A stretch of DNA of 35,218 bases, from the IMG/VR virus record IMGVR_UViG_3300037041_000117, positions 1 through 35,218 of that record; one strand, 5' to 3'. Position numbers and translations under genes: made by a program. Numbering within the stretch: position 1 is the first letter of the stretch; every line of letters begins with the position of its first letter. Shown piece by piece: positions 1 through 35,218 of the stretch. Under the pieces are notes generated by a model that was not told where the DNA came from, ran no database searches, and saw only the letters and a program-made list of their open reading frames with translations. The stretch is from a virus.

Positions 1-39
1 CCATGTCGTTAAAAAACTTCCAGAAAAAAGGCTAAAAAA

Positions 40-498
40 TTGTCTAATGGTCAGTCCTCGGGCATAAATAGCATTGAAAAAGTCGTCCAACTGGTTAGCG
101 AACTATCTGAAAAGACCCCGCTTCCAGAAGGTGTTGAACTGCGAACTGAAGATGAGATTATAATTTGGGGACAGTTCACGCGCGCGCGCGCACACGATGG
201 CTGGCGTGACTTTGATTTGCTTTTGGTTGCCAAAGCTGTTCGGCTCGAAGCAGATATCCGCAAGCATCAGAAAACTTTAGACCGTATGGGCATCATTGTA
301 AAAAATGATCGCGGTACGCCAATCCCGAATCCGTTAATTTCAATTATCGATTCTTTTCAGCGGCAACAACTTGCCATTATAAGAAGTCTTAGCCTAAATC
401 AAACAAGCCAAGACCCAAGAACTTTGAATGGGCATGGTGCAGAGCAGAATAAAATTTCTCGCGCTATCAACTCTTTCGATGATCTAATAGCAAGATGA
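40..498 (+). CDS. terS: Terminase small subunit (P27-type)
   Basis: Binds phage DNA and hands it to the large subunit to start packaging. The 152-residue length, the central segment around residues 42-85 and the later region with NDRGTPIPNP then FQRQQL (about residues 89-112) match the P27/Terminase_4 family as I know it. The start is TTG: an in-frame stop lies at 10-12 and no ATG precedes the conserved part; AAAAGG at 26-31 gives a ribosome site 8 nt upstream. Its stop overlaps the start of the large terminase by 4 nt, as expected for a packaging operon. The exact start is the only real uncertainty. Confidence 0.88.
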   Translation: MSNGQSSGINSIEKVVQLVSELSEKTPLPEGVELRTEDEIIIWGQFTRARAHDGWRDFDLLLVAKAVRLEADIRKHQKTLDRMGIIVKNDRGTPIPNPLISIIDSFQRQQLAIIRSLSLNQTSQDPRTLNGHGAEQNKISRAINSFDDLIAR

Positions 499-2027
499 CG
501 AATCTAACTACACGCGGTGAAAGAGTAATTGCCTTTATTGAGCATTACTGTAAAGTGCCAAGTGGAAAAAATGTTGGAGTAGATTTTAAACTTGATAAGT
601 TTCAAAAAAAATTCATTCTCGATGTTTACGATAATCCTCACGGTACTCGTAGGGGCTATCTGAGCATTGGGAGGAAAAATGGTAAAACAGCTCTAATCGC
701 TTGCATTTTATTAGCACATTTGGTCGGACCAGAGGCTAAAAAGAATAGTCAAATTATTTCGGGAGCAATGAGCCGAGAACAAGCCGCAATAGTTTATGAC
801 TTAGCTTCAAAGATAGTGGCTATGTCTCCTAAGCTCCGAGTTATTGTTCGTGAAGTTCCAAGCTCAAAAAAGCTTTGCGGCTTGCCAATGAATACAGAGT
901 ACAGGGCGATCAGCGCGGAAGGTAAGACAGCTCATGGGCTATCGCCAATCTTGGCCATCCTTGATGAGCTTGGTCAGGTCAGAGGACCAAGTAGCGAATT
1001 TGTAGATGCAATCACAACTAGTCAGGGTGCGCATGAATCACCTTTACTGATTGCAATCTCAACTCAAGCACCGAACGACAATGACTTGTTTAGCATTTGG
1101 TTAGATGACGCTAAGACAAGTGACGATAAAAATATTGTTTGCCACTTATATGAGGCGACAAAAGATTGTGATTTAGAAGACCCTGCTGAGTGGAAGAAAG
1201 CAAATCCTGCATTGGGTTCTTTTAGAAGCATGGAAGATGTAATTGAACAAGCCGCTAGAGCAAAGCGGATGCCAAGTTTCGAACCGACTTTTCGCAACCT
1301 AGTGTTGAATCAGCGAGTTGAGATGGTTGCCCCATTCGTAAGCAGAGGCGTTTGGATTCTCAATAGTTCTGAGCCTGACGAGTCGGTCTTTTATGAAGAG
1401 CCTGTTTATGTGGGTCTTGACCTATCTGGTAAGACTGACTTAACAAGCATGGTGATGATTGCATGGCGAGGCAAATGGCACGTAAAGCCAATATTCTGGA
1501 CTCCTGAGAAGGGTCTTAAAGACAGGTCGCGTAAAGATCGAGCGCCCTATGATGTTTGGGAATCACAAGGTTACATTCGCACAACTATTGGTGCATCCAT
1601 TGACTATGAAATGGTTGCGAGAGAGATAGTAGAAATACTTACAGACTGTAATGTCGTTGCTCTTGCATTTGATAGATGGCGATTCGATTTGCTTAAGAAA
1701 GAAATCGATGAACTTGGCTTTGTGTTACCCTTAGTCCCATTCGGTCAAGGCTTTAAGGATATGGCTCCTGCGATTGATTCACTTGAGACAATCCTTTTGA
1801 ATGAGCAATTAGCTCATGGTGGGCATCCAGTTCTAACAATGTGCATGGCAAATGCAAGAGTAGAAAAAGATGCGGCAGGAAATAGAAAATTAAATAAAGC
1901 AAAAGCAACTGGTCGCATTGATGGCGCGGTCGCATTAGCGATGGCTGTAGGAGTTGCGGGTATGTCCAAACAAACAGAAGGCGATCTAGACGGATTCTTA
2001 GATGCACCACTTGTAATGAAACACTAA
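495..2027 (+). CDS. terL: Terminase large subunit, ATPase-nuclease
   Basis: Motor and nuclease that cuts and pumps DNA into the prohead. The 510 residues carry a Walker A variant SIGRKNGKTAL (about 57-67), Walker B LAILDELG (about 153-160), then a C-terminal RNase H-like nuclease with acidic positions in YVGLDLSG, AFDRWRFD and RIDGAVALAMA. This matches the Terminase_1 family (HK97-like). ATG at 495 overlaps the small subunit stop; only 4 nt separate its stop from the portal gene. The pairing with a P27 small subunit and an HNH gene at the far right end is typical of cohesive-end HK97-type phages. Confidence 0.96.
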   Translation: MTNLTTRGERVIAFIEHYCKVPSGKNVGVDFKLDKFQKKFILDVYDNPHGTRRGYLSIGRKNGKTALIACILLAHLVGPEAKKNSQIISGAMSREQAAIVYDLASKIVAMSPKLRVIVREVPSSKKLCGLPMNTEYRAISAEGKTAHGLSPILAILDELGQVRGPSSEFVDAITTSQGAHESPLLIAISTQAPNDNDLFSIWLDDAKTSDDKNIVCHLYEATKDCDLEDPAEWKKANPALGSFRSMEDVIEQAARAKRMPSFEPTFRNLVLNQRVEMVAPFVSRGVWILNSSEPDESVFYEEPVYVGLDLSGKTDLTSMVMIAWRGKWHVKPIFWTPEKGLKDRSRKDRAPYDVWESQGYIRTTIGASIDYEMVAREIVEILTDCNVVALAFDRWRFDLLKKEIDELGFVLPLVPFGQGFKDMAPAIDSLETILLNEQLAHGGHPVLTMCMANARVEKDAAGNRKLNKAKATGRIDGAVALAMAVGVAGMSKQTEGDLDGFLDAPLVMKH

Positions 2028-2031
2028 TCAA

Positions 2032-3258
2032 ATGGCAACACTTTATCAATCCCTACGCCGATGGTTCGGCAATGTTGGCTCTACTGGTCAACAAGATGGC
2101 GTTCAGCTAGGCGAGCCGTTTACGCGAGTCTATGACAGTAACAAAGATTATGGGATTGATGGCGCGCTTCAAGTCTCAGCAGTATGGGCATCTATTGAAT
2201 TACTTACTGACAATATTGCATCTTTGCCATTATTTGTTTACGAGAGAGCTGATGAGACTGATGGTCATAAAACATTAGCTAGAGGAACAATGTTATGGAA
2301 GCTCCTCCATGACTCACCCAATCGTCGCCATACTCCAATGGAGTTTTGGCAGTTCATGGTAATGAATTATTTGTTCCGAGGTAACGCATATGCAAGACTT
2401 GTTCGTAATGATGCAGGAGAAGTTATCGAAATGTGGCCTATGGCTTCAGACCAAGTTGAAGTCGATGTCCTTGTTGATAAAACAATCATTTACAAATACC
2501 AATACGAAGGACAAGTAGCAGTCTACGATGAGAAGTCAATCTTCCATTGGCGCGATAAAGGCAATGGCATCATTGGCATGAGCCGTCTTGACTATATGCG
2601 CAACTCAGTTGGCATTGCAGTTGATGCACAGAACCATACATCATTAGGTTACAAGAAATCTGGCAAGCGTCCTGGAGTTTTCATGATCGACAAATTGTTG
2701 ACTGAAGATCAGCGCAATAAAATTCGCGGCAACTATCGCGGATTGGTTGAAGGTTCAGATGATGATTTATTGGTTCTTGAGGCGGGTGCGAAGTTTGAGC
2801 CATTGAGCTTAACTCCTGCTGACTTACAGTTGCTTGATACGCGCAGATTTTCTGTAGAGGATATAGGTCGTTGGTTTGGCATCAGCTCTGTGATGATCAA
2901 TGACACAAACAAAACAACAACTTGGGGTACAGGCATTGGTCAAATTATTGAAGGCTTCTATAAATTTAGACTGCGCCCAATGCTTGAATCACTTGAGCAA
3001 TGTATTGATCGCAGAGTTCTAACTCCTAGACAGAGAGAACTTTACACGGCAGAGTTTTCCTTAGACGCAATCTTGCGAGGCTCACTAAAAGAGCGTCTTG
3101 ATTCTGCATCACAAGCTGTACAAAATGGACTAATGACTCGTAATGAATGGCGGCAATTAGAAAATTTACCTCGTGTAGATGGCGCTGATGAATTAACTGC
3201 TCAACTAAATTTAGCTTCTCTATCTGCTTTAAAGACAAATACAAATGCCAATCCCTAA
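2032..3258 (+). CDS. Portal protein, HK97 family
   Basis: Forms the dodecameric ring at one capsid vertex through which DNA enters and leaves. The protein is 408 residues with the phage_portal layout: an N-terminal part with AVWASIELLTDNIASLP, a mid region HWRDKGNGIIGMSRLDYMR, and the GRWFGISSVMI segment followed by a polar C-terminal stem/clip. Length is usual for the family. It starts 4 nt after terL, and its end overlaps the next gene's start by 14 nt, so the head genes are translationally packed. Confidence 0.95.
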   Translation: MATLYQSLRRWFGNVGSTGQQDGVQLGEPFTRVYDSNKDYGIDGALQVSAVWASIELLTDNIASLPLFVYERADETDGHKTLARGTMLWKLLHDSPNRRHTPMEFWQFMVMNYLFRGNAYARLVRNDAGEVIEMWPMASDQVEVDVLVDKTIIYKYQYEGQVAVYDEKSIFHWRDKGNGIIGMSRLDYMRNSVGIAVDAQNHTSLGYKKSGKRPGVFMIDKLLTEDQRNKIRGNYRGLVEGSDDDLLVLEAGAKFEPLSLTPADLQLLDTRRFSVEDIGRWFGISSVMINDTNKTTTWGTGIGQIIEGFYKFRLRPMLESLEQCIDRRVLTPRQRELYTAEFSLDAILRGSLKERLDSASQAVQNGLMTRNEWRQLENLPRVDGADELTAQLNLASLSALKTNTNANP

Positions 3259-4267
3259 TAATGCAATGGTTGATGAGGCACAACGTGGTCTCGATTGGCG
3301 TAGCGAATTTGGCAGGGGCGGCACAGAGGTGGGAATCGCAAGGGCGCGTGATATTGTCAACAAAGTTAATCTATCTGACGACACAATTGGTCGCATGGTT
3401 TCATACTTCGCTCGACACGAAGTTGATAAACAGGCAGAAGGTTTCCGTCAGGGTGAAGAAGGCTATCCCAGTAATGGTCGCATCGCTTGGGCATTATGGG
3501 GAGGTGATGCAGGACAGACTTGGGCAGATCGTGAATGGACTAAGATACAAGATTCGGAGAGTAAGATGATTGCAAGAAAGCAACTTTTATTAAACAGCGT
3601 TAGTCTTAAATTTGCAGACGCATCAAGCGGCAAGTTTGGAGGCTATGCTTCAACCTTTGGCGGCATTGATAGTTATGGCGACACAATCATGGCGGGTGCT
3701 TATAAGTCCGTCATTGATGCCGTGATGAATGGCTCTGCTCGTATGCCAAAGATGTTTGTCAATCATAAATCTTGGGAAGTGCCGATTGGTAAGTGGACTA
3801 AGATGACAGAAGACCAGAAGGGTCTATACATTGAAGGCGAATTAACAATGGGCAATCCTGAGGCCGCGATTGTTAAAGCCGCAATGCAACATGAAACAGT
3901 CGATGGCTTGAGCATAGGATATATGCTGAAGTCAAGTGATGTAGAATTTTCTGAGATTAACGGACAAACAGTTCGCGTAATCAAGAACATTAGCGACTTG
4001 GCAGAAGTGTCAGTCGTAACTTTTCCTGCTGACGATATGGCTCGCGTTGACTTAACTAGTGTTAAGACTTCGCTTGATCAGATTGAAAGCATCAAGGATT
4101 TTGAGGACTTCTTGCGTGAGGCAGGAGGTTTTTCGAAGTCGCTAGCAACGGCAACGGCAAGTCGTGCGAAGCGTTTGTTTGCTCGGAGTGAGTCCGAGGA
4201 ATTGAAATTGCCAAGTGAACTTCAGCGAATAATCGCTGAGAATCTTAAATCATCTCGGACTCTTTAA
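3245..4267 (+). CDS. Prohead protease with extra N-terminal domain
   Basis: Residues about 108-340 match the HK97 prohead protease (peptidase U35), which matures the capsid by cutting scaffold domains: KFGGYASTFG, the histidine in MFVNHKSWEVPIG, the serine in VDGLSIGYML, and VSVVTFPADDMARV. Residues 1-107 are an additional unit (RGLDWRSEFGRGGTEVG, GRIAWALWGGDAG) that I have seen only as a hypothetical phage domain; role unknown. An internal ATG at 3566 is preceded by GGAGAG (3556-3561), so a protease-only product may also be made. It overlaps the portal gene and sits 11 nt before the capsid gene. Confidence 0.92.
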   Translation: MPIPNNAMVDEAQRGLDWRSEFGRGGTEVGIARARDIVNKVNLSDDTIGRMVSYFARHEVDKQAEGFRQGEEGYPSNGRIAWALWGGDAGQTWADREWTKIQDSESKMIARKQLLLNSVSLKFADASSGKFGGYASTFGGIDSYGDTIMAGAYKSVIDAVMNGSARMPKMFVNHKSWEVPIGKWTKMTEDQKGLYIEGELTMGNPEAAIVKAAMQHETVDGLSIGYMLKSSDVEFSEINGQTVRVIKNISDLAEVSVVTFPADDMARVDLTSVKTSLDQIESIKDFEDFLREAGGFSKSLATATASRAKRLFARSESEELKLPSELQRIIAENLKSSRTL

Positions 4268-4278
4268 AAGGAAATACC

Positions 4279-5472
4279 ATGTCTGATATCGCAGAAATTA
4301 AATCCCTAGCGGAAACCCAAGGCACATTGCTGAGTACCACACGTGAACTGAAATCATGGATGGAAAAAGCCAATGGTGAAATCGCGGCTTCTAAAACTGT
4401 TGAAAACGAAACCAAATCAGCAATGGAAAAACTTAGCTCTAAAGCGGCTGAGTTGACCGAGAAGTGTTTGGAACTTGAGCGTAAGATGTCTGACTCTGCC
4501 AAAGAAGGTCAGAAGCAATCTGAGTCTCTTGGTGAGCAACTGGTTAAATCAGAAGCCTTCCAAGCCATGTCTCAAGGTCGTAGCAAGTTTGCTCGTATTG
4601 AGACTAAGACAGCAATCGTCAACGCTACTGGTCAGAACCAACCTTTGGTCGCTGACTTCCGAGTCCCAGGAATTATCACTAATCCGAATCGCGTTTTGAC
4701 TATTCGTGATGTATTGCCTGTTGGTCGCACATCTTCTAACTTGGTTCAATACACCAAAGAGAATGTGTTTACTAACAATGCAAACGCACAATATTCAAGC
4801 CCTGCTCGCGAGAATGTGACTAAGCCTGAGTCAGCAATTACATTCACATTGGCTAACGCCCCTGTGGTGACATTGGCTCACTTCATCCCTGTCTCTCGTC
4901 AGGTGTTGGATGATGCTCCTCAACTGCAATCTTATGTTAACGGTCGTTTGACTTATGGCTTGAAGTTGGAAGAAGAAGATCAGTTGTTGAATGGTCTTGG
5001 TACAAGCGGCACAATCGCGGGTATCACAGCATCAGGAAACCACACAGCCTATAGCCGTCGCATTACTGGTGACACTAAGTTAGATACATTGCGTCGTGCG
5101 ATTACTCAGGCTCAGTTGTCTGACTATATGCCTGACACAATCGTCATCAACCCTGCTGATTGGGAAACCATTGAAATCGCTAAGACTACTTATGGTGAGT
5201 ACATCTTTGGCGGTGAGAATGGTCCTGTTAACGCATTGCAACCATTGATTTGGGGCAAGCGCGTTATCGCTACAAACAGCATGACTGCGGGTAAATTCTT
5301 GGTTGGTGGCTTCACTATGGGCGCACAAATCTGGGATCGCATGGATGCCGCTGTTCAAATCTCCTATGAAGATGGCGACAACTTCAAGAAGAACATGGCT
5401 ACATTGTTGGCAGAGGAGCGTTTGGCTTTGACAGTCTATCGTCCTTCCGCTTTCATTTACGGCAATCTGTAA
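4279..5472 (+). CDS. Major capsid protein, HK97 fold
   Basis: Main shell protein, 397 residues. The first ~100 residues are highly charged and predicted coiled coil (IAEIKSLAETQGTLLSTTRE onward), the expected delta/scaffold domain removed by the protease encoded upstream. The rest matches phage_capsid: GIITNPNRVLTIRDVLPVGR, a strand with FTLANAPVVTLAHFIPVSRQ, the LEEEDQLLNGLGTSG loop and a C-terminal ERLALTVYRPSAF. A good ribosome site AAAAGGAAA lies 7 nt before ATG. An intrinsic terminator follows 8 nt after the stop. Confidence 0.96.
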   Translation: MSDIAEIKSLAETQGTLLSTTRELKSWMEKANGEIAASKTVENETKSAMEKLSSKAAELTEKCLELERKMSDSAKEGQKQSESLGEQLVKSEAFQAMSQGRSKFARIETKTAIVNATGQNQPLVADFRVPGIITNPNRVLTIRDVLPVGRTSSNLVQYTKENVFTNNANAQYSSPARENVTKPESAITFTLANAPVVTLAHFIPVSRQVLDDAPQLQSYVNGRLTYGLKLEEEDQLLNGLGTSGTIAGITASGNHTAYSRRITGDTKLDTLRRAITQAQLSDYMPDTIVINPADWETIEIAKTTYGEYIFGGENGPVNALQPLIWGKRVIATNSMTAGKFLVGGFTMGAQIWDRMDAAVQISYEDGDNFKKNMATLLAEERLALTVYRPSAFIYGNL

Positions 5473-5480
5473 TTGAGCAG

Positions 5481-5510
5481 ACCCCCATGCCTTTCGGTGT
5501 GGGGGTTTTG
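5481..5510 (+). terminator. Rho-independent terminator after capsid gene
   Basis: The arms 5481-5491 and 5496-5506 form an 11-bp stem (two G-T wobbles) around the loop TTTC, followed by TTTT and a second T-rich stretch to 5518. It lies inside the late operon right after the capsid gene, so it would reduce, not end, transcription if polymerase is antiterminated. Confidence 0.9.
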
Positions 5511-5541
5511 TAATTTTTAAACTAACCGAAATAACCCCGCG

Positions 5542-6024
5542 ATGGAATTAGTTGAAATAATTGCCCTGACTCATTTTGAAGATTCACGCATTGGTAGCGT
5601 GAGCAAAAAGATGAGGCTAAAAGTTCCGTCAGTACTTGCTGACGATCTTCAATCAATTGGTGTGATTGAAATAGTAAACCCCCCATTGGCGACCGTCCGA
5701 TCAGTTCATACGACCGCACCGCAGGTCGTTGGGCGGGGCGTGTCGCCTGTATTATTGCAAGCGGACCAAGTCTCACCGAGGAAGATTGCAACCTTGTTGG
5801 AGACCAAGGATGGGCGACCATCGCCGTCAATGACAGCTATCGCAGAGCACCATTCTCAGACTGCTTATATGCTTGCGATGAACAATGGTGGCGAGTCCAC
5901 TATGAGCGAGTCAAGTCAGAATACGAAGGTGAATGTTGGACTCAAGATGAGGGGGCGTCCAAGAGGTACAAAATCAATCGCATTGGGTCTGAGTACAAAG
6001 AAGGACTCGGCACTAATGGCGTAA
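5542..6024 (+). CDS. Small head-region protein, N-terminal frame of a frameshifted gene
   Basis: Begins with a plausible small phage head-region sequence (MELVEIIALTHFEDSRIGSV ... VLADDLQSIGVIEIVN, about 46 residues), the type often found directly after a capsid gene. From 5686 onward this frame stays open but loses protein character, while the -1 frame encodes a clear conserved protein without any start codon of its own. I therefore think that only the first ~47 codons are meaningful in this frame and that the real product continues in the other frame to 6323, through the C-run at 5679-5684. The unshifted 160-residue product may be an artefact or a minor form. Confidence 0.55.
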   Translation: MELVEIIALTHFEDSRIGSVSKKMRLKVPSVLADDLQSIGVIEIVNPPLATVRSVHTTAPQVVGRGVSPVLLQADQVSPRKIATLLETKDGRPSPSMTAIAEHHSQTAYMLAMNNGGESTMSESSQNTKVNVGLKMRGRPRGTKSIALGLSTKKDSALMA

Positions 6025-6323
6025 TCCATCAAGGGGGTAATAGCGGTTATCAAGCAATCAATCTTGCTTACTTGTGGGGCGCAAAGACTATTGTTCTGCT
6101 AGGATTGGATTGTTCGCTTTCACCCAAAGGCGAAGCGCATTGGTTTGGTCAGCATGGTGATGGATTAACAAATCATCAACCATTCCAGATGTGGCAAGCT
6201 AAGTTTCCGCAACTTGCAGTTGATCTGCAAGCTGAAGGTGTTAGAGTAATTAACGCAAGCAGACAGACAGCCCTGACTTGCTTTGAGCGTATGACGCTTG
6301 AGGAAGCAATTAAAGTATGTTGA
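5670..6323 (+). CDS. MptE/DUF115-like Rossmann protein (start codon absent)
   Basis: From 5742 this frame reads VACIIASGPSLTEEDCNLV, WATIAVNDSYRRAPFSDCLY, ACDEQWWRVHYERV, GVIHQGGNSGYQAINLAY, KTIVLLGLDCSL, HWFGQHGDGLTN and VRVINASRQTALTCFE, a phage protein family resembling 6-hydroxymethylpterin pyrophosphokinase/DUF115 glycan enzymes; the GPSL nucleotide-binding motif and paired acidic positions are visible. The frame opens after a stop at 5667-5669 and has no ATG, GTG or TTG before 6072, which is deep inside the conserved region. Expression must therefore come from a frameshift out of the 5542 gene, an atypical start such as ATT at 5685, or a corrected base. The gene after it is a glycosyltransferase-like protein, overlapping by 7 nt. 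Confidence 0.82.
   Translation, partial: NSKPPIGDRPISSYDRTAGRWAGRVACIIASGPSLTEEDCNLVGDQGWATIAVNDSYRRAPFSDCLYACDEQWWRVHYERVKSEYEGECWTQDEGASKRYKINRIGSEYKEGLGTNGVIHQGGNSGYQAINLAYLWGAKTIVLLGLDCSLSPKGEAHWFGQHGDGLTNHQPFQMWQAKFPQLAVDLQAEGVRVINASRQTALTCFERMTLEEAIKVC
5679..5685 (+). other. C-run heptamer, candidate -1 frameshift site or indel
   Basis: In the upstream frame the codons read AAC CCC CCA, giving the heptamer C CCC CCA, which fits the X XXY YYZ pattern. A -1 slip joins the upstream 46 residues to the downstream conserved frame. A one-base homopolymer length error in the assembly would produce the same picture. Confidence 0.55.
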
Positions 6324-7036
6324 CCTTATTGACAGCAACAGGGGCAAGACCAAAGGCGTGGGCTATTTGCGAGCTTTGGATGGCGAGACAGACGTACAGA
6401 GGAGATGTTCGTTGGATCATTGTTGATGATGGCGAGCAAGCACAGCCAATCACATTCAGCAAAAAGAACTGGACATTAGAAGTAATTAGACCCAATCCAT
6501 TCTGGCAAGATGGAATGAATACGCAAGCGCGTAATCTTCGGGCGGGGATGGATATTGTTGGCGCAGATGAGAGAGTTGTCTTTATTGAAGATGACGATTG
6601 GTATGCGGCTGATTGGCTTGAGACAGTTGATAAGAAATTTGAGAAAGCTGAGTTAATTGGTGAGGCTAATGCTCGCTATTACAACTTACCTCAAAAATCT
6701 TATCGACCAATGTTCAATACTTTGCACAGCAGTCTTTGCTCATCCGCTATTCGTGGTCAGGCATTAGATACATTTAGATCAGTTTGTCGAGCGCAAATTA
6801 AGTTCATTGATGTATTGCTGTGGCAAGCTCATGGTAACAATCATTTGTTTAGTGGTGAGCGTGTTCTTGGAATCAAGGGCATGGAAGGTCGCGGTGGCAT
6901 TGGAGTTGGTCACGCAAAAGAATTCCGTGGAACAAGAGATGTTGGCGGTAAAATTTTGAAATCGTGGATTGGTGATGATGCTTTGGTTTATAAGCCAGAG
7001 GAAAAATTAAATGACGCAATTAGTTCGGAAAATTAA
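6317..7036 (+). CDS. GT-A type glycosyltransferase-like protein
   Basis: 239 residues starting MLTLLTATGARPKAW, with WIIVDDGE (about residues 34-41) and VVFIEDDDWYAADWL (about 88-102), the two acidic motifs expected for nucleotide-sugar and metal binding in GT-A/GT2 glycosyltransferases. Such genes are known to sit in head blocks of some phages beside the MptE-like gene; their acceptor is unknown and could be a virion protein or host surface glycan. Overlaps the upstream frame by 7 nt and the connector gene by 26 nt. Confidence 0.82.
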   Translation: MLTLLTATGARPKAWAICELWMARQTYRGDVRWIIVDDGEQAQPITFSKKNWTLEVIRPNPFWQDGMNTQARNLRAGMDIVGADERVVFIEDDDWYAADWLETVDKKFEKAELIGEANARYYNLPQKSYRPMFNTLHSSLCSSAIRGQALDTFRSVCRAQIKFIDVLLWQAHGNNHLFSGERVLGIKGMEGRGGIGVGHAKEFRGTRDVGGKILKSWIGDDALVYKPEEKLNDAISSEN

Positions 7037-7628
7037 ACGCACAAGCATAGTAACGACAGAGCCAATCACATTGGCAACTGCTCGATTACATTTGCGTCTT
7101 GATGCTGTTGGCTCTCCTGCGGCACATCCTGATGATGCTTTAGTGACTGCTTTAATTAAGACTGCTCGGGAAGCCGTTGAAGCGTATACTGAATTGACTG
7201 TTGCTCAGACAACTTATGCAATGGCTCTTGATGAATTTCCTGTCAATGAAATTGAATTAGGCACAAGCCCAGTTAATTCAATCACTAGCATCATGTATAC
7301 CGACACTAATGGTGCTACTCAAACACTAAATGCCAATCAATACATTTTTGACTCTTACAGTAATCCCGCAAAAATTTTCCCTGTAACTATTTGGCCTCAT
7401 ACAAAAATAGTGCCGAATGCAGTCATTGTAAGATTTGCCGCAGGGTACACGGATAGCATGAGTCCTAATGAATATCCAATGCCGAGTGCTTTGAAGCAAG
7501 CTATGTTGTTATACATTGGTGAGCTTTATGAGAATAGAGAAGCTATCAATGTGGGCAACTTGGTAACTCCAATTCCATACGGCATGATTCATTTAATGAC
7601 ACCTTACAGAATTAACATGGGTGCGTGA
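7011..7628 (+). CDS. Head-tail connector (gp6/phiE125 gp8-like)
   Basis: 205 residues; PITLATARLHLRLD, then DDALVTALIKTAREAVEAYT, then TTYAMALDEFP are the hallmark of head-tail connector proteins that bind under the portal ring. The C-terminal half has PNAVIVRFAAGYTD and a helical LKQAMLLYIGELYENREA. Followed by a TGATG overlap with the adaptor gene. Confidence 0.9.
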   Translation: MTQLVRKIKRTSIVTTEPITLATARLHLRLDAVGSPAAHPDDALVTALIKTAREAVEAYTELTVAQTTYAMALDEFPVNEIELGTSPVNSITSIMYTDTNGATQTLNANQYIFDSYSNPAKIFPVTIWPHTKIVPNAVIVRFAAGYTDSMSPNEYPMPSALKQAMLLYIGELYENREAINVGNLVTPIPYGMIHLMTPYRINMGA

Positions 7629-7978
7629 TGAGAATTTCTAAGCTTCAACAGCGCATTACTGTTCAGCGTAGAAGCACTACGCTTGATGCTTATGGGCAAG
7701 AAATAAATTCTTGGATAAACATTGGCACAGTGTGGGCAGAAGTTAAGCCATTAAGCGGTCGTGAAAAAATGCGATCAAATGCAATGGTTGTTGAGGCAGA
7801 ATTGACTCATCAAGTAACAGTTAGGTATTCAGAATTATTTACGCCATCAACAACAGCTGACGCATGGCGAATATTGTTTGGCACACGCATCTTTAACATT
7901 ACTGCTTCTATGAATGTTGATGAAGCAGATAAAACAATCATCTTTGATTGCACAGAAGGAAGCTTAGATGGGCAGTGA
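7628..7978 (+). CDS. Head-tail adaptor / head closure protein
   Basis: A protein of about 116 residues of the SPP1 gp16-like/phage_H_T_join type: ISKLQQRITVQRRSTTLDAY, WAEVKPLSGREKM, RYSELFTPSTTADAWRI. It closes the connector after DNA filling. The ATG at 7628 overlaps the previous TGA; a GTG one codon earlier (7625) is the alternative start. Confidence 0.9.
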   Translation: MRISKLQQRITVQRRSTTLDAYGQEINSWINIGTVWAEVKPLSGREKMRSNAMVVEAELTHQVTVRYSELFTPSTTADAWRILFGTRIFNITASMNVDEADKTIIFDCTEGSLDGQ

Positions 7979-8474
7979 ACAATTTGTAAGAATTGCTGGT
8001 CTAGCAGAATTGCAGAAGCTCTTAGATATTCTTCCCGCAAGAATGGAAGCAAATCTTATGCGCGGAGGTATGCGACAAGGTGCAAATTATTATAGAGATA
8101 GAGCTAGATCAAATGTTCCTCAAAAATCAGGCGCATTGATGAAAAGCATAAAAGTTAAGACAGCTGTTCGCAAAGGCAAAGTCATAACTCAAGTTGTAGC
8201 GGGTGGCGGTGATGTTTTTTATGCAAAATTTTTAGAATTTGGCACGGCATCTTTTTATGCGGGAAATGGTAAAACAGTAGGTGCTCCATATAAGATTGAG
8301 CCAAAAAATAAAAAGGCTTTAAAATTTGGAAATGTGCTAGCTCCTTATGTGATACATCAAGGCGTTAAGCCTGTTGCATTTATGCGTAGAGCATTTGATG
8401 GTGCGGAACATCAAGTCATTGAAATAACGGCAGACTACATTCGCAATCGTCTTGACACTCTAATTCTGAAATAA
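7968..8474 (+). CDS. HK97 gp10-like tail completion protein
   Basis: 168 residues. LQKLLDILPARMEANLMRGG, YYRDRARSNVPQKSGALMKS and FYAKFLEFGT, with a terminal PVAFMRRAFDGAE segment, match the HK97-gp10 family, which caps or joins the tail at the head interface. The start overlaps the adaptor gene by 11 nt. Confidence 0.92.
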   Translation: MGSEQFVRIAGLAELQKLLDILPARMEANLMRGGMRQGANYYRDRARSNVPQKSGALMKSIKVKTAVRKGKVITQVVAGGGDVFYAKFLEFGTASFYAGNGKTVGAPYKIEPKNKKALKFGNVLAPYVIHQGVKPVAFMRRAFDGAEHQVIEITADYIRNRLDTLILK

Positions 8475-8476
8475 AA

Positions 8477-8875
8477 ATGAATCCAGAACTAATCATTGCC
8501 GCAATGCTTAATACCGGAGGAATCACGGCATTGGTAAGCACTCGCAAAGCGATGACTCAGTTGCCGCAGAATACAATCTTCCCTGCGCTCGTTTATACAA
8601 TTATTGATGCAACCCCATTGCCTCACATAAATTTTGCGACAGAACGCCAGATGGCGCGTGCTAGGGTGCAGATTAACCCCATTGCTAAAACAATGGCAGA
8701 AGTTAAATCAATCCATGACCAAGTTCGCTTGGCTATGGACTTTAAATTACAGCAAACATTTGCGGGCAAAACAGTTATCAGTAGCCGCCTAGATTTATTT
8801 GGATCACCAGATAAAGACTTGGATACTGGAACATGGACTCAACCCGCTGACTATATCGTGTCTTACTATGAGTGA
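8477..8875 (+). CDS. Tail completion protein (DUF3168)
   Basis: 132 residues in the DUF3168 (lambda gpU/SPP1 gp17-like) pattern: an N-terminal helix, NTIFPALVYTIID, RARVQINPIAKTMAEVKSIH, and the C-terminal WTQPADYIVSYYE. It starts 2 nt after the gp10-like gene and is the last gene before an intrinsic terminator and the tail tube gene. Confidence 0.88.
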   Translation: MNPELIIAAMLNTGGITALVSTRKAMTQLPQNTIFPALVYTIIDATPLPHINFATERQMARARVQINPIAKTMAEVKSIHDQVRLAMDFKLQQTFAGKTVISSRLDLFGSPDKDLDTGTWTQPADYIVSYYE

Positions 8876-8912
8876 GGCACATAACAGTTTCAGGCATTTG
8901 CTTGAAAATTCT

Positions 8913-8937
8913 GCCCGCATCCCTGTGGGCTTTTTTT
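8913..8937 (+). terminator. Rho-independent terminator before tail tube gene
   Basis: A 7-bp stem, GCCCGCA with TGTGGGC (8913-8919, 8924-8930), around TCCC and followed directly by seven T. It lies in the 82-nt gap upstream of the tail tube gene; no promoter is visible between it and that gene. Confidence 0.88.
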
Positions 8938-8957
8938 AAAACCGAGAGGAAAAGACC

Positions 8958-9434
8958 ATGACAGTCCGCACATCCGCAGGGACGACACTCCGAGTCACTG
9001 CATCAGCACCCGCTACGTTCAATAGCGCAGGGTATAACACTCTGTTTACAACATCTCCCGTCCCCGCACTTGTTGGTGAAATCACCGACTTGGGCGAGTT
9101 TGGTCGTGAGTATGCTTTAGTCACGCATATGCCAGTTGGCTCGCGTGGCACACAGAAGTTCAAAGGCTCATTCAACGAAGGCACAATCACTTTGTCTTTG
9201 GGTTTGGATACCGATGACGCAGGTCAAATTATTATGAAAGCCGCAAGCGTTTCTGATAATGACTATTCGTTTATGGTGACTACACAGAATGGCGACAGAT
9301 ACTTTTTCAGGGCACAAATCATGTCTTGGAAAGTAGGCGTTGGCTCTGTTGATTCAATCACTACTGCTACTGCAACATTGGAAATCACAACCAATGCCGC
9401 AGGAGTTGGTATTGTTGAATCACTCGCCGCTTAA
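8958..9434 (+). CDS. Major tail tube protein
   Basis: 158 residues, strand-rich and small-residue-rich: TSPVPALVGEITDLGEFGRE, PVGSRGTQKFKGSFNEGTIT, FMVTTQNGDRYFFRAQIMSW. This matches the tail tube subunits of siphoviruses that stack into the tail. Position between the DUF3168 gene and the chaperone pair is the standard place. Good ribosome site GAGAGGAAAA before ATG. Confidence 0.9.
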   Translation: MTVRTSAGTTLRVTASAPATFNSAGYNTLFTTSPVPALVGEITDLGEFGREYALVTHMPVGSRGTQKFKGSFNEGTITLSLGLDTDDAGQIIMKAASVSDNDYSFMVTTQNGDRYFFRAQIMSWKVGVGSVDSITTATATLEITTNAAGVGIVESLAA

Positions 9435-9483
9435 AGAATTGCCGTAAATGGCAACACGCGCACCTACTCGGGTCAGTTCGCAT

Positions 9484-9537
9484 CCTTCGCGGGGTGCGGC
9501 TGATTCGAGCAAGGGCAATAACTCTCCCCGCGAAAGG
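9484..9537 (+). promoter_or_regulatory. Long hairpin covering the chaperone ribosome site
   Basis: CCTTCGCGGGG (9484-9494) pairs with CCCCGCGAAAGG (9526-9537) with one bulged A, nine base pairs being uninterrupted. The right arm contains AAAGG of the ribosome site AAAGGA for the ATG at 9547. A smaller hairpin TTGCC/GGCAA lies upstream (about 9439-9454). Together they can hide the start of the tail chaperone gene in mRNA. Confidence 0.65.
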
Positions 9538-9546
9538 ATTACTAAA

Positions 9547-9951
9547 ATGTTTGATATCTCAGAACTAGCAGTTAAAGACACAGCAATCGTTGAATTAGAA
9601 ACAGTTGATGGTGACGCTTTACTTGATGCAACAGGAAACCAACTTTCCATTACAGTCTACGGACCCGGAAGCAAAGCATTTCAAAAAGCACAAAGCATCC
9701 GCAATCGTGCCATTCTTGAGTATGTAAAGAAGGGTGGAAAGAAAATGAAAGAAGGCGAACAGCGCGAGCTTGATGCTGAGTTTCTTTCTGCTTGCACAGT
9801 CAGCTTTAATGGCTTCGGCTACAAAGAATTCACAGGCATTGAGATGTTTAAAGCGGCTTATCTTGATTCAGCCATCGGCTTCATTACTGAACAAGTAAAT
9901 AAAGCTGTTGGTGATTGGGCAAATTTTACTCAGGCATCATCGAAGACCTAA
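9547..9951 (+). CDS. Tail assembly chaperone, short form (gpG-like)
   Basis: 134 residues starting MFDISELAVKDTAIVELETV. It has the usual small N-terminal sandwich, a basic KKGGKKMKEGEQREL stretch and a helical end. It binds the tape measure protein during tail assembly. I chose ATG 9547 because of the AAAGGA site; an upstream ATG at 9448 would add 33 Arg/Ser/Pro-rich residues without family character. Near the 3' end it contains a slippery heptamer that fuses it to the next frame. Confidence 0.85.
   Translation: MFDISELAVKDTAIVELETVDGDALLDATGNQLSITVYGPGSKAFQKAQSIRNRAILEYVKKGGKKMKEGEQRELDAEFLSACTVSFNGFGYKEFTGIEMFKAAYLDSAIGFITEQVNKAVGDWANFTQASSKT
9921..9927 (+). other. Programmed -1 ribosomal frameshift site A AAT TTT
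   Basis: Within codons GCA AAT TTT ACT of the short chaperone the heptamer A AAT TTT allows both tRNAs to re-pair in the -1 frame. The shifted product continues as FYSGIIEDLSLYAR. This is the lambda gpG/gpGT arrangement, conserved in long-tailed phages. Confidence 0.88.
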
Positions 9952-10403
9952 GTCTTTATGCACGACAACTGGCTTGGTTCAGATCAATACCAGTTGTCAA
10001 GCAAGAGAAATCTGTTGCATCAGGCGATAAGCAAGCTGAGTTAACACGCGCTGAGAAGATTCAAAAAAATGGCGGCAAGCCATTGATGCCTGATGTTGGT
10101 GATGCTGAATATGTGATAACCTATTGGCAGGATTTAGGCATGGTAGAGATGGGCGCAATGGGTCCGATACCATTGTCAGCAAGAGAAATTTTATCTTGGC
10201 AACAATGCACAGGCGTAGAGCTTGAAGCATGGGAATATAGAGCGATCAAACAAATGTCACAGACTTATTTGATGCAAGCTAAAGAGAGTGAAAAGCCCGA
10301 GTGTGTTCCACCATTCGGTGATCCAGTAAGCGAGTTCGATAGAACTATCGTGAGCAATAAAGTCGGCAATGCTTTCAAAGCATTCATACAGGCAAAAAGG
10401 TAA
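9924..10403 (+). CDS. Tail assembly chaperone, frameshift extension (gpT-like)
   Basis: This frame encodes the C-terminal part of the fused GT chaperone, about 160 residues: LYARQLAWFRSIPVV, YVITYWQDLGMVEMGAMGPI, REILSWQQCTGVELEAWEYR. It has no credible start of its own and overlaps the end of the short form by 28 nt; the full-length product runs from 9547 through the -1 slip to 10403, about 285 residues. Only the fused form recruits the tube protein to the tape measure in lambda. The tape measure gene follows 3 nt later. Confidence 0.87.
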   Translation, partial: FYSGIIEDLSLYARQLAWFRSIPVVKQEKSVASGDKQAELTRAEKIQKNGGKPLMPDVGDAEYVITYWQDLGMVEMGAMGPIPLSAREILSWQQCTGVELEAWEYRAIKQMSQTYLMQAKESEKPECVPPFGDPVSEFDRTIVSNKVGNAFKAFIQAKR

Positions 10404-10406
10404 GTC

Positions 10407-13400
10407 ATGGCAACTACAGTAGGTCAGTTGACAATCGAGATGGCGGCTAACATTGTTCGCCTCCAACAAGATATGGACAAAGCCAAGAAGACAGTATCTT
10501 CTGCTATGGATTCTATTCAGAAAGCGGCAGACTCAGCGGCTAATGCTTTAGGTCTTATTGGCATTGGTTTATCTGGAGTTGCTATAGGTGCGTTTGTAAA
10601 AAATGCAATTGATGCCGCTGATCGATTGGATGATCTTTCAAAGAAAACTGGTCTGTCAGCTGAGAAATTATCAGGTCTCACATTTGCTTTTAAGATGAGC
10701 AATGTTGAGATTGAGGCAATGCAGAAATCATTTGTATTGCTTTCCAAAAATGTTATTGATAATGAAGATGCTTTTATTGCTCTTGGTATATCTGTAAAAA
10801 ATGCAGATGGCACTTACAAAGCGGCAGACGTAATCTTTAAAGAAGTTGCTACGTTTTTTGAAAAGATGCCTGATGGTGTTTTGAAAACAAAACTAGCAAC
10901 AGAGCTATTTGGTAAAGCGGGTGCTGAGTTAATTCCAATCTTGAATAGTGGTTCTGATGGAATTGAAGAAATGACAAACCGAGCAGAACAACTTGGTTTG
11001 ATTATTTCAACAGAAGCAACAAAAGCATCTGAAGAATTTAAAGATCAGCTTGACACTTTGCAACAGCAGATGATCGCAATCACAGTAAATGGATTAACTC
11101 CATTTATAAAATCAGCTTCTGAGCTAATTGAAAGTTTGATGAAGTTGCCAAAGCTATTAGATGAGAATAAAACTGCATTGATGCTTTGGTCTGCAATCAT
11201 TATTGCTCCTGCTATTGTCATGGGAATTCCTGCTCTAGTTGCAGGACTAAGCGCACTGGCGGCAGGAGTGGTAGCCGTAGGTCTTGCGTTTGCGGCTAAT
11301 CCTATTGCACTAATATTGTTGACATTAACGGCGGCGGCTATTCCCGCGATCAATGCTATCAATGATTATTCCAATGCAAACAAAGCGGCAGAAAAAGCAA
11401 ATGCAGGATTGAATCAATCTACTGCGGAAACAGCTAGATTGCTTCGTTTGAACAAAGACGCATCAGAAGCAAATAACAAAGCAAGTGATGAAGCGACATT
11501 GAAGATGGCAGAGGCGGCAATCAAAGCTAAAGAGAGAGCCGCTGAAGAAAAGAAATTGAATGATGAGCTTGTAAAACAGGCTGATGCTTATCGCAAACTA
11601 ATTTCTAGCATTGATGAAAAAATAGCTTTAAATATAGCTGAAATAAATTCAACTGAAAAATTAACAGATGCACAAAAGCTAGAGATTAAATACAGAAATG
11701 ATTTAGATACTGGAACTTTGAAACTAACTAAAACACAACAAGATGCTTTGTTTGTGAAAATAGCTGAATTAAAAGAAACAGAAAAAGGTCTTGCTTTAAA
11801 ACAACAAGCTATTGATTTGGCAAAGCTAGAAAAAGAGATACTTGATGATTCAGCAAAATCTAATTACGCTGTCTATGAGGCTTTGGTAAAAAAGAATCAA
11901 TCCATAGCTGATGAAGTTATCAAGCAAAAAGAATCTAATGCCACTATGTTATTAGGTGCTGATGCAGTTGAAAAATTAGGGATAGAAAAGTTGCGCGATC
12001 AAGCTATCTCAGCAGATCGTCTTGCGACAATCATGGAGGAAATCAATCCTGATGTTGCCAATACATATCGGGATCAGGCAAAAGCATTGAGAGATTTGGC
12101 AGATGCTAAAGATAAAGGTATTGGCATCAAAGCCGCTAAAGATGCACAAGATGCTTGGGATAAAGCGGCAACGTCTATTACTGATGGTTTAACAGATGCT
12201 TTGATGCGTGGCTTTGAATCAGGCAAAGGCTTTGTTGAAAACATTACAGACTTTATTAAAAACAAATTTAAGTCAACAGTCGCAGAATTTATTATTCGTC
12301 CGATCATGTCTCCGATTGGGAATATGTTTGCATCAATGATGCCGACAGCCGCAGGAGCCGCAAGCGGTGGCGGTGGAATGTTTGGCAATATTCTTGGCGG
12401 TGCAAGCCAGATGGGTTCTTTGTTCGGAACTGGTGCAAGCGCGACGATGGGCGGTGCAGGGTTCATGGACATGATGGGTGCGTCATCAGCCATGATGGGT
12501 AATGGAAGCATCATGGGCGGTCTAAGCCTTGGCGCGGGTGCGGTCATGCCTTATGTTGCGGCGGCGGCGGCTCTTGTGTCTTTGATTAAATCTATGGATG
12601 ACTCAGGCACGATGCACGCGGGTGGAACAGCTACCGCATCTGCAACTGGTGCGAAAGCAACGACAGGCTCAGAACTGAATTTCGTTGTTGAAACAAATAA
12701 ACAAATGCAGTCAAGCATTGTGACAATGGCGGGAAGCATCTCTAGCACATTGAATGGATTGCAACGCGCATTTGGAAAAGCTGAAGAAGTAGTTGTTGGT
12801 CTTGGCTTCGCAGATGACTCAAGCGCAGATGGTGCTTGGGGTGCATTGAAGATTCTTGCAAGTGGTAAGACTCTGGTTGATTGGGCAAGCGGTGTCGACA
12901 GATGGCCAGGATTTGAGTTCTCAGATGGAGAGGCAGGACTCGCAGAATTCACAGCAAAGATTGCAACAGATGTGAAGGGCATGATCTCTACACTCGGCTT
13001 GCCTGAGTGGGCTTTGGCTATCACAAACAATCTGCAAGAAGGCGCAACATTAGAACAAGTGTTAGCGACCTTGGAGCAAGTTGCTCTCATTAAAGTTCAA
13101 TTGACAGAAGCAGGAAATGCTTTGACATTGATGGGCGGTCCATTGGCAGGACTAGCGGCGGCAGGAGATTCCGCTGTCTTAGCTGTAGCAGAGTTGGTTG
13201 GCGGCATTGATCAGTTGGTCTTGAAAGCTCAAGGCTTCATGGCTAACTATTACACAGAGCAAGAGCAAGCGGGTGTCTTAGCTTCAAGTCTCACACAATC
13301 ACTTGAACAAGCGGGTTTCAGCCAAGCGCAAATTGCGGCTTTGATGACACGGCAAGACTTCAGGTCATTGCTTGAAAGTATTGATATAAATACAGATCAG

Positions 13401-14192
13401 GGTGCAAAACAGTTTGCCGCATTGCTTACTGTTCAACAACAATTTGTTGATGTGCAAGGTTACTTGGAGTCTCAAGGAGTTACATTACTTGAGCTTGCAG
13501 AAGCCGCACCTCAAGTAGCATTGTTAACTTTGATTAAAGATCAAGACGCAACAAACGCAACAACAGCATTAGAAGTAGCCCAAGTAACATCTGACTCATT
13601 GCTCTCAATGATTGATCAAGATGCAACAAATGCAACATCTGCTTTGCAAGTTGCTACAGCATCTGCTGATTCATTGTTGAATATCAATACTGGAGTCACA
13701 ACAATGACAAATGCTATCACCACACTTGATGCAACAATGGCAAGCGGATTAAGTAACATTGCTTCTGCTACATCATCGGCAACAGCTATCGCTGATCGTG
13801 CCATAGCATCCGCTAATGCAAGCGCGGCAATCGCGGTCGCGGCATCAAACGCAGGAAGCGGAGTAAAGGATTCCACATTAGGTATTTCAGCTTATGCTTC
13901 TGGTGGCTCTTATCGTGGCGGCATGGCTTTGGTAGGTGAGCAAGGTCCTGAGTTGATTGACTTCAATAATGGCGGTCAGGTCTATACGGCAAATCAAACA
14001 GCGAATATTATTGGTGGTGAAGTTGCGGGTGAGATTCGCGCCTTGCGTAATGAAGTTTCTTTGCTTCGTTATGAGGCAAGATCAACGGCGGTCAGTTCTG
14101 CAAAGATTGCAAGACTGCAAGATAACTGGGATGTTCGTGGTCTTACTGTCAGAACAGATGTTGATCAACCTTTGGATACAGTAACAGTATGA
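10407..14192 (+). CDS. Tail tape measure protein
   Basis: 1261 residues, the longest gene. It sets tail length and is ejected with DNA. N-terminal helices (MATTVGQLTIEMAANIVRLQ), a hydrophobic block about residues 250-310 (WSAIIIAPAIVMGIPALVAG), long coiled coils (about 330-560), a Gly/Met/Ala-rich segment about 640-730, and the C-terminal motif MALVGEQGPELIDFNNGG that is common in tape measure proteins. A 25-residue tandem repeat occurs near residues 1045-1094. The stop overlaps the next start (ATGA). Confidence 0.95.
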   Translation: MATTVGQLTIEMAANIVRLQQDMDKAKKTVSSAMDSIQKAADSAANALGLIGIGLSGVAIGAFVKNAIDAADRLDDLSKKTGLSAEKLSGLTFAFKMSNVEIEAMQKSFVLLSKNVIDNEDAFIALGISVKNADGTYKAADVIFKEVATFFEKMPDGVLKTKLATELFGKAGAELIPILNSGSDGIEEMTNRAEQLGLIISTEATKASEEFKDQLDTLQQQMIAITVNGLTPFIKSASELIESLMKLPKLLDENKTALMLWSAIIIAPAIVMGIPALVAGLSALAAGVVAVGLAFAANPIALILLTLTAAAIPAINAINDYSNANKAAEKANAGLNQSTAETARLLRLNKDASEANNKASDEATLKMAEAAIKAKERAAEEKKLNDELVKQADAYRKLISSIDEKIALNIAEINSTEKLTDAQKLEIKYRNDLDTGTLKLTKTQQDALFVKIAELKETEKGLALKQQAIDLAKLEKEILDDSAKSNYAVYEALVKKNQSIADEVIKQKESNATMLLGADAVEKLGIEKLRDQAISADRLATIMEEINPDVANTYRDQAKALRDLADAKDKGIGIKAAKDAQDAWDKAATSITDGLTDALMRGFESGKGFVENITDFIKNKFKSTVAEFIIRPIMSPIGNMFASMMPTAAGAASGGGGMFGNILGGASQMGSLFGTGASATMGGAGFMDMMGASSAMMGNGSIMGGLSLGAGAVMPYVAAAAALVSLIKSMDDSGTMHAGGTATASATGAKATTGSELNFVVETNKQMQSSIVTMAGSISSTLNGLQRAFGKAEEVVVGLGFADDSSADGAWGALKILASGKTLVDWASGVDRWPGFEFSDGEAGLAEFTAKIATDVKGMISTLGLPEWALAITNNLQEGATLEQVLATLEQVALIKVQLTEAGNALTLMGGPLAGLAAAGDSAVLAVAELVGGIDQLVLKAQGFMANYYTEQEQAGVLASSLTQSLEQAGFSQAQIAALMTRQDFRSLLESIDINTDQGAKQFAALLTVQQQFVDVQGYLESQGVTLLELAEAAPQVALLTLIKDQDATNATTALEVAQVTSDSLLSMIDQDATNATSALQVATASADSLLNINTGVTTMTNAITTLDATMASGLSNIASATSSATAIADRAIASANASAAIAVAASNAGSGVKDSTLGISAYASGGSYRGGMALVGEQGPELIDFNNGGQVYTANQTANIIGGEVAGEIRALRNEVSLLRYEARSTAVSSAKIARLQDNWDVRGLTVRTDVDQPLDTVTV
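13539..13688 (+). repeat. Tandem repeat of 75 nt in tape measure gene
   Basis: Two adjacent 75-nt units begin GATCAAGACGCAACAAACGC and GATCAAGATGCAACAAATGC and encode 25-residue repeats beginning DQDATNATTALEV and DQDATNATSALQV. The change is in whole codons and keeps the frame. Confidence 0.85.
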
Positions 14193-15085
14193 AAGTCATA
14201 AAGCCAGTTACAGTTACTCCTGAGATGATTCTGTCTAGTAATGCGACAGAGGCTTACTCGCTTTGGAGTGCGGGGACAACATATGCAAAGAACGCAAAGG
14301 TAGATCATGGAATTCATTACTTCAATAGCTTAGTAAATTCCAATACTGGAAATGATCCAGATACAAGTCCAACATTCTGGGAGAACATTGGTCCTGATAA
14401 CAAACACGCTATGTTTGATGGACAGATCAGCACAGAGACAACAAGAGCAACATCGCCTTTGACAGTCACCATTGCTTGCGGAATTGTTAACAGCGTTGCA
14501 TTGATTGGATTAACTGGTTCATCTGTAACTATTACTGTCAGGGACAATGGAGCAAGTCCTCCAGTCTATACAAGAACAGTTGGCTTAGATGGCACAATCA
14601 TTCTTGATTGGTATATGTATTTCTTCGAGCCATTTGTTCAACTTGGTGAAGTTGTTTTGACAGACTTGCCTCCATACGCATTGGGTAGAATAACAATGAG
14701 TCTATCTGGTGGAGGTGCTGTGGCTATTGGTGAATTGATTGTAGGCACAGCTTATGTTCTAGGCGCGGTAGGAACGGAACAAGGTGCAACAGTTGGCATC
14801 ATTGATTACAGCCGTAAAGATACAGACCCTGACACTGGCGTAACAACATTCACTCGCAGAGCTTATTCAAAGAGAATGTCTGGTCAATTCTTGGTTGCCA
14901 ATAATCAGATCAACGGAGTGCAACGAATACTGGCTGACATTCGCGCTGTGCCAAGCGTGTTCATTGGCTCTGAGTTGACAGATTACGCGCCTCTAGTTGT
15001 CTATGGTTTCTATCGTGATTTCAGCATTGACATTGCTTATCCAACACAGAGTTGGTGCAGGGTTGAAGTTGAAGGTTTGATCTAA
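14189..15085 (+). CDS. Distal tail / tip protein with carbohydrate-binding-like N-terminus
   Basis: 298 residues. Residues about 23-76 (AYSLWSAGTTYAKNAKV ... SPTFWENIGPDN) resemble the CBM5/12-like modules frequent in phage fibres. The remainder is strand-rich (TVTIACGIVNSVALIGLTGS, LDWYMYFFEPF, GQFLVANNQINGVQRILADI) and matches a tail protein seen next to tape measure genes in phages of Betaproteobacteria, as I recall. It probably forms part of the tail tip. It overlaps the tape measure stop by 4 nt. Confidence 0.75.
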   Translation: MKVIKPVTVTPEMILSSNATEAYSLWSAGTTYAKNAKVDHGIHYFNSLVNSNTGNDPDTSPTFWENIGPDNKHAMFDGQISTETTRATSPLTVTIACGIVNSVALIGLTGSSVTITVRDNGASPPVYTRTVGLDGTIILDWYMYFFEPFVQLGEVVLTDLPPYALGRITMSLSGGGAVAIGELIVGTAYVLGAVGTEQGATVGIIDYSRKDTDPDTGVTTFTRRAYSKRMSGQFLVANNQINGVQRILADIRAVPSVFIGSELTDYAPLVVYGFYRDFSIDIAYPTQSWCRVEVEGLI

Positions 15086-15099
15086 AAGGAAAATTCAAA

Positions 15100-15933
15100 A
15101 TGGCTATTACTGCATTACCAACGCCTCCGAGTCGGGATGATCCAACAAATTTTGCGACACGCGCAGATGCGTTCTTAGGTGCATTACCTACATTCGCAAC
15201 AGAGGCAAATGCTCAAGCGGCAACTGTGAATGCTGATGCCGTTAGTTCTGCGGCTAGTGCGGTCACAGCTTCTACTGCGGCGGCGGGAGCTACTGCGGCG
15301 GCTAATGTAACGAAGTGGATAAGCGGAACTACTTACACAGAAGGCGTAATGGTATGGTCGCCAATTACTTATCTTTCTTACCGAAGAAAATCTACTGGCG
15401 GTGGAACAACTGACCCTAGTTCTGATTCTACTAATTGGGCGCAAGCGGCAGGAACTGGTGATGTAACGCTTGCAACAGCGCAGACCTTTACAGGTACTAA
15501 GACTTTCTCAGGCACATCATCTACTCAAGCGATTGTTTTAAACGATGCCGCAGAGGTAGCAACAGTATCAGCTACTGCGGCTACAGGCACTATTGCTTAC
15601 GACATCACAACGCAGTCAGTGCTTTACTACACAAGTAACGCAAGTGCTAACTGGACAGTTAACTTCAGAGCCTCTAGCGGTACTTCATTGAATACTTTGA
15701 TGAGCACAGGTCAATCAATGACTGTAGCTTTCTTAGTCACTCAAGGCTCTACTGCTTATTACAACTCTGCTGTGCAAGTGGATGGCACAACTTCTGGAGT
15801 TACTACACGTTGGTTAGGTGGCGCACCTACTGCGGGAAATGCTAGTGGCATCGATTCCATAAGGTATCTCATAATTAAAACGGGAAGTGCGACTTTCACT
15901 ATCCTTGCCTCAGTAACACAGTTCAAAGCCTAA
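15100..15933 (+). CDS. Tail fibre protein
   Basis: 277 residues. The N-terminal region (LPTPPSRDDPTNFATRADAF) is the usual anchor in small phage fibres, then an Ala-rich helix (about 39-70), a binding-like patch KWISGTTYTEGVMVWSP, and a C-terminal strand-rich region (TFTGTKTFSGTSSTQAIVLN). Ribosome site AAAAGGAAAA precedes ATG. Its stop overlaps the homing endonuclease start. Confidence 0.78.
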   Translation: MAITALPTPPSRDDPTNFATRADAFLGALPTFATEANAQAATVNADAVSSAASAVTASTAAAGATAAANVTKWISGTTYTEGVMVWSPITYLSYRRKSTGGGTTDPSSDSTNWAQAAGTGDVTLATAQTFTGTKTFSGTSSTQAIVLNDAAEVATVSATAATGTIAYDITTQSVLYYTSNASANWTVNFRASSGTSLNTLMSTGQSMTVAFLVTQGSTAYYNSAVQVDGTTSGVTTRWLGGAPTAGNASGIDSIRYLIIKTGSATFTILASVTQFKA

Positions 15934-16607
15934 TGAACACAGCCTACGTTTATACGCTGACAGACCCTAGAAATGGGATGCCCTTTTACGTTGGTAAAGG
16001 GCATGGAAAGCGTTGCGAGTTCCATTTGGATGAGGCTAAGTATTACACCAAGCGCAAGTCAAAGAAGTTAAACAAGATTCGTAAACTTATGTCGCTTGGA
16101 ATGAAGCCAATCATTACCAAAGTTGAGGAAAATGTTTCTGATGCTCAGGCTATTGATTTTGAGTGTTTATTGATTGCTGAAATGCGTGATATTGGAATAC
16201 CATTGACCAACATGACAGATGGCGGTGATGGTGCTAAAGGATATAAGCATACTGAAGAACACAAACAAAAGATGCACGAATTGTTTGCTGATCGTGTTTT
16301 TACAGAAGAACATCGTCAAGCAATGTCTAAGCCTAAGTCTGAAGAAGGTAGAGCAAATATTGCTAGAGCCAGATTGACTACAACTTATAGACCATCTGAA
16401 GAAACAAAGCGTAAAACTTCTGAAGCATTGTTAGGTCGCCCTAGTCCAATGAAAGGACGCAAACAATCTGATGAAGCAAAAGCTAAAATGAGTGCATATC
16501 GAAAGGGTTTGCCAAAACCTAAAGTTGATTGTCCTCATTGCCAAAAACATATCGCTGTTAATGTTGCAAAGCGTTGGCACTTTGATAACTGTAAAGATAA
16601 GGAATAA
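15933..16607 (+). CDS. GIY-YIG homing endonuclease with NUMOD3 repeats
   Basis: 224 residues. The N-terminus has the GIY-YIG nuclease core: YVYTL, then PFYVGKG (about 17-23), Arg27 in GKR, and Glu77 in FECLLI. Residues about 104-190 contain repeated NUMOD3-type DNA-binding units (TEEHKQKM, TEEHRQAMS, SEETKRKTSEAL, SDEAKAKMS). The end has CPHC followed by a distant HFDNC, a possible zinc ribbon. It is wedged between two fibre genes with 1- and 2-nt spacing, as expected of a free-standing homing gene. Confidence 0.92.
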   Translation: MNTAYVYTLTDPRNGMPFYVGKGHGKRCEFHLDEAKYYTKRKSKKLNKIRKLMSLGMKPIITKVEENVSDAQAIDFECLLIAEMRDIGIPLTNMTDGGDGAKGYKHTEEHKQKMHELFADRVFTEEHRQAMSKPKSEEGRANIARARLTTTYRPSEETKRKTSEALLGRPSPMKGRKQSDEAKAKMSAYRKGLPKPKVDCPHCQKHIAVNVAKRWHFDNCKDKE

Positions 16608-16609
16608 CA

Positions 16610-18574
16610 ATGCCGTTACAAGCTACTAGCGGGGCTGCATCCTACGATGCGTTCGGAGGAGGGGTTGTTGCTGAACCGAACTATATAGAGTCGTGCTTTT
16701 CAACATATCTCTACACAGGCACAGGTGCATCACAAACAATCACTAATAGCATTGACTTGTCTACTAAGGGTGGATTGGTTTGGCTAAAGAACAGAACAGG
16801 AACTTACGACCATTGGTTATGGGATACCGCTAGAGGTGCTGGTTACACTTTGCGTTCAAATTTGACAAACGCACAAGCAAACATTGGAACAACTGAGGGC
16901 GTTTCTTTTACGACTTCTGGTTTTTCAATGGGTAACAACATTAACTGGAATGGGTCATCATTAACTGCAACCTCATGGACATTCCGCAAGCAACCAAAGT
17001 TCTTTGATATTCAAACTTGGACAGGCACAGGTGCTAATAGGACAATTTCCCATGCACTAGGAAGTGTGCCAGCTTGCATTATTGTGAAGCGTACAGACAC
17101 AACTGGTGATTGGCAGGTTTATCACAGGTCATTAGCAAACACAGAATACCTTGTTTTAAACAGTACAGCCGCTAAAGCAACAGGCGCAACTAGATGGAAT
17201 AGCACAACCCCTACAAGCACAGTGTTTAGCATTGGAACTGACGCAACTGTTAATGCTTCTGGTGGAACTTATGTGGCATATATCTTTGCCCATGACGCAG
17301 GAGGCTTTGGCTTAACTGGTACAGACAATGTGATTTCGTGTGGGTCGTTTACGACTGATGGAAGTGGTTATGCAGATGTAAATTTAGGATACGAGCCTCA
17401 ATGGATATTGATGAAGGCGAGTTCTGCGTCAGGGGCAGGAGAAAACTGGATTACTGTTGACAATATGCGTGGTTTAGTAGGAACAGGAACAGACTATAAA
17501 GCCGCTCGTCTATACCCTAATTTAAATAATGCAGAAGCGTCAGTTAATACTTGTCAAATTAGTTCTACAGGATTTAAGGCGTTTCAAAGTACAAGTGTCA
17601 CCTACATCTACATAGCGATTCGTAGAGGCCCGATGAAAGTGCCTACGAGTGGGACGAGTGTGTTTAGTCCTGTTGCTAGAACTGGCACTGGTGCTGTAGC
17701 ATCTATTACTGCTGGCTTCCCAGTTGATTTGGAAATTAGTAAAACAAGACCAATAGCTAATCCATCAGCATGGTTTGACCGTTTAAGAGGTGCTAACTTA
17801 TGGCTTAGACCTTCTGGTACTGGTACAGAAGGTGAAACAACAGGTACTGGTACTCTTACTGGATGGGATAGTAATACAGGTGTAACAGTAGGTGCTGATG
17901 CATCAGATGGTCTTATCAATTTTGGTAGTAGAACATATGCTAACTGGATGTTCAGACGTGCTCCCGGTTTCTTTGATACTGTTTGCTATACAGGTACAGG
18001 AGCTAACGCCACACGCCCTCACAACTTAGGCGTAGTGCCTGAAATGATGATTGTGAAAAAACGCAGCACAACATCCAACTGGGCTGTTTACCATTCGGCA
18101 TTAGGTGCTGCTGGTTGGATTTTGCTAAACACCACTGCGGCATCATCTAGCGGTTCGGATTTTTGGCAAAGTACAACCCCAACATCTACTAATTTTTACA
18201 CTGGAACAAATGGTAATGTTGGAGACTCTGGTCAAACCTATGTTGCCTACCTATTTGCAACGCTTGCTGGCGTTTCTAAAGTAGGAAGCTATACAGGTAA
18301 CGGTTCAAGTCAAACAATTGCCTGTGGCTTTACAGCAGGTGCTAGATTTATTTTAATTAAGCGCACAGATTCAACAGGTGATTGGTATGTATGGGACACA
18401 GCACGAGGCATTATTGCTGGCAATGACCCTTACTTGCTCTTGAACAGCACAGCCGCTGAAGTGACAAGCACCGACTACATTGACACATACAGTGCAGGGT
18501 TTGAGATTAGTTCAACTGCACCAGCCGCTATCAACGCCTCTGGTGGCACATATATCTTCTTGGCTATAGCATAA
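16610..18574 (+). CDS. Receptor-binding adhesin with repeated DUF7483-like domains
   Basis: 654 residues, mostly Thr/Ser/Gly-rich strands. A unit of ~90 residues is repeated: one copy about 137-226 and another about 451-547, both with IIVKR or MIVKKRS, DWQVYHRSL or NWAVYHSAL, STTPTST and YVAYIFA or YVAYLFA; a degenerate copy about 548-654 has FILIKRTDSTGDWYVWDTAR and ends GGTYIFLAIA, and part of the motif occurs at 24-130 and 237-340. I recognise this as the DUF7483-type adhesin repeat of phages. Likely contacts the host surface. Confidence 0.8.
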   Translation: MPLQATSGAASYDAFGGGVVAEPNYIESCFSTYLYTGTGASQTITNSIDLSTKGGLVWLKNRTGTYDHWLWDTARGAGYTLRSNLTNAQANIGTTEGVSFTTSGFSMGNNINWNGSSLTATSWTFRKQPKFFDIQTWTGTGANRTISHALGSVPACIIVKRTDTTGDWQVYHRSLANTEYLVLNSTAAKATGATRWNSTTPTSTVFSIGTDATVNASGGTYVAYIFAHDAGGFGLTGTDNVISCGSFTTDGSGYADVNLGYEPQWILMKASSASGAGENWITVDNMRGLVGTGTDYKAARLYPNLNNAEASVNTCQISSTGFKAFQSTSVTYIYIAIRRGPMKVPTSGTSVFSPVARTGTGAVASITAGFPVDLEISKTRPIANPSAWFDRLRGANLWLRPSGTGTEGETTGTGTLTGWDSNTGVTVGADASDGLINFGSRTYANWMFRRAPGFFDTVCYTGTGANATRPHNLGVVPEMMIVKKRSTTSNWAVYHSALGAAGWILLNTTAASSSGSDFWQSTTPTSTNFYTGTNGNVGDSGQTYVAYLFATLAGVSKVGSYTGNGSSQTIACGFTAGARFILIKRTDSTGDWYVWDTARGIIAGNDPYLLLNSTAAEVTSTDYIDTYSAGFEISSTAPAAINASGGTYIFLAIA

Positions 18575-18582
18575 GGAACATC

Positions 18583-19080
18583 ATGCAAGTACGAATTAAA
18601 TCAACAGGTCAAGTCATGTACGAAGCAGAGTTTCGTGCATACACAAAAGCCAATGGTGGCCCATCATGGGAAACAACAACAACTGAAGTCTTAGAGGCTT
18701 TGGGTGCTGATGTAGTCTTTGAAGGCCCACAAGCTACTGGCGGTACTGTTTACCAATACTCTCAAGCTTCTGGTGTTGAGCAGATTGATGGCAAGTGGTA
18801 CACCAAGTATGTGCTTGGTCCTGTCTTTACTGATACAACTGTTGAGGGTGTAACAACTACAGCCCTTGAGCATGAAACTGCATACAAGGCGTATAAGGAT
18901 TCTGAACAGGCTAAAAATGTTCGTGCCACTCGCGATGCTAAGTTGGCTCAATCTGATTGGACACAAGTAGCTGACGCAAAAGTCAATAAGACAGCATGGG
19001 CAACTTATCGACAAGCCTTGCGCGATATTCCTTCACAAGCGGGATTCCCTTGGGATGTGACTTACCCAACTGCCCCATGA
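18583..19080 (+). CDS. Tail fibre assembly chaperone-like protein (Phage_tail_APC)
   Basis: 165 residues. The C-terminal ~45 residues (RDAKLAQSDWTQVADAKV, WATYRQALRDIPSQAGFPWD) match the conserved end of the phage tail assembly chaperone family that lies next to fibre genes. The N-terminal half is not recognised. Strong ribosome site AAGGA before ATG. Confidence 0.8.
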   Translation: MQVRIKSTGQVMYEAEFRAYTKANGGPSWETTTTEVLEALGADVVFEGPQATGGTVYQYSQASGVEQIDGKWYTKYVLGPVFTDTTVEGVTTTALEHETAYKAYKDSEQAKNVRATRDAKLAQSDWTQVADAKVNKTAWATYRQALRDIPSQAGFPWDVTYPTAP

Positions 19081-19088
19081 GGTAAGCC

Positions 19089-19298
19089 ATGCAAGAAGTA
19101 GAGATTGATCCTGTGAAGTATGGTGTTCTTTGGGAGCGCGTACAGAACATGGACAAGAAGATGGACAAGATGGAAGCTCAGATTGCAGAGCTTCTTGAAC
19201 TTGCCAACAAATCTAAGGGCGGCTTCTGGATGGGGATGACCATCGCATCAGGAGTTGGCGGTCTTGTAAGTTGGATTGTCGGACACATAAAGACATGA
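19089..19298 (+). CDS. Small coiled-coil membrane protein, holin candidate
   Basis: 69 residues: a coiled coil (VQNMDKKMDKMEAQIAELLE) followed by one hydrophobic C-terminal segment (FWMGMTIASGVGGLVSWIVG). The position at the start of the lysis cluster fits a holin or holin-associated protein, but the sequence alone does not prove it. Ribosome site GAGGT upstream. Confidence 0.6.
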   Translation: MQEVEIDPVKYGVLWERVQNMDKKMDKMEAQIAELLELANKSKGGFWMGMTIASGVGGLVSWIVGHIKT

Positions 19299-19387
19299 AA
19301 GATTGGGCTGTCGCTATTACTGCGGCAGTCCTTTTAGTCATCACGATTTTGTGGTGCATTGCAATTTTAATTTGGTACTGGTCGTGA
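19295..19387 (+). CDS. 30-residue single-span membrane peptide
   Basis: ATGA overlap with the gene before. The product is MKDWAVAITAAVLLV followed by ITILWCIAILIWYWS, almost entirely one membrane span. Too short to assign; a lysis accessory is possible. Confidence 0.5.
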   Translation: MKDWAVAITAAVLLVITILWCIAILIWYWS

Positions 19388-19509
19388 CATTTATCACGAT
19401 CTTTTTTTTTGCTTCTGTAGAATATCGGTGTGTTCGATGGGCATGGACAGGAGATGTCTATAACCGAAAAGTAGTGTGCCTTGAATGGCAAAAGGTTGAG
19501 AGAAAATGA
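19384..19509 (+). CDS. Small hypothetical protein (41 residues)
   Basis: GTG start overlapping the previous TGA; product TFITIFFFASVEYRCVRWAW then TGDVYNRKVVCLEWQKVERK. A short hydrophobic start and a conserved-looking RCVRWAWTGDVYNRKVVCLEW core that I recall from other phages without known function. A longer reading from ATG 19303 in the same frame is possible but overlaps the membrane peptide. Confidence 0.6.
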   Translation: MTFITIFFFASVEYRCVRWAWTGDVYNRKVVCLEWQKVERK

Positions 19510-20006
19510 TTCCCATTGACCCACTAAGTGCCTTAGCAGGGATACAAAACGCTATTTCGATGGTCAAGAAGGCAAGTAAGGTTGCCTCTGACTTAGGCTC
19601 TCTTGCCCCGATGATTGGCAAGATGTTTGATGCCAAGAGTACCGCTACTAAGGCATTGATTGATGCTAAGAAAAGCAAAGGCTCAAACATGGGGACTGCT
19701 CTCCAGATTGAGATGGCTCTTGAACAAGCTCGCGCATTTGAAGAAGAATTGAAAATGCTCTTTATGACCACAGGCAAGATTGATGTGTGGAATAAAATCA
19801 AAGCTCGTCAAGAACAGATGGATGTTGATGATGCAAGGGAGCTTCGTTCATTAGAGAGAGCAGAGAAGAAAGCAAAAGAAAAAGAAGCCGAGATGAATGA
19901 GTTGGCTATCATCATTGGTGGCTGTGCATTTGTTTTGTTCTTGGTTGCAATTGGCATTTATGAATTGATGGAGTTCTGCGACACAACTAGAAGGTGCGGT
20001 CGGTGA
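19506..20006 (+). CDS. Hypothetical membrane protein in lysis cluster
   Basis: 166 residues. Helical N-terminal part (SALAGIQNAISMVKKASKVA), a charged central coiled coil (RELRSLERAEKKAKEKEAEM) and one strong membrane segment about residues 132-153 (AIIIGGCAFVLFLVAIGIYE). Overlaps both neighbours by 4 nt. Function not recognised. Confidence 0.7.
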   Translation: MIPIDPLSALAGIQNAISMVKKASKVASDLGSLAPMIGKMFDAKSTATKALIDAKKSKGSNMGTALQIEMALEQARAFEEELKMLFMTTGKIDVWNKIKARQEQMDVDDARELRSLERAEKKAKEKEAEMNELAIIIGGCAFVLFLVAIGIYELMEFCDTTRRCGR

Positions 20007-20158
20007 ATGAATATCAAAAGACATTTGATATGTGCCTCAAGATATTTGTCTATGGATGCGTAGCATTATATTTTTTAGGCTTTCTCAAATTCTTGCCTGA
20101 TGATTTGTCTGATAGGATTGTTAATCTGTTGCTTGGAAAGGTTGGTCTTGGCAAATGA
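20003..20158 (+). CDS. Small membrane protein (51 residues)
   Basis: GTG start overlapping the previous stop. One hydrophobic span (CLKIFVYGCVALYFLGFLKF) and a short polar tail LPDDLSDRIVNLLLGKVGLGK split by a helix. It ends with an ATGA overlap with the next gene. Unknown function. Confidence 0.55.
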   Translation: MNEYQKTFDMCLKIFVYGCVALYFLGFLKFLPDDLSDRIVNLLLGKVGLGK

Positions 20159-20331
20159 AAATTTCACTCTATCAACAAAACGCTAAGATACTTTGGGAAG
20201 CACAGAGAGTTATCCATCAGCAGAACATGGAATATCTAGCGAGACTGAACCGCCAAGCTGAACAACAGCAAAAGGTTCAAGAGATCAAATCACATTGGGT
20301 AAAGGTTAATCAAGTGGATGTAATGGCATGA
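20155..20331 (+). CDS. Small Gln-rich hypothetical protein (58 residues)
   Basis: MKISLYQQNAKILWEAQRVI, then a Gln-rich helix (HQQNMEYLARLNRQAEQQQK). No membrane span. 4-nt overlaps on both sides show it belongs to the same translationally coupled string. Confidence 0.55.
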   Translation: MKISLYQQNAKILWEAQRVIHQQNMEYLARLNRQAEQQQKVQEIKSHWVKVNQVDVMA

Positions 20332-20534
20332 GATATATTTTGCTTCTGCTATTGCTTACTGGATGCAAAGATGTTTACCGCTATCCATGTCAGAACCCAG
20401 ATAACTTTATCTTGCCTGAATGTCAGAAGCCAAAGTGTTTGTTCACTCAGCAATGTCCTGAATACTTAGTCGCACCAATCTTGGAAAAGAAAGTAACAGA
20501 TGTCCAACAGCCAGAAGCCAAACCTAACAACTGA
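20328..20534 (+). CDS. Small phage lipoprotein
   Basis: 68 residues starting MRYILLLLLLTGC, a lipoprotein signal with lipobox LLTGC (Cys13), followed by KDVYRYPCQNPDNF and a Cys-rich middle. Outer-membrane anchoring is predicted. Related small lipoproteins occur in lysis regions of freshwater and marine phages, from memory; role unclear. Confidence 0.72.
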   Translation: MRYILLLLLLTGCKDVYRYPCQNPDNFILPECQKPKCLFTQQCPEYLVAPILEKKVTDVQQPEAKPNN

Positions 20535-21042
20535 AGAATTTGAAGTTCGAGTTTGGGGCTTTGTTGTCGTAGTCGTGACTTGCATCCTTTGCTTCATTGT
20601 CATTGCGCTTTTGTATTCTGTGACCTTTGTGACTCAGCCAATCAAGAGCATGGCTCCGATTGACCAAGCCTATACCAAGATGCTAAACGACATTGTTTTG
20701 CTGATCGTTGGCGGCATTGGTGGGGTAATGACAAAGAGGGCGGCAGGGGCGGCTTCTAGGGCGTTCAATCCTACGCCACCATCCCAACCTATGTGTCAGA
20801 CATTTCAAGGGCAGGGAGGAGGTTTTAACCAACCTTACAATTCTGGCTTCAGCCAAGCCTATAAGCCGCCTTCAGCTTATGGAGGCTTACCAAGTCAGCC
20901 ATTCGGTGCAATGCCAGTATTCACCAATCCGCAACTGGATGAAAACTGGACACCGCCACCGCCACCAGATACCCCGCCTGACCATTTGGAATCAGATGCA
21001 GAACGGGAAGTTATCGCCCTAGCAAGAACCGAGGCTGACTAA
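20500..21042 (+). CDS. Two-span membrane protein with Pro/Gln-rich tail, possible holin
   Basis: 180 residues. Membrane segments about 19-45 (VWGFVVVVVTCILCFIVIAL) and 64-78 (NDIVLLIVGGIGGVMT), then a disordered Pro/Gly/Gln-rich tail (TPPSQPMCQTFQGQGGGFNQ) and an acidic end. It directly precedes Rz, where holins are common, but a 100-residue disordered cytoplasmic tail is unusual. Starts 35 nt inside the lipoprotein gene. Confidence 0.65.
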   Translation: MSNSQKPNLTTEEFEVRVWGFVVVVVTCILCFIVIALLYSVTFVTQPIKSMAPIDQAYTKMLNDIVLLIVGGIGGVMTKRAAGAASRAFNPTPPSQPMCQTFQGQGGGFNQPYNSGFSQAYKPPSAYGGLPSQPFGAMPVFTNPQLDENWTPPPPPDTPPDHLESDAEREVIALARTEAD

Positions 21043-21542
21043 TGTTTCCAATTCCTTTGCCTTGGCTTATTGTCGGAGTGATTGTTTCTTTGTTCGGAAC
21101 TTATCAAGTTGGTCATCATTACGGATGGCTTGAGCGAGACAATGACATGAAGATTGCCATTGCAAAAAAGAATGAGGAAGCAAGGGCGACTGAGCAGAAG
21201 CTCGGTGAACAACTTAATACCAATGCAACAAAGTTACAGGAGGCAACCAATGTCATTACTCAAAAGCAGTCTGCCCTTGATCGCGCTATTCGTTCTGGCA
21301 GGGTGCGCCTCCCAACCGCAAGTTGTCAGCAAGCCGCCTCAAGTCCCGCCATTGCCACCGCAGATAGCAAAGAAACAGGAAGCCAACCTGACGGAAAGAC
21401 TGACCAAGCTTCTGATGCCGAGCGAGAAACCCTTATCGCCATCGCAGAAATAGTCGCGCAGGGTGATAGGAACACTTTGCAACTGAACTCTTGCATCGAT
21501 GCTTACAATGAAGTGAGGAATCTTTTAAATGGTAAGTCCTGA
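21042..21542 (+). CDS. i-spanin Rz
   Basis: 166 residues with an N-terminal membrane anchor (LPWLIVGVIVSLFGTYQVGH) and a periplasmic coiled coil (about 34-85). It is the inner-membrane half of the spanin complex that fuses the two membranes at lysis. An outer-membrane lipoprotein gene is nested in another frame, the diagnostic arrangement. Length is near the lambda Rz norm. Confidence 0.85.
   Translation: MFPIPLPWLIVGVIVSLFGTYQVGHHYGWLERDNDMKIAIAKKNEEARATEQKLGEQLNTNATKLQEATNVITQKQSALDRAIRSGRVRLPTASCQQAASSPAIATADSKETGSQPDGKTDQASDAERETLIAIAEIVAQGDRNTLQLNSCIDAYNEVRNLLNGKS
21250..21453 (+). CDS. o-spanin Rz1 (nested in Rz)
   Basis: 67 residues in the alternative frame inside Rz: MSLLKSSLPLIALFVLAGC is a lipoprotein signal with lipobox LAGC (Cys19), followed by a Pro-rich stretch (VVSKPPQVPPLPPQ). 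Its own ribosome site AGGAGG lies 6 nt upstream. An earlier in-frame ATG at 21154 would add 32 residues before the signal and is unlikely. Confidence 0.85.
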   Translation: MSLLKSSLPLIALFVLAGCASQPQVVSKPPQVPPLPPQIAKKQEANLTERLTKLLMPSEKPLSPSQK

Positions 21543-22143
21543 ACAATTACGCCAACTCAAGATTGAACCATCGTTGGCTGATCCATTCAATGAAACATTT
21601 GAACGCTTCAAAATTCTGACTCCAGTTCAGCAAGCCGCTTGGATTGGACAATGTGGTCATGAGTGCAATACCTTCAGAGTGCTTGAAGAAAATCTGAACT
21701 ATCGTGCGGCAACTTTGCTGAAGTTATTTCCATTGACAGCAAAACGCGCTTGGGGTTTCACGCCTGAGAGTGCGGCACAGTACGAGCGTCAGCCAGTTAA
21801 GATTGCTAATCGCATTTACGGATCGCGTATGGGCAACAGGGATGAGGCATCGGGCGATGGGTTCTTGTACCGAGGCTCTGGATATTTACAGTTAACTGGC
21901 GCGGCAAATTTTTTCCATGCAGGGAAAGCATTGGGCGAGGACTTCGTTCGCAATCCTGATTTAGTAAGGACACCCAAGTATGCGAGTCTTACCGCAGGAT
22001 GGTTCTGGCAGACTCACAACTTGAATCAGTATGCAGACAAAGAAGATTGGCTCATGCTGACAAAGCGAATCAATGGCGGCACGATCGGATTAGAAGATCG
22101 CAAGAAGCATATCGCACACGCCATTGAAGTTCTTACTTCTTAA
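21529..22143 (+). CDS. Endolysin, glycoside hydrolase 19 family
   Basis: 204 residues. Matches phage GH19 muramidase/chitinase-like lysins: WIGQCGHECNTFRVLEENLN with catalytic Glu45 in HEC, then ANRIYGSRMGNRDEASGDGF, YRGSGYLQLTGAANF and LTAGWFWQTHNLN. No signal peptide, so it needs a holin. ATG at 21529 overlaps Rz by 14 nt. Its 3' end overlaps the converging leftward gene by 11 nt, leaving no intergenic terminator. Confidence 0.93.
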   Translation: MVSPEQLRQLKIEPSLADPFNETFERFKILTPVQQAAWIGQCGHECNTFRVLEENLNYRAATLLKLFPLTAKRAWGFTPESAAQYERQPVKIANRIYGSRMGNRDEASGDGFLYRGSGYLQLTGAANFFHAGKALGEDFVRNPDLVRTPKYASLTAGWFWQTHNLNQYADKEDWLMLTKRINGGTIGLEDRKKHIAHAIEVLTS

Positions 22144-22450
22144 CAGCTCGCCATTCTCTTTCGCTACGATTGGCATTTGATTTGACTTTATTCCCTGTCA
22201 ATTCAATTAAGCCTAGATCGTGCATTTCATTAAGCCGCCTTGCCACTTGATTACCATCAAGATTGGTGCATTGCGCTATGCCATCTTTCCCTAGAGGTCC
22301 AAATGCAAGCAAGCAATCAACAATACGTTGGTAGTGTTGCGGTGCATACTCTCTGATTGAATCAGCCGCTTCAAAAGAAGTAGCAGGGTCACTAGCTCTG
22401 ACTCTTGGGAAAGCAGGAAATAATTTGTCAAACATTTTTCTGTAGTGCAT
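22133..22450 (-). CDS. Winged-helix DNA-binding protein
   Basis: About 105 residues. FPRVRASDPATSFEAADSIR, then YQRIVDCLLAFGPLGKDGIA, NQVARRLNEMHDLGLIELTG form a MarR/replication-type winged helix with a basic C-terminal wing (KVKSNANRSEREWRAVKK). I chose ATG at 22450 with GGAGA upstream over the TTG at 22462. It is the last gene of the leftward operon, separated from the others by a homing endonuclease. Likely a regulator; target unknown. Confidence 0.75.
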   Translation of the reverse strand: MHYRKMFDKLFPAFPRVRASDPATSFEAADSIREYAPQHYQRIVDCLLAFGPLGKDGIAQCTNLDGNQVARRLNEMHDLGLIELTGNKVKSNANRSEREWRAVKK

Positions 22451-22487
22451 GATCTTCTCCAAAGAGGTGAGGGTACTGGCGTTCGTC

Positions 22488-22507
22488 CGACATTGCTGTC
22501 GCGTTTT
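22488..22507 (+). terminator. Weak hairpin with T-run, possible end of the late operon
   Basis: CGACA and TGTCG around TTGC (22488-22501), then CG and TTTT on the + strand. It is downstream of the endolysin gene and inside the leader of the leftward gene. Five base pairs only. Confidence 0.3.
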
Positions 22508-22519
22508 CCCCTCGGTGTT

Positions 22520-22951
22520 TTAAACAGAATTATTTTTTAATCCCTTAATTCTTGGGCTATTTTCACCAATTCTTGATTTGCAATACTCAATAAATTTTGG
22601 CATATTGAGATTTTCTTTCTGAGTTCCCCATCGCAGATTTTCAGCTCTGTTATTTATGGCGTTCTCATCAATGTGAATAACCACTGCTTTTTCACTAGGA
22701 GCAGGACCATGAAAAGCCTCACATATAAGACGATGAATTTTCATATTCCCAAATTTTCTATTTGTAATACTCATAAATTCATGCCTTGCTGTTCTTGATG
22801 CTTTTGATCTAGTTCCATAAGTTGGCTTAGTTGTGTATTTACGAATACCGCCATAAGGTGTAATTGCTTCACCCTCTGGCAGTTTTATTCGTCCCAATGA
22901 GCTAGCTAACATTCCCGCCTTGCTCGGTACGGGTTTCCATTGTTCGTTCAT
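22520..22951 (-). CDS. HNH homing endonuclease (NUMOD4 + HNH_3)
   Basis: 143 residues. N-terminal NUMOD4-like EQWKPVPSKAGMLASSLGRI, then KIHRLICEAFHGPAP and an HNH_3 motif VVIHIDENAINNRAENLRWG (about 91-109). In most relatives the motif begins with His-His or Asn-His; here Ile93-adjacent His is single, so activity is probable but not certain. Composition is AT-rich (16 G/C in the 60 nt from 22561). It stands between the SSB-like gene and the winged-helix gene, consistent with insertion into the operon. Confidence 0.88.
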   Translation of the reverse strand: MNEQWKPVPSKAGMLASSLGRIKLPEGEAITPYGGIRKYTTKPTYGTRSKASRTARHEFMSITNRKFGNMKIHRLICEAFHGPAPSEKAVVIHIDENAINNRAENLRWGTQKENLNMPKFIEYCKSRIGENSPRIKGLKNNSV

Positions 22952-22974
22952 TTAGAAATGATAGCATATCAATG

Positions 22975-23214
22975 CTAAAAAGGTACATCGTCATCTTCAA
23001 GCTGTGGCAAGCCATCTTCACCTTTAGGGGTGTTCAGATATGCCCATCCATTCCAACCCCCTGCATCTGTTAGTGGGGTGCAATCAAGTTTGAGCATCGG
23101 ACCTTTCTTTGTGTCAATAACTGAACCAACCCTCAGATACCGATTTTTATTTGCACCATCTTTGTTAACATAAGTACCTGTAATAACAGATACTTCATAA
23201 ATTGTTTTTGCCAT
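22975..23214 (-). CDS. SSB-like mini-protein with acidic DDDVPF tail
   Basis: 79 residues, strand-rich (IYEVSVITGTYVNKDG, RYLRVGSVIDTKKGPMLKLD), with a Trp/Gly patch and the C-terminus LEDDDVPF. The acidic tail ending in Pro-Phe is the protein-docking signature of bacterial SSBs. It overlaps the YqaJ exonuclease gene by 20 nt in a recombination block, so a ssDNA-binding role with exonuclease and annealing protein is a reasonable inference. Shorter than a canonical OB-fold SSB. Confidence 0.72.
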   Translation of the reverse strand: MAKTIYEVSVITGTYVNKDGANKNRYLRVGSVIDTKKGPMLKLDCTPLTDAGGWNGWAYLNTPKGEDGLPQLEDDDVPF

Positions 23215-23824
23215 TGTTTTCTTTCAGTTGGTTAAGGGTAGTTAGCGTTACATCAACTTCTGCCAAAAATAGCAGAACTTCTGTCTCTAACTTATTTGCA
23301 TATTCGTCATCGTATGGATAACGCTGTACGAACATTTGCAACTCTTGCGGTAGCCTTGGGTCAAAGCTAATGAAATCGCACCACTTGCGACCAGTACAAA
23401 TCATTTGCCAAGTCATCTGAGCTTTGTGCTTGTTTGGAATCTTGCCATTCAGCAGGGTTTCAATATGCGTATTGGTCTGTGGGCATTTGATCTCTATCAA
23501 ACCATCTTGGCCAACCAAACCATCAGGCGAAGCCCCCGCCATCAAAGTCGGGTGCTGAACAAATCCAACCTCATCAACTAAGACGCTGTTCTTCATCTCG
23601 TAAGCCGCCCTAGCAAGTGGCTCGGTCTCTGTGCCGTGAGCCATTGCAGGAGTGCTAAATGAATCTGCGCCCTTGCCTGTCAAGCGTTCGCAAACAAGTT
23701 GTGCCAAGTAGTTGTCGCGGCTTGCGGCATATCCTGTTTTGGTACGAGCCACAATGTCTTGAACCTTACTGGCAGTCACCCGACCAAGACGCGCGGCAAA
23801 CCATTCTTCTGTGCCTTGTTCCAT
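23195..23824 (-). CDS. YqaJ-family recombination exonuclease
   Basis: 209 residues of the lambda exonuclease/YqaJ type: GTEEWFAARLGRVTASK at the start, GTETEPLAR (Glu66/Glu68), GASPDGL (Asp101) and GLIEIKCP (Glu111, Lys113), the PD-(D/E)XK core. It resects DNA ends to give ssDNA for the ERF protein encoded 3 nt upstream. Start ATG at 23824. Confidence 0.95.
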   Translation of the reverse strand: MEQGTEEWFAARLGRVTASKVQDIVARTKTGYAASRDNYLAQLVCERLTGKGADSFSTPAMAHGTETEPLARAAYEMKNSVLVDEVGFVQHPTLMAGASPDGLVGQDGLIEIKCPQTNTHIETLLNGKIPNKHKAQMTWQMICTGRKWCDFISFDPRLPQELQMFVQRYPYDDEYANKLETEVLLFLAEVDVTLTTLNQLKENNGKNNL

Positions 23825-23827
23825 GAT

Positions 23828-24409
23828 TTATCCTTGGCTTTCTGAAAGAGCTTTTTTACGAGCATCTTTTTTTGCAATGATTCTTTTCTGCAACTCTGTG
23901 TCGCCATTGGCAAACTGATAAGCCAATGTGAAAGATGCTTTCAGCGCGTCTGCATCCGAGGCGGCATCGATAGCGGCAAAGTGGTCAGCCATGACAGATT
24001 CATCAATCGTTGGCTTCTTGCTCCTTGAGGCGGCATTCCCATCATCGTCTTCTGGTGCGATTCCACAAGCCGCCATGAGCGAACCCCTGCGAGCATATGT
24101 AAGCGCGCTCATGTAGCCCTGTGGGTCTGTTTTAGCGGCAGGGAAATACAGGCGACCGCAGTTGAGGGACTCGCCTGATTCATGCAGGAACATTGTTTCC
24201 ACAATTACGCCATCAGGATGTTCGTGATTCAGTTGGATCAGCGAGATCCCATTTTCATTCAGCGCATCAAGAACAGCATCTACGCATGATGCCAAATCTG
24301 CATAGCGTGAAATTTTATTTCCCTTTGAAAAAAATTCGTTTGTTGAATTTTTGATAATTGGCGAATAAGCCTTTTGTGCTTTGACTAAAGCTGTTGCTAT
24401 TTGTTTCAT
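23828..24409 (-). CDS. erf: ERF-family single-strand annealing protein
   Basis: 193 residues. FFSKGNKISRYADLASCVDA, LNENGISLIQ, VETMFLHESGESLNCGRLYF and SALTYARRGSLMAACGIAPE are the ERF domain of P22-type recombinases. The C-terminal ~60 residues are a variable helical tail. It pairs with the adjacent exonuclease for recombination during replication or genome circularisation. ATGA overlap with the upstream gene. Confidence 0.94.
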   Translation of the reverse strand: MKQIATALVKAQKAYSPIIKNSTNEFFSKGNKISRYADLASCVDAVLDALNENGISLIQLNHEHPDGVIVETMFLHESGESLNCGRLYFPAAKTDPQGYMSALTYARRGSLMAACGIAPEDDDGNAASRSKKPTIDESVMADHFAAIDAASDADALKASFTLAYQFANGDTELQKRIIAKKDARKKALSESQG

Positions 24410-24606
24410 TTGATGGCATCCAGTTGTTGTTTAATTTCAGAGATCAATTCTTCGTGGAGATTGACGATGTAACAAAGCTCGCGTATCTTGCCCTGCAACA
24501 TTCCGACCTGATAGGAAAGCCTATCTCTTGGCTCGCCCCCTTCAAAGAGGCGAGATGAATCCTGCGCTATGGAAGCGATAATATAATCAGCGTTAAGTTT
24601 GCTCAT
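24406..24606 (-). CDS. Small helical hypothetical protein (66 residues)
   Basis: MSKLNADYIIASIAQDSSRL, then a long amphipathic helix (GMLQGKIRELCYIVNLHEEL). Overlaps ERF and the next small gene by 4 nt each. Not recognised; a coiled-coil accessory is possible. Confidence 0.65.
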   Translation of the reverse strand: MSKLNADYIIASIAQDSSRLFEGGEPRDRLSYQVGMLQGKIRELCYIVNLHEELISEIKQQLDAIK

Positions 24607-24761
24607 ATATCAAGCCTCTGAACAAATCTGTTGCCTTGCCATTTGTCGCCAAGCCTACGAACGCATCGAATCCATTGCCGTTGGTATGAGCGAATGGTTG
24701 CGGGAGGCGCATCGTACGTTCTAAAGATTTTGCGGACATGAATTAAAAGTCTTGTGTTCAT
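24603..24761 (-). CDS. Small basic protein (52 residues)
   Basis: MNTRLLIHVRKIFRTYDAPP then TIRSYQRQWIRCVRRLGDKW. Strongly basic, Arg/Trp-rich, likely nucleic-acid binding; I recall similar tiny proteins in other phage early operons without assigned function. Both ends show 4-nt overlaps (ATGA) with neighbours, which supports real translation despite its size. Confidence 0.65.
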   Translation of the reverse strand: MNTRLLIHVRKIFRTYDAPPATIRSYQRQWIRCVRRLGDKWQGNRFVQRLDI

Positions 24762-24976
24762 TCTTCTCTCGCTTTCATCATTGCGTCAGCCACTATGTAC
24801 GCATAATTTCCTATCCATGTATGAATCTCATCAACAACAGTTGACCCACGATCTGAGTTAATGATTACAGCTTCCATAGCTTTAGCCGCAAAGTAATCAC
24901 GCAATGTCATTCCGCGAGAATTTGTTGCTTCGTCTTCTATATAGACACTTTGTATTGGGAATGCTGATATGTTCAT
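24758..24976 (-). CDS. Small conserved early phage protein (72 residues)
   Basis: The product from ATG 24976 is MNISAFPIQSVYIED, then RGMTLRDYFAAKAMEAVIIN, then a helical end. The MTLRDYFAAKAM motif recurs in phage early proteins. GGAGG precedes ATG; the longer frame upstream has no family character and overlaps the membrane peptide gene. Function unknown. Confidence 0.7.
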   Translation of the reverse strand: MNISAFPIQSVYIEDEATNSRGMTLRDYFAAKAMEAVIINSDRGSTVVDEIHTWIGNYAYIVADAMMKAREE

Positions 24977-24978
24977 AA

Positions 24979-25071
24979 TTAGCCCCTCCAAGCAAGTAGC
25001 ACACCAATACCGCCAAAGATGACGATGGCTAAAACACATTCAACTAAGGCAGTAATAATTTTTTGTTTCAT
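24979..25071 (-). CDS. 30-residue membrane peptide
   Basis: MKQKIITALVECVLAIVIFG then GIGVLLAWRG: one membrane span. Ribosome site AAGGGA upstream. It ends 2 nt before the next start, so the two are coupled. Unknown role. Confidence 0.5.
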   Translation of the reverse strand: MKQKIITALVECVLAIVIFGGIGVLLAWRG

Positions 25072-25089
25072 TTCATTTTCCCTTTTAAA

Positions 25090-25293
25090 TTAGATAAAAA
25101 AATTGCCGTCTTTTATTGATTCCCAAATGTCTACTACTTCAACATATTGTCCATAAGCAACGGCTCTGTCAAAATCTGTCTTATCAGCAATTTGATTTGT
25201 GCCATTATTAGAAACAAATCCCCACACTTGCTCCATGTGGTTGATCTTGTTTTCTAATTGAGTAAGTAAATTTTCTTTGCTGAAGCGAATCAT
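25090..25293 (-). CDS. Small hypothetical protein (67 residues)
   Basis: Starting MIRFSKENLLTQLENKINHM; acidic C-terminal half with VAYGQYVEVVDIWESIKDG. ATG 25293 with GGAGA upstream; overlaps the previous stop by 4 nt. Not recognised. Confidence 0.6.
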   Translation of the reverse strand: MIRFSKENLLTQLENKINHMEQVWGFVSNNGTNQIADKTDFDRAVAYGQYVEVVDIWESIKDGNFFI

Positions 25294-25496
25294 GCTAAAT
25301 CTCCCCAATCTTTAGAATTTGTTTCTTCGTTATAGCCTTGCGTGTAAGCGGCTCTTTCTTCAGCAGTTAAATTGTTCACATATTCAGAAACCAATGAACC
25401 GCCAACAAAGTAATGCGGATTAAAATCGCGTCCGTAATATTTATCGGCTGAACCCCTGTCGTATGCACCGCCATGCCGTGTGTATTCTGTTTTCAT
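25290..25496 (-). CDS. Small conserved phage protein (DRGSADxYYGR type)
   Basis: 68 residues: YTRHGGAYDRGSADKYYGRD, HYFVGGSLVSEYV, LTAEERAAYTQGYNEE. This pattern recurs in phages and prophages of Proteobacteria as a hypothetical protein. Overlaps the flanking small genes by 4 nt each. Confidence 0.72.
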   Translation of the reverse strand: MKTEYTRHGGAYDRGSADKYYGRDFNPHYFVGGSLVSEYVNNLTAEERAAYTQGYNEETNSKDWGDLA

Positions 25497-25693
25497 GCTA
25501 AAGCTCCCTCATGGTGCATTTCGTAATAGGCTTGAGCATCTTCCGCACTTGATGCTTCCCACTCGCGGCAAATAGCAACCTCATGACCATTGTTGAAAAC
25601 AGCCATCCAAGCACCAGGAATTGTGCAATTAAGACGGTGGTGGAAGTATTCAGCTTGAAGATAAACTTCAGTGATTTTGATTTGTTTACGCAT
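25493..25693 (-). CDS. Small hypothetical protein (66 residues)
   Basis: Product MRKQIKITEVYLQAEYFHHR ... WMAVFNNGHEVAICREWEAS. I chose ATG 25693 because AAGGAAA has a better distance to it than to the ATG two codons earlier (25699). First gene after the leftward promoter region at 25.75 kb. Confidence 0.65.
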   Translation of the reverse strand: MRKQIKITEVYLQAEYFHHRLNCTIPGAWMAVFNNGHEVAICREWEASSAEDAQAYYEMHHEGALA

Positions 25694-25744
25694 TTTCATT
25701 TCCTTTTAAAAGTCCCTTATGCGATTTTGCTAGGGCATGAATGA

Positions 25745-25774
25745 ATTATAATCTAACTTATAAAGGAGATTACC
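25745..25774 (-). promoter_or_regulatory. Candidate leftward promoter
   Basis: On the - strand a perfect TATAAT (25745-25750) lies in the context TTATAATTCA shared with the main leftward promoter at 27.5 kb. The -35 is poor (GGTAAT or similar near 25769-25774). A dyad 51 nt upstream of the -10 matches the one at the other promoter in sequence and spacing. Confidence 0.45.
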
Positions 25775-25800
25775 CCTAAGACAAATTATTTCTTAGGGGT
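25772..25800. promoter_or_regulatory. 10-bp perfect hairpin with + strand T-run
   Basis: ACCCCTAAGA (25772-25781) and TCTTAGGGGT (25791-25800) are perfectly complementary, loop 9 nt. The T-run follows on the + strand (25800-25803), opposite to the direction of the genes. It could stop antisense transcription or protect the 3' end of the DUF932 message. Confidence 0.6.
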
Positions 25801-25808
25801 TTTCCCTT
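25794..25808. promoter_or_regulatory. Dyad TAGGG-GTTTT-CCCTT, candidate operator copy 2
   Basis: Shares 14 consecutive bases (TAGGGGTTTTCCCT) with the dyad at 27564. Overlaps the right arm of the hairpin beside it. Confidence 0.5.
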
Positions 25809-25809
25809 A

Positions 25810-26781
25810 TCAAGCTAAAAGAATAGTCTCTGCTTCTGATTTCATTCTATTACCATTGCCGAACCATGCGTTGTTCATGCGGCTGTCAACATTGTGGCCT
25901 TTGTCGTGGTCAATGTATTGGGTGACTGCATTAAGCAATCCCCATCGTGTACCGTCTGAGCCTTGTAAATCAGCGCCCATGCCCTTACCCTCAAACAACT
26001 CTAGAACTTTGTTGTAGCCCCTAGATGGCTTGAACTCGGCAGTCTTTGGATCAAAATTAGCAGGGAATAAATTTGTCAGGAAGTCTTTGACAAAAGTCAC
26101 ACCGACTTGCTGACGAGCAAGATGACGGTATTTGTCCATCATGCCGTCAAAGCCGCTAACCACTAGGCCGAGCTTGTCACGCATCAGGCTCGCATCAAAC
26201 TCTCGACCATGCGTAATATTGAACCGACTAGGAGCTTCCTCATTGTCAGCGGCTGAAAGAGTATTGTTGCAAACCACACGAACGCTAGTGAATTGTCCAA
26301 CAGTTGCCGTAGAGCCATCGAAACTAGTAGACAACAGCAAATAACCGCGAACAGCATCATCGCCAAGCACGCAAGCCTCTTTGTTTGTGTTTGCCAATGC
26401 CCAAATACGCTTACCGCCTTTGATCGCTCCTGCGACCTCTAGCTTGAATCCTGCGCTTTGCATCAGCACATTGAAGAACTCCAGAACATCTTTAGGCTGA
26501 TGGAGCTTGTATCGGTTAGTTACCAAGCCTAGAGGGGCAAAGGTGTCACTTCTGTAAACGACATTCTGACCTTGTACGCGCAACAAATCGCCATCAGAAC
26601 CGTGTGGTTCAAAACGTACAGGAGAAACTTCAGCTTGCCAATCAAGACCAGCCATTTTTGCCCATGTGTCAATGTCAGCGTCAGGATTTAATTCTTGACC
26701 GAGACCATGCCAAGGCTTTTGCCCGACATAAGCGATTTCTGCCAAGCCTGTGATTGTGTTTTTTTCGATTAAATGTGCCAT
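25810..26781 (-). CDS. DUF932 phage/plasmid-like protein
   Basis: 323 residues matching DUF932/TIGR03299: YVGQKPWHGLGQELNPDADI, VVYRSDTFAPLGLVTNRYKL, GYLLLSTSFDGSTATVGQFT, SVRVVCNNTLSAA and a C-terminal GTRWGLLNAVTQYIDHDKGH. The family is common on phages and plasmids; function is not established. By far the largest gene of the leftward operon, between small proteins. Confidence 0.93.
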   Translation of the reverse strand: MAHLIEKNTITGLAEIAYVGQKPWHGLGQELNPDADIDTWAKMAGLDWQAEVSPVRFEPHGSDGDLLRVQGQNVVYRSDTFAPLGLVTNRYKLHQPKDVLEFFNVLMQSAGFKLEVAGAIKGGKRIWALANTNKEACVLGDDAVRGYLLLSTSFDGSTATVGQFTSVRVVCNNTLSAADNEEAPSRFNITHGREFDASLMRDKLGLVVSGFDGMMDKYRHLARQQVGVTFVKDFLTNLFPANFDPKTAEFKPSRGYNKVLELFEGKGMGADLQGSDGTRWGLLNAVTQYIDHDKGHNVDSRMNNAWFGNGNRMKSEAETILLA

Positions 26782-26812
26782 GATAATTTCCTTATTTAAA
26801 TTTCAGAGTTAA

Positions 26813-26840
26813 TCGGGGTGGTCAACCCCGAATATTTTTT
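26813..26840 (+). terminator. Hairpin with + strand T-run, between leftward genes
   Basis: TCGGGGT (26813-26819) and ACCCCGA (26825-26831) with loop GGTCA, then ATAT and six T (26835-26840). The T-run lies on the + strand, so as a terminator it would act against rightward, antisense transcription; the leftward mRNA would form the same stem as a gap structure between two genes. Confidence 0.5.
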
Positions 26841-27096
26841 AGACCACTTCTTCGATTTCTTTAAAAGAAACGAGCGCGCCATTGTTGAGAATTGAATTTT
26901 CAATTTGTCTTAGTGTTGGCAGAAACAACATATACGAATCAAAAGTGCATCCGCAAAGACGAGTTCCTTCTCTCCAACGCAATTCAACTTTCAAATAATC
27001 CATTGAAACAACTGTTGCAACAGTAGCCTCTGGCATTTCAGAGACAACAACTAATTGACCTACATACAAATTAGCTTGCTTAATAAATCTACGCAT
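26839..27096 (-). CDS. Hypothetical protein (85 residues)
   Basis: Product MRRFIKQANLYVGQLVVVSE ... KVELRWREGTRLCG ... LRQIENSILNNGALVSFKEI. Start at 27096 after AAAGGAAAA; the longer frame upstream is non-coding leader. The sequence looks like a small beta-barrel followed by a helix. Not recognised. Confidence 0.62.
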   Translation of the reverse strand: MRRFIKQANLYVGQLVVVSEMPEATVATVVSMDYLKVELRWREGTRLCGCTFDSYMLFLPTLRQIENSILNNGALVSFKEIEEVV

Positions 27097-27142
27097 GATG
27101 TTTTCCTTTAAAAGACCCCGAGGGGATTGTTGTGATGTGACA

Positions 27143-27189
27143 GATTGCACATCTCAAGGCTCACCGCATGAGCCTCAAGATATGTAATC
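27143..27189 (-). ncRNA. Structured leader element between two leftward genes
   Basis: GATT (27143-27146) pairs with AATC (27186-27189), ACATCT region with AGAT..GT, and AGGCTCA (27157-27163) with TGAGCCT (27169-27175) around CCGCA, with a symmetric CA/CA internal loop. The outer arm includes the stop codon of the upstream gene. No T-run follows, so it is not a simple terminator. A small RNA fold, attenuator or processing site is possible. Confidence 0.4.
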
Positions 27190-27469
27190 AGGCAACAATG
27201 GCTTTAAGAATTTGACATTGCAATTTTTCGCCATAATTGATTTTGAAATAATTTTGAACGTCTATTTCTTTGCATGACATACCATTGTTGAAAATGTTAT
27301 TTCTTTGATTCAATACATTTTGAGCAAGGTCAAGGCGTGAAGCCCAACCAGCAACAACCCAACATTTTTGCCAGTCAGACCAAACAACTATGCAATGACT
27401 ATATTTTTTAGTCTTGCTGTTACGGGTAACGATTGAACCATTTGGGCAGATTGCTGAATGTTTGTTCAT
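27188..27469 (-). CDS. Hypothetical protein, first gene of the leftward operon (93 residues)
   Basis: Product MNKHSAICPNGSIVTRNSKT, KYSHCIVVWSDWQKCWVVAG, RLDLAQNVLNQRNNIFNNGM, then a Cys-containing C-terminus. Ribosome site AAAAGGAAA before ATG at 27469. First gene expressed from the leftward promoter, a place where phages keep anti-host or regulatory proteins; nothing in the sequence identifies it. Confidence 0.65.
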   Translation of the reverse strand: MNKHSAICPNGSIVTRNSKTKKYSHCIVVWSDWQKCWVVAGWASRLDLAQNVLNQRNNIFNNGMSCKEIDVQNYFKINYGEKLQCQILKAIVA

Positions 27470-27515
27470 TTTGATTTCCTTTTAATAGACCACAAGATGT
27501 TTGCGGCATAGGTGA

Positions 27516-27545
27516 ATTATAAGGCAAATTAAATAAATAAACCAA
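27516..27545 (-). promoter_or_regulatory. Leftward early promoter, sigma70 type
   Basis: On the - strand TTGGTT (27540-27545), an 18-nt spacer and a perfect TATAAT (27516-27521). Expected start near 27509, giving a ~40-nt leader to the ATG at 27469. Confidence 0.7.
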
Positions 27546-27563
27546 TTATTTTTAAAAGATTTG

Positions 27564-27578
27564 TAGGGGTTTTCCCTA
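27564..27578. promoter_or_regulatory. Dyad TAGGG-GTTTT-CCCTA, candidate operator copy 1
   Basis: Five-base arms with five-base spacer, centred at 27571 between the divergent promoters, about 50 nt upstream of the leftward -10 and 46 nt upstream of the likely rightward start. A plausible binding site for the Cro-like protein or another phage regulator. Confidence 0.55.
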
Positions 27579-27603
27579 TATCATAAATATTTTTAAATTG
27601 GCT

Positions 27604-27617
27604 TATAATGACTCATA
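27604..27617 (+). promoter_or_regulatory. Rightward -10 element; likely leaderless transcript
   Basis: TATAAT at 27604-27609 and the second ATG of the Cro-like gene at 27617, the position where transcription should begin. No -35 match at 16-18 nt spacing, so activation may be needed. Confidence 0.5.
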
Positions 27618-27772
27618 TGAAAAAAACTGACGCTATAAAACTTGCAGGAAGCATAAAAGAACTTGCTATTCTTTTAGGCATTTCACAACCCGCAATTTCA
27701 ATGTGGGGCGATGATGTTCCTAAAATGAGAGTTTTTCAACTTCGCGCCTTAAAGCCGGAGTGGTTTACATAA
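27617..27772 (+). CDS. Cro/CI-like helix-turn-helix protein (51 residues)
   Basis: Product starting MKKTDAIKLAGSIKELAILL, then GISQPAISMWGDDVP and QLRALKPEWFT. ELAILLGISQPAISMWG is a classical lambda-type helix-turn-helix. Size and position opposite the leftward operon fit a Cro-like switch regulator. An in-frame ATG at 27608 would add MTH but overlaps the -10. No ribosome site is visible, in line with leaderless start. No CI-length partner exists in the window. Confidence 0.82.
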   Translation: MKKTDAIKLAGSIKELAILLGISQPAISMWGDDVPKMRVFQLRALKPEWFT

Positions 27773-27870
27773 TTTGAAACACGGCTAGGCAGGGCTTGAT
27801 CACCTTGCTGAAAAGAGTTCTCCCCTCTCCTGCCGCAGTTTCTTTCAAGGGGATGTTTAAAAAGGCGGCT

Positions 27871-28623
27871 ATGCACTATTACCAATTTAACATTGGCGAC
27901 TATCACACTCACACCGATCATCTGTCAGAGATGGAGGATTTGGCTTATCGCCGAATGCTTGATTGGTGCTACTTACATGAAAAAGAGCTACCGCTTGATT
28001 ATGAACAAATAGCAAGGCTTATTCGTATGCGCTCGCATACCGATTGCATTTCTATCGTAATTGAAGAATTTTTTGTTCAACATAATGGCGGTTGGATAAG
28101 TGAAAGAGTCCTTGAAGAAATCGGACATTACAGAGCCAAAATTGAACAAGCATCTAAAGCAGGGAAAGCATCAGCTGAACGGAGGCTTAACGGCAGTTCA
28201 ACGGGCGTTCAACTAACCAATAACCAACAACCAATAACTAATAACCAAGAACTATTTAATGCAGATGCTGACGCATCTTTGTCGGCAGATAAACTGCCAA
28301 CTTGTCCACATTCTGAAATTCTTTTACTTTACAAAAAACATTTACCGCATTTAACTCAACCTAGACTTTGGGATGGGAACAGACGAACGATCTTAAAATC
28401 AAGATGGATTCAAGCGGCAAAGCCATCAAACTATTCGCCAAAGGGTTATTTAAACAAAGAACAAGGTCTTGCATGGTGGGACTCATTCTTTGCTTACATA
28501 GCAAATGATTCTTCATTGGCTAATGGATTTAAAAATAAAGATCGGACTTGGATGCCTGACTTGGAATGGATTGTCACAGCATCTAACTTCTCAAAAATAA
28601 TTGATGGGAAATATGCGAAATGA
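27871..28623 (+). CDS. Replication protein with DUF1376 N-terminal domain
   Basis: 250 residues. MHYYQFNIGDYHTHTDHLSE, LAYRRMLDWCYLHEKELPLD, IARLIRMRS are the DUF1376 domain found at the start of phage replication initiators. A Gln/Asn-rich linker (about 107-130) leads to a C-terminal domain with RLWDGNRRTILKSRWIQAAK and YLNKEQGLAWWDSFFAYIAN. Probably acts in replication initiation, recruiting host helicase; no helicase or helicase loader gene was seen nearby. ATG 27871 is preferred over TTG 27796. Confidence 0.85.
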   Translation: MHYYQFNIGDYHTHTDHLSEMEDLAYRRMLDWCYLHEKELPLDYEQIARLIRMRSHTDCISIVIEEFFVQHNGGWISERVLEEIGHYRAKIEQASKAGKASAERRLNGSSTGVQLTNNQQPITNNQELFNADADASLSADKLPTCPHSEILLLYKKHLPHLTQPRLWDGNRRTILKSRWIQAAKPSNYSPKGYLNKEQGLAWWDSFFAYIANDSSLANGFKNKDRTWMPDLEWIVTASNFSKIIDGKYAK

Positions 28624-28706
28624 ATAACAAGATTATTTTTACATTTGCTTTCTTAACTTTGATTATTTTTTGGTCATGGGTTTATTGGCTAACAGGGAAT
28701 TTTTAA
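28620..28706 (+). CDS. 28-residue membrane peptide
   Basis: MNNKIIFTFAFLTLIIFWSW then VYWLTGNF. ATGA overlap with the replication gene. One membrane span. Too short to assign. Confidence 0.45.
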   Translation: MNNKIIFTFAFLTLIIFWSWVYWLTGNF

Positions 28707-28708
28707 AA

Positions 28709-28939
28709 ATGACATTCGCAAAACCTGAATCTAAAAGAAAAGATGAATTTGAGTTTTCCACATACTGTTCTGTTGATGGGTGTGGTTATAGATGGGCGGT
28801 TCATTGTGATGGCGACAAGCCTAAATGCTCACATCATCAATGGCAAAACGACAGGCCACAGAAAAAAGCGTTCACCTCATTGCCTGATTTGAAACCAAAG
28901 ACTGTTTCACAATGGTATGAAGAAAAGGATGAATTCTGA
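28709..28939 (+). CDS. Small zinc-binding phage protein (76 residues)
   Basis: MTFAKPESKRKDEF then TYCSVDGCGYRWAVHCDGDK and PKCSHHQW: four Cys and two His suggest a zinc site. The type recurs in phage replication clusters. ATG 28709 follows CAGGGAA; the end overlaps the next ATG by 1 nt. Confidence 0.72.
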   Translation: MTFAKPESKRKDEFEFSTYCSVDGCGYRWAVHCDGDKPKCSHHQWQNDRPQKKAFTSLPDLKPKTVSQWYEEKDEF

Positions 28940-29193
28940 TGAATTATTTTGATGCAATGCGTATTCTAGATAAGGTGACTGAAGGTTCAACTTATCCTGA
29001 GAAAATAGTCAATTCAGCTCTAGAAATAACAGGCGACTTAGATGGACAAGGAACACCTCAAAGACACAGAAGCAAGGGAATGGATTGCAAGGTACAGGAA
29101 GAAGCAACTGGAAGAAGGCAAGGGCGAAGCCTTAGAGTGGTGGCGCAAGACATTGTCGGACATAGCCAAAAAGCGTGGTCAATTAGCGGCTGA
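28939..29193 (+). CDS. Small early protein, C-terminal half overlaps the next gene
   Basis: First ~35 residues look conserved (MNYFDAMRILDKVTEGSTYP, EKIVNSALEITGDL). After that the frame runs 152 nt inside the next gene and becomes Arg/Gln-rich without protein character. Either the original stop was lost or a +1 shift near 29040 joins it to the next frame (DL then MDKEHL). Confidence 0.55.
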   Translation: MNYFDAMRILDKVTEGSTYPEKIVNSALEITGDLDGQGTPQRHRSKGMDCKVQEEATGRRQGRSLRVVAQDIVGHSQKAWSISG

Positions 29194-29248
29194 TGATTTG
29201 AGAAAAAGAATGAATATTCAAAGGAAAAAAAATGCAACAAGACATTGA
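29042..29248 (+). CDS. Small charged helical protein (68 residues)
   Basis: MDKEHLKDTEAREWIARYRK, KGEALEWWRKTLSDIAKKRG and DDLRKRMNIQRKKN. Typical phage early-region protein, highly helical, basic; unknown function. The stop overlaps the next gene's start region by 17 nt. Confidence 0.7.
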   Translation: MDKEHLKDTEAREWIARYRKKQLEEGKGEALEWWRKTLSDIAKKRGQLAADDLRKRMNIQRKKNATRH

Positions 29249-29408
29249 CATTGAAGCATTGTTAATGAAAGAGCGTGAACAATGCGTTATTGAATTGCTT
29301 AGATGCTTTGTCACAACTGATCAGATGCCAACATCCCGCGATGCTGTCACACACAATGAGGCGGTCAAAGAATGTATTGATGCTTTGATTGCGAGGAAAG
29401 ACAAATGA
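29232..29408 (+). CDS. Small hypothetical protein (58 residues)
   Basis: MQQDIDIEALLMKEREQCVI, ELLRCFVTTDQMPTSRDAVT and a helical end. AAGGAAAA ribosome site directly upstream. ATGA overlap with the VRR-NUC gene. Unknown. Confidence 0.6.
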   Translation: MQQDIDIEALLMKEREQCVIELLRCFVTTDQMPTSRDAVTHNEAVKECIDALIARKDK

Positions 29409-29671
29409 GATATGCCGCAAGAGTGGATGCTAATCAGGCTGAGATAGTCAAAGCCTTGCGTGATGTTGGCGCATTTGTTTGGATTATTGGTTTGCCTGTG
29501 GATTTGCTCGTTGGCTATAAAGGCCATACATTCTTAATGGAAATAAAAACAACTTCAAAGAAGCGATTAACGGACTTGCAAAGAGAATTTTTTTCTAGTT
29601 GGGATGGTGGCATAGTTTGCAGGATTGATACTGTTGAATCGGCTTTGAGGATGATTGGAGTCGCTAAATGA
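29405..29671 (+). CDS. VRR-NUC domain nuclease
   Basis: 88 residues, a stand-alone virus-type PD-(D/E)XK nuclease: NQAEIVKALRDVGAFVWIIG, LPVDLLVGYKG with catalytic Asp, FLMEIKTTSKKRLTDLQREF with the EIK motif, then W.GG. Such nucleases process branched or damaged DNA in phage recombination. Overlaps NinB by 4 nt. Confidence 0.9.
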   Translation: MRYAARVDANQAEIVKALRDVGAFVWIIGLPVDLLVGYKGHTFLMEIKTTSKKRLTDLQREFFSSWDGGIVCRIDTVESALRMIGVAK

Positions 29672-30084
29672 TCTATCACCTTGAAACAGCAGAGCAAGCA
29701 ACATCTTTGATGCAAACTTTATGGCCAAAAGTAAAAACAGCATTACAAGCGGGAAGGAAACTTTCTCTTGAAATTAAGCCAGAGAAAAAAAGCCGAGATC
29801 AAGAAGAAAAATATCACGCAATGATTGCCGAAGTTGCCAAGCAAGCACAGCACATCGGAAGCCGTTGGAGTTCCGAAGATTTCAAACGCTTATTGATTGA
29901 CCAATGGGCAAATGAAACAAATCGCAAGATCGGGCGACTCGTTCAAAGTTTAGACGGAGAACGTATTGTTCAACTTGGAATGCAGTCGCGCAAATTCTCA
30001 AAAGAAGATGCAAGCGAATTTATTGATTGGTTGGAAGCATGGGGTGCGACCAATGGAATTGTTTTTTCAACAAAAGGGGAATGA
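29668..30084 (+). CDS. ninB: NinB recombination protein (lambda Orf-like)
   Basis: 138 residues. LEIKPEKKSRDQEEKYHAMI, AQHIGSRWSSEDFKRLLIDQ, RIVQLGMQSRKFSKEDASEF, IDWLEAW match the NinB family, which binds SSB-coated ssDNA and replaces RecFOR functions. It fits with ERF, YqaJ and the SSB-tailed protein encoded on the other strand. Confidence 0.92.
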   Translation: MIYHLETAEQATSLMQTLWPKVKTALQAGRKLSLEIKPEKKSRDQEEKYHAMIAEVAKQAQHIGSRWSSEDFKRLLIDQWANETNRKIGRLVQSLDGERIVQLGMQSRKFSKEDASEFIDWLEAWGATNGIVFSTKGE

Positions 30085-30085
30085 A

Positions 30086-30316
30086 ATGTATTATTTTGAA
30101 TTTGAAACAAGAATAGGTGCGGGATTGGAAGATGTATCAATTGAAATCAGATTTGATAGAGATGAAGATACAACTTTTGATAGAGAAGTTTTGTCTATTG
30201 AAAAAGATGGATTGGAGATTAGTGGTTGCTTCAGCACAGAATTTTTAGATGAGCTTGCTAAAAAAGGTGCTGACCTTTATATGGCAGAAATTGCTTGCGG
30301 AGAAAGAGATGTCTAA
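30086..30316 (+). CDS. Small hypothetical protein (76 residues)
   Basis: MYYFEFETRIGAGLEDVSIE, RFDRDEDTTFDREVLSIEKD, a small acidic strand-rich protein. GGGGA ribosome site inside the NinB end. Unknown. Confidence 0.65.
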   Translation: MYYFEFETRIGAGLEDVSIEIRFDRDEDTTFDREVLSIEKDGLEISGCFSTEFLDELAKKGADLYMAEIACGERDV

Positions 30317-30479
30317 AAGAATCACTTTGCCAATTTCAGAAAAAGCTGAAGAAATAAAAAATCAGCTTGAACAAGATTTGGGAATTGAATTAACTTATTC
30401 CCAAGTATTCAATATTTTGATTCATTTCTATTCATCAAAAACAACTCAGCCTAAAACTCAATGGAGACCAATCAAATGA
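30309..30479 (+). CDS. Possible ribbon-helix-helix protein (56 residues)
   Basis: MSKRITLPISEKAEEIKNQL then LTYSQVFNILIHFYSSK resembles Arc/CopG-type strand-helix-helix proteins. GGAGA upstream. A small DNA-binding regulator is possible; the match is loose. Confidence 0.55.
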   Translation: MSKRITLPISEKAEEIKNQLEQDLGIELTYSQVFNILIHFYSSKTTQPKTQWRPIK

Positions 30480-30637
30480 AATCACTTGCAATATCTTTTT
30501 GCGTGGCTTATCTTTTTGCGGCTTTTATAAATTGGCAATATGATCCTTCTGAATGGAGCGAGTTTGCGCGATTTGGATTGTTATTGTTTGGCTTTGTAGT
30601 TTTTGGAATGGTCAATGCTTCAAAGAAAAATGGTTAA
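30476..30637 (+). CDS. Small two-span membrane protein (53 residues)
   Basis: LAISFCVAYLFAAFINW and FARFGLLLFGFVVFGMVNA are two membrane segments joined by QYDPSEWSE. Common form in phage early operons. Overlaps the previous stop by 4 nt. Unknown. Confidence 0.6.
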   Translation: MKSLAISFCVAYLFAAFINWQYDPSEWSEFARFGLLLFGFVVFGMVNASKKNG

Positions 30638-30640
30638 ATC

Positions 30641-31099
30641 ATGCGAAAGAAAACAAAAAGAAAGCATTGGGGATTGGTCAACCCCATAGAACACGCAATC
30701 ACTGGGGTTGCATTGATTGAACGCAAAGATTTGAATAAATTGCGTTTGTCAGAACTAGCGGCTCTAGATTCAATGCTTCGCGGAAGTGGTACTGTGCAAG
30801 ATTGGCGTACTCTAGTGGATGTTCTGAATCTAACTGAGATGATGGCAAGCAATGGAATAGGGCACGAAGCCTTGGAGACTTGTGCCGTGGCACAGACAGC
30901 ATTGCATGAGTCTGCAATACGCTATGAAAGAACAAAAAAAATGGGATTAAGTGGCATCGGAATCCAAGCGATTAGAGATTTGCTTGAATATGCTGATCTT
31001 CAACAAGCAAGCATCCCAAGATGCGATTTTGAAAAAATGATTATGAAAACAAAAAATTACATTAAATCTCGGAACGATAAAGTTGTTGAGATAGTATGA
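30641..31099 (+). CDS. Conserved hypothetical phage protein (152 residues)
   Basis: MRKKTKRKHWGLVNPIEHAI, LSELAALDSMLRGSGTVQDW, LIERKDLNKLR; helical throughout. I recall relatives in phages of Betaproteobacteria located between nin-like genes and Q, without known function. Overlaps the nuclease gene by 4 nt. Confidence 0.72.
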   Translation: MRKKTKRKHWGLVNPIEHAITGVALIERKDLNKLRLSELAALDSMLRGSGTVQDWRTLVDVLNLTEMMASNGIGHEALETCAVAQTALHESAIRYERTKKMGLSGIGIQAIRDLLEYADLQQASIPRCDFEKMIMKTKNYIKSRNDKVVEIV

Positions 31100-31443
31100 G
31101 ATTTCCTAAACATAATTACATCAGAAGTCTTACTTTGCTCCGCAATGCAAGAGAAATTGCTTGTCAGCATTGTGGCGCTGATGACGGAACTGTAGTTGCC
31201 GCACATACTAATTTCGGAGGCGGCAAAGGGCGTTCAATCAAAGCTGACGACAACCTGATTGCAAGCCTCTGCTACAGATGCCACATGGAGATCGACCAAG
31301 GTAGCAACCTGTCCAAGGAGGAAAGGCAAATACTCTGGCAGAAGGCTCACCGCAAGACTGTTCAGCGTTTGGTCATGCTTCATTTGTGGCCTCACAATAT
31401 TGCAGTCCCTGATTTAAAAAATTATTTTGAGCAAGAGCGATAG
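31096..31443 (+). CDS. YbcO/DUF1364-like HNH-type recombination nuclease
   Basis: 115 residues. RSLTLLRNAREIACQHCGAD, VVAAHTNFGGGKGRSIKADD, NLIASLCYRCHMEIDQG with CxxC...H...CxxCH form a treble-clef HNH-like site. This is the DUF1364/YbcO type, found in nin regions as a putative Holliday junction or recombination nuclease. Stop lies 4 nt before repeat A. Confidence 0.82.
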   Translation: MRFPKHNYIRSLTLLRNAREIACQHCGADDGTVVAAHTNFGGGKGRSIKADDNLIASLCYRCHMEIDQGSNLSKEERQILWQKAHRKTVQRLVMLHLWPHNIAVPDLKNYFEQER

Positions 31444-31447
31444 TACA

Positions 31448-31496
31448 TACGGGGGGTGGTCATCGCCTAATCCCCAAAAAAAATACACGGTGGGGT
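31448..31496 (+). repeat. G-run/A-run repeat, copy A
   Basis: TACGGGGGGTGGTC, then CCTAATCC, a run of eight A, then CGGTGGGG. Related to copies B and C in order and spacing. The remaining gap to 31549 is AT-rich and holds TATAAA (near 31530) and the AAAAGG ribosome site of the next gene. Confidence 0.65.
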
Positions 31497-31549
31497 TATT
31501 CTAAATTAACTTATTTTTGTGTTAGATTACTTATAAATAAAAGGCAAAT

Positions 31550-32341
31550 ATGACAAGCAAACTTGCAATTAAGTATAAAAAAACAGAAGAACTAATCCCT
31601 TATGTTTTAAATAGTCGCACTCATACAGAAGCACAAGTTGCACAGATCGCGGCAAGTATTAGGGAGTTTGGATTTACTAATCCTATTTTATTAGATGGAG
31701 AAAGTGGAATTCTTGCAGGGCATGGCAGGGTTATGGCGGCTCGCTTACTTCAACTTGATGCTGTCCCAACTATTGAAATTGCCAATCTTACAGAATCACA
31801 AAAAAAGGCATATGTAATTGCTGACAATAAGTTAGCGTTAAATGCAGGATGGGATGAAAACTCACTTGCTCTAGAGATAGCAGAATTAAAGAACCAAGAT
31901 TACGACATTGAATTGCTTGGTTTTAGCAATGATGAGTTAAAAGAATTAAATGCAAAGTTGCTTGATGGAATTAACAAAGAAATACTTAATGAAAAATATA
32001 CTAACAAGATCGATGTACCAATTTATAAACCACAAGGTGAGAAACCTGAAATAAGTGAACTTTTAGATAAGTCACGATATGAAACCCTAATAGAAGAAAT
32101 TTATAACGATAAAGAAATCAATGATCAAGAAAGAGCATTTTTGATTGATTCAGCAACTCGGCATATTGTTTTTGATTACCAACAAATTGCAGAATACTAT
32201 TCACACTCAAACGAGAGGATGCAAAAGTATATGGAAGATTCTGCACTAGTAATTATAGATTTTGATAAAGCAATAGAAAATGGATTTGTTAAGCTAACAT
32301 ATGAGTTAAAAGAAATGTTTGATATTGAAGACGATGAATAA
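31550..32341 (+). CDS. ParB/sulfiredoxin-fold protein with unassigned C-terminal domain
   Basis: 263 residues. Residues 1-~110 are a ParB N-terminal domain: ELIPYVLNSRTHTEAQVAQI, SIREFGFTNPILLDGE, GILAGHGRVMAARLL, KKAYVIADNKLALNAGWD; the GHGR motif binds nucleotide in this fold. No ParB helix-turn-helix follows, so it is not a partition protein. The C-terminal half (ERAFLIDSATRHIVFDYQQI, EYYSHSNERMQKYMEDSALV, IIDFDKAIENGFVKL) looks like a conserved domain I cannot name. Overlaps the next gene by 8 nt. Probably guides or modifies DNA together with its two neighbours. Confidence 0.85.
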   Translation: MTSKLAIKYKKTEELIPYVLNSRTHTEAQVAQIAASIREFGFTNPILLDGESGILAGHGRVMAARLLQLDAVPTIEIANLTESQKKAYVIADNKLALNAGWDENSLALEIAELKNQDYDIELLGFSNDELKELNAKLLDGINKEILNEKYTNKIDVPIYKPQGEKPEISELLDKSRYETLIEEIYNDKEINDQERAFLIDSATRHIVFDYQQIAEYYSHSNERMQKYMEDSALVIIDFDKAIENGFVKLTYELKEMFDIEDDE

Positions 32342-33287
32342 CGAATACACATTTATAAGGCATGGTCAAACGTATTGGAACAAAAATGGAATCATGCACG
32401 GTCAGTATGATATTCCGTTAAATGAAACAGGAAAAAAACAAGCAAAACAAATTGCAGAAGAATTAAAAAATGAACATTTTGATTTGTGTTTTTCTTCTAC
32501 ATTGAAAAGAGCAAGATCAACAGCTTATAGCATTTTGCTAAATCATAAAAATACAAAAATTTTTTATGAAGATAGACTTAAAGAATTAAGTAAGGGACTG
32601 CTTGAAGGTAAGCATTTAAACGGTGAAAAACTATTAAAAAATGAAGATTATAAGTTTTTAAAAAAATTTAACATTGAAAGTAAAAAAGACTTTTATCTAA
32701 GAGTTAAGGATTTTGTAAACGAAATTGAAGGTAAATACAAAAATAAAAAAATATTGATCGTTGCTCATAGTGGCACTATAAAAATGTTGTATTTTTCTTT
32801 CTATTATCCAAAATTACAAATTCATAAAGCCTACTATGATTTACATATCAAAAACTGTAAAGCTTATAAACCTGAAACAATGAAAATAAAGGATAAAAAA
32901 ATGAAAATTGGATTTTTCCCAATGGTTGCAGACATATTGCATTCTGGACACGTTTTATCTCTAGAAGAAGCAAAAAAGCATTGCGACTTTTTAATTGTTG
33001 GACTTCACTGCAAGCCAAATTATAAAAATCCTCAACAATCAATCTATGAAAGATATATGCAGTTAAGAGCTGTTAAATGGATTGATGAGGTGATACCTTA
33101 CGAGAACATTGATAAGGATAAAGATATGTTCATTTCATTGGACTATGATGTTTATTTTTTAGGTGAAGATCATAAGAATGAAGAATGGGAATTTAAAGAT
33201 TTATTGCAAGAATTAGAAAAAGAAATTATTTATTTAAGAAGAAAACACAATTACAGTAGTAGTAGGATTAAAAATGAAAGCAAATAA
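32334..33287 (+). CDS. Histidine phosphatase fused to TagD-like nucleotidyltransferase
   Basis: 317 residues from ATG 32334. Residues 1-~165 form a histidine phosphatase: FIRHGQTYWN (RHG, His10), CFSSTLKRARSTA, and IVAHSG (His145). Residues ~190-317 form a cytidylyltransferase-like domain: MKIGFFPMVADILHSGHVLS with HSGH at 203-206, YERYMQLRAVKWIDEVIPYE, VYFLGEDH and RKHNYSSSRIK, as in glycerol-3-phosphate cytidylyltransferase. ATG at 32901 with AAAGGA 7 nt upstream could give the second domain alone. Strongly AT-rich (14 G/C in the 60 nt from 32461). Likely makes or recycles an activated NDP/CDP building block for the next gene's enzyme. Confidence 0.88.
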   Translation: MNNEYTFIRHGQTYWNKNGIMHGQYDIPLNETGKKQAKQIAEELKNEHFDLCFSSTLKRARSTAYSILLNHKNTKIFYEDRLKELSKGLLEGKHLNGEKLLKNEDYKFLKKFNIESKKDFYLRVKDFVNEIEGKYKNKKILIVAHSGTIKMLYFSFYYPKLQIHKAYYDLHIKNCKAYKPETMKIKDKKMKIGFFPMVADILHSGHVLSLEEAKKHCDFLIVGLHCKPNYKNPQQSIYERYMQLRAVKWIDEVIPYENIDKDKDMFISLDYDVYFLGEDHKNEEWEFKDLLQELEKEIIYLRRKHNYSSSRIKNESK

Positions 33288-34143
33288 AAAATTTGCAGTT
33301 TTTATTCTTACACATGGAAGACCTGATAATGTTATAACTTATCATTCTTTGCGTAATCATGGATACACTGGAAAAATTTATCTCATAGTTGATGATGAAG
33401 ATAAAACTTTAGATGATTACAAGCAAAAATACAAAAATGAAGTAATTGTATTTAGCAAAAAGGAATATGAAAATAAGTTCGACATAATGGACAATTTTCA
33501 AAATAATAAAGTAATTGTTTATGCTAGAAATGCTTGTTATGACATAGCAAGAAATTTAGGTCTTGATTATTTTTTTGAATATGAAGATGACTACACGCAG
33601 TTTTTATATAGATGGGTTGAGAAAGATTCACTAAAAGCAAAACAAATAAAAAATCTAAATGAATTGTTACTTGCAATGATAAATTGTTTAGATGAAACGA
33701 ACTCAACAACAATAGCTTTTGCACAAGGTGGTGACTTTATTGGTGGTGCTGGGTCGTTTAAAAATAATACATTTAAAAGAAAAGCAATGAATAGTTTTGT
33801 TTTTAAGGTAAATGAAGACCCATCAAAAGACACAATATTTATTGGAAGAATGAATGATGATGTCAATACCTATTTAACCAATGGAAAATTAGGAAAATTA
33901 TTTTTTCAAATTTCACCAATTTGTTTGGTTCAACTTCCCACGCAATCAAATGCCGGAGGCAATACCGAAGCGTATAAGTCCTACGGCACATATGTCAAAT
34001 CTTTTTATAGCGTCATTGCATCGCCAAGCTGTTGCAAAATTGATTTGATGGGAAGAATAAACAAAAGGATTCATCATCGCATAACATGGAGAAATGCTGT
34101 TCCTAAAATCTTAGATGAAAAAATTAGAAAGCCAAGGATCTAA
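33274..34143 (+). CDS. TET-associated-type glycosyltransferase (TAGT family)
   Basis: 289 residues. FAVFILTHGRPDNVITYHSL, KIYLIVDDEDKT (about 34-45), VIVYARNACYDIA (80-92), YFFEYEDDYTQF with acidic motif 104-106, FIGRMNDDVNTYL, LPTQSNAGG and RIHHRITWRNAVPKIL. I recognise this as the TET-associated glycosyltransferase family described from phage DNA-base modification clusters, where it acts on oxidised 5-methylcytosine. No TET/JBP oxygenase or methylase was seen in this window, so the acceptor here is open. TAGGA ribosome site; overlaps the fusion gene by 14 nt. Confidence 0.85.
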   Translation: MKANKKFAVFILTHGRPDNVITYHSLRNHGYTGKIYLIVDDEDKTLDDYKQKYKNEVIVFSKKEYENKFDIMDNFQNNKVIVYARNACYDIARNLGLDYFFEYEDDYTQFLYRWVEKDSLKAKQIKNLNELLLAMINCLDETNSTTIAFAQGGDFIGGAGSFKNNTFKRKAMNSFVFKVNEDPSKDTIFIGRMNDDVNTYLTNGKLGKLFFQISPICLVQLPTQSNAGGNTEAYKSYGTYVKSFYSVIASPSCCKIDLMGRINKRIHHRITWRNAVPKILDEKIRKPRI

Positions 34144-34169
34144 TTTTAGTTACAGCTCTATAAAATAAA

Positions 34170-34216
34170 CACGGGGGGTCTATACCCTAAAATCCTAAAA
34201 AAAAACGGGTCGGGGG
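34170..34216 (+). repeat. G-run/A-run repeat, copy B
   Basis: CACGGGGGGTC, then ACCCTAAAATCCT, nine A, then CGGGTCGGGGG. Lies 27 nt after the glycosyltransferase stop, at the other border of the AT-rich cassette from copy A. Confidence 0.65.
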
Positions 34217-34245
34217 TTTAAAATAAATTTTTCAGGGCTTGTACC

Positions 34246-34623
34246 ATGCAATATGTTGATTTTATTAAACTAGATGATGATGAGATTAACATTGATAAGC
34301 GACTGCGTAATTGGGCGATATGGGTAAGACCCAAGCGGGGATTTGGCGCAGTTCACCCTATGTTTCGTTGGTATAGACCCACAGAGCATTGGCAAGGCAT
34401 TGGTGACAAATCATCCTGTGATCTACCAGATGCTGAAGCTGTTGAGCGAGTGATGCGTGATCTACCACAAGTTGAACGATTGGCAATCAAATGGTATTAC
34501 ATTGAATTTAGCTCACCGACCAAGATATGCAAAGTCTTGGGACTTTCATTGATTGATTTAAGAATGATAGTAAGGAAAGCTAGGAAAAATATTACAAGAC
34601 TTCTACGGGGTGGTCTCTCATAA
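34246..34623 (+). CDS. Q-like late regulator with sigma-region-4-like HTH
   Basis: 125 residues. Begins MQYVDFIKLDDDEINIDKRL and ends in a helix-turn-helix resembling sigma70 region 4 or Q antiterminators: VERLAIKWYYIEFSSPTKIC, LGLSLIDLRMIVRKARKNIT. Composition returns to the phage average (32 G/C in the 60 nt from 34321). Its place immediately before a strong promoter and the packaging genes suggests control of late transcription. Exact mechanism (antitermination or activation) is inferred. Confidence 0.75.
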   Translation: MQYVDFIKLDDDEINIDKRLRNWAIWVRPKRGFGAVHPMFRWYRPTEHWQGIGDKSSCDLPDAEAVERVMRDLPQVERLAIKWYYIEFSSPTKICKVLGLSLIDLRMIVRKARKNITRLLRGGLS

Positions 34624-34650
34624 TTCCTAAAAAAAATATGGGCGGGGCAT
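34604..34650 (+). repeat. G-run/A-run repeat, copy C
   Basis: TACGGGGTGGTCTC, then CATAATTCCT, eight A, then GGGCGGGGCAT; closest to copy A. It overlaps the stop codon of the Q-like gene. Confidence 0.6.
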
Positions 34651-34680
34651 CTAAAAAAAAACAACGTGGCTTGGTGCAAA

Positions 34681-34709
34681 TTGATCAAATCATTAAGACA
34701 AATTATAAT
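34681..34709 (+). promoter_or_regulatory. Strong sigma70-type late promoter
   Basis: TTGATC (34681-34686), 17-nt spacer, TATAAT (34704-34709). Transcription would start near 34716, leaving a ~170-nt leader before the HNH gene and terminase. Confidence 0.78.
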
Positions 34710-34731
34710 TTTGTAAAATAATTTATGTTTA

Positions 34732-34758
34732 TGCAAAATAATGTTGCAATATTTTTTT
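34732..34758 (+). terminator. Leader hairpin 1 with T-run
   Basis: TGCAA (34732-34736) and TTGCA (34744-34748), loop 7 nt, then seven T. It lies within ~45 nt of the predicted start. A five-pair, AT-rich stem would be leaky: possible pause or early terminator in the Q-controlled leader. The motif ATGCAA recurs at 34731, 34762 and 35210. Confidence 0.4.
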
Positions 34759-34813
34759 GTTATGCAATAATGCAACTGTCAAGAGCGAATACGCAGAAGT
34801 TGACCACTATCTT

Positions 34814-34837
34814 TGCAGAGGTTTTAGCACCTCTGTA
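34814..34837 (+). terminator. Leader hairpin 2, 8-9 bp
   Basis: CAGAGGT (34816-34822) and ACCTCTG (34829-34835) around TTTAGC, extended by a wobble and a T-A pair. It is followed by a T-rich but interrupted stretch. In the leader of the late transcript, so a likely target of antitermination. Confidence 0.5.
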
Positions 34838-34884
34838 TAGTTGTTTATTGCTTCATTCTGTATCACTTAAAACGACTCAATCAA

Positions 34885-35190
34885 ATGTCAAATTCTGATA
34901 AGCGATTAAGTGGTTGGAAGCTACAGAAGATTCGTCATTTAAGAATGATGGAAACGCCTTTATGCTTGCATTGTCAAGCAAAGGGTATTGTAAAGCTCGG
35001 TGAAGAATTAGATCACATTGTGCCAATCTCTAAGGGAGGTACAAATGATGGATCAAACCTTCAAATGCTTTGCAAGCAATGTCATCTTACAAAGACGATA
35101 AACGATCTTGGCTACAGACCAAAAGCAAAAATTGGTCTAGACGGATGGCCTCAAGAGGAAGACAATTCTTCAAAAGGGGGGGGGCATTGA
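34885..35190 (+). CDS. HNH endonuclease, packaging-associated
   Basis: 101 residues. KIRHLRMMETPLCLHCQAKG, ELDHIVPISKGGTNDGSNLQ, MLCKQCHLTKTINDLG form a CxxC-DH-N-CxxCH HNH site. HNH proteins encoded directly before terminase genes assist cos cleavage in HK97-type phages. No good ribosome site precedes the ATG. The gene ends in a G-run coding KGGGH that is part of the candidate cos region. Confidence 0.92.
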   Translation: MSNSDKRLSGWKLQKIRHLRMMETPLCLHCQAKGIVKLGEELDHIVPISKGGTNDGSNLQMLCKQCHLTKTINDLGYRPKAKIGLDGWPQEEDNSSKGGGH

Positions 35191-35218
35191 AAAAGTCCAA
35201 GCAAAACATATGCAAAAC
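35164..35218 (+). other. Candidate cos / packaging junction
   Basis: AATTCTTCAAAA, then nine G, CATTGAAAAAG and the end of the window with ATATGCAAAAC; with positions 1-39 it would form the short gap between HNH and terS. The G-run followed by CAT and A-run recalls copy C (GGGGCAT then A-run). Confidence 0.4.

Follow-up and report, generated by a model that had tools for sequence, protein, structure and literature searches.

A recurrent phage gene cassette suggests a glycosyltransferase of two components, probably acting on DNA, with an optional donor-making module

Background

What does a TAGT glycosyltransferase modify, and with which donor, when its gene lies beside those for a ParB-domain protein and a histidine phosphatase-nucleotidyltransferase fusion? 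This question is raised by a three-gene cassette in a linear IMG/VR virus record of 35,218 bases (the whole stretch of DNA analyzed here, hereafter the window), which represents an HK97/HK022-type (lambdoid) phage.

A TAGT that acts on DNA is the beta-glucosyl-HMC alpha-glucosyltransferase of phages T2 and T6, as described in the accessible text of a recent survey (NAR 2026, PMC13216743). The same text lists 288 of 753 phage genomes that encode a TAGT without alpha/beta-GT; these "solitary TAGTs" were regarded as potential novel transferases. Genes for ParB domains are known to adjoin, or to be fused to, DNA-modifying enzymes, with a role that is not established in the accessible parts of the relevant papers (PMC12783734, PMC12704722). 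One such neighbor is CmoX, a cytosine-modifying enzyme that forms carboxymethylcytosine (PMC12783734, accessible part).

In this study, we analyzed the cassette, searched for its relatives in environmental and named phages and in prophages, and weighed the reactions in which its products may take part.

Results

A compact, AT-rich cassette in a lambdoid phage

The TerL gene of the window (495-2027) shares 61.5% identity with the terminase large subunit of HK022 and precedes the genes for portal, protease and capsid. In the right part of the record lie NinB, a Q-like gene and two HNH genes, one of them YbcO-like and the other terminal. The cassette (31550-34143, + strand) is located between the YbcO-like gene, one of the nin-type genes, and the Q-like gene. 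A sequence-only reading had described it as three overlapping genes that may form a new modification system for DNA bases or glycans, and coordinates and Pfam matches confirmed the three genes. The features are as follows (residue numbers refer to the respective protein; CTD, C-terminal partner domain).

31449..31510, + strand: direct-repeat copy r1, ~60 bases, left of the cassette; specific to the window
31550..32341, + strand: ParB-domain protein, 263 aa, first gene of the cassette (Pfam, PHROG, Foldseek)
31550..31969, + strand: ParB/Srx-like N-terminal domain, residues ~1-140 (PHROG 498, PADLOC MTase_II)
31985..32314, + strand: CTD, the constant TAGT-partner domain, residues ~146-255 (alignments; TAGT downstream in CTD-first loci)
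32334..33287, + strand: histidine phosphatase-nucleotidyltransferase fusion, 317 aa from the ATG at 32334 (Pfam, PDB, NCBIfam)
32334..32873, + strand: histidine phosphatase domain, with RHG 9-11, R59, E84 and H145 invariant
32895..33284, + strand: TagD/HldE-type nucleotidyltransferase domain, with H203-x-G-H206, R303 and S308-S309 invariant
33274..34143, + strand: TAGT glycosyltransferase (PF20691), 289 aa (Pfam, PHROG 842, fold prediction)
33583-33591, + strand: TAGT motif E104-D105-D106 (alignment)
34165..34235, + strand: direct-repeat copy r2, between TAGT and the Q-like gene

The genes, all on the + strand, are tightly packed: the ATG of the fusion at 32334 overlaps the stop codon of the ParB gene (ATGAATAA), and the start of the TAGT gene overlaps the end of the fusion by 14 bases. 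The cassette had also been said to be far more AT-rich than its flanks. This was exact, as the 60-mers at 32461 and 34321 again contained 14 and 32 G/C, respectively. The G+C content of the ParB, fusion and TAGT genes is 33, 27 and 30%, with a GC3 of 22% for the cassette, against 37-50% for most other genes; of all 2,594-base stretches in the sequence, the one from 31501 has the lowest G+C (29.5%), and the next lowest outside this region has 37.9%. In relatives, the trio was lower in G+C than its flanks in all 53 loci (mean difference 10 points, maximum 23), and thus the AT-richness is not due to chance. Duo cassettes differ from their flanks by 3 G+C points.

In the window, three direct repeats of ~60 bases bracket the cassette and Q. 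Movement of the cassette by means of flanking repeats was considered and rejected because such repeats are not general in relatives (median z 0.5). Matches of the repeats to the ends of HK022 or c5 were no better than those of shuffled sequences, and the same was true of promoter and terminator counts; searches for RNA families returned none.

The third gene encodes a predicted GT-A glycosyltransferase

The TAGT protein matched PF20691 with 122 bits (cut-off 27.5, E = 3.6e-35) and also PHROG 842. Besides E104-D105-D106, it has a second acidic motif, N194-D195-D196, and residues D105, D106, D196, K170 and R85 are invariant in TAGT alignments. A PDB sequence search gave no match. The structural model, although modest (pLDDT 67), was matched by Foldseek to GT-A enzymes (E = 2e-5, probability 1.00), the closest of which include the protein hydroxylysine galactosyltransferase COLGALT1. 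We therefore regard the protein as a predicted GT-A glycosyltransferase; the assignment made from sequence alone, for which a different fold would have been fatal, survived this comparison.

The constant partner of TAGT is a C-terminal domain rather than the ParB fold

The ParB-domain protein matched PHROG 620 ("ParB-like", E = 3.4e-63) and, by Foldseek, ParB/Noc (1e-6); its ParB_N match in Pfam (E = 5.5e-4) is below the cut-off. Its residues 4-144 matched PHROG 498 (DNA methyltransferase, E = 4.6e-48) and residues 7-136 matched PADLOC MTase_II. Judged by these profiles, the N-terminal domain is the same as that found in phage DNA methyltransferase fusions. The protein scored 24 bits against TIGR00180 (cut-off 58.45), its C-terminal domain differs from that of the canonical ParB partition protein, and no ParA partner was matched among the window genes scanned. 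By profile and context, it is not a canonical ParB partition protein.

The CTD is predicted to be helical, comprises ~110 residues, and has neither a Pfam family nor a PDB match. It is better conserved in alignments than the ParB part of the same protein, and in several phages it stands alone beside TAGT without a ParB domain. When CTD was used as the query, which was built from TAGT-linked copies, TAGT was found downstream in 77 of 77 distinct CTD-first loci among the best 80 of 555 matches. All 28 records of named phages with CTD also carry TAGT. These are phages of E. coli, Salmonella, Lactobacillus, Vibrio and Nocardia, the haloarchaeal virus HHTV-2, and one unclassified virus. A divergent copy occurs in a Porphyromonas phage, and none was found on plasmids.

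The proposal that the ParB protein directs the process to DNA was not borne out in that form. We rejected the ParB fold as the part essential for targeting: it can be exchanged or missing, and it is CTD that is constant; some copies of the ParB domain also lack the GHGR-type motif.

The core pair recurs in many phages

A survey of 141 distinct TAGT genes revealed 53 loci, in environmental phage contigs, with the order ParB-CTD-phosphatase-nucleotidyltransferase-TAGT, and 61 loci with ParB-CTD-TAGT, 11 of which are near a contig end. Smaller classes have the C-terminal domain alone, or the nucleotidyltransferase alone, with TAGT. The three-gene order thus recurs in more than 50 contigs, contrary to the lack of recurrence that would have refuted the sequence-only reading. 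The fusion is missing from over half of the loci with TAGT. As read from these gene orders, the unit is a two-component core (CTD and TAGT) with an optional donor module, and no fixed trio; the ParB domain and the donor genes are options around the core.

The most common downstream neighbor is the terminase large subunit (one cluster, in 105 of 188 loci), and recurrent neighbors are mostly terminase, replication and recombination genes. The core pair occurs in viruses of E. coli, Lactobacillus, Nocardia, Porphyromonas, Vibrio and Haloarcula. TAGTs are 70-80% identical between phages whose TerL proteins are only 24-28% identical; this difference, together with the AT-richness of the trio relative to its flanks, argues that the trio moves between phages. 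Its spread across unrelated terminases and hosts is consistent with a mobile anti-defense module.

The fusion as a candidate donor module

The N-terminal half of the fusion matched His_Phos_1 (E = 5.7e-39, 134 bits), with R9, H10, G11, R59, E84 and H145 invariant in 11 sequences, and is assigned by these motifs to branch 1 of the histidine phosphatase superfamily. It resembles the alpha-ribazole phosphatase CobC (106 bits). The C-terminal half matched CTP_transf_like (PF01467; E = 2.4e-14, 54.1 bits, cut-off 21) and PDB entry 1coz (E = 1.5e-12), and H203, G205 and H206 are invariant; its assignment is to the cytidylyltransferase-like superfamily (PF01467). Scores against TIGR01518 (TagD glycerol-3-phosphate cytidylyltransferase; 59.1 bits, equivalog cut-off 165.4) and TIGR02199 (HldE heptose-1-phosphate adenylyltransferase; 50.2 bits, equivalog-domain cut-off 181.5) were far below the respective cut-offs and so do not assign a particular donor to the fusion. 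In cellular genomes, we found weak matches to the nucleotidyltransferase only and none of full length, and in named phages only the two halves, as separate proteins.

The nucleotidyltransferase-linked TAGTs form one supported clade in a quick tree (35 rows, support 98). At residue 104, with which the DDD motif begins, all 35 members of this clade have E and 83 of the 86 others have D; N230 and M72 also switch in the clade. We read the change at residue 104 as an adaptation to a different donor, although one clade amounts to about one event. As the co-variation rests mainly on this clade, ancestry may also be its cause. Elsewhere, an unrelated TAGT (L205) adjoins its own nucleotidyltransferase, and in a 115-kb phage (L182) a nucleotidyltransferase lies inside a TAGT array. 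In each of the 53 trio loci, the fusion separates CTD from TAGT, and nucleotidyltransferase-only variants mostly keep this slot. The phosphatase is missing from these variants, which suggests that it provides an accessory step.

The sequence-only reading had assigned the supply of an activated donor to both halves of the fusion. The part concerning the nucleotidyltransferase is supported by its co-clade distribution and the linked D to E change, and the part concerning the phosphatase is not, as this domain is optional. The suggested polyol donor is likewise unsupported and fits awkwardly with a GT-A enzyme.

A copy of the core pair in E. coli prophages

The copy in an E. coli phage led to prophages of this species, in which the order is trkG, ParB-CTD, TAGT and terminase. 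At least 80% of the pair, with reading frames intact or not, is present in 887 of 5,426 complete E. coli genomes (~16%). In K-12 MG1655, all that is left of the pair is a stub, the gene ynaK of the Rac prophage, with 89 aligned residues; CTD and TAGT are gone. We also considered ydaY as a TAGT remnant and rejected it, as it is not homologous; only the ynaK stub matches. Some E. coli copies are labeled "GREB1-related" by PGAP. GREB1 itself is reported to glycosylate proteins.

Search for acceptor-making enzymes

In 18 trio-type records, which, like the others searched here, may be fragments, we detected no thymidylate-synthase family member (the control was positive in 9 genomes), no C5-methylase, and no Tet_JBP domain (for which the control was silent). 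2OG-FeII_Oxy_3 was not detected in 32 records of trio and duo phages. Apart from the Tet_JBP search, these results agree with the earlier remark that a base-oxygenating partner is missing. One N6/N4 methylase was found in the search of trio genomes, and one of 27 other records (Vibrio phage Va1) has a thymidylate-synthase family member.

Known DNA-acting TAGTs need a hydroxylated base, and the cassette TAGT would therefore need a direct or new acceptor. As no acceptor-making enzyme was found, the acceptor may be a canonical base, may be made by CTD or the host, or the target may not be DNA; the TAGT superfamily may include protein-glycosylating enzymes. We favor DNA as the acceptor on the basis of family and context.

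Discussion

With moderate confidence, we interpret the cassette as encoding a glycosyltransferase of two components that probably acts on DNA, plus an optional fusion that makes its donor. TAGT and the CTD at the C-terminus of the ParB-like protein would act together as the core. Most likely, they transfer a sugar or a sugar-like group to phage DNA that has been replicated but not yet packaged; the tagged DNA may be protected against host nucleases. In the donor branch, the phosphatase would trim a phosphorylated or bisphosphorylated precursor, and the nucleotidyltransferase would join the remaining phosphate to CTP or ATP, yielding an NDP-donor for TAGT. Only this phage and a clade of relatives would have such a dedicated donor, and phages without the fusion presumably draw on an NDP-sugar that is common in the host. 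The ParB-fold domain, where present, may be a swappable NTP-binding or DNA-associated module. We infer the DNA target, the donor chemistry and its order, and the anti-nuclease role. A more specific version is tentative: TAGT and CTD may modify a base without a hydroxylated precursor made by the phage, either a canonical base directly or an acceptor created by CTD, with the fusion-made NDP-donor used in this clade.

If the target were a protein, TAGT and CTD would act on a phage structural or packaging protein or on the ParB-CTD protein itself. The similarity of the TAGT model to COLGALT1, the PGAP label, the apparent lack of a base-hydroxylating gene and the usual proximity of terminase genes are all compatible with this idea. 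We nevertheless consider it unlikely, as the family member of known activity acts on DNA in the accessible text of the cited survey (PMC13216743), and DNA methyltransferase fusions have the same ParB domain. In addition, the pair is exchanged among phages whose terminases are unrelated, which makes a specific structural-protein target unlikely. An RNA, a tRNA or the nucleotide pool, with an effect on host translation or on an anti-phage signal molecule, would also explain why no base-hydroxylating enzyme was found, and the CobC-like phosphatase could act on a nucleotide-like substrate; but no RNA-binding domain was recognized and the ParB association points to DNA, so that we regard such targets as very improbable.

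Enzymes similar to TagD and HldE make donors for teichoic acid and the LPS core. The NCBIfam matches of the nucleotidyltransferase domain to these enzymes, and the location of the E. coli copy in prophages, bring to mind a serotype-converting or exclusion moron whose donor feeds a glycan that blocks superinfection. Here too the probability appears very small: the cassette is not linked to a flippase, a polymerase or a membrane protein, the 289-aa TAGT has no further domain, the hosts range from Gram-positives to haloarchaea with no common surface glycan, and the constant partner is linked to ParB rather than to a membrane protein. Finally, the core pair could act on DNA and the fusion be an unrelated hitch-hiker, such as a cofactor or NAD salvage gene, given the many loci without it and a sequence that does not by itself reveal the substrate. 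The fixed slot between CTD and TAGT, the independent nucleotidyltransferase-TAGT linkages in L205 and L182, and the D to E switch in the TAGT clade that goes with it make this quite improbable, and we retain the donor-supplying role for the fusion.

Solitary TAGTs thus gain a constant partner domain, together with a donor module whose presence goes with an altered nucleotide/metal motif in the transferase, and the E. coli prophage pair offers a laboratory-ready representative of them. If DNA is modified, this hypermodification would be widespread and lack a known base-hydroxylating step, and it would matter for phage defense, phage engineering and DNA-modifying reagents. A precursor-free reaction of TAGT and CTD, if it occurs, would be a new DNA modification chemistry common to viruses of bacteria and archaea and to many E. 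coli prophages.

Relation to known systems

The cassette TAGT resembles the T2/T6 alpha-glucosyltransferase in PF20691 and PHROG 842 membership and GT-A fold (PMC13216743, accessible text). However, T-even phages produce 5-hmC and possess a first glucosyltransferase, whereas a gene of the hmC-synthase family was detected in none of the 18 trio-type records. The arabinosyl-cytosine pathway of Mosigvirus (RB69/NP) likewise pairs a sugar-activating gene cluster with a transferase; according to the accessible part of its description (PMC13390438), its acceptor comes from a 5-hydroxy-dCMP synthase of the thymidylate-synthase superfamily, of which the search of the 18 trio-type records found no member. 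TagD and domain II of HldE share the HxGH and C-terminal Arg/Ser motifs with the cassette nucleotidyltransferase domain, which, unlike them, is fused to a histidine phosphatase.

The ParB-methyltransferase and ParB-CmoX modules place an N-terminal domain of the same kind beside a DNA-modifying enzyme (PMC12783734, PMC12704722, accessible parts). That enzyme is a methyl- or carboxymethyltransferase, whereas the cassette has a glycosyltransferase and another C-terminal domain. In the accessible solitary-TAGT and ParB-domain literature, we found no description of CTD, of the fusion or of their pairing. The cassette TAGT is tied to CTD, and a CTD search did not match the distant TAGT phage Ah1. 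Overall, the cassette fits the published description of a solitary TAGT, and the CTD partner, the donor fusion, the link between clade and residue, and the E. coli prophage copy go beyond that account as given in its accessible text (PMC13216743).

Direct repeats and additional genes in the window

The cassette, together with the Q-like gene to its right, is flanked by three direct repeats of about 60 bases, each laid out as a G-run, an A-tract and a second G-run. Aligned in pairs, they give local scores of 51-53, where shuffles do not exceed 28, and no copies of these repeats were found in relatives. Two further genes lie among the structural genes.

6317-7036, 239-aa protein between the capsid and connector genes
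15933-16607, GIY-YIG/NUMOD3 homing-type endonuclease amid the tail genes
31449-31510, direct repeat
34165-34235, direct repeat
34600-34660, direct repeat

The 239-aa protein matches Glycos_transf_2 weakly, with an E of 0.002 that falls short of the cut-off, and matches no PHROG.

Variant arrangements and related loci

A 115-kb viral contig (L182) carries a nucleotidyltransferase gene inside an array of four to five TAGT glycosyltransferase paralogues, and a CTD-TAGT-CTD-TAGT order in another contig (L257) is a tandem duplication of the partner domain and TAGT. At L205:345-1591 the order is CTD-TAGT-nucleotidyltransferase; this nucleotidyltransferase is more distant, position 104 of the TAGT (first residue of its DDD motif) is Asp, and the linkage is an independent association. 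In E. coli K-12 MG1655, ynaK of the Rac prophage (L302:3378-3641) is a stub left by truncation of the ParB-CTD gene, with both the CTD partner domain and TAGT deleted; other E. coli have intact copies. The terminase large subunit of Porphyromonas phage005b (L008:6441-8927) probably holds an intein, as Hom_end and LAGLIDADG matches precede its ATPase match.

Genome ends

Natural genome ends appear to lie near the window ends. A nine-G run occurs at the right end (35170-35190), downstream of the terminal HNH gene, and HK022 likewise has a nine-G run past its terminal HNH gene, both close to the presumed cos end.
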